Assembly: GCF_000724625.1 (NCBI RefSeq)
Contig: NZ_CP007139.1
Coordinates: 992,001 to 1,056,000 of the forward strand
Direction: 5' to 3'
From: Fimbriimonas ginsengisoli Gsoil 348
GTDB taxonomy: Bacteria; Armatimonadota; Fimbriimonadia; Fimbriimonadales; Fimbriimonadaceae
Length of the DNA stretch: 64,000 bases
The translations under genes were made by a program, and so were the position numbers. The notes beneath the pieces were generated by a model that searched no databases, was not told where the DNA came from, and was given only the letters and a program-made list of their open reading frames with translations. Of the stretch, positions 1 to 64,000 are shown in pieces (within the stretch, counting starts at the first letter, position 1; each line of letters opens with the position of its first letter).

Positions 1-60
1 CGGGGAATCATCCACCGGGGCCTAACTGTTTTGTTTTCTGAGACCCGAAACTTTAACGCT

Positions 61-843
61 ATGAAAACAAGAAAATTTGCCTTTATTTTTAGCGGCTTGC
101 TCGTCGTCGCCCTCGCCGCGGGGTGTGAGCCGACGGCCGGTGGCACGGCTACGGTTAGCAGTGCTTCCAAGGTAACGCCCAACGACAAGAGCACCGCGAC
201 CCACAGCTCCGCATTCACGCCGGCCGATCCGGAAGCCGCCGCCAAGCGCGACGAGGCGGAGAAAGCCAACGCGAGCAAGATCGCCGAGAAGGCGGCCGTC
301 ACCGAAAAGATTTCTGGCGCTCCCCCTAAACCCGGTGAGGAGGTGGCAGTGATCGAGACCAACCTCGGTCGGATCGTGCTGAAATTCTTCCCGAACAAGG
401 CGCCCGGCCACGTCAAGAACTTCATTTCGCTGGCAAACAAGAAGTTTTACGACGGCACCAAATTCCACCGCGTCATTCCGGACTTCATGATCCAGGGTGG
501 AGATCCTAACAGCCGTACGGGCAATGGCCCGGTGGGACAAGGCGGGCCTGGCTACTCGATCAAAGCCGAGTTCAACGATATCCACCACAAGCGCGGCATT
601 CTCAGCATGGCCCGCTCCAACGATCCGGACTCGGCCGGCAGCCAGTTCTTCATCTGCGTTTCCGAGTCGCCGAACGTGGTCAATTTGGACGGTAAATACA
701 CTGCCTTTGGTCAGGTCGTCTCCGGCATGGACGTGGTCGATAAGATCGTCAATCTTCCCCGCGACGAGAACGACATGCCCACCCCGGATGAGGCGGTTAT
801 GAAGACGGTTCGCATCGAAAAGTGGCCGCTTAAGAAGAAGTAA
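61..843 (+). CDS. Cyclophilin-type peptidyl-prolyl isomerase, lipoprotein
   Basis: Peptidyl-prolyl cis-trans isomerase of 260 aa, predicted to act on exported proteins outside the cytoplasmic membrane. The N-terminus is a lipoprotein signal ending in LAAGC (lipid Cys at residue 22). A low-complexity Ala/Lys/Glu linker follows, and then a cyclophilin domain from about residue 95 to the end, with the family motifs FHRVIPDFMIQGGDP and AGSQFFIC. The frame is open further upstream (from 31), but the ATG at 61 places the signal peptide at the N-terminus. The gene is monocistronic and followed by a strong hairpin. Family assignment is secure; cell location is inferred from the lipobox. Confidence 0.93.
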   Translation: MKTRKFAFIFSGLLVVALAAGCEPTAGGTATVSSASKVTPNDKSTATHSSAFTPADPEAAAKRDEAEKANASKIAEKAAVTEKISGAPPKPGEEVAVIETNLGRIVLKFFPNKAPGHVKNFISLANKKFYDGTKFHRVIPDFMIQGGDPNSRTGNGPVGQGGPGYSIKAEFNDIHHKRGILSMARSNDPDSAGSQFFICVSESPNVVNLDGKYTAFGQVVSGMDVVDKIVNLPRDENDMPTPDEAVMKTVRIEKWPLKKK

Positions 844-845
844 AT

Positions 846-895
846 CTAACGAGACAACCTTGTCGTATTTTCATCCGACAAGGTTGTCTCGTTAG
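846..895 (+). terminator. 20-bp perfect stem-loop after the cyclophilin gene
   Basis: A perfect 20-bp inverted repeat (846-865 and 876-895) with a 10-nt loop starts 3 nt after the stop codon. No T-tract follows, so it is either a factor-assisted terminator or an mRNA-stabilising structure. Confidence 0.75.
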
Positions 896-980
896 TTCAC
901 CCATTACTGGCGATCTAAAAGGGGTAGGGCCTACACCCGGCCTGAATCAGTTATTATGTGCCCGGCAAGGGGTAGGTTGG

Positions 981-1400
981 ATGAACGAGAGCTTAAAAAT
1001 TCTCCTGGTGGAGGACAATCCGGACGATGAGCAGCTCACGATGCGGGCTCTCCGGAAGCTGACTCCGAAGGTAAACGCCGACGTCGCCCGTGACGGCCAA
1101 GAGGCGTGGGATTACCTTTCGGACCCGTCTCGCCCGCTGCCGAACCTCGTCTTGCTCGACCTTAAGCTGCCGAAGATTTCAGGGTTGGAACTTCTCGAGA
1201 GGCTTCGCAAGGTCGAGCGGACGAAGTACCTTCTCGTGGTCGTGCTCACTTCCTCCGACGAGCCTTCCGACGTGAGGGCCAGCTACCGGCAGTATGCCAA
1301 TAGCTACATTCGCAAACCGGTCGCCTACGAGGAATTCGGCGACGTGGTGCGGCAGTTGGGTCTCTACTGGCTCGACACGAACATCCTGCCGCCTTCTTAG
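981..1400 (+). CDS. Single-domain response regulator (Rcp1-like)
   Basis: CheY-like receiver with no output domain, 139 aa. Conserved residues are visible: acidic pair E11/D12, phospho-acceptor D60 in LLDLKLPK, T90 in VVLTSSDE, and K112 in IRKP. The long insert between the first strand and the phospho-Asp and the overall form resemble Rcp1-type regulators that partner phytochrome-like or PAS histidine kinases. No kinase is adjacent; the PAS kinase at 44051 is a possible but unproven partner. The gene stands alone, with a hairpin on each side. Confidence 0.9.
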   Translation: MNESLKILLVEDNPDDEQLTMRALRKLTPKVNADVARDGQEAWDYLSDPSRPLPNLVLLDLKLPKISGLELLERLRKVERTKYLLVVVLTSSDEPSDVRASYRQYANSYIRKPVAYEEFGDVVRQLGLYWLDTNILPPS

Positions 1401-1459
1401 CGGCTCACAGCCGATGAGGGCGAACATCCTTTCGACTGTAGGCCGGCACTAGGTCTCAA

Positions 1460-1494
1460 CCGATCCCTCCCGACGCGCCGTCGGGAGGGATCGG
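1460..1494. terminator. Bidirectional hairpin between convergent genes
   Basis: A perfect 15-bp stem (1460-1474 with 1480-1494) and a 5-nt loop sit between the plus-strand response regulator and the minus-strand coiled-coil gene, the expected place for a shared terminator. It lacks a long T-run on either strand. Confidence 0.7.
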
Positions 1495-1506
1495 AGGCTC
1501 GCTACG

Positions 1507-2223
1507 TTACGCGTACTTGCTCGGCGCGACGTCGAGGGAAAAGAACTCCAGGACGTCGTCCAACCGGTCGGACTCGGTGTGGCAGGCTTCGCTGACGCGG
1601 GTTTGCTTGGCTTTGAAATCTTCGATCGACTGACGGCGTTTGGCGATTTCTTGCTCTAGGGCGCTGATCTCGAGCTCGGTTTTCGAGACGTATTGGTCAA
1701 CCTGCTGAACGAAGCTTTGGGCGTAGGTGGCGAGGGCGGCGAGCTTGCGGGAGGCGTCGGCGACGATCGCCTCGGCGTTTACGCCGGTCGACTGACTCAT
1801 CGCGTTAACGGTTACCTTCACGGTCGCGCGCTTGGTCTCGATCGGCAGCTCTTGAGGCAGGGTCGCGAGAAGCTCCAGCATCTGCTCCGCATCGAACGGG
1901 CAGCCGGGGAGGTTGGCGAGCTTGTAAATCGCCTGAAAGTCGACCGTCCCATCCGGCGAGACGACCGGCCCGGTTTGGGAGGCGGATACCTTGATCTCGT
2001 CGAGGTTGGGTCCGGGCGCCTCTCGCACAATCTGCTCGACCGTCCGCGGAGCGGGAGTGGGTTTGGGAGCCGGCGCAGGCGGGGTCGGGGCCGCGGGGAC
2101 GGCCGGATCGGTGGCCGGCGCGACCGGCGATCGCATCGCCTTATAGAATTCTTCCTCCGGATTGGGCTCATCGATTTCGACGAACAGCCCGGCGGCCTTT
2201 TTGAGCGTATCGCTAATCCTCAT
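1507..2223 (-). CDS. Hypothetical coiled-coil protein, last gene of the ABC/OmpA cluster
   Basis: Protein of 238 aa that I cannot assign to a family. Residues 35-62 are a Pro/Ala-rich linker. Residues 85-130 form a compact acidic/hydrophobic segment, and about 150-225 looks like a helical coiled coil rich in Glu, Gln and Lys. There is no signal peptide or membrane segment. Its start overlaps the stop of the upstream membrane protein by 4 nt (ATGA), so the two are translationally coupled. Its place behind an ABC importer suggests a cytoplasmic partner of the neighbouring membrane protein. This role is inference. Confidence 0.75.
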   Translation of the reverse strand: MRISDTLKKAAGLFVEIDEPNPEEEFYKAMRSPVAPATDPAVPAAPTPPAPAPKPTPAPRTVEQIVREAPGPNLDEIKVSASQTGPVVSPDGTVDFQAIYKLANLPGCPFDAEQMLELLATLPQELPIETKRATVKVTVNAMSQSTGVNAEAIVADASRKLAALATYAQSFVQQVDQYVSKTELEISALEQEIAKRRQSIEDFKAKQTRVSEACHTESDRLDDVLEFFSLDVAPSKYA

Positions 2224-3134
2224 GCTTGGTTCTCTTCTACGTTATACAAGCGTCCCGCCCCGGCCGCTACCGGCATCTGGTCGAAAGGCGAAACCTCCTG
2301 CAACGTTTCACTCAGGCTATCGCTCTGATAGACCACGTCCTCGATGTCGACGAGCACCTGTTCCGGCGATCGGGCGCGGATCTCGTCGTTGATAAGCCCG
2401 AACGTGTCTTCGATCAAGCAAAGCTGCTGACCGAGGTTCACGAGGATCTCCCCCATTTGGCCGACGTATTGCTTACGCCGCATTAGGATCTCCTTTCGCT
2501 TCTCCAAGACTGCCTGGTTGTGAAGGTTTTCTTCGCCGGGAAGGGAGGTCCGGATCGACTCGATATCTTCGTCGTACCGCTCTTGGATGCGGGCAACCGT
2601 CCGCTTGACCCATTCCTCTTCGGCCGCCTTCATCGGCTCGGCAGCCGGATCGGTCGCCCGCCTTCGCGGCGGCCGGGACGGATCGGTTCGCTCGACCTCC
2701 TCCAGCACGGAGCGGAGGTAGTTTTCGAACTGCACCTGCTTGGTGGCGAAGAGGAGAAACTTCTCCAGTAGGTAATCGAGCTTTCGCAAGACTTCCTGAA
2801 ACCACCGCTTCCCTTTGAACAGCGGCCCGCCTACCTGCTCGCGTACCGTTTCCAGGCGAACGAAGCGGGTTTTGACGTCGGCAGAGAGAGAAGGAAAAAC
2901 CTCGTCGGCGAGCTTTCTCCGGCGTTGAATGACTTCCTGGTCGTAACGCGCGCTTAATCGGGCGTCGTACCACTTGGAGTCGGGCACGAAGAGCAGGTAG
3001 GCGGCCTCTAACACGAGGACGCCCAATATTGGGACCAGGCTCAGGGTCCCCGCCGAGAGGGCAACCGCCGCCGCGAGGCCGATGGCGTTGTAGCTCTCTT
3101 TGAAGGCCTCTAAATATTTGTTGGTGCCGGGCAT
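2220..3134 (-). CDS. Hypothetical membrane-anchored coiled-coil protein
   Basis: Protein of 304 aa with no recognised family. Residues 15-52 form a hydrophobic hairpin (two short membrane segments, Ala/Leu/Val rich). The rest is charged and mostly helical: basic stretches at 60-80 and 110-140, a Pro/Arg linker near 155-165, and a coiled coil from about 170 to 265. The likely topology is two N-terminal membrane helices with a large cytoplasmic domain. It is co-transcribed with the gene at 1507 (4-nt overlap). A 165-nt structured spacer separates it from the ABC ATPase gene, so membership of the same transcript is likely but not certain. Confidence 0.75.
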   Translation of the reverse strand: MPGTNKYLEAFKESYNAIGLAAAVALSAGTLSLVPILGVLVLEAAYLLFVPDSKWYDARLSARYDQEVIQRRRKLADEVFPSLSADVKTRFVRLETVREQVGGPLFKGKRWFQEVLRKLDYLLEKFLLFATKQVQFENYLRSVLEEVERTDPSRPPRRRATDPAAEPMKAAEEEWVKRTVARIQERYDEDIESIRTSLPGEENLHNQAVLEKRKEILMRRKQYVGQMGEILVNLGQQLCLIEDTFGLINDEIRARSPEQVLVDIEDVVYQSDSLSETLQEVSPFDQMPVAAGAGRLYNVEENQA

Positions 3135-3165
3135 CGCCGCGTGTTTGAATCTACCTCAAGTACCA

Positions 3166-3301
3166 GGGTGCCACGGGTGCAGGGGATGTCCGTGCCCCGT
3201 AACCCGTGCCGGTAAGCGTGACACGGGTTACGACGAGCAACAAAGTTCACGATCTTCGGAACTCGTCGATGCTCGTCTCCACCCGTGGCACCCATTTTTT
3301 T
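3166..3301. repeat. Nested palindromic repeat with terminal GGGTGCCACGGGTG arms
   Basis: A perfect 14-bp inverted repeat (3166-3179 with 3280-3293) encloses two further stems: 11 bp (3198-3208 with 3222-3232) and 8 bp (3232-3239 with 3270-3277). Seven T residues follow at 3295-3301 and run into the stop codon of the ABC ATPase gene. The architecture and the GTGCCAC ends resemble the element at 37721-37824 and part of an insert inside hemY, so this is probably a member of a dispersed repeat family. Confidence 0.75.
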
Positions 3302-4124
3302 ACAGATTCGTAAACTCCGCTCGGATCTCCCTCCGAAGGTCGGAGCTCTCTTTGGTCTCACTTATCCCCTTTCGCCACGCCAGACCCATTTGCGCCAAGT
3401 TGAAGGTCTTCTGAATCCGCGCCCCGGGGGTAGGATTCCCAGAACCGTCGCGATCGCGACCCAAGAGCCAGATCGTGTCAGCGACCGCGACCGCGGCGTG
3501 GATGTCGTGGGTGACGATCACGAAGGTTCGTTTCTCGTCTTGCGCGGCCATCTCCATGATGAAGTCGATGACTCTCTCAGAAGCGAGGAGGTCTAGGCCG
3601 GAGAACGGCTCGTCCATGAGCAGCAAGTCGTTGCTGCACATGAACTGCTGGGCCAGGGCGACCCGCTGACGCTGGCCTCCGGAGAGCTGGATCGGATATT
3701 TTCCGCCATGCTCCTTAACGCCGAATCGTTCGAGCAACTCGGTCGCCTTGGTCATGGCTTCGCCACCCGAAAGCCCGATCTGTTTCCCGGCCACCACCAG
3801 GTTCCCTAAGACCGTTCGATGGGCGAAGAGAGGATAGTTCTGGGCGACGACGCCTACCGTCCCGCGCCGCACCGGCTCCCCGTCTTCCAGGGTAACGCTG
3901 CCTGAATCCGGTGCGTCCAGGCCCGCCAAGATTCGGAACAACGTGGTTTTGCCCATTCCGGAAGGCCCTAGCAGCGCGACGACCTGCCCCTGAGTCATCC
4001 CCGGCCGAACCAGGTTTTTGACCTCCAAATCGACGTCGCGAAGTACGAGGGTGTCGCCAAGCGTCTTCGAAACCTTATCGACCTTCAGCAGGGTCTCGTG
4101 ATATTCGAATGGGAAAGTGGTCAC
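3300..4124 (-). CDS. ABC transporter ATP-binding protein (nitrate/taurine type)
   Basis: ATPase subunit of an importer, 274 aa. It has Walker A (GPSGMGKTT), the signature LSGGQRQRVALAQ, Walker B (LLLMDEPFSG) and a switch His in VTHD. It starts with GTG inside a GTGA overlap with the permease stop, showing coupling. Sequence style is that of the NrtD/SsuB/TauB family, but the substrate cannot be read from the sequence. It works with the permease and the OmpA-fused binding protein encoded upstream. Confidence 0.9.
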   Translation of the reverse strand: MTTFPFEYHETLLKVDKVSKTLGDTLVLRDVDLEVKNLVRPGMTQGQVVALLGPSGMGKTTLFRILAGLDAPDSGSVTLEDGEPVRRGTVGVVAQNYPLFAHRTVLGNLVVAGKQIGLSGGEAMTKATELLERFGVKEHGGKYPIQLSGGQRQRVALAQQFMCSNDLLLMDEPFSGLDLLASERVIDFIMEMAAQDEKRTFVIVTHDIHAAVAVADTIWLLGRDRDGSGNPTPGARIQKTFNLAQMGLAWRKGISETKESSDLRREIRAEFTNL

Positions 4125-5050
4125 GACTTCCGCTCCAGCATCAGGTCGGCATAGGGGCAGACCAGGCGGCGCAGAAGCGCGATTCCGCCGTCCTGCAGCA
4201 GCCCTACGACGAGGATCGCGATCTGGATCGCGTAGACCTCGGGCAGCTTGAAGTACTTCACGTTATTCAAGAGCATCGTGCCGATGCCCCCTTCGGACCG
4301 GACGACCCCTTCGACGAGGGTTAGCATCATCCACCCGATGGCGGCGTTTTGTCGCATCACTTCGAGGGCGCGGTCGGCGGTGCCGAGGATGACGACTTCC
4401 CACACCACACGCCACTCGCCCATTCGAAGCGTTCGCGCGTGGTCGAGCTCACCCTTCGGAATCGAGCCGATGACGGAGGCCATCGAAGTGACATAGAAGA
4501 CGGTAACGCCCGCCACCAGCATCGAAATCTGCAGGTTGCGCCCCCCGCCGAAGACGCTCTGGAAGATGAGTGTGAAGCCGGCGAGGCTGAGGAAGCGCCC
4601 CTTTGAGACGGCGGTCACGATGGGGCGGAAGACCGGCAGCACCGTAAGGTAGGCGAGGCCGGTGGATATCACGGCCGAAATCGCGAGGGCAATGAGATTC
4701 AGCTTGAAGCTGGTGATCAGCTCGTCGCCAAGGCCTTGTTTCGCCCAAAGCTCACCGAACGCTCGGAATACCTCGCCGGGACCGGGCAGGAACTTTAATG
4801 GCGAGTAAATCCAAAAGAGGATCGCTAACGCTACCTCCCCGGCGACGATGAGCCGCATCCCGTTGCTGGGAATGAGCTTGTTTGGCAGGAAGATGTCGTA
4901 CCAATGGCGGCTCTTGCGGTCACCGAACCGCATCGGCTCGGTCCCCCGGACCGCCGGCACGCCCCCTTTCGGAGGCGCGACGGCGGCATTCGGGTTTTCC
5001 TGAGCCTGGATCGAGTCGCGTTTCTCGATTTCAGACGGATCGTTGCTCAT
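4121..5050 (-). CDS. ABC transporter permease
   Basis: Integral membrane subunit of the importer, 309 aa. A 65-residue hydrophilic Pro/Lys/Arg-rich N-terminal extension precedes about six membrane helices. The cytoplasmic coupling loop is visible as GELDHARTLRMGEWRVVWEV (EAA-like motif). It belongs to the nitrate/sulfonate/taurine permease family. It starts 1 nt after the stop of the binding-protein gene and overlaps the ATPase gene by 4 nt. The hydrophilic extension is longer than in typical SsuC/TauC proteins and could contact the coiled-coil proteins of the cluster; that contact is inference. Confidence 0.9.
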   Translation of the reverse strand: MSNDPSEIEKRDSIQAQENPNAAVAPPKGGVPAVRGTEPMRFGDRKSRHWYDIFLPNKLIPSNGMRLIVAGEVALAILFWIYSPLKFLPGPGEVFRAFGELWAKQGLGDELITSFKLNLIALAISAVISTGLAYLTVLPVFRPIVTAVSKGRFLSLAGFTLIFQSVFGGGRNLQISMLVAGVTVFYVTSMASVIGSIPKGELDHARTLRMGEWRVVWEVVILGTADRALEVMRQNAAIGWMMLTLVEGVVRSEGGIGTMLLNNVKYFKLPEVYAIQIAILVVGLLQDGGIALLRRLVCPYADLMLERKS

Positions 5051-5051
5051 G

Positions 5052-6857
5052 TCACTTGGCGCCGAGGAGCCAGATTTCCACCCGGCGGTTCGCGGCGCGG
5101 CCGGGGCCGGTGCTGTTCGGCTGGATCGGATTCTGCGAGCCGTGAGCGTAGACCTGGATTCTTCCAGAGGGGAAGTTCACCGGGCTGCTTTGCTCCAGCC
5201 ACTTCTGCACCGCGAAGGCGCGAGCTTCGGAGAGCTGCATATTCTTGGCGGGATCGCCCTGATTGTCGGTGTGGCCGTGGATTTCGATCGCCGCGCCGCT
5301 GGCGATCACGAGGTCGCGCCGCATCCGCTCCAAGTCACGCATCGCGGCAGGCGTGATCTTCGCCCTCCCGGTCTCGAACGTGATATTCCATCGCCGCTTG
5401 CTGATGACCGTGCTGCCTCTCTCCGGAGCGACCGGCTTCGTCGGGGTTACGTTGCCCGGCGACGAGGAGGACTTCGCTTCGCGAACGATGGCGCTTAGAA
5501 AGCTTGTATCTATCACTTGGTCAGGCCCCGGAAAACTCGACATGATCTCCGGATACTGCGATACGACCACGTCCCCGAACGCTTTGTAGGTTGCGGCGAC
5601 CAAGCTCTGGCTTCCCGGAAGAAGTCCGAACGAGAGCTGCATATCGCCCAAATTGGTCACGCTCGAGCCACCGAGATCGACCTGCTGACCGGTCTTGTCA
5701 GGTTCCGTCGTTCCCTTGTAATACTTTTCCCAATACTCGGGCCCCGAGTTCTTTTCCTGGTAAACGGCGGCGCTTACTTCGGCGGCCTTATGAAGGGCGA
5801 CCGGGCTAGATTTGACGGCGTCGCTGCCGTCGGCGATGGCGCGCAGCATCCCTTTGACGAGCTCGGGATGCTTCTTCATCCACTTGTCGATGCCGATGAT
5901 GACGCACGGCATCTGGGAAGCATATTCTTTGGTGGAGACGATGCTGACCAAGCCGCCTTTCTGCTGGGCGACCTGTACGTCTCCGGGGGTCCAAGTGACG
6001 ACGCCGTCGACGTGAACGGTCTTGGTTTCGCCCGTCCGTTTGCCGTTTTTGACCACGGCTCGCTGCTCGGTGTACCCGCCGATGTACTTCTGGCAGGCGT
6101 CGAGATAATCCGAGGCGTTGATCCAGTTCAAGGCGTCGGGATCCCAGGTCTTCTCGTCCGGGTTGTTCTTCAAACCGTTATCGGCGAGCCATTTCAGGGC
6201 GATGTTCCAGTCGCCGTCACGGATGACGCCGGCAACCACGCCTCCGCGGGAATTGAGGGCGTTTTTCATCCAAGATGACGGCCCCATAAACTTGTCCTCG
6301 CCGCGCGAGTAGCCCGCGACACCGACGATCTTGGCCTGATATTCGGGACCGAGCCGCCGCAGCGTATCGTTCAGACCCTTGAGGAAGACGGCGCTGCCAT
6401 CTCCCATCATCGTCATAAAGTGCGCGCCGACGGTTGGGTTGTCTTGGCCATTGCTTACCGCGTTGGCGAAGGTGACGAGCGCTTCGGCGAGCTTGTCGTT
6501 GTTGTCTTGGCGGGACCATTTGAGGTTCACGCCGTACTTACACATAAGGGAGCCGCTGGATGCCTGAGCTCCGCCGTTGGCGAAGTGGATGCCCATTTGG
6601 GCATTCCAGGCGTAGCCGAGCATTCGGACTTCCGGTTTGTCCGCACATCCGGCTTCCGAACCGGGCATGACATAGTCATGCCCGCTGCCAGACGAAATGG
6701 TCATGCCGGGGAGGACGACCGGCCCGACGGTTTTGGATTCTTTGGCCGGGGCACTCGGGATGAGCTTCTCCCAGATTCCCGTCACCCGCGCAACGCCTAC
6801 GGCGACGCCAACAACGACGATAAGGGCGACCACCTTGCCCGAGGTCTTCAGACGCAT
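5052..6857 (-). CDS. Substrate-binding protein fused to an OmpA peptidoglycan-binding domain
   Basis: A 601-aa chimera. Residues 5-27 are a hydrophobic anchor without a lipobox. Residues about 50-450 form a periplasmic-binding-protein region of the nitrate/taurine (NMT1-like) type. About 495-601 form an OmpA C-terminal domain with GRAKITPAAMRDLERM, the IEIHGHTDNQGD core and the NRRVEIWLL ending. The OmpA part is known to bind the peptide stem of peptidoglycan. The protein is therefore predicted to hold the importer's receptor between membrane and wall. It is first in the operon with permease and ATPase. Substrate unknown. Confidence 0.88.
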   Translation of the reverse strand: MRLKTSGKVVALIVVVGVAVGVARVTGIWEKLIPSAPAKESKTVGPVVLPGMTISSGSGHDYVMPGSEAGCADKPEVRMLGYAWNAQMGIHFANGGAQASSGSLMCKYGVNLKWSRQDNNDKLAEALVTFANAVSNGQDNPTVGAHFMTMMGDGSAVFLKGLNDTLRRLGPEYQAKIVGVAGYSRGEDKFMGPSSWMKNALNSRGGVVAGVIRDGDWNIALKWLADNGLKNNPDEKTWDPDALNWINASDYLDACQKYIGGYTEQRAVVKNGKRTGETKTVHVDGVVTWTPGDVQVAQQKGGLVSIVSTKEYASQMPCVIIGIDKWMKKHPELVKGMLRAIADGSDAVKSSPVALHKAAEVSAAVYQEKNSGPEYWEKYYKGTTEPDKTGQQVDLGGSSVTNLGDMQLSFGLLPGSQSLVAATYKAFGDVVVSQYPEIMSSFPGPDQVIDTSFLSAIVREAKSSSSPGNVTPTKPVAPERGSTVISKRRWNITFETGRAKITPAAMRDLERMRRDLVIASGAAIEIHGHTDNQGDPAKNMQLSEARAFAVQKWLEQSSPVNFPSGRIQVYAHGSQNPIQPNSTGPGRAANRRVEIWLLGAK

Positions 6858-7159
6858 CTATATTTCTCCAAGCTTGGACACACGACGACGCGAATCCCCA
6901 AAGGGGCTCGGCGGCGGTTCACGTAGGACCGGACGTTTACGGTGCTGATAAAGAGGCATCGAACGTACGAAACAGATTCTTTCATCCAGTCCGCGCACCG
7001 ACCGGGCGGTGCGTCCGAAGCCATCATACACGGTTCGGATTTAGTGGGTTGCGCTCACTTAAAGGGCGAGGGGGTTGGAGGGGAGGGACATCCCTCACCC
7101 CAGCCCTCTCCCTTCATCGGCACGAGCCATCCGACGAAGGGAGAGGGGGCCGGAGCCGG
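6858..7159. repeat. Intergenic region with purine/pyrimidine-rich palindromic repeat
   Basis: About 300 nt between two minus-strand genes with no credible ORF. It presumably holds the promoter of the ABC/OmpA operon near 6858-6960. A perfect 12-bp inverted repeat CCCTCTCCCTTC/GAAGGGAGAGGG (7104-7115 and 7136-7147) lies next to a second G-rich/C-rich arm pair. Similar elements occur at 16097-16261 and 39656-39709. Confidence 0.6.
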
Positions 7160-9226
7160 TTACACCAATTCTTCGAGCCGGATTGGGAATTTGCGGACGC
7201 GTTTGCCGGTGGCGGCGGCCACGGCGTTCGCTACGGCCGGGGGGACCGACGGGTAGCCAACTTCGCCCATTCCGCCCGGATCGGCGGAGCCGGAGACGAT
7301 GTGGCACTCGATCTTGGGCATCGCGTCCATCGTCATCCACTTGTAATCGGGCCAGCTTCCCTGCACCACGCCACCTTTGTCGATCGTAATTTCGGCTCGC
7401 AGAGCGGTGGAGAGGCCGTCCACGCAGCCGCCTTGGACCTGAGCTTCAACCCCCTTCGGGTTCACCGCCAAGCCGGGATCCACGACGGCGACGACGCGGT
7501 GCAGCTTGACTTTGCCGCCCTGAACGCTCGCTTCCACCACGTGCGCGATGCAGGAGCCGTACCCCACGAAACAGGCGATCCCCCGACCATGGCCCGCCGG
7601 CAGCGGCTTGCCCCAGTCGGAAAGCTTGCCCGCTTGCTCCAGCACGTTCTTGAGGCGGTCGTCCTTGGCGTGGGCGAGGCGGAACTCCAGCGGGTCCTTC
7701 CCGGCAGCATGGGCCAGCTCGTCGATGAAGCACTCGTTGGCGACGTTGAGCTGCGAGTTCTCAACCGAGCGCCAGGCACCGGTCGGGATCGGGAAATCGA
7801 CGCCGCCGTACATCATCCCGGCGTCAGCGATCTCGTAAGGAATGCCCGCGCCGCGGAAACCGTTGGCCCGCCCGCCCTCGGCTTGGACGGCCTGATGACT
7901 CCAGCCCACCGCTTTGCCGCCATCGACGGCCCCCTTCATGGCATGGTGGCTCGCCGGGCGATAGAAGTCGTTCCGCATGTCGTCCTCTCGCGAGTAGACA
8001 AGCTGGACCGGGCGGTTCGCCAGCTTCGAAAGCTTCACCGCGTCGTTCACGAAGTCGACCTGGAACCGTCGCCCGAATCCGCCACCGAGGAGGGCGACGT
8101 GAACGGTGACGTTATCCTTTGGAATATTCAGAACCCGAGCTGCCGAGCCCTGGGCGCCGGTCGGGGCCTGGGTGCTGCAGTAGAGGGTGCAGTGGTCGCC
8201 CTTGACGTCGGCCAGACAGTTCATCGGCTCCATCGTCGCGTGCGCGAGGTAAGGAAGGTCGTAAGTCGCCTCCACTACCTTCGCGCCCGCCGGCATCGGT
8301 TTGTGGTCGACGACGGCGCCCTTCAGCGCCTCGGTGATCTTTGCCGTTGTCAAATCGGCGTTGGGGCCGGGGTTCCACTCCAGCTTCAGCGCCTCTCGCC
8401 CTTTCATCGCCGCCCAGGTGTTGGTAGCGAATACGGCGACGCCGCTGTCCACCTTCTGAACGTCGATCACGCCCGGCACTTTGCGGGCATCGGCGTCGTC
8501 GACCGACTTCAGGGTTGCGCCGAACGCCGGCGGGCGCGCGATGACCGCGAACGCCATCCCTTCGACCCGGAAATCCGCGCCGTACATCGCCTTACCGGTG
8601 GCGACATCGGTGTTGTCGACCCGATTCGCTCCCTTGCCGACGATCTGGAAATCTTTCGCGTCTTTCAGGGTGACGCCGGTGGGAAGCGGCTCGGCGGCTG
8701 CCGCCGCGGTCAGGTCGGCGTACGGGATCGATTTACCGTTGGCCGGATTGACCACCGTTCCGTGCACAGTTTTGAGGGTGGAGGCGTCGACACCCCACTG
8801 CTTGGCGGCGGCTCCGACGAGCATCGCGCGAGCGGAAGCGCCCATCTGCCTAAGCTGGCGGTGCATCGACCGGATGGAGCTGCTTCCCCCCGTTCCGCCT
8901 CCGCCGATCGGCGGGACGCCTGCTCCGGCCTGGATGACCTTGACCTTCGTCCAGTCGAGGTCCATCTCCTCGGCTACCAACATGGCAAGCGAGGTCCGGA
9001 CGCCCTGCCCCATATCGGACCGGGTGATGGTGACGGTCACCGAACCATCGGGATCGACCTTCACGTAGGCGTTCGGGGCGAAAACCGGGCGGCCCGCTTT
9101 CTCATCCTTCATCAGGGCCGGATTAGCGCAGGCAACGGTGGCGAAGCTGCCCAGCATGAAACTGGCGCCCACTCCACCAACGACCTTAAGGAGTCCGCGT
9201 CGGCTAAGTTCGTGTCGGTCGCTCAT
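7160..9226 (-). CDS. Molybdopterin-binding hydroxylase large subunit (IorB-like)
   Basis: Large subunit of a xanthine-oxidase-family molybdenum hydroxylase, 688 aa, closest in form to isoquinoline 1-oxidoreductase beta. The start at 9226 gives a Tat signal ([11 protein letters not shown]) and an ATGA overlap with the [2Fe-2S] subunit. Frames open further upstream but would bury the Tat signal. Family features include the [12 protein letters not shown] region and the C-terminal [21 protein letters not shown] block. There is no FAD subunit, as usual for two-subunit Ior-type enzymes, which pass electrons to cytochromes outside the cytoplasm. The true substrate is unknown. Confidence 0.88.
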
Positions 9227-9678
9227 TTCTTGGCCGCCTCGTGGATCGCTTCCCGGATGCGCTGGTAGGTGCCGCATCGGCAGACGTGATACTTCATCGT
9301 CTCGTCGATATCGGCATCGGTCGGGTTCGGCTTTTGCTTGAGCAGCGCCGCCGCGGCCATGATCTGGCCCGCCTGGCAGTAGCCGCACTGGGGAACGTCT
9401 TGCTCGACCCATGCCTTCTGCAGCGGGTGAGAGCCGTCCTTCGACAGACCCTCGATGGTGGTGACCTTGCGCCCCTTGAGGTCGGCGATCGTCACCTGAC
9501 ATCCCTGTGCCTCCTTGCCGTCGAGGAGGACGGTGCACGCCCCGCAAGCCCCGATTCCGCAGCCGAACTTAGTGCCAGTGAGACCAATCAGATCGCGAAG
9601 GACCCACAGCAGCGGCATGTCGGCCATTGCCTCGACGGTTCGTTCCGCGCCGTTAACGTTTATCTTGTATTGAGCCAT
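9223..9678 (-). CDS. (2Fe-2S)-binding small subunit of molybdenum hydroxylase (IorA-like)
   Basis: Electron-transfer subunit of 151 aa, carrying two [2Fe-2S] clusters. The plant-ferredoxin-type cluster uses C40, C45, C48 and C60. The helical cluster uses C98, C101, C133 and C135 (CGYCQAGQ and [12 protein letters not shown]). There is no signal peptide of its own; in this family the small subunit is co-exported with the Tat-targeted large subunit. It is the first gene of a two-gene operon with the large subunit downstream (4-nt overlap). Confidence 0.93.
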
Positions 9679-10117
9679 AGACCGTATCCCCAGTATAAGC
9701 CCGATTCGACCCTAATCACGGCCTTAGAATCATCAAGGGCCGTGACATTATCGACCCCTCTATCGTCTTCTGTGGCCGCCTTCTGGGGCCGCCGCACTTT
9801 CAGAACTTGAGAAAATGGGTCGTCTCCACCCAGGGCTGGCATATTCCGCCCCTTTTAGGCTGGATTGGGACGATCATGGTCATCAACAAAATAGATTGAC
9901 AAGAAAGGTTCACCCGTAGCCCGGGGATTTATCCCCGGAGGAGCCTTGAACCGCGGCTGAAGCCACAGGCTACGAGTGAAATCGACCATCAACGTCCGCA
10001 CCTTCGATCATCAGTCGTCGCCAACAATGCGACGGCTTCCTCGGGAGCGGGGTGGTCTCAGTGGAGATATCGACCAAATGGTCGGCCCCTGCCAGACCGA
10101 GCGTATGCGGGGATCGA
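9679..10117. other. 440-nt intergenic region, no gene seen
   Basis: No ORF with coding character on either strand. It should contain the promoter of the molybdenum hydroxylase operon near 9680-9760. The only other recognisable content is the palindromic repeat at 9911-9978. Confidence 0.6.
9911..9978. repeat. Dispersed palindromic element with GTAGCC/GGCTAC ends
   Basis: Terminal arms CGTAGCC (9915-9921) and GGCTACG (9968-9974) are inverted, with imperfect extension to 9911 and 9978. An inner hairpin CCGGGGATTTATCCCCGG lies next to the left arm. It looks like the short intergenic palindromes that occur in many copies in large soil-bacterial genomes. Confidence 0.6.
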
Positions 10118-11053
10118 TTATGGTTTCGAGAGGGCTTCGCGGACGCGCCGGACGAGGTCGAGTGGGACCAAAACGACGGTGCCGTGGCGAGCGCCGGGGA
10201 CCATCTTGATTCGGTCGCTTACATCGTCCCAATTCGTTAGGTCGCGCGATTCTACGGCTCCCCAGCGACCCTCCATGTATCGGTCGAAGTAGACGCGGTA
10301 GATCGGGCCATCCTTCACCGCGGTCGGCCCCTCGGCCCAATATGAGCCGGTGATCGGCGCCTTCAGCATGACGAACGGTCCGGTTGGACGCGGACCCGCG
10401 GCAACGAAGAGCGACTTGGCCGGTTTGGGAGCCTTGGTCTCGTCTTTTCCGAAGAGGATCCACCGAGCGCCGTCGTGGAGCAGAGTCGCGTCGATGGAGT
10501 TGACGCCGGGATCCCACATGAGGCGGGCAGGAGCGTAGTTCTGGAAGTCTGTGGTTGACGTGCAGTAGTAACGGTGGTTGAGCGGCGTTCCGTCCGGCGC
10601 CTTGTCGCCGTCGGTTCGGGCGGTTTCGGAGAACTGACCCTTTACGGTCGACGACCAGAAGAGGGTGTAGCTCTTCGATTTATCGTCGTAGGCGAGCTCC
10701 GGCGCCCAGGCGTTCAGCGCATTCGGCTCCCTTTCCATTGCCGGCACGAGCTCTTGCGGCTCCCAGTTCACGAGATCTTTGGAGTGTGAGATGCCGACGC
10801 TGCGGTCCCACCAGCCGGTCGTCCAGACCATGTGCCAACCGCCGTCGCCGCCTCGGACCAGGCAAGGGTCGCGCATCAGGCGGTCTTTACCGAGAGTCGG
10901 ACGGAGGATGGGCACATTCGGCTCCACAATCGGTTTGAACTGATAACCGTCTTCGCTCACGGCCAGGTAGGCACCCGACTCCCCATTTCCGACGAAGTAA
11001 GTGGCGAGGTAGAGCGGCTTTGCCATCGTCATTGCGAGTAGGAGCGTAAGCAT
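10118..11053 (-). CDS. Glycoside hydrolase family 43-like exported protein
   Basis: Protein of 311 aa with a short N-terminal signal-like stretch (MLTLLLAMTMA) and the repeating W/D-rich blades of a five-bladed beta-propeller. Segments such as LMRDPCLVRGGDGGWHMVWT, ISHSKDLVNWEPQE, NAWAPELAYD and GSYWAEGPTAVKDG match the GH43/GH32-like layout. Candidate catalytic acids are the Asp in MRDP and the Glu residues in WAPE and AEGP. Substrate may be an arabinose- or xylose-containing glycan, but this cannot be decided here. Monocistronic. Confidence 0.75.
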   Translation of the reverse strand: MLTLLLAMTMAKPLYLATYFVGNGESGAYLAVSEDGYQFKPIVEPNVPILRPTLGKDRLMRDPCLVRGGDGGWHMVWTTGWWDRSVGISHSKDLVNWEPQELVPAMEREPNALNAWAPELAYDDKSKSYTLFWSSTVKGQFSETARTDGDKAPDGTPLNHRYYCTSTTDFQNYAPARLMWDPGVNSIDATLLHDGARWILFGKDETKAPKPAKSLFVAAGPRPTGPFVMLKAPITGSYWAEGPTAVKDGPIYRVYFDRYMEGRWGAVESRDLTNWDDVSDRIKMVPGARHGTVVLVPLDLVRRVREALSKP

Positions 11054-11399
11054 GTCGGCGTCAACCCAACTAGAGCCTACGTTTTACGGTTGCATAATGG
11101 CATCCGGTTCGGGTCAAAAGGCCTCTCGAGGTTCAACACATTTACTGATAGGCGGCTCCCGAGAGACCGTGCCGAATACACCACCTTCGTCGAACCGCGA
11201 CCGCGACCGTCAGTTTCGGCAAATGCCACGCCCTCGGTAGGCGTCAAAATAATTCTTGGTGGACTCACAAACCGCTGTTCCGATCAGCTTCTACCCGGAG
11301 GCCCGCGAGAGCCGGGGGCGGCTGCCGCTTTACCCCTACGAAACGCGCCTGGTTTGCCGGCACGAGGGGACCCACTGCGGGGTCGGAAGGACGTCCGCT
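11054..11399. other. Upstream region of the heme operon
   Basis: About 345 nt between the divergent GH43-like gene and hemA. No ORF here looks coding, although the hemA frame stays open upstream to 11256. The region must hold the hemA promoter. I see no convincing riboswitch or operator. Confidence 0.5.
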
Positions 11400-12647
11400 A
11401 TGCCGGCCCCGTTCGGCGTGGTTGGCCTGAGCCACCGAACCGCGCCGCTCGAAGTGCGCAGCCGGGTTACCATTCCCCCCGACGCGATCCCCGATTTCTT
11501 AGCGTTGGCCAAGGCAAACGACGTTCCGGAGTGTGTAGTCCTCTCCACCTGCAACCGAACCGAGATCTACTATTCGGGGACTGAGGCGGAGGTCGTCAGG
11601 ACCCTTTTGGCGGGATACGCCGAGGTCCCGCTGGAGGAGCTTCGGCCGTTTCTCTACGAGAAGGGGTGCGTTTGCGCAGCCTGTCACCTGTTTCGCGTCA
11701 CCTCGGGACTCGATTCGGCCGTCCTCGGCGAGACCGAGATCGTTGCTCAGATCAAAGAAGCGTGGCGGTCCGGAACCACCGGGCCGGTACTCGACCTCCT
11801 TTTCCAACGCGGACTCGAGACAAGCAAGCGGATCCGAACCGAGACGGAGCTGTGCCGGAACGTAACGTCGACCGGATCGCTGGCGGTACGCGAAGCGGAG
11901 CACCGGATCGGCTCTCTCAAGGATCGGCGCTCCTTGGTCTTGGGCGCGGGGAAGATCGCGGAGCGCGTCGTACGCGAGCTTCGCTCTCGGGAGAGCTGCG
12001 ACGTTCGGATCGTTAATCGAACCTTTTCCAAAGCGGACCTTTTGGCCGACAAGCCGGGGTTCGAGGCGGTGCCGTTCGATTTCCTTCACGCCGAGCTTTT
12101 GGAGGCGGACGTCGTCTTCGCGACGGTGGCGGCGACCGCGCCGATTCTTTCTCGGGAGTTAATTGGCCAATTGAGCGAGGCTCGCCAAGGGCGTCCGCTC
12201 GTTGTGATCGATCTGGGGGTTCCCCCTAACGTCGAAAACGGTTCGCTTGCGATCGGTATCGACGTCGTCAATCTCGACGAAATTACGGCCGGGTGCGCCG
12301 AAAATTCGGAACGGCGCATGGCAGCGATCCCGTTCGCGCTCGAGATCCTGGAAGAAGAGCTGGGACGGTTCGGCGCGGCGTTGACCGAGCGAGCGGCGGC
12401 TCCTACCATTAGAGCCCTGATCGCCCGCGGGGAGGCGATCCGCTCGCGAAACGTGGAGTGGGCGAAAGAGCGACTCGAAGGACTCACCGAGCGTGAGATC
12501 CGCGTGGTGGAAGAGATGGCGAGGCGGATGATGATCGGATTGCTGGAAGCGCCGATCGACAGTCTAAAAGGAGAGCTGGCGGGGCATGAGCACCGCGCGG
12601 TCGTGGAGCGGCTGTTCCTTTTAGACGGGGGTCCCTCCGATCGCTAG
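11400..12647 (+). CDS. hemA: Glutamyl-tRNA reductase
   Basis: Reduces glutamyl-tRNA to glutamate-1-semialdehyde, the first committed step of C5-route heme synthesis; 415 aa. The N-terminus (FGVVGLSHRTAPLEVR) and catalytic Cys51 in VVLSTCNRTEIYY are typical. An NADPH-binding domain follows (VLGAGKIAERVV) and then a helical dimerisation domain. The frame is open upstream from 11256, but homologues begin just before the VGLSHRTA motif, so the ATG at 11400 is preferred. It is the first gene of the operon and overlaps the hemC frame at its end. Confidence 0.95.
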   Translation: MPAPFGVVGLSHRTAPLEVRSRVTIPPDAIPDFLALAKANDVPECVVLSTCNRTEIYYSGTEAEVVRTLLAGYAEVPLEELRPFLYEKGCVCAACHLFRVTSGLDSAVLGETEIVAQIKEAWRSGTTGPVLDLLFQRGLETSKRIRTETELCRNVTSTGSLAVREAEHRIGSLKDRRSLVLGAGKIAERVVRELRSRESCDVRIVNRTFSKADLLADKPGFEAVPFDFLHAELLEADVVFATVAATAPILSRELIGQLSEARQGRPLVVIDLGVPPNVENGSLAIGIDVVNLDEITAGCAENSERRMAAIPFALEILEEELGRFGAALTERAAAPTIRALIARGEAIRSRNVEWAKERLEGLTEREIRVVEEMARRMMIGLLEAPIDSLKGELAGHEHRAVVERLFLLDGGPSDR

Positions 12648-13587
12648 CCTACGGCTCGGCACCCGCGGCAGCCGCCTCGCCCTCGCCCAAGCACACATGG
12701 TGCAGGAGTCGCTCCAACGGCTTCATCCGGGACTCGACGTTGAAATCGTCACCATTCGTACCAGCGGAGACCGCGGAGAACGCGAACGGCTGGGCGCTTT
12801 CGTGCGCGAAATCCAAGAAGCTCTCCTGGCAAACCAGGTCGATGTCGCGCTCCACTGCTTAAAGGACCTTCCGACGGAGCCGGTGCCAGGCCTCTCGCTT
12901 TCCGCCTACCTGGAGCGCGAAGATGCGCGAGACACGTTGATCTCGCGCGGACCCGGGCTCGAGAGCTTGCCGGAGGGATCGGTCATCGGAACGGGAAGCC
13001 TCCGCCGGACCTCTCAGATCGCCAACGTTCGGAACGACGTGGTGTTTAAGCCCCTGGTCGGGAACGTCGACACCCGGATGAGGAAGCTGATCGAGGGCGA
13101 GTACGACGCGATCGTACTTGCGCTGGCGGGGCTGAAGCGGCTGGGGCTGATGGAAGACTGGGGTCGGTCCGAATACAAGGAACTCGTCGTCTGGCCAAAG
13201 TCGGTCGAGACGATCGTTCCCGCGCCGGGGCAAGCGGTGCTGGTTTTAGAGACGCGCGAGGCGGATGCGGCGGCGATCGAGCTCATTTCCCCTCTTCACC
13301 ATTCTCTTACGTCCGCGTGCAGCCGGGCCGAGCGAAGCTTCCTGCAGGCCTTCGGTGGCGGATGTTCGGTCCCGATCGGCGCCTATGCTCAAGTAAATGA
13401 GCACGGATTCGGCATGATTGGGTGCGTGGCTTCTCCTGACGGGAAACAGTATTTGAAAGGCAATCGCAATGGCTCCCTCGACGCACCCGAAGAGATGGGC
13501 GCGGAGTTTGCGAGGGAGCTCGGCGGGCACGGGGCTTTCGAGATCGTTCAAGCCGTCCTCGCCACTCGCGACGGAGGGATCGCGTGA
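12640..13587 (+). CDS. hemC: Porphobilinogen deaminase (start codon unclear)
   Basis: Joins four porphobilinogens into hydroxymethylbilane. The family's conserved N-terminus RLGTRGSRLALAQ is encoded from 12652, but this frame has no ATG, GTG, TTG or CTG between the stop at 12622 and the ATG at 12697. Initiation may use ATC at 12640, which overlaps the hemA stop and has a G-rich stretch 7 nt upstream; a frameshift from hemA or a sequencing indel is also possible. A start at 12697 would remove the conserved first strand. The dipyrromethane-cofactor Cys lies in FGGGCSVPIGAYA. It ends in a GTGA overlap with hemD. Confidence 0.88.
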   Translation: MASLRLGTRGSRLALAQAHMVQESLQRLHPGLDVEIVTIRTSGDRGERERLGAFVREIQEALLANQVDVALHCLKDLPTEPVPGLSLSAYLEREDARDTLISRGPGLESLPEGSVIGTGSLRRTSQIANVRNDVVFKPLVGNVDTRMRKLIEGEYDAIVLALAGLKRLGLMEDWGRSEYKELVVWPKSVETIVPAPGQAVLVLETREADAAAIELISPLHHSLTSACSRAERSFLQAFGGGCSVPIGAYAQVNEHGFGMIGCVASPDGKQYLKGNRNGSLDAPEEMGAEFARELGGHGAFEIVQAVLATRDGGIA

Positions 13588-14348
13588 GCCTTCCGCTAGC
13601 CGGAATGACGGTGATGGTGACGCGGCCGGCCGCGCAGGTCGAGGATCTTGCCCGACCCCTACAAGAGCTCGGGGCTGAGGTGGTTACGATGCCGGCTATC
13701 GAGATCGCGCAGCCACTCGACCGGCGTCCGTTAGATTCCGCCCTGCGAAACCTGGGAGATTACGACTGGGTGGTGCTGACGAGCGTAAACGGCGTCGATG
13801 CGGTTCGGCGGGCGATGGACGAAGTCGGCGTTCCCATCGAGGAGATGAACGAGCGGAAGTTGGCCGTTATCGGGCCCGCGACAGGGGCGGCGTTGACCAA
13901 GGCGTTTCGCGCTCCTGACTTGATGCCGGCCGAATTCGTTTCCGAGGCGATCGCGCAGGCATTGGGTGACGTGGCCGGGAAACGATTTTTGCTCGCCCGG
14001 GCCGACATCGCCCGGCGCGATCTCGCGCAGATCTTGGCCCTGCGAGGAGCCGAGGTGGACGAGGTGATCGCCTACCGGATCGTCCGTCCGGACGCGACGC
14101 GCCTGCCCGCGACGGTTCCAAATTACATCACGCTCACCAGCTCCGCCGGGGTCCGCGGCACGCGAGACGCGCTCGTCGGCGCGGGACTCGAGGATTGGCT
14201 GAACCAGGCCGCACTCGTCTGCATCGGCCCGATTACCGCCGGCACGGTCCGTGAACTGGGGTACGAACCGACGGTGGTGGCGAAGGATTACACGATCCAA
14301 GGAATGGTCGCCGCTTTGGTCGAGTATGCGAGGAGGACCCATGTCTGA
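13584..14348 (+). CDS. hemD: Uroporphyrinogen-III synthase
   Basis: Cyclises hydroxymethylbilane to uroporphyrinogen III; 254 aa, two-lobed HemD fold. Visible markers are VMVTRPAAQVEDLARPLQEL at the start, VVLTSVNGVDAVRRAM and the C-terminal CIGPITAGTVRELG. The start is GTG in a 4-nt overlap with the hemC stop. HemD is poorly conserved in general, but the operon position confirms it. An AGGAGG Shine-Dalgarno for hemB lies within its last codons. Confidence 0.93.
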   Translation: MSLPLAGMTVMVTRPAAQVEDLARPLQELGAEVVTMPAIEIAQPLDRRPLDSALRNLGDYDWVVLTSVNGVDAVRRAMDEVGVPIEEMNERKLAVIGPATGAALTKAFRAPDLMPAEFVSEAIAQALGDVAGKRFLLARADIARRDLAQILALRGAEVDEVIAYRIVRPDATRLPATVPNYITLTSSAGVRGTRDALVGAGLEDWLNQAALVCIGPITAGTVRELGYEPTVVAKDYTIQGMVAALVEYARRTHV

Positions 14349-15309
14349 CCGGCTACGGAGGCTGCGCCGGACCCCAGGCTTACGCAACCTCGTCCGCGAG
14401 ACGCGGCTGCGGGCCGCCGACTTCATCTATCCCATTTTCGTCAGCGAAACCGCGACTGAACCAGAACCGATTCCATCGATGCCGGGCCAGTCCCGCTTGC
14501 CGTTGACGGCGGTCGCCGCGAAGGTGAAGGAGGCCCAAAGGCTCGGGCTGGGAGCGATCCTTTTTTTCGGATTGCCCAGGGAAAAAGACGACAATGCCAC
14601 CTCATCTTGCGCGCCGCACGGGATCGTTCAGAGGGCGATTCGCACCGCCAAAGAGGCGTGCCCGGAAATGGTGCTGATGACCGACGTCTGCGTGTGCGCC
14701 TACACGCCGCACGGGCATTGCGGGGTGTTGAAGGGGCATGAGGTGGACAACGATGAAACGCTGCGCCTCCTCGCAAACATGGCCGTTTCCCACGCCGAAG
14801 CCGGCGCCGACGTGGTCGCGCCGAGCTCAATGATGGACCGCCAAGTGGGCGCTCTTCGCGAAGCCCTCGACGAGAGAGGTTTCATGGAGACCGCGGTCAT
14901 GGGGTACTCGGCCAAGTTTGCCTCCGCGTACTACGGGCCGTTTCGCGATGCGGCCGATTCCGCGCCGTCGTTCGGCGACCGGGCGAGCTACCAGCACGAT
15001 CCCGCCAACATTCGCCACGCCCGTCGAGAAATCCTCGCCGACGAGCGTGAGGGGGCCGACATCCTGATGGTCAAACCTGGAATTGCCTACCTCGACGTCG
15101 TCCGCCTCGCCCGGGAGACCAGCGATTTGCCGATCGCCGCTTACAACGTGAGCGGCGAGTACTCGATGATCAAGGCGGCCGCCGAACGCGGCTGGCTGGA
15201 TGAGCGCAAAGTGGTTCTCGAAACCCTCACCGCTTTCCGCCGCGCGGGCGCGGACCTCGTCATCACCTATCACGCCCTGGATGCTGCTAAATGGCTGAAC
15301 GACAACTAA
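14341..15309 (+). CDS. hemB: Delta-aminolevulinic acid dehydratase (porphobilinogen synthase)
   Basis: Condenses two aminolevulinates to porphobilinogen; 322 aa. It has the Cys-rich zinc site DVCVCAYTPHGHCGV, the active-site Lys in MGYSAKFAS and the Schiff-base Lys in ILMVKPG. The frame is open from 14251, but the ATG at 14341 follows a full AGGAGG 4 nt upstream and overlaps hemD by 8 nt. The cysteine cluster marks a Zn-dependent rather than Mg-only enzyme. Confidence 0.96.
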   Translation: MSDRLRRLRRTPGLRNLVRETRLRAADFIYPIFVSETATEPEPIPSMPGQSRLPLTAVAAKVKEAQRLGLGAILFFGLPREKDDNATSSCAPHGIVQRAIRTAKEACPEMVLMTDVCVCAYTPHGHCGVLKGHEVDNDETLRLLANMAVSHAEAGADVVAPSSMMDRQVGALREALDERGFMETAVMGYSAKFASAYYGPFRDAADSAPSFGDRASYQHDPANIRHARREILADEREGADILMVKPGIAYLDVVRLARETSDLPIAAYNVSGEYSMIKAAAERGWLDERKVVLETLTAFRRAGADLVITYHALDAAKWLNDN

Positions 15310-15962
15310 ACCTCTACGCCACCTTCGCCTATAACGAGGCCTACTTCAACCTCTCCGACGAGGAGCGGCGAGAGGTCCGCCGGCGCATTGCCGAAGAGGC
15401 TCCGACGGTTGCGGAAGCGACGCAGTTCTATTCGATCTTCCCCGCCCGATGCGATTCGGATTTCCTGATCTGGTCGGCCTGGTCCGCCGATACCGACGAC
15501 GCCACTGAGAAGGCGCTGACCGGTTACGCGACGGTCAGCGAAGGTTGGCGTCGCTACGTCCACCCTACGCAAACCCTTTGGGGCTACACGAGAGTCTCGA
15601 CCTACGCCCGAGGCAAGAGCGAGCAGGACATGGACCCGTTCGACGAGACCCGCGGAACCTACTTTGTGGCGTATCCGTTCGCCAAAACGAAGGAGTGGTA
15701 CCTGATGAGCATGGATGCCCGACAGGGTCAGATGAACGAGCACATCAAGCTCGGCAAACAATATCCGGAGATCCGCCAACTCCTTCTCTACTCGTTCGGC
15801 GTGCAGGATCAGGAGTTCGTAGTAGCTTACGAAACTGAGGACCTCCCCAAGTTCTCGGACCTGGTTTACGCGTTACGCAGCACGGAAGCCCGCCGCCACA
15901 CCGCGTTGGACACCCCTCTCATCACCGGCATCCACCGGACGCCGGAGGAATTCATCCGATGA
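15291..15962 (+). CDS. hemQ: Coproheme decarboxylase HemQ (chlorite dismutase-like)
   Basis: Decarboxylates Fe-coproporphyrin III to protoheme, the last step of the coproporphyrin-dependent pathway; 223 aa. Family blocks include QFYSIFPARCDSDFLIW, the TKEWYLMSMDARQGQMNEH stretch and IRQLLLYSFGVQDQEFVVAY. It lacks the distal-pocket Arg context of true chlorite dismutases as far as can be judged, and lies in a heme operon. The start overlaps the hemB end by 19 nt. It was formerly annotated as a chlorite-dismutase-family protein. Confidence 0.92.
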   Translation: MAERQLNLYATFAYNEAYFNLSDEERREVRRRIAEEAPTVAEATQFYSIFPARCDSDFLIWSAWSADTDDATEKALTGYATVSEGWRRYVHPTQTLWGYTRVSTYARGKSEQDMDPFDETRGTYFVAYPFAKTKEWYLMSMDARQGQMNEHIKLGKQYPEIRQLLLYSFGVQDQEFVVAYETEDLPKFSDLVYALRSTEARRHTALDTPLITGIHRTPEEFIR

Positions 15963-16512
15963 GCCGTAGCATCGGCTCCCAGCCGATGACCCCAAAGTTC
16001 CAGGCTCTGACCACGTTTTCTTCCGGTCCAGAGCAGCCGAGCCTGGGCTCCGCGACGGTCTTCCGGATGCCGGAACAAAGGCGTCGCCGGGTGGAACCCT
16101 CCCCCTCGCACCTGAGGGGGAGGGCAGGGTGGGGGAGCACTCAAAGCGTCCGAAGTCCTCTGAATATACGAGTGGCGGCAGAAGAAGCGCTTCTATTCAA
16201 TGGACTTGTGACAGTGATGGTCCACCCCCACCCTGCCCTCCCCCGCCTTGGCGGGAGAGGGTTCTTGCGAGTGGAGCTCTTTCACCTTTCCGAGGCACAC
16301 TGCCTGTCCAGACATCCAGTTCATCCAGAGGCATCGAAGCCTGCGCACGGGATTAGGAAACAAGGGCATCGCCTAATGGAGACCTCTTCGTCGGAAGGGT
16401 TAGTTCGTACCTGCGGGAGAGCGTTCGTTGTTTCGACCAAGGATGTCGATCATTGGGGATGCAGGTACGAACCAACCTGCGGCTACACGTCCTTCGGACG
16501 TAGGGGAGATCG
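15963..16512. repeat. Repeat-filled gap inside the heme operon
   Basis: There is no gene in 550 nt. Two copies of a C/G-rich palindrome (stems 16097-16107 with 16114-16124, and 16236-16247 with 16250-16261) face each other. Together they form a perfect 20-bp inverted repeat (16116-16135 with 16225-16244). A second 12-bp inverted repeat, GTTCGTACCTGC at 16403-16414 with 16461-16472, and a small hairpin near 16488-16502 precede hemL. The spacing suggests insertion of mobile palindromes into a formerly compact operon. Confidence 0.75.
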
Positions 16513-17793
16513 ATGAGCCGGTCGCAAGATTTGTACGCAGAGGCCTGCCGAATGATGCCGGGGGGCGTGAACAGCCCTGTTCGGGCGTTCAAGGGCGTCG
16601 GGGGCACTCCGGTCTACTTCGCGCGGGCCAAGGGCTCGCGCCTCACCGACGCGGACGGAAAGGATTACATCGACTATATGTCGAGCTGGGGGGCGATCAT
16701 TCTTGGCCACGCCCACCCCGCCATCACCGAAGCGGTGACGAGAGCGGCCGAGAACGGGACCAGCTTCGGGGCTCCGCATGAGGGAGAGGTGCGGCTCGCT
16801 CGCGAGGTGCTCGACCGAAAGCGCAAGATCGAACGGGTGCGGTTTGTGAACTCGGGTACCGAGGCGGCGCTTGCGGTCGTCCGGTTGGTTCGCGCGGCCA
16901 CCGGCCGAAATAAGGTCATCAAGTTCGAGGGGAACTACCATGGCGCGATCGATCCGTTGCTGGCAAAGGCCGGCTCCGGGGTTGCCACGTTCGGCCTGCC
17001 AGACAGCGCCGGCGTGCCCGAATCTACGACCGCCAATACCCTGCCCGCCCGATATAACGACCTCGACCACGTACGTCAGATCTTCGAAGCGAACGCAGGC
17101 GAGGTCGCGGCCGTGATGGTGGAGCCGGTCGCGGGCAATATGGGGCTCGTGCCGCCGGCGGCCGACTTCCTGCCCGGTCTTCGGTCGCTTTGCGATCGAT
17201 ACGACGCCCTTCTCGTGCTCGACGAGGTAATGACCGGATTCCGCGTCGCCCGGGGAGGGGCGTCGGAGCGGTTCGCGGTATCGCCCGATCTGATCATGAT
17301 GGGCAAGGTCATTGGCGGCGGGCTGCCGGTCGGGGCGTACGGTGGCCGGCGCGACCTTATGGAGATGATCGCCCCTCTCGGGCCGGTTTACCAGGCGGGC
17401 ACGCTTTCCGGAAATCCGCTGGCGATGGCCGCGGGCTATGCGGCTCTATCCGAACTTACCGACGACGCCTACGTGTCTCTCGAAGCCACGGGTGAACGGC
17501 TGCAGAGGGGGTTGATTCTCGCTTGCGAGGCGGCTCGTGTCCCCGCTCAAATCCAGCGGGTCGGGTCGATGATTTCCGTCTTCTTCACGGAGATGCCGGT
17601 GCGCGACTTCGCGGATGCGCAGACCACCGACCGGGCGCTATTCGGAAAGCTGTTCCACGGCCTGTTGTCGCGCGGGGTTTACCTGCCGCCAAGCGCGCTG
17701 GAATCGTGGTTCCTCACCACCGCCCATACCGACGCGGATATCGACCTGACGGTAGAGGCGTTCGAAGAAGCGCTCCGAGAGGCCGCCGTTTGA
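16513..17793 (+). CDS. hemL: Glutamate-1-semialdehyde 2,1-aminomutase
   Basis: PLP enzyme making 5-aminolevulinate from glutamate-1-semialdehyde; 426 aa, full family length. N-terminal PGGVNSPVRAFKGVGG, the cofactor region DEVMTGFRVA, and the PLP Lys in MMGKVIGGGLPVGAYGG are all present. A GGGGAG Shine-Dalgarno sits 4 nt before the ATG. It is separated from hemQ by repeat DNA and couples to hemE through a TTGA overlap. It consumes the product of HemA. Confidence 0.96.
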   Translation: MSRSQDLYAEACRMMPGGVNSPVRAFKGVGGTPVYFARAKGSRLTDADGKDYIDYMSSWGAIILGHAHPAITEAVTRAAENGTSFGAPHEGEVRLAREVLDRKRKIERVRFVNSGTEAALAVVRLVRAATGRNKVIKFEGNYHGAIDPLLAKAGSGVATFGLPDSAGVPESTTANTLPARYNDLDHVRQIFEANAGEVAAVMVEPVAGNMGLVPPAADFLPGLRSLCDRYDALLVLDEVMTGFRVARGGASERFAVSPDLIMMGKVIGGGLPVGAYGGRRDLMEMIAPLGPVYQAGTLSGNPLAMAAGYAALSELTDDAYVSLEATGERLQRGLILACEAARVPAQIQRVGSMISVFFTEMPVRDFADAQTTDRALFGKLFHGLLSRGVYLPPSALESWFLTTAHTDADIDLTVEAFEEALREAAV

Positions 17794-18803
17794 GTCTGTT
17801 TTTGCAGGCCTGTCGAGGCGAGAAAACCGAGCGCCCCCCGATCTGGCTCATGCGTCAGGCCGGCCGGTACCTGCCGGAGTACCGCGAATTGCGCAAGGGG
17901 CGGACGATGCTAGAGGCGGTGAGCACGCCGGAGGTTTCGATCGAAGCAACGTTGCAGCCGATTCGCCGTTTCGGCTTCGACGCCGCGATCCTCTTTTCCG
18001 ATCTTACGGTGCCGTTCACCCCGATGGGAGCGCCGTTCGAGATCAAGGAAGGAGTGGGGCCGGTGGTGCACGATCCGGTTCGAACCGCGGCCGACATGGA
18101 GCGGATCCACCGATTCGACCCTCGCGAGGGTCTGCCGTTCGTTTTGGAGACGATCCGCGGACTGAAGCGAGAGCTGGCGGTACCGCTCATCGGGTTCACC
18201 GGCGCGCCGTTTACGCTGGCGTCGTACCTTATCGAGGGTGGGCCTTCTCGCGACCTCCGGCGGACGAAAGGGATGATGTGGTCGGCGCCCGAGCAGTGGC
18301 ACGCACTAATGGAACTGCTGTCCGACGTGGTCGCCGAGTATCTGGTCGCTCAGATCGAGGCGGGCGCGGATGCGGTGCAGTTGTTCGATTCCTGGGTAGG
18401 CAGCCTTTCGCCCGAAGCGTATAGAGAGTATCTACTGCCGCATATGCAGAGGATCTTCGCGCGGCTCAAGGAGACCGGAGCTCCCGTCATCCACTTCGGC
18501 ACCGGGAATCCCCTGCTGCTTCCGATCATGCGGGAAGCGGGCGGAGACGTCACCGGCGTCGATTTCCGTATCACGCTAGAGCAAGCGGCAACCCTGGTTC
18601 CCGGAGCACCGTTGCAAGGGAACTTGGACCCGACCGTGCTCCAAACAAATCCCGAGACCGTTGAGCGAATCGCTAGAGAGATCGTGCGTCAAGGCAGCGC
18701 CCTCCCCGGGCACATCTTCAACCTCGGCCACGGCATCCTTCCGGAGACGCCGCTGGAGAACGTGGAGCGTTTGGTGGAGGTCGTCAAGGGAGAGCGCCCT
18801 TGA
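17790..18803 (+). CDS. hemE: Uroporphyrinogen decarboxylase
   Basis: Removes four carboxyl groups from uroporphyrinogen III to give coproporphyrinogen III; 337 aa. The signature PPIWLMRQAGRYLPEYRE is near the N-terminus, followed by AILFSDLTVPF and GFTGAPFTLASYLIEG. The start is TTG at 17790, overlapping the hemL stop by 4 nt. The frame is open back to 17523, but that part is antiphase hemL sequence. It is followed by another TTGA overlap with hemY. Confidence 0.95.
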   Translation: MSLFLQACRGEKTERPPIWLMRQAGRYLPEYRELRKGRTMLEAVSTPEVSIEATLQPIRRFGFDAAILFSDLTVPFTPMGAPFEIKEGVGPVVHDPVRTAADMERIHRFDPREGLPFVLETIRGLKRELAVPLIGFTGAPFTLASYLIEGGPSRDLRRTKGMMWSAPEQWHALMELLSDVVAEYLVAQIEAGADAVQLFDSWVGSLSPEAYREYLLPHMQRIFARLKETGAPVIHFGTGNPLLLPIMREAGGDVTGVDFRITLEQAATLVPGAPLQGNLDPTVLQTNPETVERIAREIVRQGSALPGHIFNLGHGILPETPLENVERLVEVVKGERP

Positions 18804-20140
18804 GGATCGCAATCGTCGGAGGGGGAATCACCGGCCTGGCCGCGGCCTACGACCTGGAGAGGCTCACCGACGCCCAAATCGACCTTTTCGAAGCGAGCGA
18901 TCGCCTCGGGGGCAAGCTGGGGACGGAGCGCCTGGGCGACTTGATCGTTGAAGGCGGCCCGGACTGCTTCTTCGCCGCCAAGCCCGGAGTCTTTGAATTC
19001 ATCCAAGAGCTCGGATTGGAAGACCAGCTCATCGCCCCGAAACAGAAGGAGTTCGCCATGCTCGTCGGGGGAAAGCTTCACCGGGTGCCCGCCGGATTGG
19101 TCCGCCTAGCTGGCCCGGATCCGCAAGCCGTCGAAGCGGCTACATTCCTCACGGAAAGGGGCAAGGCAGAGTGGCACGGGCGGCTCGCCCGTGGGTATCA
19201 GGGGCGGCCCGCCCCTGACGAAGACGAGTCCATAAGGTCGTTCTTTACCAAGCGATTCGGCGATGAATTCACCCGCCTCGTCGCCGAACCCCTCCTGGCT
19301 GGAACCCATGGCGGCGACGCTGAGCGCCTCAGTATGCGCGCCCTCTACCCGGCGTATTACCAATCGCCCATAGCGCCACCTCTCGAAAGGCCGACGTTCC
19401 TCTCCTTTCGGAGTGGCATGCAGAGTTTGGTTGACGCGCTTGTCAATGGGCTCCAAAGGACGCAGGTTCACTTGAATACCGGCATTTCGGCGATAGATCG
19501 CCCCTTCAGGGCTCGGATGGATACGGCTGCTGCTTGCCAGGGCTTCGCCCTTCGCTATAGGAGGTCGCCCATTCAGGGCGGCACGGAGGCGGTCGAAGAG
19601 TTCGACTGCCTCCTTCTGGCTATTCCCGCCAATCACGCGGCGTCCCTCGCGCCCGGAGACTTGGCTCAGAAACTCCGCCAAATCCCCCATCGCTCCAGCG
19701 CCATCGTGACGCTTGCCTACCGACGGGAAGAAGTCGGGCATCCGCTTGATGGCACCGGGTTTCTCGTGCCGCCCAGTGAGCCGGGAACGATCAGCGGGGC
19801 CACGTGGAGCAGTGAAAAATGGGACGGCCGGGCGCCCGGCGACCAGGTTCTGCTTAGAGTCTTCCTCCGCGAAGGTCACCATTCCGTAGAAGAGGCGAGG
19901 GAGGCGATCGAGCCGTTGCTAAGCATCCAAGGCGAGCCGCTTTACTCCAGCATCAAGACCTGGCCGGAAGCACTGCCCCAATACGAGGTCGGTCACCTCG
20001 ACCGCCTCGCGGAGATCGACGCCTTGCTTGCACAATATCCCCGCCTATTCCTCGCCGGTACCAGTTTTCGCGGCGTTGGGGTCCCGGATTGCTTACGACA
20101 AGGGCGGGAGATCGCGAAGAAGATAGCTGAAACCCTATGA
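18800..20140 (+). CDS. hemY: Coproporphyrinogen/protoporphyrinogen oxidase (HemY family)
   Basis: FAD-dependent porphyrinogen oxidase, 446 aa. The N-terminal dinucleotide fold reads IAIVGGGITGLAAAYDLERL, and the C-terminus has LFLAGTSFRGVGVPDCLRQG. With HemQ in the operon and no HemN or HemF, it probably oxidises coproporphyrinogen III to coproporphyrin III (CgoX role). The start is TTG in a 4-nt overlap with hemE. Two stretches (about residues 110-140 and 235-262) are unusually rich in G/C palindromes at the DNA level and look like repeat DNA kept in frame. It overlaps hemH by 4 nt. Confidence 0.92.
   Translation: MRIAIVGGGITGLAAAYDLERLTDAQIDLFEASDRLGGKLGTERLGDLIVEGGPDCFFAAKPGVFEFIQELGLEDQLIAPKQKEFAMLVGGKLHRVPAGLVRLAGPDPQAVEAATFLTERGKAEWHGRLARGYQGRPAPDEDESIRSFFTKRFGDEFTRLVAEPLLAGTHGGDAERLSMRALYPAYYQSPIAPPLERPTFLSFRSGMQSLVDALVNGLQRTQVHLNTGISAIDRPFRARMDTAAACQGFALRYRRSPIQGGTEAVEEFDCLLLAIPANHAASLAPGDLAQKLRQIPHRSSAIVTLAYRREEVGHPLDGTGFLVPPSEPGTISGATWSSEKWDGRAPGDQVLLRVFLREGHHSVEEAREAIEPLLSIQGEPLYSSIKTWPEALPQYEVGHLDRLAEIDALLAQYPRLFLAGTSFRGVGVPDCLRQGREIAKKIAETL
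19175..19217. repeat. Twin GC palindromes inside hemY
   Basis: Two adjacent perfect hairpins lie within the coding frame: CACGGGCG/CGCCCGTG (19175-19182 and 19186-19193) and CAGGGGCGG/CCGCCCCTG (19199-19207 and 19209-19217). They encode a Gly/Arg-rich stretch where HemY homologues have a variable loop just before the DEDESI motif. The left flank GTGGCACGGG matches the ends of intergenic repeats elsewhere in the window. Confidence 0.65.
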
Positions 20141-21045
20141 AGCCGCTCGGTTTGCTCGTCATGCACTACGGAACGCCTGCCTCCATCGAGGAGGTGCTGC
20201 CGTACTACACCCACATCCGCCGCGGCCGCCCGCCAACGCCCGAAGCGCTCCAGGATCTGATCGACCGTTACGAGGCGATCGGGGGACCCTCCCCGCTGAC
20301 CGAGATCTCGCGACGCCAAGCAGAGGCGATCCTCGCCGGACTCCATCGCCGCGGAGTGGACGCGAAGCTTTATGTGGGGACCAAGCACGCGCCGCCGTTC
20401 GTGGCGGACGCAGTCAACCAAATGGCCGAGGACGGCATCGACCACGCCGTGGGCCTCGTGCTCGCCCCGCATTTTTCCACGTTCAGCATCGCCGCCTACC
20501 GGAACTACGCGCTCACCGCTCGCGATAAGGTGCGGCCGGAGATGCGGATCGACATCGTGGAACGGTGGGGCACATTGCCGGAGTTGATCGACGCGCTCGC
20601 CGATCGTGTTCGCCACGAGATGGATGGATGGGATCCGGACGAAACGCTGGTGATTTTCTCGGCACACTCGCTTCCGGAGAAGATCGTCGCCGCGGGGGAC
20701 CCGTACCAAGAGGAGCTTCTGGAGACGAGCCGCCTCGTCGCGGAGCGAGCCGACGTTCCCCACTGGACCTTCGCCTTCCAAAGCGCCAGCAATACCGGAG
20801 AGCCCTGGCTCGGCCCGGACATCCTTGAAGTGATTGAGGAGAACGCGCCGAAGTACAAGAACATCGTCGCCTGCACGGTTGGCTTCGTGTCCGACCATCT
20901 GGAGGTGCTGTTTGACCTCGGTATCGAGGCACGCGACAAGAGCGCCGAGCTCGGTCTCAACTTCCGGCGAGCGGCCACGATCAACGACGACCCGGCCGTA
21001 ATGGACGCACTCGCCGGCTTGGTTTCGCAAGCGGCGCAAGCCTAG
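20137..21045 (+). CDS. hemH: Ferrochelatase (coproporphyrin type inferred)
   Basis: Inserts Fe(II) into a porphyrin; 302 aa. Conserved pieces are LGLLVMHYGTPASIEEVLPYYTHI, the metal-binding His in LAPHFSTFSIAAY, SAHSLPEKI and the Glu in VSDHLEVLFDLG. The length and absence of a C-terminal extension fit soluble bacterial enzymes. With HemQ upstream it is best read as coproporphyrin ferrochelatase (CpfC). It is the last gene of the operon and starts within an ATGA overlap with hemY. Confidence 0.94.
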   Translation: MKPLGLLVMHYGTPASIEEVLPYYTHIRRGRPPTPEALQDLIDRYEAIGGPSPLTEISRRQAEAILAGLHRRGVDAKLYVGTKHAPPFVADAVNQMAEDGIDHAVGLVLAPHFSTFSIAAYRNYALTARDKVRPEMRIDIVERWGTLPELIDALADRVRHEMDGWDPDETLVIFSAHSLPEKIVAAGDPYQEELLETSRLVAERADVPHWTFAFQSASNTGEPWLGPDILEVIEENAPKYKNIVACTVGFVSDHLEVLFDLGIEARDKSAELGLNFRRAATINDDPAVMDALAGLVSQAAQA

Positions 21046-21092
21046 CGCCGGCGTCTGAACCAGATAGCTGGTCTGGGACGTCTCTTGCCACA

Positions 21093-21635
21093 ATGCGGTA
21101 TCGAGGGGCGTTCGAGGAAAAGACGGTGGGGTGCCTCATGGCGTCGGGGTGCGCGATCTCGATTATCGGCGGCGGGCTCATGTGGGTCTTCTCGGTCGCC
21201 GGGATTTTTCGCGGGACCTACACTCGAACTCCGGTTACCAATCAGATCAACGATGCGGGAACACTGAACCTGGTGCCGCTGATGATCTTGGTCGTCATCA
21301 TCGGCCTCCTCATGTTCTGCGGAGGAATGGGGTACGGGTTTTGGAAGGTCACGCGGGAGAAGAAAGGACCGCGCGCTACGCAGCCCAACTTTCGAATCCT
21401 TGCCCGTTACGTCTACGACAAAGGGATCCTGATCACCGACGAGCTCGCGATCGAGCAGGCCGACAAACCGCGCTACTACGTGCGCGGAATGACGCCCGAC
21501 CACGTCGTCGGCGAATACGAGACCACGCCCGAGGTGTACTTTCAGTGCGGCGAAGGAATGGTCGGCGAAGCCGAGATCCAGGGCCGTTGGGTTGGTCGCT
21601 TCATCCCATATATCGGGATTCCGCCGACGGCGTGA
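21093..21635 (+). CDS. Hypothetical two-helix membrane protein
   Basis: Protein of 180 aa and no known family. Two membrane segments lie at about residues 14-38 and 60-84. A soluble C-terminal domain of about 90 residues follows and ends near IGIPPTA. The start lies 47 nt after hemH, so read-through is possible, but there is no functional link. The soluble part is beta-rich in appearance (ILITDELAIEQADKPRYYV). Confidence 0.7.
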   Translation: MRYRGAFEEKTVGCLMASGCAISIIGGGLMWVFSVAGIFRGTYTRTPVTNQINDAGTLNLVPLMILVVIIGLLMFCGGMGYGFWKVTREKKGPRATQPNFRILARYVYDKGILITDELAIEQADKPRYYVRGMTPDHVVGEYETTPEVYFQCGEGMVGEAEIQGRWVGRFIPYIGIPPTA

Positions 21636-21647
21636 GGGTGGGGGATA

Positions 21648-21691
21648 GGCGTTGGGCGTTAAGGCGTTGGGCGTTAAGGCGTTGGGCGTTA
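21648..21691. repeat. 15-bp tandem repeat (GGCGTTGGGCGTTAA), three copies
   Basis: Units at 21648-21662, 21663-21677 and a slightly shorter third at 21678-21691. Its reverse complement recurs at 21811-21836, so the two blocks can pair across about 120 nt. Confidence 0.85.
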
Positions 21692-21732
21692 GGCATGTGG
21701 AATGTGGCTTGTGACCTGACGGGATCGAATGA

Positions 21733-21786
21733 GTCCCACGGGTCCCATCTGTCCCATCCGTCCCATCCGTCCCATCCGTCCCATCA
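21733..21786. repeat. 9-bp tandem repeat (GTCCCATCC), six copies
   Basis: Five near-identical 9-bp units at 21742-21786, preceded by a diverged copy at 21733-21741. It is a noncoding minisatellite between the membrane-protein gene and the aldo/keto reductase gene. Confidence 0.85.
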
Positions 21787-21823
21787 AAAGAGGTAATGCC
21801 TTATCGTAGCAACGCCCAACGCC

Positions 21824-22696
21824 CTAACGCCTAGCCCCCCAGTCTGAAAACTCCTCGTCCGACAGCTTCACATTCGCGGCAGCAGTGTTCTCTTCCAGGT
21901 GGGCGACTTTGGAGGTGCCGGGGATCGGCAGCATTACTGGGGACCGTTTCAGCAGCCAGGCGAGGGCGAGCTGGGCGACGGTGGCGCCGTGCTTCTTTGA
22001 AGCCTCGTCCAGCGGACCACCGGGGCGGGCAAGGTCGCCGGAGGCAACAGGGAACCAGGGGATGAAGCCGATGCCGTTGGCCTCGCAGTAGTCGAGAACG
22101 TCCTCCGATTTACGATTTGAGAGGTTGTAGAGGTTCTGAACCGTCGCGATCTCCACCGTCTTACGCGCGCTCTCGATTTCGGCGACCGAGACCTCGGAGA
22201 GTCCAACGTGCCGGATCTTCCCTTCCTTCTGCATGTCGCGCAGAACGCCGAATTGATCCTCCGCCGGCACGTCGGGGTCGATTCGATGGAGTTGGTACAA
22301 GTCGATCCGCTCCAGCTTTAACCGGCGCAGGCTCAACTCCACGCATTGGCGGAGGTATGCCGGCCGGCCCACCGACTGCCAATCATTCGGCCCAGGGCGG
22401 ACGAGACCGCCCTTTGTGGCGACGACCAAACCGGCAGGGTACGGGTAGAGCGCCTCGCCGATAAGCCGCTCGGAAACTTCCGGCCCGTACGAATCGGCGG
22501 TATCGATGAAGTTGATGCCGAGCTCGACGCTACGCTTCAAAACGCGACGGGCTTCTTCGGGGTCTTGTGGCTCGCGCCAGATTCCGGGTCCGGTAATTCG
22601 CATTGCTCCAAAACCAAGGCGATGGACTGGCATGTCGCCGCCGATGACAAAGGTTCCGGAAGCCGCGGCGTCGATTCGTTCGGTTGTCGAGCTCAT
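21824..22696 (-). CDS. Aldo/keto reductase
   Basis: NADPH-dependent carbonyl reductase, 290 aa, TIM-barrel AKR family. The catalytic residues are visible: Asp in [11 protein letters not shown] (with Tyr of SYG), Lys in VVATKGG, and His in [12 protein letters not shown]. The cofactor segment [17 protein letters not shown] is near the C-terminus. The frame is open to 23002, but the ATG at 22696 gives the family N-terminus and leaves a short divergent spacer to the epimerase gene. The stop codon lies inside an AACGCC repeat block, so the last residues come from repeat DNA. Substrate unknown. Confidence 0.9.
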
Positions 22697-22717
22697 GGAC
22701 AGTTCTACGGGAGGACA

Positions 22718-24007
22718 ATGGCCAGGGACGGCGCACCGCGTGTCATCCTCAACTTTCGCATGAATCGCGCCACTCTCGCCGACGAATTGATCGATTCGCT
22801 GTGGAACGATTTGATTGCCCGGTGGTTTCCGGCATGCGTCGACCCGAGAGGCGGATTCTTTCAGAAGTTCCGTCGCGATTGGACGCTGGAGGATGACGGG
22901 TTGCGCGGGGTGGTTTTCCAGGCGCGAATGACCTGGCTCTCCGCAACCCTCGCCGAAACCGGTCACTCGCGAGCGGGTGAGTTTCGCGGGTACGCGCGGC
23001 ACGGGCTCGATTTCTTAGAAAGCCGGCTTGTCGAAGCCGAGACCGGGTCGACTCTTTGGGTCGTAGACGCCGACGGAATACCTTGCGGCGACTACGCGGA
23101 TCAGCGCCACTCCTACGGTGCTTCCTTCGTCCTCTACGCCCTCGCCGCGGTCTACCGGGTCACGGACGAGGCACGTGCCCTAAGTTTGGCGAAGCAGGTT
23201 TTTCACTGGCTGGAAACGAGGGTCCACGACGAAGAGCACGGTGGGTACTTCGAGTGGACGGACGCGGCGGGACAACCGTTGCTGAAGGCGCCTGCCGACT
23301 GGAGCGGGCCAAATCGCGACGCGATCGGCACGCGTTACGGCCTGAAGTCGCAGAACACCCATCTCCACCTGCTGGAAGCGTTTACCGAGCTTGCGCGGGT
23401 CTGGCGCGACCCGTTATTGCTCGAAAGGCTTGCCGAGGCCTCGGAGATTCTGACGAAACGACTATTACACGCGGATGGATGGCTATACCAATACGCTCAG
23501 CCCGATTGGTCGCCCGTGCCCGGCCTGATTTCGTATGGGCACGATATCGAGGCAGCCCATTTGCTGATGGCCGCTTCGCGGGAGTTGCACGGCGAGGTGA
23601 CGGAACAGACCGCCGGGGTTGCGCGCAAGCTGATCGATTACGTCCTCTGCCACGGGCTCGACGGTGAACTTGGCGGACTCTTCAATACCGGCACTCCAGA
23701 AGGCGAAGTGTTCGACGACACAAAGATCTGGTGGGTGCAAGCGGAGGCTCTCCTAGGCCTGGCTTGGGGATTGGAGCTGCCTGGTGCCGATGTGGCCGCC
23801 TATGCGGAGGCGTTGACGGGCGTTTGGCGCTGGATTCGCGGGCGGCAAATCGATAGCCAGTACGGAGGCTGGTTCGGCTACCTTTCGAGGGATGGAAAGC
23901 CGCTCCACTACGACACAAAAGGCGATATGTGGAAAGCGGCGTACCACGACGGCCGAGCGCTGCTCTTCGCGGCGAGGGGGAGGGTGAGATGGGCCGCTAG
24001 GCGTTAG
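22718..24007 (+). CDS. AGE-family epimerase (N-acylglucosamine or cellobiose 2-epimerase-like)
   Basis: Alpha/alpha-barrel sugar 2-epimerase or isomerase, 429 aa. Family motifs include [41 protein letters not shown] and the His in [14 protein letters not shown]. The WWVQAEA block is shared by cellobiose 2-epimerases, mannose isomerases and N-acylglucosamine epimerases, so the substrate stays open. The start at 22718 has GGGAGG only 3 nt upstream; an alternative ATG is at 22760 without a ribosome site. Divergent from the aldo/keto reductase gene. Confidence 0.85.
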
Positions 24008-24060
24008 GCGCTAGGCGTGAAGCGCAGGGCGTGAAGGAAAGGGTAATGCATCAAGCTCTC

Positions 24061-24132
24061 AACGCCTCAACGCCTCAACGCCTCAACGCCTCAACGCCTC
24101 AACGCCTCAACGCCTCAACGCCTCAACGCCTC
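24061..24132. repeat. 8-bp tandem repeat (AACGCCTC), nine perfect copies
   Basis: Nine uninterrupted octamers between the epimerase stop and the BlaR1 stop; the last base of the array is the first base of the BlaR1 stop complement. The core AACGCC is the inverse of GGCGTT in the array at 21648. Length variation by slippage is expected. Confidence 0.92.
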
Positions 24133-26105
24133 TACTTCTTCCGATGCAGTTCCGCTAACTGCTTAGCCAGTTTGAGCTGGGCTCGGGCGATCGTTAGGCG
24201 CGTTTTGGCGATTTCGAGCTCGGTTTTTCCAAGCTTGCCAGACATCCGGTGAAGACGCAGAGACTGTAGCTTCTCTACGGTTAGCCGCTGCTCCGCCGCG
24301 GCTCGCTGCAATGCGGTCGCGTCGAACTGCGACTTAGCCAGCGACAGTTGCTCGACCGCGAGTTTTTGGTTTAGAAGCTTAACCTTCAACCCTTGCAATT
24401 GCTGGACCGTCAGCCTCTGCTCGGCGGCAGCCTTTGCCGCGAGTGCCGTTTCGATCCGCAAACCAGAGCCCGCTAGTTGGGCAGATTCCGTGCCTTTTTT
24501 CGCTCGGGCCGCCTGCACCAGCTCCAGTTGCGCCGACAACGTCGCCGGCCGGGCATCGGCTTGGGCACGCACCAGCGATATTGAGTTCGCAAGATTCGTG
24601 GCGAGCGGAGCCGACGTGGTCACCGCAGCATGGGTTTGGATAGGTGAAGTCGTAAACGTGATGCTGCTAGCCAGCCTGGCTGAAAGGTTGGAGGTCGCTT
24701 GAGCCGATGACGGGCTCGTCACTTGCGGAGCGACGGATGCGATCGCAGAAGGAGTGGACAAGGCGATGTCGACCGTCCTGGGAGCCACCGAGGGAACCCA
24801 CCGTAGACCGCTCACCGCGTGGGGAGCGGTCACCGCCCGCAGGTTAATCGAGGGCCGGGGCGCGGCGGGCGCCGGCTTGGGAGCGGCGGACACAACATAG
24901 GCGGGCACAGAGACAACATAAACGGGCACGGAGTTCGCAGTTGGGCGATGGGAGTGGCGCTTCGCCGACGAATGCTTGAGCTTCTTCGCCTTGCCGGGCC
25001 GCGAGATGGCTTGCGGAGCGATGACCGCTTTGGCGGGGCGTACCGCAACCGGCGCGGTAGGCGCTAGCAGGGCCGGGGGCGGCGATTGAACGACAGCCGG
25101 ACGAAGGGTGGCCAGTGGGAACAAGGTGGCAATACCGAGAGTGGCGGCTACCAGGGTTTCGGTAAGGGTCGCGCCGCGGCGGCGCGCTCGGGGGTCGAGG
25201 ATTGCCTCGATTCTTCTTTCGATCTTGGATCTCTTCATGATGGGAACTCCGACGGCCGCAAACGGCTGCCTTCTTCTTCCGAGGGCGGCGGCGATTCCGA
25301 GCAACGCTTCGGCGTAGACCGAGGGGGTCACGCCAGAGCGGAGCACGGCATCGTCGGCCGCACCTTCGGCTTCCGCCCGCATGGCTCGCGCGCAGAGCCA
25401 AACGACCGGGTTAAACCAGTAAAGGGCGCAAGTAGCGACCGCGACGAGCTGGCTCGCGCAATCCCTCCGACGCACGTGGGCGAGTTCGTGAAGCACGACG
25501 GCTTCCAGGCGCTCTTGTGGCCACGCAAGCGCCACCTCCGGCAGCATGACGACCGGGCGGCGAATGCCCCAAGTCATCGCGGTCGGAGGGTAGGGACCGG
25601 CGGCGACCCGCAGCTCCCAATTCCTTTCAAGTCCGGCACGATCGGCCAGATGGGTGACGTCGACCGCCGGCGCGACCGCCCGGCGTCGAAGCAAACAGAG
25701 CGCGATCAGCGCAACCAGCGCTTCCGCTCCGGCGAGAACCGCCCCGAATACCCACAATCCGACCACAGCGGGAAGCCGAGGCTTTGCCGGGTCGACCGGC
25801 GGCAGCTCGGTCACTGCCGGTCGATCGGACATCGGGAGCGTCAACTCGACCGCGTTAAGCGTTTCGACCGGCGCGGCCTCGGCGGCGATCCGAACGACCG
25901 GGATCGGGTGCGAGGGTAGGAGGAGTCCGGCGATCGGCGTTACCAAGGCGGCGACGAATGCCACGCTCCAAACGAGGTGCCTCGTGGCGGCGCTATGGCG
26001 GGAAAGGAGGCGGGTTACTCCCCACGCGAGGAGCAGAAAAGCGGTCGACACCGCGACGAATCCCGCACAGGCGAGCGATAGGTCGAGCCAACCCTCTCCG
26101 TTCAT
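24132..26105 (-). CDS. BlaR1-like M56 membrane metallopeptidase sensor
   Basis: Membrane-embedded zinc peptidase that, in the BlaR1/MecR1 family, senses a signal and triggers cleavage of a BlaI repressor; 657 aa. About four membrane helices (residues 10-32, 40-62, 110-140, 225-245) surround the zinc motif HELAH (206-210). After a last helix near 335-355 there is a long Ala/Pro/Val/Ser-rich region and a Gln/Leu/Lys coiled coil (about 560-657) instead of a penicillin-binding domain. It is coupled to the upstream BlaI gene by an ATGA overlap. The ligand is probably not a beta-lactam, since the sensor domain is missing. Confidence 0.88.
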   Translation of the reverse strand: MNGEGWLDLSLACAGFVAVSTAFLLLAWGVTRLLSRHSAATRHLVWSVAFVAALVTPIAGLLLPSHPIPVVRIAAEAAPVETLNAVELTLPMSDRPAVTELPPVDPAKPRLPAVVGLWVFGAVLAGAEALVALIALCLLRRRAVAPAVDVTHLADRAGLERNWELRVAAGPYPPTAMTWGIRRPVVMLPEVALAWPQERLEAVVLHELAHVRRRDCASQLVAVATCALYWFNPVVWLCARAMRAEAEGAADDAVLRSGVTPSVYAEALLGIAAALGRRRQPFAAVGVPIMKRSKIERRIEAILDPRARRRGATLTETLVAATLGIATLFPLATLRPAVVQSPPPALLAPTAPVAVRPAKAVIAPQAISRPGKAKKLKHSSAKRHSHRPTANSVPVYVVSVPAYVVSAAPKPAPAAPRPSINLRAVTAPHAVSGLRWVPSVAPRTVDIALSTPSAIASVAPQVTSPSSAQATSNLSARLASSITFTTSPIQTHAAVTTSAPLATNLANSISLVRAQADARPATLSAQLELVQAARAKKGTESAQLAGSGLRIETALAAKAAAEQRLTVQQLQGLKVKLLNQKLAVEQLSLAKSQFDATALQRAAAEQRLTVEKLQSLRLHRMSGKLGKTELEIAKTRLTIARAQLKLAKQLAELHRKK

Positions 26106-26488
26106 CGCCCCTCCTGTCGAGCGCGCTCGATGATCTCGGCCAAACGCGCCAGTTGTTCGTCGGTAACGTGCGCCTCATCCCGGTCGACCAGGGTGGCGAC
26201 CACCCGCTCGACCGATCCGCCGAAGAACGTCTGGAGAACGTTGTCGATAGCGCTCTTCGCCATCTGATCTCGCGGGACGACCGGCTCGTAGATGTATCTC
26301 GTGCCGTCGCTCTCGTATCGGATGTGCCCCTTCTCCTGCAGGATGCCGAGGTGGGTACGCACCGCGGTATAGGTGGGCGGCTCGTCGATTGCGTCGCGAA
26401 CCTCGGCGGCCGAAGCTTTACCGAGCCGGTAAAGCGCATCCATAATCTGCCGTTCCCGGCGGCTCAACGCCTCGTTCTTCTTGGGCAT
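26102..26488 (-). CDS. BlaI/MecI-family transcriptional repressor
   Basis: Winged-helix repressor, 128 aa. The N-terminal LSRRERQIMDALYRLGKASAAEV and TYTAVRTHLGILQEKGHI are the BlaI DNA-binding domain; the C-terminal half is the helical dimerisation and cleavage region. The ATG at 26488 is chosen because it starts a normal BlaI N-terminus; the frame continues upstream into the operator. It is expected to repress its own operon, through the two palindromes just upstream, until cleaved by the co-encoded M56 protease. Confidence 0.93.
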   Translation of the reverse strand: MPKKNEALSRRERQIMDALYRLGKASAAEVRDAIDEPPTYTAVRTHLGILQEKGHIRYESDGTRYIYEPVVPRDQMAKSAIDNVLQTFFGGSVERVVATLVDRDEAHVTDEQLARLAEIIERARQEGR

Positions 26489-26547
26489 GCCAATATTTTG
26501 GCACGGCATTTTCCAAATGCCAAGGGGAAAGTGCCAAATTTTTGGCA
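26488..26547 (-). promoter_or_regulatory. Two BlaI-type operator palindromes (TGCCAA-N4-TTGGCA)
   Basis: Two 16-bp palindromes with identical outer half-sites: TGCCAATATTTTGGCA (26488-26503), touching the start codon, and TGCCAAATTTTTGGCA (26532-26547). An extra TGCCAA half-site is at 26518. Their centres are 44 bp apart. This is the expected layout for autorepression of the blaI/blaR1 operon. Confidence 0.8.
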
Positions 26548-26554
26548 GGAGGCG

Positions 26555-27475
26555 TTAGAGGCGGCCGCGCAGCTTCAGTATCCGCTTCTGGATGGATCGG
26601 GCGAATTTATGCGCGCTCGACATGTGGCCGAATCCGTGGGTTGCCTCGTACTCTTCTAGCTCGGCGAGACGGCGCAACTGCCGCCAGTATTTGACGAAGT
26701 AGATGTAGCGCGAGGCGTGGAAGATGTAGGGGCGGACGAATCGGACGTCGTAGCGGCGGCAGGTGAATTCGCAGGTGTTCGTCTCGACATCCAGCCGGAG
26801 AGGTCCGATGAGGCCGACGGCCGAGTTTTGGAAATCCATTTCGTCCGGGATCAGGTGCCCTTGTCCGGTCTGGGCCATCGCCAGCGCAATGCACGGCTCG
26901 TCGGGGATGAGAGGGTCGTCGCGCTGAAAGCCGAGCTCTTTCGCCCGCCTTCCGTACTCTCGGCACGTTTCGATGAACGACTGGCACTCGGGCGTGCGCT
27001 CGTAGTAGATCATGCCGCCGTTGAACTGAGGCAGGTTCGGTACGCCGTGCCGCCGGCACGCCTCTTCTACGCTGCCGTACCAATCGCCAGCCGTGATCCT
27101 TTCCCCCTGTACGCACAGGCCGCGCCCTTGGCAATAGGTGAAGATGGGATCCAGGCGCCGGAAGACGAGGCTGTCGCTGTCGATAAAGAGAACCTGATCG
27201 GCGTCGGTTCGCTCCAGCGCGGTCAGCTTGGAGAAGAAGATCCAGTTCAGCGGGTCCTCGGGGGCGATTACTTCGTCGAACGACTTCTCCCAGGGAAAGT
27301 CGAGCTGGTCGGTAATCACAACCCGCCGGGTGGAGTCGCCGATGAGCTTGAGCGACCTTCCGAGGCCGAGCGCGCACTCGGCGAACTTCGGCTTGCCGAC
27401 GGCAAGGGTGTAAACGATTCGCTTCTTCTCGGCGCTAAGCTCCATCGGCGGCGGCGTTAGCCTACTCTCTTTCAC
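26555..27475 (-). CDS. Glycosyltransferase-like protein (GT-A fold)
   Basis: Protein of 306 aa resembling nucleotide-sugar transferases. It has an N-terminal Rossmann-like part (RIVYTLAVGKPKFAECALGL), a metal-binding DxD motif in QVLFIDSDSLVF and PQFNGGMIYYERTPEC in the acceptor region. The GT8-like arrangement suggests transfer of a hexose to a glycan or protein, but donor and acceptor are unknown. The start is GTG at 27475; an ATG at 27445 is an alternative without a ribosome site. Divergent from the M23 peptidase gene. Confidence 0.75.
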   Translation of the reverse strand: MKESRLTPPPMELSAEKKRIVYTLAVGKPKFAECALGLGRSLKLIGDSTRRVVITDQLDFPWEKSFDEVIAPEDPLNWIFFSKLTALERTDADQVLFIDSDSLVFRRLDPIFTYCQGRGLCVQGERITAGDWYGSVEEACRRHGVPNLPQFNGGMIYYERTPECQSFIETCREYGRRAKELGFQRDDPLIPDEPCIALAMAQTGQGHLIPDEMDFQNSAVGLIGPLRLDVETNTCEFTCRRYDVRFVRPYIFHASRYIYFVKYWRQLRRLAELEEYEATHGFGHMSSAHKFARSIQKRILKLRGRL

Positions 27476-27513
27476 TTATCCGATGGGTGTGATTCCCCCG
27501 CGCGGGCCTCTCT

Positions 27514-27552
27514 CCTTTATCTATTATCGCGAATCGCGATAATAGATAAAGG
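27514..27552. promoter_or_regulatory. 39-bp near-perfect palindrome between divergent genes
   Basis: Nineteen perfectly paired bases on each side of one central A (27514-27532 and 27534-27552), AT-rich except for the CGCGA/TCGCG centre. It lies upstream of both the glycosyltransferase (minus) and the M23 peptidase (plus), so an operator or a 5'-UTR hairpin is more likely than a terminator. Confidence 0.7.
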
Positions 27553-27663
27553 GTCGGGCTGGCTTAACTTTCTGAACTTAACGGGAGCGATTTCTCCTAC
27601 TTATGCAGTTCTTCTTGGAGAGGCGCCATATATGAAGCACGGTCCAGCCCTCCGGAGATTCGT

Positions 27664-28533
27664 TTGATCCTGACCATGCTTTTGGCCCTTGGCGCCCCGC
27701 AGCATCCCGAGTGGGGTCCCGAGCCGCCGGTGGCGCCCTATGGGCGCGAACCGTTGCCTCCTCAGAAAGTGCGGATTCCAATGATCTTTCCGGTTCTCGG
27801 CGTTTCCCGATGGAACGACGGGTACGGCGAGAATCGGGGGCGGTTCCTCCATACCGGGATCGACATTCGGGCTCCCAAGATGACCCCGATCGTGGCGCCG
27901 ATCTCCGGCACGATCGGAATGAAACGGGAGTCGTTCTGGATCTACGGCGACAACGGGTGGGTGGTGCTCGGCACTCACCTAAACGACGATAACGTGGGCC
28001 GCCACGACCACAGGGCGACGCGCGACCTCATGTTCGCACCCGACCTAAGCCCGGGGCAGCACGTTCAAGCCGGACGATTTCTCGGCTATGTCGGTGAGAG
28101 CGGCGACGCCACCGCTCCTCATCTCCACTTCGAGTTGTACGCGCCCGGAAGCGGGCCCACAAGAAGCCGCATCCGCGATCCGTATCCGTCGCTAAAAGCG
28201 GCCAAAGTGATTGGCGAGCCGCTCGTTTGGGTGCCAAACCCGGGCGAGCATCCGAGAAAGGGAGAGATTCGGTTCCAAGGGTGCGTCCGGCGCACGGAGC
28301 CGGGCAAAGGATTACTCACTCTCCTTCTGGTGGCGGAGCAAAACGACGCGGGCGTCGTGCGGCCGGTCTCCAAGGTTCGATACGCCCGTTTCAACTTGGC
28401 TCCATCCGTCGCGCAACAGGCAGGCGGCTGGGAAGGTCTGGAGGTCGTGTCCGAAACGAAAGCGATCGCGGTTTATGCCAGGCGAAAAGCGGGATCGACC
28501 GATTTCGTGGCGCGACGAATTTCGATGGACTGA
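27664..28533 (+). CDS. M23-family metallopeptidase (LytM-like)
   Basis: Peptidoglycan endopeptidase-type protein, 289 aa. The zinc ligands appear as HTGIDIRAP and HLHFEL, with GYVGESGDATAPHLHF as the family block. The TTG start at 27664 has GGAG 6 nt upstream and yields a short hydrophobic N-terminus (MILTMLLALGA), so export is likely. About 90 extra residues follow the catalytic domain and end at SMD. Target bonds in the wall are not known. Confidence 0.85.
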   Translation: MILTMLLALGAPQHPEWGPEPPVAPYGREPLPPQKVRIPMIFPVLGVSRWNDGYGENRGRFLHTGIDIRAPKMTPIVAPISGTIGMKRESFWIYGDNGWVVLGTHLNDDNVGRHDHRATRDLMFAPDLSPGQHVQAGRFLGYVGESGDATAPHLHFELYAPGSGPTRSRIRDPYPSLKAAKVIGEPLVWVPNPGEHPRKGEIRFQGCVRRTEPGKGLLTLLLVAEQNDAGVVRPVSKVRYARFNLAPSVAQQAGGWEGLEVVSETKAIAVYARRKAGSTDFVARRISMD

Positions 28534-28650
28534 CCCCAATAACTTCATAAATGTCACATTTAGGCGCGATTGGGTCAACTAATCATGAAAACAATATGAA
28601 GTTTTCGCTTCCGGTGATCTTCACGCCCGGCAGACCAAGTCCTCGCAGTC

Positions 28651-30213
28651 ATGAACCACGAGAAGTTGCGTTTGATCGGGTTGGGAGCGCTCCTGCTTCT
28701 TTCCCTCGGCTGCGGCGGCGGAGGTGGGTCGAATCAAGGAAATCCCACCACTCCGGTCGCCGTCTCCATTAGCCCCACGGCGACGACCATCGCGCCGAGC
28801 GGAACGAAGACGTTCGTCGCCACGGTCACGGGAACTGAGAACACGGCGGTCACCTGGACCGCCACCTCGGGCACCGTTACCAGCGCGGGCCTGTACACCG
28901 CACCGACGACGACCGGCGCCTACACCGTCCGTGCGACCAGCGTCGCCGATACCACCAAATACGCGGAGGCAAAGGTGACCGTCGCCAGCCCCGGCGATAT
29001 CAGAGTCACCGTCTCCCCGGCCACGACCACCCTCGGTCTCGGACAAAGCAAGAGCTTCAAAGCGACGGTGACCGGTACCGAAGACACGTCGGTCACGTGG
29101 GAAGCCTCTGCGGGGCGGATTACCACGACCGGATTCTTCACGGCTCCGACAACCGCCGGAATTTACACGATTACGGCGCGCAGCACCGTAAACCCGGCCG
29201 CGTCCGGAACCGCTACGGTAACGGTTTCGGGATCGGGGCTCACGGTTATCGTCACGCCGCAAAACGCGACGCTGGGAACCCGGGAATCCGCCGCCTTCAC
29301 CGCAACCGTCACCAATGCCACCAACAAGAGCGTGACATGGACGGCGACCGGGGGAACGATCGACTCCTCCGGCAGCTTTACGGCGCCGGACACCGCAGGC
29401 ACCTATACGGTGACCGCCACCAGCGTCGAGGACCCGACGAAATCCGCCTCCGTTAGCGTCAAAGTGAACCAAGTAGCGGTCTCCGTGTCGCCAGATGGGA
29501 TCACCCTTGTCACCGGAACCCAGGCCGCGTATCGGGCGACGGTCACCGGGGCCAAGAACAGTTCCGTGACGTGGCAAACCAATGGTGGTTCGATCACTTC
29601 CGCCGGCGTTTACACGGCGCCTTCCACCGCCGGAACCTACACGATCCGGGCGACCAGCGTCGTGGATAGCCGCGCCACCGCCGCGGTTAGCGTGATCGTG
29701 GTAGAGCCGTCCGGCTTCTTCTACGACTTCCAATCGGGAGTTCCGGCGGCATGGACGCCGACGACCTGGGACACCGCGCCCGGTGGGCAGAAATTCCTTG
29801 GGCGGCTCGCGGGAACCAACTCCGCAACCCTGACCCTTTCGGGACTTACGAGCCACACAAAGCTGCGGATCTCGTTCGATCTCTACGTCATCGGCGACTG
29901 GGAAAACGAAAAGCTGGGAGTGTCGCTCGGCGGGACGTCTTTCTTCTCGCAAGGGTTCTCCAACGTGAAGGACATCACCCAAACCTATCCCGACGGTGGT
30001 ACGAACGCTCCGGGAACGGGACGGATCACTGCGGACAGCCTCGGCTACCCGTTCGCTGGCACGATCCTTTACAAGGACACGACCTATCACATCACCCAGA
30101 CGATCGACCACACCGCAACCACCGCCCAGTTCCTGTTCTCGGCCGCGCTCACGCGGACGCTGGCGGATCAAAGCTGGGGCCTCGACAACGTTCGAGTGGA
30201 GGCTTTGCCCTAG
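28651..30213 (+). CDS. Lipoprotein with four Ig-like (BIG2-type) repeats
   Basis: Surface lipoprotein of 520 aa. Lipobox LSLGC is followed by a Gly-rich spacer and then four repeats of about 85 residues (about 35-355), each with the pattern VTWTA...GTYTVTATS. The C-terminal 160 residues form a separate beta-rich domain with FFYDFQSG, a lectin/concanavalin-like layout and WGLDNVRVEAL at the end. The role is probably adhesion or carbohydrate contact. Translation starts at ATG 28651, which places the signal at the N-terminus. Confidence 0.85.
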   Translation: MNHEKLRLIGLGALLLLSLGCGGGGGSNQGNPTTPVAVSISPTATTIAPSGTKTFVATVTGTENTAVTWTATSGTVTSAGLYTAPTTTGAYTVRATSVADTTKYAEAKVTVASPGDIRVTVSPATTTLGLGQSKSFKATVTGTEDTSVTWEASAGRITTTGFFTAPTTAGIYTITARSTVNPAASGTATVTVSGSGLTVIVTPQNATLGTRESAAFTATVTNATNKSVTWTATGGTIDSSGSFTAPDTAGTYTVTATSVEDPTKSASVSVKVNQVAVSVSPDGITLVTGTQAAYRATVTGAKNSSVTWQTNGGSITSAGVYTAPSTAGTYTIRATSVVDSRATAAVSVIVVEPSGFFYDFQSGVPAAWTPTTWDTAPGGQKFLGRLAGTNSATLTLSGLTSHTKLRISFDLYVIGDWENEKLGVSLGGTSFFSQGFSNVKDITQTYPDGGTNAPGTGRITADSLGYPFAGTILYKDTTYHITQTIDHTATTAQFLFSAALTRTLADQSWGLDNVRVEALP

Positions 30214-30321
30214 CGACCTTCGTTCCACTCCCCAAATTAACCGTGTCTTCGCCTTAGAGCGGGCGATTTAGATTCAAAACTGGCCACCGGAAAAGGCCCA
30301 AACCGGATGAGAGGACTCGAA

Positions 30322-31122
30322 ATGAAAACCAACCGACTGATCATCGCCACCCTGTTTGCCACCCTCACGGCGGGCGCGTTGGCCCAAGGCTTTCCTGGGG
30401 GTCCGCCCCAGGGCGGTCCTCCCCAGGGAGGTCTCGTTCGGGGCGGACCGGGCGGCCGGCTGCTCGGGGGGCCGGGAGGCGGGGTGAGCCTGGACATGCT
30501 CGTAGGGCGCCCCGACGTTCAAGCCGACCTTCAACTTTCCGACGACCAAAAGGAGCAGTTGGCCATGCTCCGCGAATCGATGCGTCCGCCAGGAGGCGGA
30601 CCGGACAGCGGTCCTGGCGGCGGTCCCGGTGGCCCTCCGGGAGGTGGCGGATTCGGTGGTCCGCCTCCCGGCGGACCGGGCGGATTTGGCGGGCCGGGCG
30701 GCCCCGACTCGGAGGAGGGCCGCAAGGCTTTCGAAGAGATGCGCAAGAAGAATAGCGCCGCGATCAAGAAGATCCTCTCCGCCGCCCAGTTGGCGCGACT
30801 CAAGGGGATCGCTATCCAGATCGCCGGCTACGCCGCAGTCAACGATGCCGATATTCAGACGGATGTCGCTTTGACGGACGCCCAGAAGGCGAAAATCAAA
30901 GCGCTCAACCAGAGGGCGGAAGAGGGGAAGCGAGCCATCTTCGAGAAAGTGCGGAACGAAGAAATCGACCCACGGGAAGTTCCGAGCTTTATGAAAAGGA
31001 ATCAGCAAATACTAAGCGACGAAATCGCCAAGGTGCTGACCGACGACCAGAAGGCAAAGCTGAAATCGATGGAAGGCAAGCACTTTCAGCCCGACGAGCC
31101 TCGCCGGGGAGGTGGTCGATAG
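30322..31122 (+). CDS. Exported Gly/Pro-rich protein with Spy/CpxP-like helical part
   Basis: Protein of 266 aa. A signal peptide (about 1-21, ending GALAQ) leads into Gly-Gly-Pro repeats. A helical segment with LSDDQKEQLAMLRESM follows, then a second Gly/Pro-rich block, then a longer helical part containing LTDAQKAKIKALNQ and LTDDQKAKLKSM. These DDQK helices resemble LTxxQ-type periplasmic chaperones such as Spy, but homology is not certain. The ATG at 30322 has GAGAGG upstream. Function unknown. Confidence 0.75.
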   Translation: MKTNRLIIATLFATLTAGALAQGFPGGPPQGGPPQGGLVRGGPGGRLLGGPGGGVSLDMLVGRPDVQADLQLSDDQKEQLAMLRESMRPPGGGPDSGPGGGPGGPPGGGGFGGPPPGGPGGFGGPGGPDSEEGRKAFEEMRKKNSAAIKKILSAAQLARLKGIAIQIAGYAAVNDADIQTDVALTDAQKAKIKALNQRAEEGKRAIFEKVRNEEIDPREVPSFMKRNQQILSDEIAKVLTDDQKAKLKSMEGKHFQPDEPRRGGGR

Positions 31123-31156
31123 CGATAGCCACTTAAGCAAATAAGCCTCTAACCGG

Positions 31157-31188
31157 TACATGCCTATTCAGCCCCGAATAGGCATGTA
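31157..31188. terminator. 13-bp stem-loop after the Gly/Pro-rich gene
   Basis: A perfect 13-bp stem (31157-31169 with 31176-31188) and a 6-nt loop, followed by a short T-rich stretch. It is placed between convergent genes and is probably a shared terminator. Confidence 0.75.
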
Positions 31189-31323
31189 TTCATTGGGATT
31201 CGAGGAGGCTATCTTCGCGGCGAGCGGCCACCGGCTCGTCGTCGTTGTCATCCAGTTTGTGATCAACCATGTCCCCATGATCGGTTTTGGAGATGAAGGA
31301 GGAATGAAGACGTTTTCTTGGTT

Positions 31324-32736
31324 CTATTCCGTTGGACGAAGGTTCGAGGGGATGGGGAGACCGAGGGCTCCTTGGATCTTTACCTTGGTGGCAGTTAGCC
31401 CCCTGACGTCATCGAGCGCGAATGGCGGTCGGTAATCCTTCTTCTCGAGGGTCGCGGAGAAGTCCGCGATTTTGAGGCCTCGGACGTGCCGCGCGTAGAG
31501 AGCCCATGAGGGCAGCTCTCCAAACATGGTGAACTCCGGATATTCCTTGACTCGCTCCGGAACCTTGGCGATCGTGGTTTTGGCGATTTCCGGCGTGCCC
31601 CCTCCCGCGAAGCGGACGTGGATCCGCTCCAGACGTACATCCTCAATCGGGGCCTGTTTGAGTCCCACGATCGATGACGGACAGAGATTGTGCGCTTCGG
31701 AGAATTGAGGGCCTTTGAACGGATATCCCATGTCCGGACGCCCGGCGGGGATCTGAACGTCGAAGTCGCGCAGCACCACGTGCCTCACTCTTCCGGGCGG
31801 CGCGCTCAAGGTGCGGTGGCCAAGACGAATAAAAAAGGCGTTGCCAGTGTGGACGGCTTTGATGTTCGAGACGACCACATCTTCTAGCGCGCCGCCGTCT
31901 ACCGACTCCAGCGCGAGGCATGAGCGGAACGTGTCGTGAATCCGAATGTTCCGCACCCGAATGTGGCGGAAACCGCCGTGGCTGGCGGTGCCGAACTTGA
32001 TTGCGCTGGCGCTGCTTCGCACCCGGCAGTTCTCGATCGTTACGTTCTCGCAAGCGGATTTCGGATCGTCGGATTTGAGGCAGATGCCGTCGTCGCCGGT
32101 GTCGACGTCACAGTTGGCGATCCGTACGTTCCGGCAATCGACCACGTCGATCCCGTCGTTGTTCCAGTAGCTCTTGCTGTCGACCGTGACTCCCTCGATG
32201 GTAAGACCTGAGCAGTTGTGGTAGGTCTGCACCCAGCAGGTGGCGTTCTTCAGCGTCACGTTTTTGACCCGGACGTTGCGGCAGCCGCTCATCTCGATGA
32301 TCTGGGGCCGTTCGGTCTCGGACGGCCGCCACCCCTTGGGCGGAATCTTGATCTCCCCCGTCTCCACCATGTGGAGAACGTCTTTCGCCACTTCCGCCCC
32401 TTGTCCGTCGATCGTCCCCTTGCCGGTGATCGCGACATCCTCCAAATCCTTGGCGATCAGCAGCGAGTACCAAACCCCTTTCTCGTAGTCGTGCCGACGC
32501 GGGCTGCCAAGCAAAACCGCGCCTTCCGCGAGCCGCAGCTCGACGTGCGACCGGAGGTGCAATGAGCCGGTGAGATACCGTCCGGCAGGAACGAGAACCA
32601 CCCCCTTCCCGGCCTCATCGATCGCCCGCTGGATCGCCCTCGTACAAACCGTCACCCCATCACCTACCGCGCCGAATTTCCGGATGTCGACCGAGTCAGA
32701 ACCGGTAAGGATCAAGGCGGATAAGAGCGAAAGCAT
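31324..32736 (-). CDS. Glycoside hydrolase family 28 (polygalacturonase-like)
   Basis: Right-handed beta-helix enzyme acting on pectin-type polysaccharides; 470 aa. After a short signal-like start comes VDIRKFGAVGDGVTVCTRAIQRAI, the usual GH28 beginning. Catalytic aspartates are in NNDGIDVV and TGDDGICLKS; the later HGG and IKF positions replace the canonical GHG and RIK motifs in a modified form, so activity could be on an unusual galacturonan or be exo-acting. Monocistronic, probably exported. Confidence 0.88.
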   Translation of the reverse strand: MLSLLSALILTGSDSVDIRKFGAVGDGVTVCTRAIQRAIDEAGKGVVLVPAGRYLTGSLHLRSHVELRLAEGAVLLGSPRRHDYEKGVWYSLLIAKDLEDVAITGKGTIDGQGAEVAKDVLHMVETGEIKIPPKGWRPSETERPQIIEMSGCRNVRVKNVTLKNATCWVQTYHNCSGLTIEGVTVDSKSYWNNDGIDVVDCRNVRIANCDVDTGDDGICLKSDDPKSACENVTIENCRVRSSASAIKFGTASHGGFRHIRVRNIRIHDTFRSCLALESVDGGALEDVVVSNIKAVHTGNAFFIRLGHRTLSAPPGRVRHVVLRDFDVQIPAGRPDMGYPFKGPQFSEAHNLCPSSIVGLKQAPIEDVRLERIHVRFAGGGTPEIAKTTIAKVPERVKEYPEFTMFGELPSWALYARHVRGLKIADFSATLEKKDYRPPFALDDVRGLTATKVKIQGALGLPIPSNLRPTE

Positions 32737-32765
32737 GGGGTCCAGGATAACTGGTCGCGTCTAGA

Positions 32766-33359
32766 TCAAGATCGTTCGGCGGCGTCGACGATCTCCTTCA
32801 TGGTCCTTTTGAATTCCGGATGTCCTTTCGCCAGATCCTGCAGAGTGTAAACGTCGTCGCGATACAGCCGCTTTGCGTGGTGACCTCGGACATAGAGGTA
32901 GGTGATCCCCTCCACCGCGGCTTGGCGAATCGCCTTTCGATCTGCGTTGTAGGACCACGCCACCCGTCGGCCTTTCAGCCACCAGACGCCGTTCACCAAT
33001 CCCAGCGACGCCAACACGGCGGCCATCGAGAACGCACGACTTTGCTTCCCAACAAAGCCAACGCCAAGAAGGGCGACCACGAAAAACGTAGCGAACCAAA
33101 AGATGAAAGCTGGCTCCTGGTAGCCCATTCGCGCTTTCAGTTGCTCTCTCACGATTCGCAAGATCGCGGTGATCCCGCGACCGTGCTGGGAGTGGCGGCA
33201 GGTCTCGATCGACCGCAGCACCTCGGAGATATCTTTGACCACCAACGGGTCGCGGCGGCGTGGACGCGGCGAAGTGATGTCCACCGACGACGTCGTCTCC
33301 ACCGGCGCCGCGGTGTCGACGGTAACGGAGCTTGGTTTCGGCTTAGCATCGTCTGGCAT
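32766..33359 (-). CDS. Hypothetical membrane protein
   Basis: Protein of 197 aa, no known family. A Pro/Thr-rich disordered N-terminus (1-40) precedes a charged helical region and two membrane segments at about 85-105 and 112-128. A basic C-terminal region follows with HAKRLYRDDVYTLQDLAKGH. It starts 11 nt after the lipoprotein gene encoded upstream on the same strand and may share its transcript. Confidence 0.7.
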   Translation of the reverse strand: MPDDAKPKPSSVTVDTAAPVETTSSVDITSPRPRRRDPLVVKDISEVLRSIETCRHSQHGRGITAILRIVREQLKARMGYQEPAFIFWFATFFVVALLGVGFVGKQSRAFSMAAVLASLGLVNGVWWLKGRRVAWSYNADRKAIRQAAVEGITYLYVRGHHAKRLYRDDVYTLQDLAKGHPEFKRTMKEIVDAAERS

Positions 33360-33370
33360 AACCGCTCAGG

Positions 33371-33766
33371 TCACGGCTTGGTGGAGTTTCGGGAGAGGAC
33401 CAAACCTGGCCCCTTGGGCATCACCAGCGTCAAGGAATCGGAGTCGTCCCACTTCATCGGCACCCGGGAGGGCTGCTTCAAACTCGGTTCAAGTTTCGCA
33501 CGGAGGGCGACGTTGGCGCCGTCTACGGTCGACTTTGTGGGCGTCATTGCGAGCCGGTCTCCGTCGATCTTGTAGATTCCCTCCACATCGGCCGTGACCC
33601 CGCTCCGCGTGGTGCGCATCGTGAACTTTCCATCGGGAAAGAAGTGATATTCGCTCATCGTGCCCAGCGATCCGGACCGCCATGAGCCAACGATGCTCGA
33701 CGAATCTCTGGCACAGCCTACGCCGAGTAACGCCGCGCTCAACATCAGCCACGTCCAAGGCTTCAT
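33371..33766 (-). CDS. Small hypothetical lipoprotein
   Basis: Protein of 131 aa with signal and lipobox LLGVGC near residue 19. The mature part (IVGSWRSGSLGTMSEYHFFPDGKFTM) has the pattern of small beta-barrel or lipocalin-like proteins that begin with a GxW motif. The frame is open to 33859; the ATG at 33766 gives the signal peptide. Function unknown. Confidence 0.75.
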   Translation of the reverse strand: MKPWTWLMLSAALLGVGCARDSSSIVGSWRSGSLGTMSEYHFFPDGKFTMRTTRSGVTADVEGIYKIDGDRLAMTPTKSTVDGANVALRAKLEPSLKQPSRVPMKWDDSDSLTLVMPKGPGLVLSRNSTKP

Positions 33767-33797
33767 TGCCTTAGTATGGTTGGACAAGCGAGGCGGA

Positions 33798-35504
33798 CTA
33801 ATCGCCAAACGGCCAGGCGCCGTCGTCACCCATCCAGGCGAATTCGGTCTCCTTCCCACGCAACCGCCACCGGCGCGGACAGTCGGTCTCCATCCAGTCG
33901 AGCGGTTCCCCGATGACTTGCGGCTTCGCCGCGAACTCGAACGCCTTCTTCAGCGCCACCCGGTGATGCGGCTCGACGATCTCGGGCTCGACGGCGACGA
34001 ACAGCGCGGTTCCGCTTTCCGAGACCAAGCGCAGCCACTGCTCCACGAGGCGCCAAGGCACCGCCTTGGTGATGGCGACGATATCGGGGTCGACTTCGTA
34101 GAACGCGCGGTGCTGGGCGGCTCGAAAGGCGAGCGTGTTCACTCCCATCCTCCGGTTTCGGTTCCAGCTCCGTCCACTGGTATCGTCGCCAGTGCGCTGC
34201 ACTTCGTGGAAACCGGTCGCGAGGTGGCTGACGGTGTTGCACCCGATTAGGCGCGCGTCTCCGGCCGCCTCGCGGATAGTGCGGTAAAGGTCGGTGAACG
34301 CCTCGGCGTTCGTCTTGGAGCGATCATGAAGATGCCAACCGTCACGCGTCGGCGAGGCGCCCATCTCGAAACCCCACATGCCGAGAAGGTCCCAGGTCGT
34401 GAAGTCGTGTTTGACCATCTCATAGCCCCAGCCAACAAGGCGGCGGATGTGCGAGGCGACGTGTTCGCGCACCTCAGGGATGGTTGGATCGAGGTAGCGG
34501 GAGTTGCGCGCCGATCGCCACGACTGAGGAGTATCGGGAAGCGGAGTAAGGGGGCGGAACCAGATGCCGGGGCGGACCCCAAGCCCCTTCAGCCTCGCGG
34601 CGAATGTGGCCATATCGCCGAAGCGAGGGTTACCAACCCAAGGGCCGTGGCCGAAATTTCCCTGGAAAGGTCCTTCCGCCCAGCCTTCGTCGATGACGGA
34701 GTACGGCCGGTTGTCCTTATCCGGAGAGAGCTCGGAGATGAGGCCGCTCACGCCGGCGATTAGCTCGGCGCTGTTGTTCCCGTAGGCGTAGTTCCAGTCG
34801 TTGGTGCCGTACACCGGCTTTTCGGGCAGGCGCGGGTGAAGGCACATCTGCCGGCAGAACGCTTGGGTTGCGGCGAACGGGCTCTCGCCGCTTCGCCCTT
34901 CGCGGCACACGATCTCCGCGACTTCGAGCGTGTGAGGCCCAAGCTCGACCGGGGCGCCGCCGCTTCGAACGTCGGCCCATAGGGAGACGCCCTGGGCGTC
35001 GGCATTCCAGAAGCACATCGCGGCCGGGCCGGTACGAACGCCGTAGCCGTGAGTGCGATGGCCGTCGAACGCCATGAAGTACCAGGGCATCGTGCGGCCG
35101 GGAACCTCGCCTCGCCACTCGAGGTCCCCGTACGATCGCTCCCAGTGGTCGCCTAAATAGCGTTTCACCGATCGCATATCGCCGTGCCACCGAACATGAA
35201 TCCGGCAAACGTTGTCCTTGCTTCGCAGGGAGAGCCGAACGTGATTGCCATGGACGGCGATCTCCACTTCAACGCCGTTCCCTTCCCAGACCCCTTCACG
35301 AGTCTTCTCGATCTTGATCTCGTGGTTGTCCACCCCAAACGTCCGAACCAGGTCGGGAGGGCGGAGGAGGGTCACGAACGAGGGAGCAGCTTCCACAGCG
35401 TGGGAGAGTACACGAGTCGGGCCACCGACGAGTCCGGCCAACGCCGCCCCTTTCAAAAGATCGCGGCGACTCGCGCCAGCTTGTTTGAGTTGATCGTTTT
35501 CCAT
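33798..35504 (-). CDS. Alpha-galactosidase-like glycoside hydrolase (clan GH-D), Tat-exported
   Basis: Enzyme of 568 aa. A Tat signal (SRRDLLKGAALAGLVGG) is followed by a beta-sandwich region and a TIM barrel. The likely nucleophile Asp is in MVKHDFTTWDLLG; an acid/base candidate is in RTGDDTSGRS. NDWNYAYGNNS and VIDEGWAEG resemble GH36/GH27 barrel strands. It most likely releases terminal alpha-galactose or a related sugar outside the cytoplasm; exact specificity is not determinable. The start at 35504 is set by the Tat motif; the frame is open to 35609. Confidence 0.8.
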   Translation of the reverse strand: MENDQLKQAGASRRDLLKGAALAGLVGGPTRVLSHAVEAAPSFVTLLRPPDLVRTFGVDNHEIKIEKTREGVWEGNGVEVEIAVHGNHVRLSLRSKDNVCRIHVRWHGDMRSVKRYLGDHWERSYGDLEWRGEVPGRTMPWYFMAFDGHRTHGYGVRTGPAAMCFWNADAQGVSLWADVRSGGAPVELGPHTLEVAEIVCREGRSGESPFAATQAFCRQMCLHPRLPEKPVYGTNDWNYAYGNNSAELIAGVSGLISELSPDKDNRPYSVIDEGWAEGPFQGNFGHGPWVGNPRFGDMATFAARLKGLGVRPGIWFRPLTPLPDTPQSWRSARNSRYLDPTIPEVREHVASHIRRLVGWGYEMVKHDFTTWDLLGMWGFEMGASPTRDGWHLHDRSKTNAEAFTDLYRTIREAAGDARLIGCNTVSHLATGFHEVQRTGDDTSGRSWNRNRRMGVNTLAFRAAQHRAFYEVDPDIVAITKAVPWRLVEQWLRLVSESGTALFVAVEPEIVEPHHRVALKKAFEFAAKPQVIGEPLDWMETDCPRRWRLRGKETEFAWMGDDGAWPFGD

Positions 35505-35612
35505 TTGGACCGCGGCTCTATCGCTCCAACATGACCTGATTCTGGTGACGCGTGACCCACATTTCCGGAGATTCCCGCAACTGATGAGACAGGAGCCTTG
35601 ACGAGCCAATGA

Positions 35613-36710
35613 CTAGGCGCCAGAGGTTCGCCGTTTCGACACGGCTTCCGAAATCGTCCGCACTCGTTGCGCTTGGCTCTTCGGGCAAACGAGAACCGCA
35701 TCCTTGGTTGCAACTACTACCAAGTCTCGCAATCCAAGTACGCCGACGGTGATTCCGGGTTCGTCGTTGATCACCACACAGTCTTCGCTGTCCTCCACCA
35801 CCGCATTCCCTTGGATGACGTTGCCACGCTCGTCGGAGGGCAACGTTCGCGCCATCGCATCCCACGCGCCGACGTCGTCCCAGGGGAAATCGGCTCGCAG
35901 CACGAACATCCGCTCGGCCCGCTCCATCACTGCGTAGTCGACCGATATATTGGGAAGCGACTCGAACTCGCGACGGGCGGCATCTCGATCGTTCGCCCGG
36001 AGCGCGCCGGCCATATTCAAGAGCGCGAGATGGGCGGCGGGCTGGGTTCGGATGAGCTCGGCCAGGAAAGTGGCGACGGTGAAGAAGAACATGCCGCTGT
36101 TCCACAAAAACCGGCCCGAGCTGAGAAACTCCTCGGCGGTTGCCTCGGACGGCTTTTCGCGGAAAGACTGCGCTCGCCGAGCGACCCGGCCATTCGAAGC
36201 AGCGGAAGAGGAGTGGTCTCCTTCCTCGATATATCCGTATCCGGTTTCCGGCCGAGTAGGTGGAACGCCGAGGGTGACGATTCCATCCTCCCTCTCCGCG
36301 ATATCCATCGCGGAGGCGAGACACTCGCGAAAGGTATCCGGGGAGCCGATCAGGTGGTCGGCGGTTAGAATCGCCACGGTCGCATCGCCAAGGTCTCGTG
36401 AAATGAGGTTGGCCACGATCCAACAGATCGCGCCCAGCGTGTTGCGCCTCGCCGGCTCGGATAAAACCAATGACTCCGGTGCCACTCCGCAATCGATGAT
36501 CGCCTCACGAAGGGGGGTGGAGGTGGCCACATAGGTACCGTCAACGCCGAAAAGCGGCTCGACGCGGCGCACCGCCTCCTCCAGCATCGTTACATTGGGA
36601 TCGGTGAGGCAGAGGAGCTGTTTGGGACGGCCGGGGCGGGAAAGCGGCCAGAACCGCTCGCCGGATCCTCCTGCCATAACGACTCCGACACGCGCTTTCT
36701 TAAGCTCCAC
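35613..36710 (-). CDS. Mannose-1-phosphate guanylyltransferase
   Basis: Makes GDP-mannose from mannose-1-phosphate and GTP; about 365 aa. The nucleotidyl-transferase signature [20 protein letters not shown] is at the N-terminus, followed by [30 protein letters not shown] and [11 protein letters not shown]. No phosphomannose isomerase domain is present. The GTG at 36710 is preferred because it leaves about 70 nt for divergent promoters. An ATG at 36782 would overlap the start codon of the UXS gene, and the frame is open to 36950. Confidence 0.9.
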
Positions 36711-36780
36711 AGCGGCTATCTTGGCATAACCATTCTCAAGTCGCAGGCCAAACGGGACCGGTTGTGCCTTAATCGTTGTC

Positions 36781-37737
36781 ATGCGAGCCGTTGTTACCGG
36801 GGGCGCCGGGTTTCTAGGGTCCCACCTCGTCGATCGTCTCCTGAAAGAGGGGTGGGACCACATCGTCGTGCTTGACAATTTGATCACGGGAAGCACCGAC
36901 AACATCGCGCACCTCGCCGGCGACGGGCGAGTCCGGTTCATCAAGCACAACGTCTCGGACTACATTTACGTGGATGGCCCCGTCGACTTCGTCTTCCACT
37001 TCGCCAGCCCCGCCAGCCCGGATGACTTTAAGAAACATCCGATCCCGGTCTTGAAAGTCGGGTCGCTGGGCACCCACAACGCGCTCGGCCTCGCGAAGGC
37101 GAAAGGGGCGAAGTTCATGCTCGCCTCGACCAGCGAGGTGTATGGCGATCCGCTTATTTCGCCGCAACCGGAAACTTACTGGGGGAACGTCAACCCGGTC
37201 GGCCCGCGGGCAGTGTACGACGAGGCGAAACGGTTTGCGGAAGCGATGACGATGGCGTACCGCCACTTCCACAACGTGGACACCCGCATCGTCCGTTTCT
37301 TCAACACGTACGGCCCCCGCATGCGCCTCGACGATGGGCGGGTGGTTCCGAACTTTGTAAAGCAGGCGCTCTTGGGCGAACCGATCACCGTATACGGGGA
37401 TGGAAGCCAGACCCGCTCTTTCGGTTATTACGAAGACACGATCGACGGCGTCTACCGATTGGCGTCAAGCGACTACCACGAGCCGGTGAATATCGGCACG
37501 GAAGAGGAGCGGACGATCCTGCAGTTCGCCAAAGAAGTGATCGCGGTGACCGGATCGAAGAGCGAAATCGTCCACGTTCCGGCCGCCCAAGACGACCCGA
37601 AACAGCGCCGTCCGGACCTAACCCGAGCTCGTACTATCCTTGGCTACGAATACAAGACTTCCCTAACGGACGGGTTGACTAAGACGGTCGAGTATTTCCA
37701 AGGCCGGCTGGGCGCCGAACGTGGCACTGGCTTCTAG
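36781..37737 (+). CDS. NAD-dependent epimerase/dehydratase, UDP-glucuronate decarboxylase-like
   Basis: Short-chain sugar-nucleotide enzyme, 318 aa. NAD site [16 protein letters not shown], catalytic YDEAK in [14 protein letters not shown], and FNTYGPRM are visible. [17 protein letters not shown] closely matches UXS enzymes that convert UDP-glucuronate to UDP-xylose. Divergent from the guanylyltransferase gene; both supply precursors for surface glycans. The last residues (GTGF) and the stop codon lie inside a palindromic repeat, so its C-terminus has been shaped by the repeat. Confidence 0.88.
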
Positions 37738-37824
37738 CCAGTGGGTTCCAAGGGCAGGATGCCCTTGGTCCATTTACACGACCAGGATGGTCGTGATACA
37801 CACGGGCTGGAAGCGCCGTGCCAC
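37721..37824. repeat. Three-hairpin palindromic element with GTGGCAC/GTGCCAC ends
   Basis: The outer arms GTGGCAC (37721-37727) and GTGCCAC (37818-37824) enclose three perfect hairpins: 37725-37732/37736-37743, 37748-37755/37761-37768 and 37777-37783/37789-37795. The last two have the identical loop AGGAT. The first hairpin contains the stop codon of the UXS gene. The element sits between convergent genes and may also end transcription. Confidence 0.85.
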
Positions 37825-37827
37825 TGC

Positions 37828-38742
37828 TTAGAAAAGGTCGTCGATCGACAGGTATCGTTCGCCGGTGTCGTAAGAGAAGGTTAGGATTCGGGCGGGTTGG
37901 CCGTTGAGCTCGGCGATCTTTCGGTCGACGGCGGCGAGGGCGGCGCCGGAGGAGATTCCGACGAGGAGACCCTCCTCTTTCGCGGCGCGGCGCGTGAAGT
38001 GGAACGCCTCTTCCTCGGAGATGCCGATTACCCCATCGAGCGCATCCGTGTGCAGGTTGCCCGGAATGAAGCCGGCCCCAAGACCTTGCAAGCGGTGGGG
38101 CGACGGGGCTCCGCCCGCGATGACGGGCGACTTATCCGGTTCGACGGCGATCACTTTGAGCTGCGGCCATCGCGGCTTGAGCACCTCGGCGCAAGCCGTG
38201 ATATGCCCGCCCGTTCCGACTCCCGTGATGATATAGTCGAGCCCTTCGGGGAAATCGGCGAATATCTCCTCGGCGGTGGTGCGCTTGTGGACCTCGATAT
38301 TCGCCTCGTTGTCGAACTGGCCCGGAATCCAAGCCTTCGGCAGTTCGGCAGCCAACTGGTTCGCACGCTCGATCGCCCCCTTCATCCCCTTCTCTCGAGG
38401 GGTCAAATCGAGCTTCGCGCCGTAAGCGGCCATCAGGCGGCGGCGCTCGATCGACATCGATTCCGGCATGACGAGCACGAGCTGGTACCCCTTGACCGCC
38501 GCCACGAGCGCAAGACCGATGCCGGTGTTGCCGGAAGTCGGCTCCACCAAGACCGTGTCCTTGTCGATGATCCCTCTCCGCTCGGCATCCTCGATCATCG
38601 CGAGGCCGATCCGGTCCTTGATGCTGCCGCCCGGGTTTGCCCGTTCGAGCTTCGTCCAAACCTCGGCGCGATCGCCGAAGAGCCGGTTGATCCGGAGGTG
38701 AGGAGAGTTGCCGATGCCTTCGAGGATGGAATTGAGTTTCAA
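37828..38742 (-). CDS. cysK: Cysteine synthase (O-acetylserine sulfhydrylase)
   Basis: PLP enzyme making cysteine from O-acetylserine and sulfide; 304 aa. The PLP Lys is in [17 protein letters not shown], the substrate loop is [16 protein letters not shown], and the phosphate-binding loop is [10 protein letters not shown]. It is last in the minus-strand sulfur cluster, 11 nt after cysE, and uses its product directly. Confidence 0.95.
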
Positions 38743-38753
38743 GTTGGATTCAC

Positions 38754-39599
38754 CTAGATCGAAAATTCTGCGATGGAAGACTGAGAGACCTCGGCGGCTT
38801 TGCTTCGAACCGTGTTCCGGATCGCGACCACTGAGTTCGGAGGCACCCCCTCGGTAACCCAGACGTTGCCACCGATGATGCTTCGAGAGCCAATGACGAT
38901 GTCGCCGAGGATGGTCGCATGGGCGTAAATCACCACATCGTCCTCAATGGTCGGGTGCCTTTTCGTGCCCGCCAGCCGCTTGTGAACCTGGTGGGCGCCG
39001 AGGGTGACGCCTTGATACAGCTTCACGCGATCGCCGATCACCGCCGATTCGCCGACGACGATCCCGGTTCCATGGTCGATAAAGAACGAACGGCCGATTT
39101 GTGCCGCCGGGTGGATATCGATGCCGCAACGGGTGTGCGCCTGCTCGGAAACCATGCGGGGAAGCAGCGGAACTCCCAAGCGATGGAGCGAGTTCGCAAG
39201 ACGGTAGATCGCGGTTGCGTAGAAGCCGGGGTAGGAGAAGATGACTTGGTCGATGCTCTCCGCCGCCGGGTCGTTCTCGAAAAGCGCCTGGGCGTCGGCG
39301 TGGAGCGCATCGTAAATCTCTTCGAGCCCCTCGACAAACGCTGAAGCCACGCTTGCCGACCTCAACGTCGGATGGTTCAGGGCGCCGACCGTCTCCTCCA
39401 CGCATCCCCGCAGATTTTCGATCGACGCGTCGAGCGCGTGGGCGTCCGTGAGATCCTGCTGGGCGAAATGCGGAAAAAGGATTCCCAGCGAAGCCTCGGT
39501 GAACCGCTCGGGCCACGTGCGAAACGCGGTTGGGAACGGATGGTCCGCCCGCTCTCGAGCGAGACGGGAGGCGAAGGCAGTGGTGGTTTGGTCGGTCAA
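38754..39599 (-). CDS. cysE: Serine O-acetyltransferase (EpsC type)
   Basis: Acetylates serine with acetyl-CoA; 281 aa. An N-terminal helical region (about 1-140) precedes left-handed beta-helix hexapeptide repeats (about 150-260). [25 protein letters not shown] holds the catalytic His/Asp. Length and helical domain match the EpsC/SrpH class. It lacks the C-terminal Ile tail context typical of E. coli CysE, although it ends in FSI, which could insert into the CysK active site to form a cysteine synthase complex; this is inference. Confidence 0.93.
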
Positions 39600-39655
39600 T
39601 CGAACACCATATCCGTAATTTTGTAGCTATCGGTTGGGCGGATCTCCACCCCCAA

Positions 39656-39709
39656 CCCCCTCCTCATCGCCTCGGTTGGGGCGGACTAAGCCGTGCGACG
39701 AGGAGGGGG
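39656..39709. repeat. C/G-rich palindromic repeat between ferredoxin and cysE
   Basis: A perfect 10-bp inverted repeat CCCCCTCCTC (39656-39665) and GAGGAGGGGG (39700-39709) with a 34-nt centre. It is of the same compositional type as those at 7104 and 16097. Confidence 0.6.
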
Positions 39710-39732
39710 CTCCGGAGGGGATCATTCGTGCG

Positions 39733-39981
39733 CTAACCTCCCCCTAAACGGCGTCCCTCTACGGCGTTTAGCTCAATGAACGACTTCCAATTCTCAGGGA
39801 CATCGGTGTCGACGAAGATCGCGTTCACGGGGCACTCCGGCTCGCATAGACCGCAATCGATGCACTCGTCGGGATTGATAAAGACCTGATCTTCGGCCTC
39901 GTAGATGCAGTCCACGGGGCAGACGGTCATGCAGGACTTGTCCTTCACTCCAATACACGGTTCGACAACGACGTAGGGCAT
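39733..39981 (-). CDS. Seven-iron ferredoxin (3Fe-4S/4Fe-4S)
   Basis: Electron carrier of 82 aa. Cys9, Cys17 and Cys50 fit a [3Fe-4S] cluster, and Cys21, Cys40, Cys43 and Cys46 fit a [4Fe-4S] cluster, as in FdxA-type proteins. It starts 4 nt after the siroheme synthase stop and lies in the sulfur operon, so it is a good candidate to feed electrons to the sulfite reductase two genes upstream. That partnership is inference from context. Confidence 0.93.
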   Translation of the reverse strand: MPYVVVEPCIGVKDKSCMTVCPVDCIYEAEDQVFINPDECIDCGLCEPECPVNAIFVDTDVPENWKSFIELNAVEGRRLGGG

Positions 39982-39985
39982 GTTC

Positions 39986-41422
39986 TTATTTATGTGCGAG
40001 AGCGGGTGTTAAGGTCGAGCGAACGGTTGCGTCCAGAGTCTCTCGAACTCGAACGACCTCGCCGACGACGATGACGGCGGGGGAGACGATTCCCTCCGCT
40101 CGTCGGACGATATTGTTCAGCGTTCCCATGGCCACGACCTGATCGGCGTGAGTCGCTTTCGACACGACGGCGACCGGTGTTTCCGGGCTCCGCCCGGCGG
40201 ATACCAGCCGCTCGGCGATGGTCGCAAGCCGCTCCACCCCCATTAGGAATACGGCGGTGGGCATCCGCGCGGCGGCATCCCACGGGACCTCGTCGCGTCC
40301 TTCCGCCTCGTGGCCGGCGAACACGGCAAACGCGGTGGAGACGCCGCGATGAGTGACCGGTATATTCGCCGCCGCCGGTCCGGCGATCGCGGAGCTGACG
40401 CCCGGGATCACTTCGAATTCGATGCCGGCCTCGTTGAGGGCGAGAATCTCTTCCCCGCCCCGGCCGAATACGAACGGATCGCCCCCTTTCAGCCGGACGA
40501 CCGTCCGGCCGGCGCGGGCGTGCGAGACGAGCAGGTCGTTGATCGACCGCTGCCGCCCGCGCCCTTGATGACCGACTTCTTTCCCAACGTAGATTTGCTC
40601 CGCTTTCGCGGGAGCGTGTTTGAGTAGATCGGGGTGCACCAGCCGGTCGTACAGGACGACATCGGCGCGCTGGAGGGCGCGTAGTCCGCGCAGGGTAATG
40701 AGCTCGGGATCGCCCGGGCCGGCCCCCACGATGTACACCTTCGCCGGTGTGAAGGAGAAGTCGCCCGGGGCATGCTCCACCGCGCGGTCGAGCATGCGCT
40801 GAAACGCCGCGTCCGCTTCTGCCTTATCTCGTGTTAAGAGGCCGGGGATCTCAGAGTCCAGCACTCTTTCCCAAAACGCTTGGCGAACCTTGTAACCGGG
40901 AAGCCGCCGCTTCACCTCGGCCCTTCGATCGCCCAAGAACTCCGCGAGCTCGCCCAAGTCCTCGGTTAGGATTTCGCTGACGATCCGATTTCGTACCCGT
41001 TGCGCCAGCGCCGGGCTGCAACCGGCCGAAGAGACGGCCACTTGCATTGGCCCCTGCCTCGTGAGGGCGGCCATGATGAAGTTGCAGTTAGCCGGGTCGT
41101 CGACCGAGTTGGTAAGCCTCTGGCGATCGTTTCCGCAACGATAGACCCACTCGTTGAGATCGGGATCGTCGGTAGCGGCGATCACCATGTAGGCCGGCTC
41201 GATATCGTCCGGATGGAACGTCCGAGATTCCCAAACCAACTTTCCTTCCCGATGCCAACTACGAATCTCTTCGCGCGCCTCCGGAGAAATCACCGTAATG
41301 CGGGCCCCGGACGCAGGCAGGAGCGAGTTCAGCTTTTCGAGCGCGATCGACCCGCCCCCAACGATCAGAACTTGGCGATCGTTGAGGTCGAGGTAGACCG
41401 GGTGGTATTGAGTGTAAGGCAC
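39986..41422 (-). CDS. cysG: Siroheme synthase (precorrin-2 dehydrogenase/ferrochelatase fused to SUMT)
   Basis: Makes siroheme, the cofactor of sulfite reductase, from uroporphyrinogen III; 478 aa. Residues about 1-210 are the CysG N-terminal dehydrogenase/chelatase (RQVLIVGGGSIALEKLNSLL). About 225-470 are the SAM-dependent methyltransferase (VYIVGAGPGDPELITLRG, LKGGDPFVFGRGGEE). The start is GTG at 41422, 2 nt after the sulfite reductase stop with a GGAAG site; the longer open frame is shadow. It draws on the HemA-D products made by the heme operon. Confidence 0.94.
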   Translation of the reverse strand: MPYTQYHPVYLDLNDRQVLIVGGGSIALEKLNSLLPASGARITVISPEAREEIRSWHREGKLVWESRTFHPDDIEPAYMVIAATDDPDLNEWVYRCGNDRQRLTNSVDDPANCNFIMAALTRQGPMQVAVSSAGCSPALAQRVRNRIVSEILTEDLGELAEFLGDRRAEVKRRLPGYKVRQAFWERVLDSEIPGLLTRDKAEADAAFQRMLDRAVEHAPGDFSFTPAKVYIVGAGPGDPELITLRGLRALQRADVVLYDRLVHPDLLKHAPAKAEQIYVGKEVGHQGRGRQRSINDLLVSHARAGRTVVRLKGGDPFVFGRGGEEILALNEAGIEFEVIPGVSSAIAGPAAANIPVTHRGVSTAFAVFAGHEAEGRDEVPWDAAARMPTAVFLMGVERLATIAERLVSAGRSPETPVAVVSKATHADQVVAMGTLNNIVRRAEGIVSPAVIVVGEVVRVRETLDATVRSTLTPALAHK

Positions 41423-41424
41423 GG

Positions 41425-43047
41425 TCAGACTTCCACGGGAATTCCCGCCGGAACGGGAGTGGGCACACCCTCGGCGAAGGTGACGCGCATGAGGGTCGCC
41501 AGCTCGTCGTCGGAGTGGCGGTCGACGAAGTCGGCGAAGTCGTCCTCGTCTTCCCGCTGCTCCACATAGCCGTTCAGAAGGTTGGCGATCGCGTGTTTCA
41601 CCTCGGTCGCGGGCACCTTGCGCCGGATAGGACGGACGAACTTGGAGTCGGCCCCAAGACGCCCACCGAGTGAGATGTCGTAGCCATCCACCGGCGGCTT
41701 TCCCGGCCCTTGCTTGACAAGGCACCCTTGGAGGCCGATGTCGCCGATGTGGTGCTGCCCGCAGGAGTTGGGGCAGCCGTTCAAGTTGATCCGAATCGGC
41801 TCGTTAATCGCCACCGCCCCTTCGACGTGCTCGACGATCTCGACGATCAGCCGCTTCGTTTCGGTGAGGGCGAGATTGCAGAACTCGTTGCCGGTGCAGG
41901 CGACGGCCGCTCGGCGGATTGGGGAAACGTTCACTTGCAGGCCGGCCGCCTCCAGCGCTTTGGCCGCTGCCTCCACGCGGGCGTTCGGAATGTCCGGGAA
42001 GATCAGGTTTTGCTGGTTCGTCGTGCGGATATTTCCTCCGCCGAACTCGTCAGCGATCCTCGCCGCTTCGTACACCTGAGAGTCGTTCAGCCGTCCGCTG
42101 AGAACGGTTGCGCCGATCCAGGAAAGCCCTTCCTGCTTCTGGGCGTGGATCCCTACATGGTCTCGGAAGTTCTTCCGAGGCTCGGGCCAGTCGTCGGCGA
42201 AATCGGGCCGCCAATCCAGACGAGAGCGAACCTCCTCCTCGAACCGCTCGATCCCCCATTCGTTCACCAGAAACTTCAGCCGGGCGGCCTTCCGGTTTTC
42301 GCGGTTGCCGTGGTCCCGGAAGATCGTGACGATCGCGTGAAAGACGCTCGGCAGCCGATCTTTCGGCACGAACATGTTCAATCTCTTCGCGAAGAACGGA
42401 CGGGCCGATAATCCGCCGCCGACCCGGATCTGGAATCCCTCCTCGACTTCGCCGTTGGCCCGAATCCGGCGTACGGCGGTGGCGCCGATGTCGTTGATCT
42501 CGGGCTGAGAGCAGTGCTGGCCGCAGCCGGCGACCGTCGTCTTGAACTTGCGAGGCAGGTCCGAATACTCGCGATTGTCGAGAAACATTTGGTGGATAAT
42601 CTCGGCCTCGGGGCGGGCATCGAAGACCTCGTTCGGATCGATTCCGGCGACCGGGCATCCGGTTACGTTACGTGGGATGTCGCCGCAGGCGCCGGAGGCG
42701 CTGATCCCGACCTGCGCAAACCGGTTGAGGATGTCCGGAACGTCTTGGATCGTCAGCCAGTGGAATTGGAAGTTCTGGCGCGTCGTGATATCCGTGATCC
42801 CACGGGCATAGAGTCGGGTGACGTCGGCCACGGTCCGAAGCTGTTCGGTCGACAGGTCGCCGCTCGGCACCTTGATGCGCAGCATGAAGTGTCCATCGTT
42901 CGGCTTCTGCTGGTACAGCCCGTACCACCGCATCCGAAGGAAATCGTCCGGATCGATGCTCTCGAACCCGGACTTAGAGTAGCGGACCAAATCCTCCCAC
43001 ACGTCGAGGGGGTTCTTTTCCTGCTTGATTCGTTCGTTCTCGTTCAC
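41425..43047 (-). CDS. Assimilatory ferredoxin-dependent sulfite reductase
   Basis: Reduces sulfite to sulfide with six electrons; 540 aa. Two half repeats each have a ferredoxin-like and a siroheme-binding part. The [4Fe-4S]-siroheme ligands are in AVACTGNEFCNLALTETK (C-x5-C) and NLNGCPNSCGQHHIGDIG (C-x3-C). Nitrite reductases share this fold, but neighbours cysH, cysG and the seven-iron ferredoxin favour sulfite. The start is GTG at 43047 with AGGA 8 nt upstream; the frame is open to 43425 but overlaps cysH. Confidence 0.9.
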   Translation of the reverse strand: MNENERIKQEKNPLDVWEDLVRYSKSGFESIDPDDFLRMRWYGLYQQKPNDGHFMLRIKVPSGDLSTEQLRTVADVTRLYARGITDITTRQNFQFHWLTIQDVPDILNRFAQVGISASGACGDIPRNVTGCPVAGIDPNEVFDARPEAEIIHQMFLDNREYSDLPRKFKTTVAGCGQHCSQPEINDIGATAVRRIRANGEVEEGFQIRVGGGLSARPFFAKRLNMFVPKDRLPSVFHAIVTIFRDHGNRENRKAARLKFLVNEWGIERFEEEVRSRLDWRPDFADDWPEPRKNFRDHVGIHAQKQEGLSWIGATVLSGRLNDSQVYEAARIADEFGGGNIRTTNQQNLIFPDIPNARVEAAAKALEAAGLQVNVSPIRRAAVACTGNEFCNLALTETKRLIVEIVEHVEGAVAINEPIRINLNGCPNSCGQHHIGDIGLQGCLVKQGPGKPPVDGYDISLGGRLGADSKFVRPIRRKVPATEVKHAIANLLNGYVEQREDEDDFADFVDRHSDDELATLMRVTFAEGVPTPVPAGIPVEV

Positions 43048-43064
43048 GCGTTGTTGTTCCTGGC

Positions 43065-43781
43065 CTAGCGCTTTACGTGCAGGCCGCACTCCTTGTGCTC
43101 GGCGGCTTCCCACCACCAGCGTCCGGCGCGGACATCCTCGCCGGGAGCGATGGCGCGGGTGCACGGCGCGCACCCGATGCTGGGAAAGCCACGGTCGTGG
43201 AGGGCGTTGTAAGGAACATCGTTGGCCCGGATGTACGCCCAGACTTGCTCCTCGCTCCAATCGGCGAGGGGGTTGAGTTTGAAGATCCCGCCATGGGTGG
43301 CGTCGATTTCGACCTTGGGCAGAGTGGCCCTGGTAACCGCCTGCGCGCGGCGAAGTCCGGTGATCCATGCTTGCCGGCCACTGAGGGCGCGGCGAAGCGG
43401 TTCCACCTTTCGGATCTCGCAGCAAAGCTTGCGGTCGTCGATGGATCGGTAGAAACTGTTCGGCCCGCGGTTTCGGAGCAGGTTTTGGATCTCCTCCGTT
43501 TGCGGGCTGTACGTCTCGAACTCGATCCCATATCGCTCACGGCTCCGCTCCATGACGTCGTAGGTCTCTTGATGAAGCCGCCCGGTGTCGAGCACGAAGA
43601 TTGGAATCGCGGGCGCCACCTTTGCGATCAGGTCGATGAGCACCACGTCCTCCGCGCCGAAGCTGGAGGCGAAGGCGACGCCGGCGCCGAACCGCTCCCC
43701 AGCCCAACGCAGGATCTCCTCGGCCGAGGCGTCATTGAGCCGCGACTGGAGTTCTTCGAGCTGGGAGGTGGGAGCGATCAT
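43065..43781 (-). CDS. cysH: Adenylyl-sulfate (APS) reductase, CysH family
   Basis: Reduces activated sulfate to sulfite with thioredoxin; 238 aa. The pair RKLCCEIRK and the later GCAPCTRA give the four cysteines of a [4Fe-4S] cluster, which marks APS rather than PAPS specificity. The C-terminal catalytic Cys is in KECGLHVKR. The N-terminal SSFGAEDVVLIDL is the PP-loop region. First gene of the minus-strand sulfur operon; 17 nt before the sulfite reductase start. Confidence 0.93.
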   Translation of the reverse strand: MIAPTSQLEELQSRLNDASAEEILRWAGERFGAGVAFASSFGAEDVVLIDLIAKVAPAIPIFVLDTGRLHQETYDVMERSRERYGIEFETYSPQTEEIQNLLRNRGPNSFYRSIDDRKLCCEIRKVEPLRRALSGRQAWITGLRRAQAVTRATLPKVEIDATHGGIFKLNPLADWSEEQVWAYIRANDVPYNALHDRGFPSIGCAPCTRAIAPGEDVRAGRWWWEAAEHKECGLHVKR

Positions 43782-44050
43782 TGCCTTACCACACTAGAAT
43801 GGCCTCCCTTACCGGCAATAGAGCCTATTGTCTATCGATCCGGTAGAGAATTCCTTTACAACAACGGCCCGTCCAAGTTACAGCCGAAGAATCGAAGAGG
43901 AGTGCGCGGAATAAGAGGCCCTCCTGAGAAGGAACGGAGCGCCAACCACCTTGTTAAGCGGGAATGTTTTGAGCCCCTTTCGTCATATGTTTTCGGTTGT
44001 ATTCAATGAATGGCCGTTACAATGTCGGTGGAAATCCGGACGGAGCAGAG

Positions 44051-45556
44051 ATGAAGGAGAAGCGTGCCTGGAGCAAGCCCGAACCGGAAAGCCGGCTTTC
44101 AGTGAACTCGTTTCGCGGAATTCTGCTCACGGTTTGTGCCGTCCTCCTGATGGAGCCCTTCTTTCCGAATCGCTCCATTGGCGATCCGGGGCTCTTCCTC
44201 TGGATTGCGAACCTGCTCACCGTCTACTTGTTTGGGACAATCCCGGGCTTGATTAGCGCCGCTCTTCTGTGCGCGTACATCGCGATAGGGCCTCTCATTC
44301 CGGGGTCCGCCTTCGAACACACGCCTAAAAACGAGCTCCGCATCGTTGGGTCGGCGATCATTTTCGGGACTTCCTCGCTGCTCGTCGGCCTCGTTCGCGC
44401 GAAAATCCAGAAAGAAGCTCGACGGGCCTCGAACGCCAGCCGGGAGGCGGAAATGGAGGCGGATCTCCGCCACCGTGCGGAACTTCACCTCCGCGACAGC
44501 GAGACGTTGCGGCGATTGGTCGTCGAGTCTTCGATGGACGCCATCGCCGCTTGCGACAAGGACGGGCACATCATCTTGTGGAACCGCCACGCAGAGGAAA
44601 TGTTCGGTTGGAGCGCCGCCGAAGCGATGGGGCGCCCGATTCAAGAACAGGTCGACGTCGCCTGGACCGATGGTCCCTCGCTTCCGTTCGCCCACCGCCT
44701 CGAGTCCCGAGGATGCGCAAGAGGGGAGCGCGGTTTCGACGTCGAGCTCTACGTCGTCCCACACGAGAGTCCGGAGGGGCGCATCTTCATGTTCTTCATC
44801 CGCGACATCTCGGAACGGAAAGCCGCCGAGGCGGCGATCCAAACCCTTAACGCGAGCTTGGAAGAGCGCGTTGCCGAACGAACCGCGGAGCTGACCGCCA
44901 AGAACGAAGAATTGGAGGGATTCTCTTTCGCCATCTCTCACGACATGCGCTCTCCGCTCCGGTCGATCGTAGCCAACGCCCGCTTCGTGCTCGAAGACGA
45001 ACGTGACAGGGTGAGCGCGGATGGCCGGCTCTCCCTCGAGAGACTCGCGGGCTCCGCCATGCAGATGAGCTTGATGGTCGACGATCTATTGCGCTACGCC
45101 CGCCTGGGAAACCAGGCCGTGCGCATCGAGCCGATCGCCCTTTCGGAGATCGCCGCCTCGGCCCGGTCGGAGGTCCTTGTCTCTTATCCGCAGGCAACCA
45201 TCGAGATTGAACCATCGCTGGAGGCGATGGGGGATTCGATGCTGATGTCGATGGTTCTCGTGAACCTCTTCGATAACGCCTGCAAATATTCGCGAGCCGG
45301 CGAACCAGCCAGGGTGACTTTCGGAAAGATCGAACAGGGCGGCGAGCCGGTCTTCTTCGTTCGCGACAACGGCATCGGCTTCAACATGGCCCACGCGGAC
45401 AAGCTCTTCCGCCCCTTCGAACGGCTCCATTCCGAGTCCGAATATCCCGGCACCGGCTTCGGCCTCGCCAACGTCCGCCGCTCCATCGCCCGCCAACGCG
45501 GCCGGGTCTGGGTCGACTCCACCCCGGGTCAAGGCACGACGTTTTCTTCACCTTAG
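44051..45556 (+). CDS. PAS-domain sensor histidine kinase
   Basis: Membrane sensor kinase of 501 aa. The N-terminal region has three to four membrane helices (about 18-125). A PAS domain follows at about 150-275 (SMDAIAACDKDGHIILWNRHAEEM), then a coiled coil, the HisKA box with phospho-His in FAISHDMRSPLRSI, and an ATPase domain with NLFDNACKYS, DNGIGF and GTGFGLANV. The ATG at 44051 with GGAG 5 nt upstream is preferred over in-frame upstream starts (43997). No response regulator is adjacent. The HisKA form resembles kinases that signal to Rcp1-like regulators, such as the one at 981. Confidence 0.9.
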   Translation: MKEKRAWSKPEPESRLSVNSFRGILLTVCAVLLMEPFFPNRSIGDPGLFLWIANLLTVYLFGTIPGLISAALLCAYIAIGPLIPGSAFEHTPKNELRIVGSAIIFGTSSLLVGLVRAKIQKEARRASNASREAEMEADLRHRAELHLRDSETLRRLVVESSMDAIAACDKDGHIILWNRHAEEMFGWSAAEAMGRPIQEQVDVAWTDGPSLPFAHRLESRGCARGERGFDVELYVVPHESPEGRIFMFFIRDISERKAAEAAIQTLNASLEERVAERTAELTAKNEELEGFSFAISHDMRSPLRSIVANARFVLEDERDRVSADGRLSLERLAGSAMQMSLMVDDLLRYARLGNQAVRIEPIALSEIAASARSEVLVSYPQATIEIEPSLEAMGDSMLMSMVLVNLFDNACKYSRAGEPARVTFGKIEQGGEPVFFVRDNGIGFNMAHADKLFRPFERLHSESEYPGTGFGLANVRRSIARQRGRVWVDSTPGQGTTFSSP

Positions 45557-45573
45557 GCGAGTCGACCCCTTCC

Positions 45574-45589
45574 TAGGCGCCCACGCCTA
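45574..45589 (+). terminator. Short hairpin after the histidine kinase
   Basis: TAGGCG/CGCCTA with a 4-nt loop, followed by a C/T-rich stretch, between convergent genes. It overlaps the Hsp20 stop codon. Weak stem. Confidence 0.45.
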
Positions 45590-46132
45590 CCCTTTCTTTC
45601 CCGCCTTCTCGCGTTGATCGCTCGTGTCCGCCTTACCTTGGTCGGCATAGGCGAAATCGGACTTACCCTTGCCGGCATCGATCGCCGGGGCGCTCGATGA
45701 GCCGCTTCGGACGGCGATTTGTCGGGGTTGAGGCTGCTGGGGTTTGGTTATCGGCATCGAGACGGTTAGAACACCGTTCTCGAAATTGGCGTCGATCGCG
45801 TTTTCGTTCACTTCCTCCGGAATGCGGACGGACCGAACGAACCGGCCAAAGGAGTGCTCGCGATGATAGACGCGATTTCCCTCACGGCGCTCAAGATCGT
45901 CCTTCGTTTCGCCGGTGATCGTGAGGACGCCCTGATCCATGCTCACGTTGAGGTCTTCCGGTTTTACGCCGGGCAATGATGCACGAATGGTGATTCGGCC
46001 ATCCCGTTCAAAAATGTCGATCGGAAACGTCGAGCTGCCAATATTGTCGCTACGAGTTTGCGAGAACCGGTCCATCAGGTTCCACATTCGATTGAGCTCA
46101 GTCCACGGGCTGACGGCTAGATACTCTCTCAT
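45587..46132 (-). CDS. Hsp20/alpha-crystallin small heat-shock protein
   Basis: ATP-independent holdase chaperone, 181 aa. The alpha-crystallin domain runs from about 36 to 130 (FPIDIFERDGRITIRASLPGV and the terminal ENGVLTVSMPITKP). A flexible tail of about 50 residues rich in Ser, Lys and Asp follows and is longer than usual. GGAGG lies 8 nt before the ATG. Monocistronic. I see no clear CIRCE or ROSE element upstream. Confidence 0.94.
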   Translation of the reverse strand: MREYLAVSPWTELNRMWNLMDRFSQTRSDNIGSSTFPIDIFERDGRITIRASLPGVKPEDLNVSMDQGVLTITGETKDDLERREGNRVYHREHSFGRFVRSVRIPEEVNENAIDANFENGVLTVSMPITKPQQPQPRQIAVRSGSSSAPAIDAGKGKSDFAYADQGKADTSDQREKAGKKG

Positions 46133-46411
46133 CTCTGCTTCCTCCAGTGAAGTCTCAGTTTTTTGATTGCCTCGGATGACGCCAGGTTTCCTCGAAATGT
46201 ATCCCCTCCCGCTTCTTTAGAATGGGACGCAGGAGGTCATTTTCAACCGGTGCTTTTTAAGCCAGGGGCCAACGAGAAGGGGGAATAAGACTATGCCGCA
46301 CACGGTTTTTTGAGCAACGATAGATCGTCGGCCGAGTGGGCATCGCCGGTGTGAATCCGGACCGGTCGGGCTCGCATGGACGCTTTATTTGCCTCCCCCG
46401 AGCCCGCACGA
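46133..46411. other. Intergenic region with a riboswitch-like hairpin core
   Basis: About 280 nt upstream of hsp20 and downstream of the next minus-strand gene. On the plus strand, 46346-46360 reads CCGGTGTGAATCCGG followed by ACCGGTC, which matches the core of cobalamin riboswitches, but the remaining conserved boxes are missing and no plus-strand gene follows. Confidence 0.4.
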
Positions 46412-46948
46412 TTACTCTTTAGTCACTACCGGAACGGACAAGATCCGGTTGAATCGGGAGGCGTACGCTTTCCCTCGTTCGAGCAGGGCAAGCCGAGCCT
46501 CTTCCGTGTCGTCCGTTTCGGCTTCCCAGAGCCGGAGGAGTTCTTCGCCGGCGACGAGGTTCACGGAGCACCAGTGACGGTGGACGACGCTGGTTTCGTG
46601 ATCGGACCGCAGCACCGGCGCCACATGTACGGAAATTTGAGATACCGAGGAGAACGGGATCGAGCGATGGACGCTCAGACCCGGGAGGCCGCGGACGTGC
46701 TCGATCGACTGCTCAATCGAATCGAAACGCAAATCGTCTTGGTATAGAGCCAAGAGCGCTCCCGATACCAAGAAGAGAGAAAGGATCGCAACCGCACCCG
46801 GCAACGGCGCGCCTGGCTGACCCAAATAAAGGCCCAGCCACAAGGCGATTACAAGCGCGTAGCCACCCCCCGCGAGACGGGAGGTGACATTGCGCCGGAC
46901 AACCGGGGAAGACGAGGCGGACTTAGTGAGACGGCCGGCTTCGGTCAT
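46412..46948 (-). CDS. Hypothetical membrane protein with PH-like C-terminal domain
   Basis: Protein of 178 aa. Two membrane helices at about 32-50 and 55-75 are followed by a soluble beta-rich domain ([25 protein letters not shown]), typical of small bacterial membrane PH-type proteins. The start at 46948 overlaps the prepilin stop by 4 nt, so the two are co-translated. Function unknown. Confidence 0.7.
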
Positions 46949-47721
46949 CCTCTCACCGGATTGCGGCGCCAATCGTTGTCTTCGTAGGTGCGCCAGGTCT
47001 GCTCGGGCTTGCGGTACTTCGCGTGCCCGTCGGAGTAGGCGAGGTTGCCGCCACTGTTATGGCGCGGGTTGAATCGTGCCTGCTGCTGGTTGTCGGGCAA
47101 GGTCGAGTCGTCGATGCCTCCGTACGCTGCCCACCATTGCTGCGGATACATTCCGCCCCGGGACGGGATTCCGCTGGCGCGGGAAGCGTCGCCCAGGATG
47201 ATGAACCGGGCCGGATCGCTAAGATCGCTCTGCGAGGTGTCGTCGTTGAAGCCGAAGTCGGGGTTGGCTTGGTACCACTTGTACTGCTTCGCGTTGAAAG
47301 GTGGGCCAAGCTTCGACTCGTTGTGGTTGTTCCCGTAGTCGGTGGTGTACCAGGCGCCCGGCTGGGGAACCGGCCAATCTTTTCCTTCCGGGCATTTGAA
47401 AATCGCCTGACTCTTGATGTACGGGTTCAGCTTCACACGGTAGCTGTACGGCGCCCTGTCTTCGGCCGTATCGGGCACGCTGCTCGGGGCGGTTCGCTCG
47501 GTGACCGTCGCCGGATACCGCTCGTCGGCATCGGAGATGTACATAAAGTAGGCGGTGTTGATCTGCTTGACGTTGGAGAGACAACTCGTCTTCTTCGCCG
47601 CGGCCTTGGCTTGGGCGAACACCGGGAAGAGGATCGCGGCAAGAATAGCGATGATCGCGATAACGACGAGGAGCTCGATCAGGGTGAACCCGTCGCTCTG
47701 GTTTCTCTGGAAGTTCTTCAT
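46945..47721 (-). CDS. Type II/IV pseudopilin-like protein with H-x9-DG motif
   Basis: Protein of 258 aa with a prepilin leader: basic start, then cleavage before [20 protein letters not shown]. The C-terminus [16 protein letters not shown] is the H-x9-DG motif found in the large pseudopilin families of Planctomycetota and Armatimonadota. It would be processed by a prepilin peptidase (not in the window) and could act in secretion or surface pili. The frame is open to 47784; the ATG at 47721 fits the leader. Confidence 0.9.
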
Positions 47722-47851
47722 GTCTCTGTCCGTCAACTTCGTCGTTGGTTCATCAATGCTACTGCGACTCTTCGCCGAAAACACCCTAAAGTCTATGGAT
47801 TACTAGACTTCTTCGGGAGATTAGGCAGTTCCACGTTGTAGACGTCGAAAA

Positions 47852-48607
47852 TTAGGCCGTACCCAGCCCCCTAGAGCGGCGAACATAGCGTTCCAGCGAT
47901 CCAAAGATCACGGTGTCGGTGAGCAGTCCCAAGGCGATGATCACAATCATCACCGAGAGCACTTGGCTCATATCCGCCAGTTCGCGCCCCATCATCAACA
48001 AATGCCCTAGTCCAAGGGAGACGAACAGCAGCTCGCCCGACATCAGCGCCCGCCAAGCGTACGACCAGCCGAGCTTGGCTCCGGTGAGCACGGCGGGCAA
48101 TGAGGCCGGAAGAAGGACGTCGGTGTACATACGAAGCGGGCTAGTGCCGAGCGTCCGTGCGGCCCGTACGTAGGTCGGTGGTAGGTTACGTACACCGTCT
48201 CGGACGGCGACGGAGATAGATACGAGCGAACCCATAACGATCACGAACAGGATCGCCCGGTCGTTCAGGCCGAACCAGAGGAGCGCTAGCGGCAGCCAGC
48301 AGATGCTTGGCAGCGACTGAAAGCCGGACACCAGCGAGCCGAGCGTCTGCTCCGCCCAATCTTGCCTCCCGAGCAGAATCCCCAGCGGAACGCCGATCGC
48401 AAGCGAAATCCCGTATCCCACGAGGACCCGGCGGAGGCTTACCGCGGTCGCGTTGAGCAGCGATCCGTCGGATATCAAGCCGCCCAGCGACTTCGCTACC
48501 TGGATCGGAGACGGAAAAAGGGTCGAGTCCCAGATGTGCCGGCTAGCAAGAATCCCCCAAAGGAGAATGAGTGCGGAGAAGAATATCAGGCGTTTGACGG
48601 TGCTCAT
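47852..48607 (-). CDS. Sulfonate-type ABC transporter permease
   Basis: SsuC/TauC-family permease, 251 aa, about six membrane helices. The coupling loop is visible as NLPPTYVRAARTLGTSPLRM. The start at 48607 overlaps the ATPase gene end by 65 nt; a GTG a few codons inside (48598) would shorten this little. Last gene of the importer operon. Substrate could be aliphatic sulfonates or taurine, as suggested by the nearby sulfur-assimilation genes. Confidence 0.87.
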   Translation of the reverse strand: MSTVKRLIFFSALILLWGILASRHIWDSTLFPSPIQVAKSLGGLISDGSLLNATAVSLRRVLVGYGISLAIGVPLGILLGRQDWAEQTLGSLVSGFQSLPSICWLPLALLWFGLNDRAILFVIVMGSLVSISVAVRDGVRNLPPTYVRAARTLGTSPLRMYTDVLLPASLPAVLTGAKLGWSYAWRALMSGELLFVSLGLGHLLMMGRELADMSQVLSVMIVIIALGLLTDTVIFGSLERYVRRSRGLGTA

Positions 48608-49361
48608 AAATCGTTCGGGTACCGGCCTTCATCGCGTGAGAGATGCTCTGCGCGGTTCGCGCCACATCGACGTCGTCGATATGGCGCGGCGGCAGAATGT
48701 CGATGTCGAAACTCTCTTGGATCCGGCCGGGGCGAGCCGAGAAGAGGAGAACCCGGTCCCCCAGCGTCACCGCCTCGCGGACGTTATGCGTGACGAAGAC
48801 GACCGTGCTTCGCCGCTCCCTCCAGAGGTCCTGCACCTCCAAGTACAGGTCCTCGCGAGTTAGGGCGTCGAGGGCGGAGAACGGCTCGTCCATCAGGATG
48901 ATCCCGGGTTCAAGGACGAGCGACCGGGCGATCGCCACCCGTTGGCGCATCCCACCCGATAACTCGTGGATGGCATGGTCCTCGAACTTGGCCAGCCCAA
49001 CTTTGTCGAGGGCTCGACGAGCCCGTTCCTCACGCTCCAGGGTGGGAACCCTCGCCTGCTTCAGACCGAACTCGACATTCTGCCGGACCGAGAGCCAAGG
49101 AAACAGCGCGCCGTCCTGAAAGACGAGGCTTCGGTCCGGTCCCGGACCTTGGATCGGCTTTCCGTCGACCAATACCTGGCCCGTGTCCGGCACTTCAAGC
49201 CCGGCGACGATGTTCAGAAGCGTCGACTTTCCGCAACCAGAGGGACCGACGAGGATCAGGAACTCTCCCTCGGGCACTTCGATCGAGACATCCTCCAGCG
49301 CCTGCAGCCCGTCCGGCCCGCCGAACCGCTTGGATAGGTTACGGATGGAAAGAGAGCTCAC
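48543..49361 (-). CDS. Sulfonate-type ABC transporter ATP-binding protein
   Basis: Importer ATPase of 272 aa with Walker A VGPSGCGKST, signature LSGGMRQRVAIARS, Walker B IILMDEPFSALD and VTHNV. Of SsuB/TauB/NrtD type. Its start overlaps the binding-protein stop by 4 nt. The C-terminal tail runs about 20 residues beyond the usual end and overlaps the permease gene. Confidence 0.92.
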   Translation of the reverse strand: MSSLSIRNLSKRFGGPDGLQALEDVSIEVPEGEFLILVGPSGCGKSTLLNIVAGLEVPDTGQVLVDGKPIQGPGPDRSLVFQDGALFPWLSVRQNVEFGLKQARVPTLEREERARRALDKVGLAKFEDHAIHELSGGMRQRVAIARSLVLEPGIILMDEPFSALDALTREDLYLEVQDLWRERRSTVVFVTHNVREAVTLGDRVLLFSARPGRIQESFDIDILPPRHIDDVDVARTAQSISHAMKAGTRTIYEHRQTPDILLRTHSPLGDSC

Positions 49362-50410
49362 TTCCCTCCCTTAAGCGCGAGGAGCGCGCGGGTATCGACC
49401 AGGCCGGGAAGCGTTCCTGGAGCCGCTTTGAGGTACCCGGCTTGGTAAGCCGCGCTCGCCAGGGCCTGGATACTCGTCAAGTTAGGATCGGTTGTGAAGT
49501 CGAGTTTCCCCCACGCCTCCTTCAAGACCAAATTGCCGAGAAGCTTGCCCGTCAATCGCTTGAGCTCGCCGTTCACCGTCGATTGCGCCTCGGCAGGGTG
49601 CCCTTGGATCCATGAAACCGTCCGTTCGTGAGACGAGACGAAGGCTTGCACGGCATCGGGGTGAGCGTCTGCGAATGCTCGCCGAACGACCACTACGGTG
49701 GTGGTGAAGCGCCGGTTTGGCCAGAGCGATCGCTCGTCGACGACCGTCTTAGCCCCGGTCTCGGAGCGCAGCCGCGAAGCCCAAGGCTCCGGAACCCAGG
49801 CGGCGTCGATCTGTTTTCGCCGGAAGAGGGTGAGGATGTCGGGGTTCTTCGCCGGGATAATCGAAACCGTTCCTCCGTGCTCCTTCGATTCCAAACCTGA
49901 CTGGAGTAGAAAGTGTCGGCACGACACATCCTGGGTTCCCCCTAGCTGCGGCACCGCGACGCTGTGTCCGTCGAGGTCGCGAACGCTCGAAATCGGAAGG
50001 TCGGCCCGCGCGACAAGCGACGCGCCTCCGCTACAGGCGCCTGCCACGATTGTAAGGCTCTGCCCGTTCGTCTTTAAGAAGGTGTTCGTTGCCGGACTCG
50101 GCCCCACGTAAGCGACGTCGACCTCGCCAGCAAGAAGCGCTTCCATCGCCTCCGGACCGGCGTTCACTACCCGGGTCGAGACGTCGTAGTCCGGCAGATC
50201 CTTTTGGAAGAACCCCTTCGCCACTCCGACCAGCGCGGGGGCATGGGTGAGGTTTGGGAAGTAGGCGACCCTTAGCGGATAAGCCCCCTTTCGGGCCGCG
50301 GACGTCTGAGTTCGCCATCCGGTCCCGAATGCGAGGCCGAACAGGAAGAGAATTCCGCAGCCGGCGTTCAGCAGGTCGCGGGAACCGCGGCGCGCGTTCA
50401 TCCCTCCCAC
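49358..50410 (-). CDS. Sulfonate/taurine ABC transporter substrate-binding protein
   Basis: SsuA/TauA-family binding protein of about 350 aa. A signal segment (LLNAGCGILFLFGLAFGTG, possibly with a lipobox Cys) is followed by LRVAYFPNLTHAPALVGVAKG, the family start, and later YVGPSPATNTF. Three starts are possible: TTG 50425, GTG 50410 and ATG 50401. GTG 50410 has GGAGG at the best spacing (6 nt). First gene of the importer operon; the short upstream region next to an Rrf2 gene suggests control by that regulator. Confidence 0.88.
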   Translation of the reverse strand: MGGMNARRGSRDLLNAGCGILFLFGLAFGTGWRTQTSAARKGAYPLRVAYFPNLTHAPALVGVAKGFFQKDLPDYDVSTRVVNAGPEAMEALLAGEVDVAYVGPSPATNTFLKTNGQSLTIVAGACSGGASLVARADLPISSVRDLDGHSVAVPQLGGTQDVSCRHFLLQSGLESKEHGGTVSIIPAKNPDILTLFRRKQIDAAWVPEPWASRLRSETGAKTVVDERSLWPNRRFTTTVVVVRRAFADAHPDAVQAFVSSHERTVSWIQGHPAEAQSTVNGELKRLTGKLLGNLVLKEAWGKLDFTTDPNLTSIQALASAAYQAGYLKAAPGTLPGLVDTRALLALKGGK

Positions 50411-50527
50411 GGGTCGCCTCCGCAATACTCTACTAAATCCATCAACTATTAGATTGATGTGCTAAAGGGGTGATTCGGGCATCGGAATGCGTTGAGCGGA
50501 AGATACGACGGCGAAGTGCCGTTAGAT

Positions 50528-50983
50528 CTAAATAACGTAATCCAAAATCGACGGAACACCGTCGGCTTTACGTTGCATGTCCCGCAGGTCCGCAAAGGAA
50601 GTGTTGTCCAATACGAGCGCCATCGCGTCCCGGACCTCCTTGAAAGTAACCCTCAGAACGCAGGTCGGCGGGTGCGGGCAGCCGCATTCGCTGAAGTTCG
50701 TCACGCTCACGCAGCTAATCGGAGCGATTGACCCATCCATGGCTCGAATCACGGCGCCGAGGGTGATTTCCTCCGGCGCTTTCGCGAGGACGTAGCCTCC
50801 TCCAGGCCCTTTTCGACTCTGGACGAAGCCCGCGACCTTAAGGGAGGAGAGGATCTGCTGCAAGAACTTCAGCGGGATGTTTTGCCGATCAGCGATGTCC
50901 TGAATCAACGTAATCTTGGCATCGTCCCTCAGGCTGAGGTCCAACAGGGCGCGCATGGCGTACCTCGCCCGGCTAGAAAGCAT
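50528..50983 (-). CDS. Rrf2-family transcriptional regulator
   Basis: Winged-helix regulator, 151 aa. The N-terminus MLSSRARYAMRALLDLSL and the wing GPGGGYVLAKAPEEITL are diagnostic. Four cysteines (C91, C100, C102, C108) occupy the region where IscR-type members bind an Fe-S cluster. It sits between the sulfonate importer and cysDN, so a role like CymR or an Fe-S-sensing regulator of sulfur genes is likely, but not shown. Confidence 0.9.
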   Translation of the reverse strand: MLSSRARYAMRALLDLSLRDDAKITLIQDIADRQNIPLKFLQQILSSLKVAGFVQSRKGPGGGYVLAKAPEEITLGAVIRAMDGSIAPISCVSVTNFSECGCPHPPTCVLRVTFKEVRDAMALVLDNTSFADLRDMQRKADGVPSILDYVI

Positions 50984-51328
50984 GCCCCTATTTTACTGAC
51001 CTCAGGATCTTTTGGTCAGAGGCGGGATGGCTTGTCGAACATGCCCCGTAAGTCGAAGACCGACGACGCTTCGTCGGTTTCGAGCTAAACGAGGGGCCTG
51101 ACTCGGTTCTCCCCTCGTAGACCCGTTCCTAGACTAGTGCTCTCCGGCAAAAACGAGTTCATGAGCCCCAACCGCCGCCAACCTTCACCTAAGGCATCCA
51201 GAGCCCGGAGGGCTCTTCAGAAACTAGCCGCGGGTCGAAGACCCTGGGTAAGGCGCTGACACCCCTCCCCGACCTCGGCAGGCGGTCGCAGAACCCACCG
51301 CCACTAAGAACCCTGATCGAAATCGCTG
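50984..51328. promoter_or_regulatory. Structured leader upstream of cysD
   Basis: 345 nt without a gene between divergent rrf2 and cysD. Perfect hairpins lie at 51059-51078 (8-bp stem, 4-nt loop, then TTT), 51200-51216 (AGAGCCC/GGGCTCT) and 51232-51244 (GGGTC/GACCC). Such a chain of hairpins before a sulfur operon could be a leader element, but I cannot match it to a known SAM riboswitch class. Confidence 0.45.
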
Positions 51329-52249
51329 ATGACCGCAATCGAACCCAATGTTTCCCGACATGTCTACCTGGCCGAGCTCGAGGCCGAGGCGATCTACACC
51401 CTCCGAGAGGTCGCCGGGCAGTTCGAACGCCCCGCCCTCCTCTTTTCGGGTGGCAAGGACTCGATCGTGCTCACCCACCTCGCTCGAAAGGCGTTCGCTC
51501 CGGGGCCGATCCCATTTCCGCTGCTGCACATCGATACCGGCCACAACTTTCCGGAGACGATCGAGTTCCGCGATTGGCTGGCGGCCGAGGTGAAGGCGCG
51601 GCTGCTGGTGCGATACGTGCAAGACTCGATCGACCAGGGGCGCGTAGTCGAGGAAACCGGACCTCATGCGAGCCGGAACGGATTGCAGACCGTGACTCTC
51701 CTCGACGCTCTCACCGAGCTGAAGATTGACGCGGCAATCGGCGGCGCGCGGCGCGACGAAGAGAAAGCGAGAGCCAAGGAGCGCGTCTTCTCCCACCGGA
51801 ACGCCTTCGGCCAGTGGGACCCCAAAAACCAGCGCCCTGAGCTTTGGCATCTCTACAACGGCATGCGGCGACCGGGGGAGCACTTCCGCGTGTTCCCGCT
51901 CAGCAACTGGACCGAGCTCGATATCTGGCAATACATCGTTACCGAACGGATCGCGATCCCGTCCCTCTACTTCAGCCACGAGCGCGAAGTGGTGGTCCGA
52001 GACGGCGTCTTGCTCGCCCACAGCGACTTCCTCGTTCCGATCCCTGGAGAGCGGCGCGAAATCCGGACTATACGTTTCCGAACCGTCGGCGACGCTACCT
52101 GCACGGGCGCGATCGAGTCGAACGCTTCCACCTTGGACCAGATCCTTGGTGAAGTGATCTCCGCACGCGTGACGGAGAGAAGCGGCCGCGCCGACGACCA
52201 GCGTAGCGACGCCGCCATGGAAGACCGCAAGCGGCAAGGTTATTTTTGA
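51329..52249 (+). CDS. cysD: Sulfate adenylyltransferase subunit 2
   Basis: Small ATP-PPi-alpha-hydrolase subunit of ATP sulfurylase, 306 aa. PP-loop SGGKDSIVLTHLARKAF, the block LLHIDTGHNFPETIEFRDW and GGARRDEEKARAKERVFS are typical. It makes APS from ATP and sulfate together with CysN. Its stop codon TGA shares one base with the cysN ATG. Confidence 0.95.
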   Translation: MTAIEPNVSRHVYLAELEAEAIYTLREVAGQFERPALLFSGGKDSIVLTHLARKAFAPGPIPFPLLHIDTGHNFPETIEFRDWLAAEVKARLLVRYVQDSIDQGRVVEETGPHASRNGLQTVTLLDALTELKIDAAIGGARRDEEKARAKERVFSHRNAFGQWDPKNQRPELWHLYNGMRRPGEHFRVFPLSNWTELDIWQYIVTERIAIPSLYFSHEREVVVRDGVLLAHSDFLVPIPGERREIRTIRFRTVGDATCTGAIESNASTLDQILGEVISARVTERSGRADDQRSDAAMEDRKRQGYF

Positions 52250-53826
52250 TGGACACGCTACGATTCGCCACCGCGGGAAGCGTCGACGACGGCAAGAGCA
52301 GCCTTATCGGACGACTTCTCTACGATTCGAAGTCGATTCTCGAGGACCAGATGCTCGCCATCGAGCGCGCCAGCCGTAACCGCGGCGCAGACCAGGTGGA
52401 GCTTGCCCTGCTGACGGACGGCCTCCGTGCCGAGCGCGAGCAGAACATCACGATCGATGTCGCCTACCGTTACTTCTCGACCGCAAGGCGCAAGTTCATC
52501 ATTGCCGATACGCCAGGCCACCTCCAATACACGCGGAACATGGTCACCGGCACCTCGACCGCCGACCTCTCCGTCATCCTGATCGACGCCCGCAAGGGGG
52601 TGCTCAGCCAAAGCAAGCGGCACGCGGCCATATCCTCCCTTCTGGGCCTCCGAACTTTGGTAGTAGCCGTCAATAAGATGGACCTGGTCGAGTTCTCGGA
52701 GGCAGTTTTTCGTCGGATCGAAGCCGAATTCCGCGCCTTTACCAACCGGCTGGGAATTGCGGACGTGACGTTTATTCCGATCTCCGCATTGAACGGAGAC
52801 AACGTCGTCGACCCGAGCGAGCAAACCCCCTGGTACTCCGGGCCGACCTTGTTGCAATTCTTAGAAGAGGTCGAGGTCGCTCGACAGCCTCGAACCGGTT
52901 TCCGGCTCCCGGTCCAATACGTGGTCCGCCCCCACCAAGACTTCCGCGGATTCGCCGGGCAGGTGGAGAGCGGATCGGTTCGGGTCGGCGACCTGGTCGG
53001 AGTCGCCTCGTCGGGTATTCGAAGCGCGGTCCGGTCGCTGCATGTAGCTGGTGAACCCGCCGACGAAGCCCGGGCCGGCCAGCCGGCGGTGGTGGAAATC
53101 GATCGCGACGTTGACATCAGCCGCGGCGACCTTCTCTTCGACCCGTCGTCGGCTCCCGAACGCGCGGACCGTGTGGAAGCGGTTGTTTGCTGGCTCGCCG
53201 ATACGCCGCTCGCGCTAGGCAAGCGTTATCTGGTGCTGCACGCCACGAGGAGGATCTCCGGAGTAATCGAGTCGGTGACCAGCCGGATTGATGTCGACAC
53301 CCTGGACCCGGTCGCAGCGACCCACCTGGGTCTAAACGAGTTGGGCCGGATACGTCTCCGCACTGCGGGACCGCTCTACTTCGACCCGTACGAGCGGAAT
53401 TCCGCCACCGGAAGCTTTGTTCTCGTCGACCCGGAGACGAACGGTACCGTCGCCGCGGGAATGATCCAGACCTCTTACTTAGACGAAGAGCCCGCCCCCG
53501 ATTCCGGGCGGGTGGTGTGGATTAACGGTAACGGAGGGCGGGCTCCGCGCCTGGTCGCCGAGCTGCAAGCCCTCGGGCGCCGGGTAGTTCTCCTCAGCGC
53601 AGACACGTTTGGCGCCGGCGCGTCCGAGCCGCTCGCGCGCCTCGCGCGCTCCGCCGCCTCGCAGGGTTTCGACGTCCTCGTCGCCGCCCCGGCCATCGCC
53701 ACCGGTAGCCGGGAGTGGCCCACCTACCCCGACGAGGGGCAACCGTTCGACCTCCTCCTAGAGTCCGTCCTCCCTCACTTCGACCGGATAACTCAGCCGG
53801 CTTCGGCCACAGAATTCTCGATCTAG
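52249..53826 (+). CDS. cysN: Sulfate adenylyltransferase subunit 1 with degenerate C-terminal APS-kinase domain
   Basis: GTPase subunit of ATP sulfurylase, 525 aa. GTPase motifs are GSVDDGKSSLIGRLLYDSKS, DTPGHLQYTRNM and NKMDLV; beta-barrel domains follow to about residue 415. The last 105 residues (from 53507) align by eye with the APS kinase CysC fold (GRVVWINGNGGRAPRLVAEL, QALGRRVVLLSADTF, GFDVLVAAPAI), but the P-loop GLSGAGKS has become GNGGRAP, so kinase activity is not expected. The loss fits the APS-type CysH. An in-frame TTG lies just before the ATG. Confidence 0.92.
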   Translation: MDTLRFATAGSVDDGKSSLIGRLLYDSKSILEDQMLAIERASRNRGADQVELALLTDGLRAEREQNITIDVAYRYFSTARRKFIIADTPGHLQYTRNMVTGTSTADLSVILIDARKGVLSQSKRHAAISSLLGLRTLVVAVNKMDLVEFSEAVFRRIEAEFRAFTNRLGIADVTFIPISALNGDNVVDPSEQTPWYSGPTLLQFLEEVEVARQPRTGFRLPVQYVVRPHQDFRGFAGQVESGSVRVGDLVGVASSGIRSAVRSLHVAGEPADEARAGQPAVVEIDRDVDISRGDLLFDPSSAPERADRVEAVVCWLADTPLALGKRYLVLHATRRISGVIESVTSRIDVDTLDPVAATHLGLNELGRIRLRTAGPLYFDPYERNSATGSFVLVDPETNGTVAAGMIQTSYLDEEPAPDSGRVVWINGNGGRAPRLVAELQALGRRVVLLSADTFGAGASEPLARLARSAASQGFDVLVAAPAIATGSREWPTYPDEGQPFDLLLESVLPHFDRITQPASATEFSI

Positions 53827-53852
53827 GAAGGCGGTAACCGTTCGCGATATTT

Positions 53853-53907
53853 ATCACGACATATGTCGTGATCTGTGTTATTCTGTTTGTGACGGCATAT
53901 GTCGTCA
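53853..53907 (+). promoter_or_regulatory. Two BlaI-type operators (ACGACATATGTCGT)
   Basis: A perfect 20-bp palindrome at 53853-53872 and a near-perfect 18-bp copy at 53890-53907, the latter 9 nt before the BlaI start. The centres are 36 bp apart. The sequence differs fully from the operators of the other BlaI gene (26488-26547), so the two systems should be insulated from each other. Confidence 0.82.
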
Positions 53908-53916
53908 TAAATTCAG

Positions 53917-54306
53917 ATGGCAAAACGTAGCGGAGTTGGAGAGGCGGAGATGGAGCTACTTAACTTCATCTCGGGGAAAGGAGGCGCGACGGTCGGCGAA
54001 GCGGCCGCGTTTCTCCACGAGACGAAGGGACACTCGCGCACCACGGCCCAGAGCGTGATGGAACGCCTGCGGAAGAAGGGTTACCTGAGGCGCGAAAAGA
54101 TCGAAGGCGTCTTTCGATACATCCCCTCGCGCTCCGGACCCACCGTAGTGGGAGAGCTGCTCGACGATTTCGTGGCGCGGGTGCTCGGAGGGTCGGTAGA
54201 TCCGCTTGTCACTTATCTCACCGAAAAGGTCGACCTGGACGATCAGCAGTTGAGCCAGCTTCGAAAGTTGGTTCGCGAATTGGAGGAGAAGGATGCCGGC
54301 CGCTGA
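53917..54306 (+). CDS. BlaI/MecI-family transcriptional repressor
   Basis: Winged-helix repressor, 129 aa: VGEAEMELLNFISGKGGATVGE and RTTAQSVMERLRKKGYLRREK form the DNA-binding domain, followed by the C-terminal dimerisation helices ending in LVRELEEKDAGR. It overlaps the following M56 gene by 14 nt and has two palindromic operators upstream. Expected to be inactivated by the partner protease. Confidence 0.93.
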   Translation: MAKRSGVGEAEMELLNFISGKGGATVGEAAAFLHETKGHSRTTAQSVMERLRKKGYLRREKIEGVFRYIPSRSGPTVVGELLDDFVARVLGGSVDPLVTYLTEKVDLDDQQLSQLRKLVRELEEKDAGR

Positions 54307-55960
54307 TCCGCTGCTTATTGGTCCCACGCTCGTGGTGGCGGCCGCGGCCCTCGCACTAAAGCTGTTCCCACGTCTCGCGCCGAGGTGGAGAGCTTGGGTT
54401 TGGCGATGCGTCTTGCTCAAGCTCCTCCTCGGGGTCTTACCGGTCGGAGCGATTCAGCTACCCTGGCTACCGGCCGAGCCGGCTGTTCAGGAGTACAGTT
54501 ATGCCGTTGGCCCCGCTCCCTCAACCGGCGTCGATCCGGTTTGGCTCCTTTTAGGAGTCGGCGTGGCGGTCGCGTTGGTCACAGGGCTTCGCTCCTTCCT
54601 CTTTGGCCGTCGAATCGTCCGCACCGCGCAAACGGTTGTGGAGCCGTCGGCAAGGCAAGAATTGGAGCGGCTTGGGAGAGCCGGTGGACTCCGGGTTCCG
54701 CCCAGAATGCTGGCAAGCGAGGAGCAAGATGTACCGCTCCTGTTGGCCGGCCGTCCGGCCGCGATCGTGCTTCCAGTCGCCTATCTACTGGGAAGGCTTG
54801 GGGATCTCCGCATGGCGCTAGCCCATGAGATCGGCCATCTTGCCCGGCGCGATTTGGCTTGGTCCGGGCTCGCCATGGTCGTCCGCTCCATCTTCTTTTT
54901 CCATCCGTTCGTATGGCTGGCCGTCCGCGCTCATGCCGAAGCGCAAGAGTCCGCCACCGACGAGCTCGCCATCGAGCTGACAAATGCGCCGGTCTCGGCG
55001 TATGCCGACCTTCTCTTAAGGGCGAGCGTTCGCCAGCCCATCGACCAGATTTCCGGAAGCGCGGGGCTGGCAATGGCCGGCTCCTACCGCACCGTCGAAA
55101 GGAGGATCCAAGCCTTGAAGAACATCTCAACCGCTCGCCGCCAGCCGCGGCCGGCTCTCCGATGCGTCGCGCCGTTCCTCGCGCTCGCTTTTCTACCGAC
55201 TTACCAACTCGTACCGGCGCCTCCGGCTCCGGCGGCTCCCGCGCATCCGCCAAAACCGGCCGTGTCCAGATCGATTAAGGGGATTCCCCCGCCGCCGGCA
55301 ATGGTTTTCTCGGCCGACCAGCGACCAACTCGGGCTCGGTCTAAGGCTCGGCGTCGCCACCGACTCCGGCATGTCAGTCCGCCGGCTAGAGCGTCTATCG
55401 TGTGGCATCGTAGCGCCGATTCCCTCCCTCCTCCCGCGAAGCCGCCGACGTGGCATCGGCTCCCGCAGGCTCCGGATCCCCGGGCCTGGGGAGAGATCCC
55501 GCCTGCTCCGGCCGCTCCTTCGGTGGATGGTATTAGGCGACCCGGCTCCGCTCTTCCGCCGCCCGTCCCTTCGGCCGATATGGCCAGGCGGCCAGGTTCC
55601 GTTATCCCGCCCTCCGTTCCTTCGGCCGATACAGTCAGGCGGCCCGGGTCCGTTCCCCCACTCCTCGCCCCTTCGGCGGATATGGTCAGGCGGCCCGCCC
55701 GAAGACAAGTGCCTGCCGATCGTGTTCGTCGCGCGAAGGACCCCCGGCGGGTGCCGTTCCTCAGCGAGATTCCCATCGTCGGCCATGCGTTCGTTTCGCG
55801 GGACCGTGCCCCGATCGTGCCCGCCCCGCCGATCCCGGACGGGCCGGTTCGACCCCAAGCTACTCGCCGGGTACCGGTTCTTAGCGACATTCCGATTATC
55901 GGCCGGCTCTTCGTTACCACGGTCGACCACGACGTACCGTCGGCCCAGCCGCCGAAATAG
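54293..55960 (+). CDS. BlaR1-like M56 peptidase with repeat tail and secretin-like motifs
   Basis: Membrane zinc peptidase of 555 aa. Helices lie at about 8-24, 38-58, 83-105 and 190-210, and the catalytic H178-E179...H182 is in LAHEIGHLARRD. After a final helix (about 290-305) comes a long Pro/Arg/Ser-rich tail with a 17-residue repeat (RRPGSxxPPxxPSADxx) three times at 415-465. Two copies of a motif near 485-500 and 525-540, RRVPFLSEIPIVGHAF and RRVPVLSDIPIIGRLF, closely resemble the conserved secretin signature VPLLGDIPxLGxLF. There is no penicillin-binding domain, so the sensed signal is unknown. Confidence 0.87.
   Translation: MPAADPLLIGPTLVVAAAALALKLFPRLAPRWRAWVWRCVLLKLLLGVLPVGAIQLPWLPAEPAVQEYSYAVGPAPSTGVDPVWLLLGVGVAVALVTGLRSFLFGRRIVRTAQTVVEPSARQELERLGRAGGLRVPPRMLASEEQDVPLLLAGRPAAIVLPVAYLLGRLGDLRMALAHEIGHLARRDLAWSGLAMVVRSIFFFHPFVWLAVRAHAEAQESATDELAIELTNAPVSAYADLLLRASVRQPIDQISGSAGLAMAGSYRTVERRIQALKNISTARRQPRPALRCVAPFLALAFLPTYQLVPAPPAPAAPAHPPKPAVSRSIKGIPPPPAMVFSADQRPTRARSKARRRHRLRHVSPPARASIVWHRSADSLPPPAKPPTWHRLPQAPDPRAWGEIPPAPAAPSVDGIRRPGSALPPPVPSADMARRPGSVIPPSVPSADTVRRPGSVPPLLAPSADMVRRPARRQVPADRVRRAKDPRRVPFLSEIPIVGHAFVSRDRAPIVPAPPIPDGPVRPQATRRVPVLSDIPIIGRLFVTTVDHDVPSAQPPK
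55535..55687 (+). repeat. 51-bp in-frame tandem repeat in the BlaR1 tail
   Basis: Three consecutive 17-codon units (55535-55585, 55586-55636, 55637-55687), moderately diverged at the DNA level, coding for RRPGS...PSAD. Confidence 0.75.
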
Positions 55961-55991
55961 GCGGAAGTGGGCTAGCGTCGGGATAAGGGCG

Positions 55992-58900
55992 CTAGCCCAC
56001 CAAGAAATCCGAGACGACGATCGGCAGCGGGTCGTCGGTGACTTGGATTTCTCGCAAGCAAGGCGTGTAAGGGTAGATGCGATGGGCGAGGAAGGCGATG
56101 TGGCCATCCCGGTCTTGGGCTTCGCCGCGGAGGGTGATGTAAGGGTTGCAGATCACCTGGTGGCCGTCGCGCTGGTAGACGTCGTCGAAGCAGGTCACAT
56201 TCAACAGGCCGCTCTCGTCTTCGAGATCGAAAAACATCACCCGCTTGCCGCTCGAGGTCGGCGGGAATCTAAGGCGGATCGGGTTACCCACAACGAAAGC
56301 CTTCGTCCCCGGAGTCAGGCGCGACGCCTCGGCCGAGGTAATCCCGCCTTTCTCCTTGATTCGCGCACGCTCGAACGCGACCAGATGGTGGCGGATGTCC
56401 AAATCAAGCACTCGGCGGTCTTGGATCGCCCGTTCGGCAATGGAGAAATCCTCCACATCTTCCGGAAACGGCGGCTCCTGAAGCCGTAAAGGGAGCGCTC
56501 CGTCCATGGAGGAGACCATCGCGGCGTATTCGAGGGCGCGGGGGATCGCCCAGAGAAGAGTGCGGCGATTTTCCGTAAGCCCTTCGAACGCGCCGCAGAG
56601 GATAAGCCGTTCGAGCTCGTCGCGATCCGGGCGAACGCGAGCGACGAAATCGAAGAAAGAGGCGAACGCGCCGTCGTGGCGCGCAGCGATGATCCGCTCC
56701 CGCGTCGCTTCCTGTACCCCGCCGACCTGGCGCAGGCCGACTCGGATTCCGCCGTGAGGGATCAACATCCGGGGGTCGTCCTCCGAGAGCAGATCCTCCG
56801 GGGTGAAATTGATCGCGCTCCGGTTGACGTCGGGACGAAGAATCTCGATCTCGCGTATCCGCGCTTCGTTGGCGATCGTGGCGGGACCGTAATAGCCGGC
56901 CGGCTGGGCGTTTAAGAGCGCCGCGAAGTATTCCGCCGGGAAGTTCTGCTGACACCAAACGCAACGGACGGAAATATCCGCGAAGGCGAGCGCGTGTCCC
57001 TGAGCGAAGCCGTACCCCTCGAACTGCGCTACGTATTGAAAAACCTCTTGGGCGATCTCCTCGGAATGTCCCCGGGCGACGATCCGGTCAAAGACTTGCT
57101 GGCGGATTTGCTGCGCGAACTCTTCTTTCTTCCGCTTGTAGATCCCCTCCCGAGCTTCCTCCGCCTCCGCGGCGGAATAACCGCCGAACTCCTGAAGCAG
57201 TTGGTCTACCTGCTCCTGAAACACGACGATGCCGTAGGTACTCCCGAGGATATCGTCGAAAAGAGGGTCCAGAACTCCATAGTGCTGCCCGCGGCGACGA
57301 GCGATGTATTCGTTGATCTTCACCGCCCCACCGACCCCCGGCCGGATCGCGGCCTGCACAACTCCCGCGTCTTTAAGATTTTCCGTTCGCACCCGGATAT
57401 GCGCTTGCCGCATCGCCGGCGAGGCGGACTGAGGAATGCCGATGAGGTTCCCGGCGCGAAAGGCGCGGTAAACATCCTCATCCTCGAGTGAAACGTCACG
57501 GATATCGAAATCGGGGACCTGGTCCCGAACGCGCGCCTGGGTATCGGAGAGCACGTCGTTCCCTCTCAGACAAAGCACGTCGAACTTGTCGAAGCAGTCC
57601 TTGGCGCTTCGCTTATCCCACTGGATGATCGGCACCCCGTCGACTCCGGAGTGCATCATCGGAACGATGTCGGCGATCGGATCCTCGCAGATCACCACGC
57701 CGGAGGAGTGCGCGCGGGCGTTGCGGGGGATGTCCATCAGATCCTCGGCGAGGCGAAAAACCCAATGGAAACGCTCGCGGGGGATGTTGCTGTTCCGCAG
57801 CTCGGGGCGGGCGTCGAGAGCTTCTTCCAAGCGCTCGGGGGTAACTCCGCCATGGAGCCGTTTGGCCAAGAGGCTGAGGCTCTCGGGGGGTACGCCCATC
57901 ACCTTCCCCACTTCTCGGATAATGCCCCGCGAGCCGTAGGCGCCGAAGGCGGCGACGGTCGCCACATGAGCCGGTCCATATTTGGTGGTCAGGTAGCCGC
58001 GTACATCTTCCCGCCGGCGCGCCTCGAAGTCGATATCGATGTCCGGTCTTTTGGTGGCCCCTTCCGGTAGAAAACGGTCGAAGTGGAGGTCGTGCTCCAG
58101 GGCGTTAATTCGCGAGAATCCGAGACAATAAGCGACCAAGGAATCGATGACCGAACCGCGCCCGCTCAAGACGATCCCCTGATCGGTCGCCCAGCGGCAC
58201 ATATCCCACGCGATCAGGAAGTGACTGGCAAAGCCGTTCCGGATAATCCGATCCAGCTCCATCTCTAGCCGATCGGTCACATCGGAGTCGATGACCTTGC
58301 AAAAGTGTCGAGCCCCCTCGTATGTCTCGTAACGGAGCAGCTCCGCTTCGTTTTCGCAGTACTTGGGAAGATTTGTGCGGCCGGGAAGCACGTTGGAGTC
58401 GCAACGCTCGGCCACCCGCAAGGTGTTCTCCAGCAGATCCGGCCGGTCTCGGAACAGCTCGCGCATCTCGCTCCTCGTCCTCAGATAACGCTCCGCGTTC
58501 AAGGCCCGGCGCGGGGAGTGCGGTATTTGGGGCTGCCCTTCCTCGCGCAACGGCTTCCGGCCGACAACCTCCTCGATCGTGCAAAGCGTGTCGATACAGA
58601 CCAATACGTCCTGGGCGGGGAAATTCTCTGGACGATGATGCGTGATCGGACCGCCCGCAACCGGGGTGACTCGGGCGTACTCCGCCAACTCCAGCATCCG
58701 CTCGTTGGTGGCGATTTCCCAGGGAAGGTAGCTCCGTTCAATCTGAATGAAGACGTTTTCGCGCCCATAGAGTCCGATCAGATGATCGAGCATGATGCGG
58801 GCTCCCTCTTCATCGCGGCGCACCATCAAGCGGTTCAGCACGCCGGCATCGCCGCCGGTCAGGCAGAGGAGATCCTCGGTATGCCGCTCCAGCCGCTCCC

Positions 58901-59486
58901 AAGTACAGAGGGGATAGAGTCGGGGCTCACCCAAATGACACTCCGTGATTAGCCGCGACAGGCTGCGGTACCCCCGCTTGCTGCGGGCGACGAGTACGAG
59001 CTCGCCTCCTTCCGGCATCTCGACCGTCGCCCCGATCAGAGGCTTGATCTCCGCTTGGGCGGCATAGCGCCGGAACTCCCGAGCCCCCATCAGCGAGAAA
59101 GGGTCCGCAAGAAGAATCGCTTGATATTCCCACGCCTCAGGAAAGCTGCAGATCTCGGCGGCGAGCATCCCGCCTCGGCCGAACGCGTAGCCGCTTAGCA
59201 CGTGGAGCGCGGCGTAAGAGTCGGACCCTCCCGACTCCACATGCGGAGCCACGACCGGATCTTTGTATCCGCAAGCGCGGGCGATCTTCTCGTCTCGCAG
59301 TTTCAATATCCGAGGGGGCGTCTCGGCGCGGTCTACCGTCATAAGGGGAGGTAGCGTCTCGATTTTCTCGCGCCGGATTCCCTGGCCGTCAAGATATCGG
59401 CACACCTCCAGTTGGGGCGCGCATGCCCACCAGTCGCCGGCTTCGCGCCAGCGGGCGAGGCGAACCTCATCGCCAGCCGAGGACAT
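55992..59486 (-). CDS. Error-prone DNA polymerase III alpha subunit (DnaE2/ImuC-like)
   Basis: C-family polymerase of 1164 aa. The palm signature PDIDIDFE is near residue 482, with the fingers region and a C-terminal OB-fold (RVMFFDLEDESGLLNVTCF). The N-terminal PHP domain is degenerate: LHVHS has become LHVLS and the TDH motif is ADP, so proofreading or phosphatase activity is not expected. The length, gene order after an ImuB-like gene and 20-nt overlap with it identify the mutasome polymerase rather than the replicative enzyme. The ATG at 59486 fits. Confidence 0.9.
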   Translation of the reverse strand: MSSAGDEVRLARWREAGDWWACAPQLEVCRYLDGQGIRREKIETLPPLMTVDRAETPPRILKLRDEKIARACGYKDPVVAPHVESGGSDSYAALHVLSGYAFGRGGMLAAEICSFPEAWEYQAILLADPFSLMGAREFRRYAAQAEIKPLIGATVEMPEGGELVLVARSKRGYRSLSRLITECHLGEPRLYPLCTWERLERHTEDLLCLTGGDAGVLNRLMVRRDEEGARIMLDHLIGLYGRENVFIQIERSYLPWEIATNERMLELAEYARVTPVAGGPITHHRPENFPAQDVLVCIDTLCTIEEVVGRKPLREEGQPQIPHSPRRALNAERYLRTRSEMRELFRDRPDLLENTLRVAERCDSNVLPGRTNLPKYCENEAELLRYETYEGARHFCKVIDSDVTDRLEMELDRIIRNGFASHFLIAWDMCRWATDQGIVLSGRGSVIDSLVAYCLGFSRINALEHDLHFDRFLPEGATKRPDIDIDFEARRREDVRGYLTTKYGPAHVATVAAFGAYGSRGIIREVGKVMGVPPESLSLLAKRLHGGVTPERLEEALDARPELRNSNIPRERFHWVFRLAEDLMDIPRNARAHSSGVVICEDPIADIVPMMHSGVDGVPIIQWDKRSAKDCFDKFDVLCLRGNDVLSDTQARVRDQVPDFDIRDVSLEDEDVYRAFRAGNLIGIPQSASPAMRQAHIRVRTENLKDAGVVQAAIRPGVGGAVKINEYIARRRGQHYGVLDPLFDDILGSTYGIVVFQEQVDQLLQEFGGYSAAEAEEAREGIYKRKKEEFAQQIRQQVFDRIVARGHSEEIAQEVFQYVAQFEGYGFAQGHALAFADISVRCVWCQQNFPAEYFAALLNAQPAGYYGPATIANEARIREIEILRPDVNRSAINFTPEDLLSEDDPRMLIPHGGIRVGLRQVGGVQEATRERIIAARHDGAFASFFDFVARVRPDRDELERLILCGAFEGLTENRRTLLWAIPRALEYAAMVSSMDGALPLRLQEPPFPEDVEDFSIAERAIQDRRVLDLDIRHHLVAFERARIKEKGGITSAEASRLTPGTKAFVVGNPIRLRFPPTSSGKRVMFFDLEDESGLLNVTCFDDVYQRDGHQVICNPYITLRGEAQDRDGHIAFLAHRIYPYTPCLREIQVTDDPLPIVVSDFLVG

Positions 59487-60678
59487 TCTGCCACTCCCGC
59501 AACACTCGAACCCGGCGCGCGACCGGCATTTCCGATGCCCGCAGAACGGCACGTTCCCCGAACGTGGTGTGGATCTGAGCCACCGTCCGCTCCAGCCGTA
59601 CCACCCTATCGTTGGCGCGGGCGCGCCCCACGAGCGCAGGCTGAAAGCCGACGACGAGCCGTAGATTTCGCAGACGCGCCCCCAAAGCGAGCACCGGTTC
59701 CTCGATCGGCGTCTCGCTCCACAAAGCCTGCAAGGCGGCGAAAATGGCGGGCTGGGCTCGCATCGGCTTGGCAAATTCTCGCGTTCGCGTCTGCCAACCC
59801 GCCGTTTCGGTTTCGATGCTCAGCTCGAGGCTCGAGCCCTCCTGCCCCTTACCCATCAAACGCCCGCCGAGGCATTGGGCCAAGAGCCTGAGATTGGCGT
59901 CGATCGCTTCAAGCGACTCGAGGGGAGAGGGGAAGAAAACTCGGTCCGCGATCGAGTCGGGCGGATAAATCGCCTCCACGGGATCACCTTGCGAGCCGGC
60001 CGCCGCCCGCAAAATCGTCAGCGCTTCCTCACCGAACTGCGATCGGAGCGTCGCTATATCGAGCTTGGCCACGTCCCCGATTTTTCGATATCCGAGAAAA
60101 CGGAGGCGCTCTCGTGACGCCATCGCGATCGGCAGCAGTTCCAAGACCGGCAATGGAGCGAGGAAGGCCGCCGGCTCTCGCACCGCCTGCCCCCAGTCGC
60201 CATGCTGTGACGCGAGAAACGCGACCCATTTCGAGGGACCCGCGCCGAACCGTACCGGAAGGCCGGTCGCTTTCTCCAGCGACTCTACGACTCGAACCGC
60301 GATTTCGCCCGGCGCGGGGTGCCCCGAGAGGTCGAGGTAGGCGACATGCTGATCTTCGGGCTCGATCACGTCGCAAAAATCGAGGCACCCATCGAGCCAC
60401 TTCGTACACCGCTCGCGGTAATCGTCTTCCCGCCAGGTTCGCAGGGTGAGATTCGGGATGATGTTGATGGCGTTCCGCGCGGTAAACCCCTCGCTAACCC
60501 CGCGTAGCCGGGCGTCGGGGTTGGAGTCGAGCACAACCCCTTCCCGCACGACCACCAAAGGTCCGCAGTGCTGGATCGGCTGGATGTAGAAGCCGTCGAG
60601 CTGGATTCTGAGCACGTAAGCGCGCGGCCTGATGCCTGGTTCCTGAGCGGGAGATCGAAAGGAAAAGGAAGACTGCAC
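59467..60678 (-). CDS. ImuB-like Y-family DNA polymerase homologue
   Basis: Mutasome hub protein of 403 aa. The Y-family palm, fingers and little finger are recognisable (VLRIQLDGFYIQPIQ, VAYLDLSGHP, VRFGAGPSKWVAFLAS), but the catalytic acids are gone: the first Asp is Gln, and the SIDE motif reads DQHV before AYLD. As in mycobacterial ImuB, it is likely an inactive adaptor bringing DnaE2 to the sliding clamp. The start is GTG with GAGGAA about 10 nt upstream. No ImuA or LexA gene is nearby. Confidence 0.85.
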   Translation of the reverse strand: MQSSFSFRSPAQEPGIRPRAYVLRIQLDGFYIQPIQHCGPLVVVREGVVLDSNPDARLRGVSEGFTARNAINIIPNLTLRTWREDDYRERCTKWLDGCLDFCDVIEPEDQHVAYLDLSGHPAPGEIAVRVVESLEKATGLPVRFGAGPSKWVAFLASQHGDWGQAVREPAAFLAPLPVLELLPIAMASRERLRFLGYRKIGDVAKLDIATLRSQFGEEALTILRAAAGSQGDPVEAIYPPDSIADRVFFPSPLESLEAIDANLRLLAQCLGGRLMGKGQEGSSLELSIETETAGWQTRTREFAKPMRAQPAIFAALQALWSETPIEEPVLALGARLRNLRLVVGFQPALVGRARANDRVVRLERTVAQIHTTFGERAVLRASEMPVARRVRVLREWQNVLGWR

Positions 60679-60691
60679 TCTGCGGATTCCT

Positions 60692-60713
60692 CGTGAGACG
60701 TGAGACGATTATA
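60692..60713 (-). promoter_or_regulatory. Promoter -10 box and GTGAGAC direct repeat of the imuB operon
   Basis: On the minus strand a consensus TATAAT (complement at 60708-60713) lies about 30 nt before the GTG start. A 7-bp direct repeat (GTGAGAC twice, plus-strand reading, 60693-60706) overlaps the expected start of transcription and could bind a damage-responsive repressor. Confidence 0.5.
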
Positions 60714-60932
60714 CAAGACATCCGTCTACATATAACTGACTTTGACGTCCCCATGCCTCCCCTGGGTCTCTCGTTCCTCAACCCGTGCGTAGATGAAACG
60801 GTTCATCTGAGCCTCTCCGAACCCGGCAGATGCCTTAAAAGGGGGTGCAGATTGCGAACTTCCGAACATCCCCTATGCTTTTGTAGGCAGACTGCCCAAT
60901 AATTTCTAAAGATGGGCGACGGGATTCGATAA

Positions 60933-63440
60933 ATGTCAAAAATGCCACCCCTGGCCCGAGCGTACTGGGTGTTTGTTTTCGCACTCGGTATCGTGGCGGC
61001 GATCCTGTCGCAAAAGCTGCCGCTTCCCACCCATCGTAACTCGCCGTGGGAGATTGCCGGGTTCGTTGCCTTGGGCGTACTCGTCGGAGGCAAAAAGGTC
61101 AGCCTCAACAGCCTTCGGACAAACGAAGAGGCGGTTTCGATGTCGCTCGGCTTCGCGGTGACTTTCGCGAGCATGCTGCGCCTCGGCCCCGGGCTTGCCG
61201 TCATCATCGCCGTCGCAAGCTGCCTATCGAGCTGCGTTTTCCCCAAGCGCCAGCGGGTCCACCAGCTCATCTTCAACGTCGCCCTTAGCGCGGTCGAAGC
61301 GCTGGTCGGCGGTCTGGTCTTCACCCTCCTCAACGGAGGGACCTTGGACATGCAGCTCAACTTCCAAAACTGTCTTCGGACGTTTTTGGCGGTCGCCTGC
61401 AGTTCGCTCAGCTTCTTCTTAGTGAACACATTCGGCGTGGCGGTCATGCTCGCGCTCTTCACCGGCGAGAAGCTGCTCGACGTGTGGAAGGAAAACTTCA
61501 AGTGGACTGCGCCCAGCTACTTCGCCAGCGCCTGCGTCGGCGGTTTGGCGATGCTGCTCTTCAACGGTAGCGCCCTCGCGGTCCTCCTCTTCATCTTGCC
61601 CGTCGCCTACTGGGTCTATCAGTCGTTCGTTACCTACATCGCGCGCGCCGAAGACCGGCAGCGCCATATCGAAGAGCTCCAAGTCAAACAGGCCCAGCTC
61701 TCCGACCTGTATCTGGCAACCATTAAAAGCCTCGCCCTCGCCATCGACGCCAAGGATCAATACACCCACCAACACATCATTCGCGTACAGCGCTACGCGG
61801 TGGCGGTGGCGATCGAGATGGGGCTGGAGGGTGGCGATCTGGAAGGGGTGCGAACCGGCGCGCTGCTTCACGATATCGGCAAGCTCGGCGTGCCCGAATA
61901 CGTTTTGCTCAAGCCTGGTCCGCTGACGCCGGAAGAGTACGAGAAGGTCAAGAAGCACCCTGAAATCGGCGCGGCGATTTTGGACCCGGTCGAATTCCCC
62001 TGGCCGGTCCTGCCGGTCGTGCGGCACCATCACGAGCGGTGGGACGGTACGGGCTATCCCGACGGCCTGGCGGGAGAGAACATCCCGCTCACCGCCCGTA
62101 TCATGGCAGTTGCCGACGTTTACGACGCCGTGACCTCCACCCGCTCCTACCGGCAGGCGTGGACCCACGAGCGAGCGGTTGAGCTGATCCGCCGCGAGGC
62201 GGGAAGCCACTTTGACCCGGTCGTCGTCGAGTCTTTCCTCAAAGTCATCGATCGGGTCGTTAACGAAATGGCCTCTGAAGGGGTTGGGCCGCTGGTGCTC
62301 AAGCACGCCGTCTCCACCGCCGTCGAGAGCAAGGCCATCCAAGCCGCTAAACATATTTCGCGCGCCTCGACCGAGCTATGGGCGCTTTACGAGGTGGCTC
62401 AGTCGCTTTCCAGCAGCCTGGGGATAAAGCACACCGCCGAATTGGTCGTGCGTAAAATCGAGGAGATCTACCCCGGCGCGACCTGCGTCTTCTTCCTATG
62501 GGACGCGGACGTCAGAATCCTTACCGCCGACTCGGCCTTCGGCGTCAACCGCGATTTCTTCGTCAACGCTCGAACAGTCGGGGAGGAGAGCCCATCGCTC
62601 AAGGCGATCGAGAACAACACCCCGTTCTTTGGGGCGTTCGATCCTGCCGACCTCATGCTCGACTCCGTGGCCTCCGGCCTCTGGACCCCTCCCAAGACCG
62701 CCCTCATCGTGCCGGTCTGCTGCGAGGGAAGGCCGATCGGGACCATCAACCTGTACCATCCGTCCGAAGATGCCTTTAGCGATTACGACCGCCAACTTCT
62801 CGAGCTGATCGGCGAACGGGCGGCATCCGCTCTCTACAACGGCATTCTGTTCGACCGAACCCGGGGCGACTCCCTCAGCGATCCGCTGACCGGCGTCTAC
62901 AACCTCCGGTTCCTCACGAATCACGTGGACTCCCTCTGCGACTCGGACTATGCGGAAGCGAACGAATCGGTTTTCGCCCTCCTCTGCCTCGACCTCGACA
63001 GCTTCAAGCCGATCAACGACGGTTTTGGACACGCCAAAGGAGACGCGGTCTTACGCGATGCCGCCCGCCTGTTCACCGAGGTCGTCGGTACGGCGGGGAT
63101 CGTGGCGCGTTATGGAGGGGATGAGTTCGTCGTCGTCTTGGACGGCGCCAATCAGGCCGAAGCCGAGGAGATGACCCGGCGTCTCCAAGAGGCGATCGAG
63201 ACCTACGATCCTCAATTGCATCACCGCCGGCTGGGGCAACTGCGCCTCGGCGTGAGCGTCGGCAGCGCCTGCTACCCAAGCGACGGCAAAGACTGCGCGT
63301 CCCTTCTTTCAGCGGCCGATCATCGGATGTACTCGATGAAGACGGAAAGAAAGCTTCAGCCTTTGGCGAAGCCCTCCGAACCGGCCGGCGAGCGAGAAAA
63401 CGTACTCCCAGGACTCGAGCGACCTCGCGCAGGACGTTAA
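60933..63440 (+). CDS. Membrane HD-GYP/GAF/GGDEF signalling protein
   Basis: Bifunctional cyclic-di-GMP enzyme, 835 aa. An N-terminal set of about seven membrane helices (to about residue 235) and a coiled coil lead to an HD-GYP phosphodiesterase (about 250-440; HD at 313-314 in LLHDIGKLGVPE, HHHERWDGTGYPDGL). A GAF domain (about 465-625) and a GGDEF cyclase (about 640-800; YGGDEF at 727-732, intact) follow. Both output motifs look active. The protein could switch between making and breaking c-di-GMP under control of the GAF and membrane domains. Monocistronic; the stop codon lies in the first LacI-type palindrome. Confidence 0.92.
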   Translation: MSKMPPLARAYWVFVFALGIVAAILSQKLPLPTHRNSPWEIAGFVALGVLVGGKKVSLNSLRTNEEAVSMSLGFAVTFASMLRLGPGLAVIIAVASCLSSCVFPKRQRVHQLIFNVALSAVEALVGGLVFTLLNGGTLDMQLNFQNCLRTFLAVACSSLSFFLVNTFGVAVMLALFTGEKLLDVWKENFKWTAPSYFASACVGGLAMLLFNGSALAVLLFILPVAYWVYQSFVTYIARAEDRQRHIEELQVKQAQLSDLYLATIKSLALAIDAKDQYTHQHIIRVQRYAVAVAIEMGLEGGDLEGVRTGALLHDIGKLGVPEYVLLKPGPLTPEEYEKVKKHPEIGAAILDPVEFPWPVLPVVRHHHERWDGTGYPDGLAGENIPLTARIMAVADVYDAVTSTRSYRQAWTHERAVELIRREAGSHFDPVVVESFLKVIDRVVNEMASEGVGPLVLKHAVSTAVESKAIQAAKHISRASTELWALYEVAQSLSSSLGIKHTAELVVRKIEEIYPGATCVFFLWDADVRILTADSAFGVNRDFFVNARTVGEESPSLKAIENNTPFFGAFDPADLMLDSVASGLWTPPKTALIVPVCCEGRPIGTINLYHPSEDAFSDYDRQLLELIGERAASALYNGILFDRTRGDSLSDPLTGVYNLRFLTNHVDSLCDSDYAEANESVFALLCLDLDSFKPINDGFGHAKGDAVLRDAARLFTEVVGTAGIVARYGGDEFVVVLDGANQAEAEEMTRRLQEAIETYDPQLHHRRLGQLRLGVSVGSACYPSDGKDCASLLSAADHRMYSMKTERKLQPLAKPSEPAGERENVLPGLERPRAGR

Positions 63441-63491
63441 CCGGTTAACCACTTTTAGGGGGACAAAATCTCCTCAAGTAAACCGGTTAAC
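63436..63491 (+). promoter_or_regulatory. Two LacI-type operator palindromes
   Basis: GTTAACCGGTTAAC (63436-63449, perfect) and GTAAACCGGTTAAC (63478-63491, one mismatch) share the AACCGGTT core with central CG that is typical of LacI/GalR-family sites. The centres are 42 bp apart, four helical turns. They precede the gene starting at 63582. No LacI-family gene is in the window. Confidence 0.72.
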
Positions 63492-63581
63492 CCAAAATGA
63501 CAAGTATTTCTACCAGTCTTCCGCGCTGAAAAAGGGGCCGATAATTACCCGGCTGCGAGGGGAACGCCAGCGGATTTACTT

Positions 63582-64000
63582 ATGAAAGACACATTCGGCA
63601 CACGTATAATGCCGACCCACAAGAGGACTGCCCGGCGAATCGCCGGCATCTTAGCGACCGTTTCGGCCGCGGTTTCGGCATTCGGGCAAGCTCCGAGCAC
63701 CGACACATTCGTCAAGAAGGCACTGGCCGCACCCAGCGAGGGGCGGATCAATCTGCTTGTACAAAACTCGCGATCGATGACGGGGGCCGACGCCGCCAAG
63801 CTGGCGCACCTCGGAGGCTACGTTTACCGGCACCTTCCGATCGTGAAGTCGAATGCGATCAACATCCCAACCAAGAAGCTTCGAAAGCTTCTCAGCCTGC
63901 CGTTCGTCTCGCATGTTTCCGAAGATGTCTCGGTACGCAAGAGCGATGTGTACACCGTCGAGTCGAGCGGCGCGAGCACGGCTTGGCAGCAGTACAGCAC
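63582..64000 (+). CDS. Start of an S8 (subtilisin-like) peptidase gene, cut by the window end
   Basis: Open frame of 139 complete codons that continues past the window end. A basic N-terminus and hydrophobic stretch ending in SAFGQA form a signal peptide. The next part (INLLVQNSRSM, GGYVYRHLPIVKSNAINIP, LPFVSHVSEDVSV) matches the I9-type propeptide of exported subtilases, and STAWQQY is the usual lead into the catalytic domain. Catalytic residues lie outside the window. An alternative ATG is at 63609. Confidence 0.75.
   Translation, partial: MKDTFGTRIMPTHKRTARRIAGILATVSAAVSAFGQAPSTDTFVKKALAAPSEGRINLLVQNSRSMTGADAAKLAHLGGYVYRHLPIVKSNAINIPTKKLRKLLSLPFVSHVSEDVSVRKSDVYTVESSGASTAWQQYS

Follow-up and report, generated by a model that had tools for sequence, protein, structure and literature searches.

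Secretin-like peptides in the C-terminal arm of an M56 membrane protease encoded beside a BlaI-family repressor in Fimbriimonas ginsengisoli Gsoil 348

The window analyzed is a stretch of 64,000 nt from the genome of Fimbriimonas ginsengisoli Gsoil 348 (5.23 Mb, single contig), an organism in which genes for pili and a T2SS are present. A gene for a BlaI-family repressor and a gene for a BlaR1-type M56 membrane protease (designated P0001) were found to share 14 nt (54293-54306), and two palindromes are situated 5′ of blaI (Table 1), so that both an adjoining BlaI-family gene and operator-like palindromes, as expected of a BlaI/M56 pair, are present. According to their translations, the upstream neighbours resemble the ATP-sulfurylase gene pair cysDN, and the downstream neighbour, which is convergent, is a DnaE-type polymerase gene. 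A second M56 protein in the window (L007, 656 aa, 25200-26048, minus strand) has a long tail unrelated to secretins, and at least eight M56 proteins of the genome scored above the Pfam cut-off.

Table 1. Coordinates (window positions) of the features of the blaI-M56 locus
Feature	Position	Strand	Basis and remarks
Likely BlaI operator 1	53853..53872	no strand	perfect 20-bp palindrome ATCACGACATATGTCGTGAT; from the sequence
Likely BlaI operator 2	53890..53907	no strand	near-palindrome TGACGGCATATGTCGTCA; from the sequence
BlaI-family repressor gene	53917..54306	+	129 aa; Pfam Penicillinase_R, E 1.1e-18
BlaR1-type M56 membrane protease gene (P0001)	54293..55960	+	555 aa; Pfam Peptidase_M56 PF05569, E 1e-25
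HEIGH zinc-protease motif	54824..54838	+	residues 178-182, intact
Last hydrophobic segment, presumed final transmembrane helix before the arm	55157..55213	+	residues 289-307; hydropathy, topology from BlaR1 analogy
Pro/Arg-rich arm, presumed periplasmic	55214..55957	+	residues 308-555
51-nt (17-residue) tandem repeat in the arm	55535..55697	+	about 3.2 copies; Tandem Repeats Finder
Secretin-like peptide, copy 1, RRVPFLSEIPIVGHAFV	55745..55795	+	E 0.0042 over the whole genome with the relatives-only secretin model
Secretin-like peptide, copy 2, RRVPVLSDIPIIGRLFV	55865..55915	+	relatives-only secretin model, genome-wide E 4.4e-8; Pfam Secretin at residues 522-544

When the whole genome was scanned for the operator core at zero to one mismatch, the promoter of the blaI-M56 operon was the sole occurrence, and the clearest target of BlaI is therefore its own operon; the BlaI repressor and the M56 protease probably form a two-gene system that regulates itself. 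At two mismatches, five sites were located outside this and the other M56 operons, against two for a reversed-pattern control, which is near background. No operator-like site was detected in the genome-wide scan by any of the four secretin genes, so that control of these genes by BlaI via the same operator was rejected; no regulatory link to the secretin genes was seen, which argues against a simple circuit from secretin to regulon.

P0001 was assigned to peptidase family M56 by its PF05569 match together with an HExxH zinc motif, of which H178, E179, and H182 were invariant across 67 M56 proteins. By hydropathy, hydrophobic segments were located near residues 7-25, 37-58, 82-103, and 289-307, and in the subsequent arm 54 Pro and 34 Arg were counted over residues 313-555. 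By analogy with BlaR1, in which the protease domain is cytosolic and the C-terminus extracytosolic (PMC7593790), residues 308-555 should face the periplasm. Codon-position G+C gave no clear sign of a frameshift in P0001. Structure predictions from single sequences reached a mean pLDDT of 35 for one secretin and 43 for P0001, were uninformative, and were set aside.

The system resembles BlaR1/MecR1 with BlaI/MecI in that a gene for an M56 membrane zinc protease overlaps a BlaI-family repressor gene with operator-like palindromes in front, and in the C-terminal part following the last hydrophobic segment (PMC7593790). It differs in the arm, which in P0001 is Pro/Arg-rich and bears two secretin-like peptides, and no Pfam match to the penicillin-binding (class D β-lactamase-like) sensor domain of BlaR1/MecR1 was obtained in P0001. 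The NCBIfam model blaR1_generic, which has a cut-off of 400 bits, matched only the protease part, at 40.5 bits.

In agreement with the sequence-only reading, P0001 was found to end in two copies of RRVPxLSxIPIxGxxF, both in frame, with starts 120 nt (40 codons) apart. The Pfam model Secretin (PF00263) matched P0001 with 32.1 bits (E 1.1e-7, cut-off 27.5), which is the summed score of the two copies alone, and the match was limited to the motif, profile positions 129-151 of 169 (about 23 positions) being covered by the better copy. Thus, P0001 shares with secretins (PilQ/GspD) the conserved VPxLGxIPxxGxLF peptide, in two copies, and differs from them in the absence of a full β-domain and of N-domains by Pfam, as had been claimed for the rest of the protein; a full secretin domain was not detected, PF00263 covering the motif only despite passing the cut-off.

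The claimed resemblance to the secretin signature was borne out: copy 2 was found by Pfam, by the NCBIfam models GspD, SctC, MshL, and PilQ, and by a relatives-only model for which ten secretin peptides had been taken from other genomes. Searched over the whole genome with the relatives-only model, the four secretins and copies 1 and 2 were the only six sites above noise (next match, E 0.5), and copy 2 slightly outscored two of the four secretins. Against the relatives-only motif model the tail scored 16.8 bits and the best of 20,000 composition-preserving shuffles 9.4 bits; the motif is therefore a better match to secretins than random Pro-rich tails are, which was the comparison fixed beforehand as the one that could refute the reading. 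Copy 1 is weaker than copy 2, with Ala in place of Leu before Phe. Both copies carry Ser for Gly, as in two of the genome's own secretins (L003, L044:6411-8234, and L004, L045:6729-8399), which have VPxLS and not VPxLG and whose genes are both in pilus-type operons. The hydrophobicity of the copies also resembles that of the genome's secretins. Between the copies, 9 of 17 third codon positions and 5 of 34 other positions differ (p 0.007), a bias that would arise if selection maintained the peptide in this frame, although a single pair provides weak evidence.

In secretins, VPxLGxIPxxGxLF is a conserved element between the last strands, according to alignments to solved secretins. The amphipathic helical loop (AHL) is described in structural reports as the most conserved secretin sequence, lying beside the β-lip at the inner leaflet of the outer membrane and needed for insertion (PMC6155069, PMC6532946, PMC10653833, PMC8134430). 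From this description of conservation and the position between the last strands, we infer that the 14-mer is the AHL, which makes docking on the outer membrane the natural first guess. The earlier placement of the motif in the secretin gate region is probably wrong, since the published structures locate the conserved peptide at the β-lip and outer membrane.

In a tree of 67 M56 domains, P0001 was placed in a clade of eight with a support of 100/99. The tails of four of its seven close relatives gave STN or GspD-N0 type matches, which are N-terminal secretin modules, and those of the other three were unrelated; the P0001 tail itself gave no Pfam match to STN, though its M56 domain places it in this STN-tailed clade. 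The peptide was absent from the close clade and from the other M56 tails examined in relatives, and also from the tails of 70 M56 frames read at 80 loci from a contig scan with the close M56 clade, and no true orthologue of P0001 carrying it was found.

The tail of P0001 was further used as a query against 291 genomes of the phylum, and the best 30 loci were opened. Among these loci was a second case, an M56 protein (L176/L227, E 2.8e-26) from another genus of the same family, the nearest relatives of which are other M56 proteins than those of P0001 and which belongs to a different M56 subgroup. Its tail is long and Pro-rich, with one VPFLSDIPIIGRLF near the end that is identical to copy 2 of P0001 at 13 of 14 residues, and its gene adjoins a BlaI-like gene, as judged by eye. 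In the nearest relative of L176 (42% identical), the last residues of the tail are common to both proteins and the peptide is absent. At the DNA level, the coding sequence of the L176 peptide agrees at 34 of 42 nt with that of a secretin from the same genome. For the other refuting condition set beforehand, absence of the motif from all close homologues, the outcome was mixed: the motif was not found in the close clade, where four of the seven relatives have STN/N0 modules instead, and was found in one distant M56 protein.

Non-secretin proteins of congeners, L198 (G018) and L169/L196 (G015), were found to carry the peptide VPRLAELPIVGNLF or VPRLSEIPIVGNLF before an STN-like region; the L198 protein looks secreted, and a relative in G001 is without the peptide. 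A 733-aa frame (L270, G135:C4:325599-325679), not a typical secretin, contains the secretin-like peptide VPYLSNLPVIGATF mid-protein. The matches L167 and L168 from the search of the phylum were rejected as reading-frame noise.

Modules directed to the envelope were encountered on other M56 proteins. TonB_C, the module with which TonB extends from the inner membrane to receptors in the outer membrane, was present in 6 of 66 M56 proteins fetched from named genomes, and a planctomycete (Sedimentisphaerales) M56 protein (L328:1049-4198) has a secretin domain (E 3.8e-16) and LysM in its tail. These tails provide a precedent for envelope-directed modules on M56 arms, among which secretin parts recur. 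P0001 is like the M56 proteins with TonB_C or STN tails in that its periplasmic tail would hold such a module, and differs in having, in place of a folded domain, a short secretin peptide that occurs twice. In two related M56 proteins, L046:7013-8428 of the same genome (G000:C1:1548426) and L077:1191-2654, the tail shows a weak likeness to the secretin β-domain (E about 0.03 for the own-genome protein) over the first half of that domain, and the AHL peptide is absent from both.

The explanation that we tentatively prefer is that the M56 protease P0001 is coupled to BlaI and docks, via the peptides of its periplasmic arm, on the outer membrane, the secretin lip, or assembly factors. P0001 would be an inner-membrane protein with the zinc protease on the cytosolic side, and a TonB-like arm would span the periplasm so that the AHL copies rest on the outer membrane, on secretins, or on their assembly factors. 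This contact might change with secretin assembly, envelope spacing, or stress; the altered contact would move the last transmembrane helix and switch on the protease, and the active protease would then cleave BlaI, leading to derepression of the operon. The docking explanation draws on the non-chance match, the mostly third-position or synonymous differences between the copies, their secretin-like hydrophobicity, and the association of the AHL with the inner leaflet of the outer membrane and its requirement for insertion, as given in the reports cited above. It also draws on L176, a protein of another M56 subgroup that is encoded next to a BlaI-like gene and has the same peptide near the end of its Pro-rich tail, and on the STN/N0, TonB_C, and secretin plus LysM modules of other M56 proteins. 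Counted against it are the absence of the peptide from the close clade and from the nearest relative of L176, the action of the AHL in secretins between two transmembrane strands, the weaker copy 1, the absence of an operator near the secretin genes, and the uninformative structure predictions.

The main doubt about docking comes from the sporadic presence of the peptide, the rapid turnover of M56 tails, and the 34 of 42 nt match of L176, all of which also fit functionless capture. A serious rival, which we regard as somewhat doubtful, is accordingly that the arm is a fast-changing region under low constraint in which secretin fragments have been caught as evolutionary debris, by illegitimate recombination or through decay of a larger secretin fusion, and that the peptides now serve no purpose. 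Such capture would fit the nearest relative of L176, which keeps the last residues without the peptide, and the own-genome M56 protein L046, the tail of which is weakly similar to a secretin domain over the first half. However, the same 14-residue element, and not a random piece of secretin, turned up in M56 proteins of two subgroups as well as in an STN protein that is secreted, the two copies of P0001 differ mostly at third codon positions, and the close clade has STN rather than a secretin β-domain.

It is unlikely, in our estimation, that P0001 is a dedicated sensor, a view close to the sequence-only reading, in which mimicry of the AHL of individual secretins made by the cell itself would let the peptides vie for the lip or an assembly factor and would give the protease a specific readout of secretin assembly. 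Copy 1 and the L176 peptide were compared with 59 secretin peptides, a panel with some bias from the way its loci were collected, and each had its best match in a secretin of its own genome (L003 and L263, respectively). For copy 2 the best match was not a secretin of the genome. A dedicated partner among the secretins is thus only a possibility, and the idea that each motif was copied from one specific secretin of its genome, which suits copy 1 and L176, was rejected because it fails for copy 2 in this partly biased panel. The use of VPxLS by two own secretins, as in the copies, favors such a sensor, as does the ability of cells to monitor secretins, Psp proteins binding mislocalised secretin multimers (PMC5596341), and the lack of an operator near the secretin genes speaks against it. 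Finally, a chance likeness of a low-complexity tail or a reading-frame artefact, for which the repetitive, Pro-rich tail and the further frames left open in G+C-rich DNA could be cited, is very improbable and was rejected in view of the shuffles, the genome-wide E value of copy 2, and the codon-position results, in addition to which both copies are in the same frame and the peptide recurs in L176.

A likeness of the docking arm to the Psp response (PspB/PspC) would hold only if P0001 reads secretins from the inner membrane (PMC5596341), and the proteins and regulators of that response are unrelated to P0001 and BlaI. Literature searches for a link between secretins and BlaR1 found nothing relevant.

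To our knowledge, the inputs of M56/BlaI systems beyond β-lactam resistance are largely unknown. If the peptides act, they would identify the compartment in which one such sensor works, together with its probable partner, and the secretin AHL would have a life outside secretins; cells could also have in such a sensor a means, independent of Psp, of monitoring secretins or the outer membrane. A broader proposal, for which we see a small but appreciable chance, is that there is a class of M56 sensors, coupled to BlaI, in which the outer-membrane insertion peptide of secretins serves as bait on a periplasm-spanning arm, and with which secretin assembly or the outer membrane is read. If true, this sensor of the envelope would have been made out of part of what it senses.
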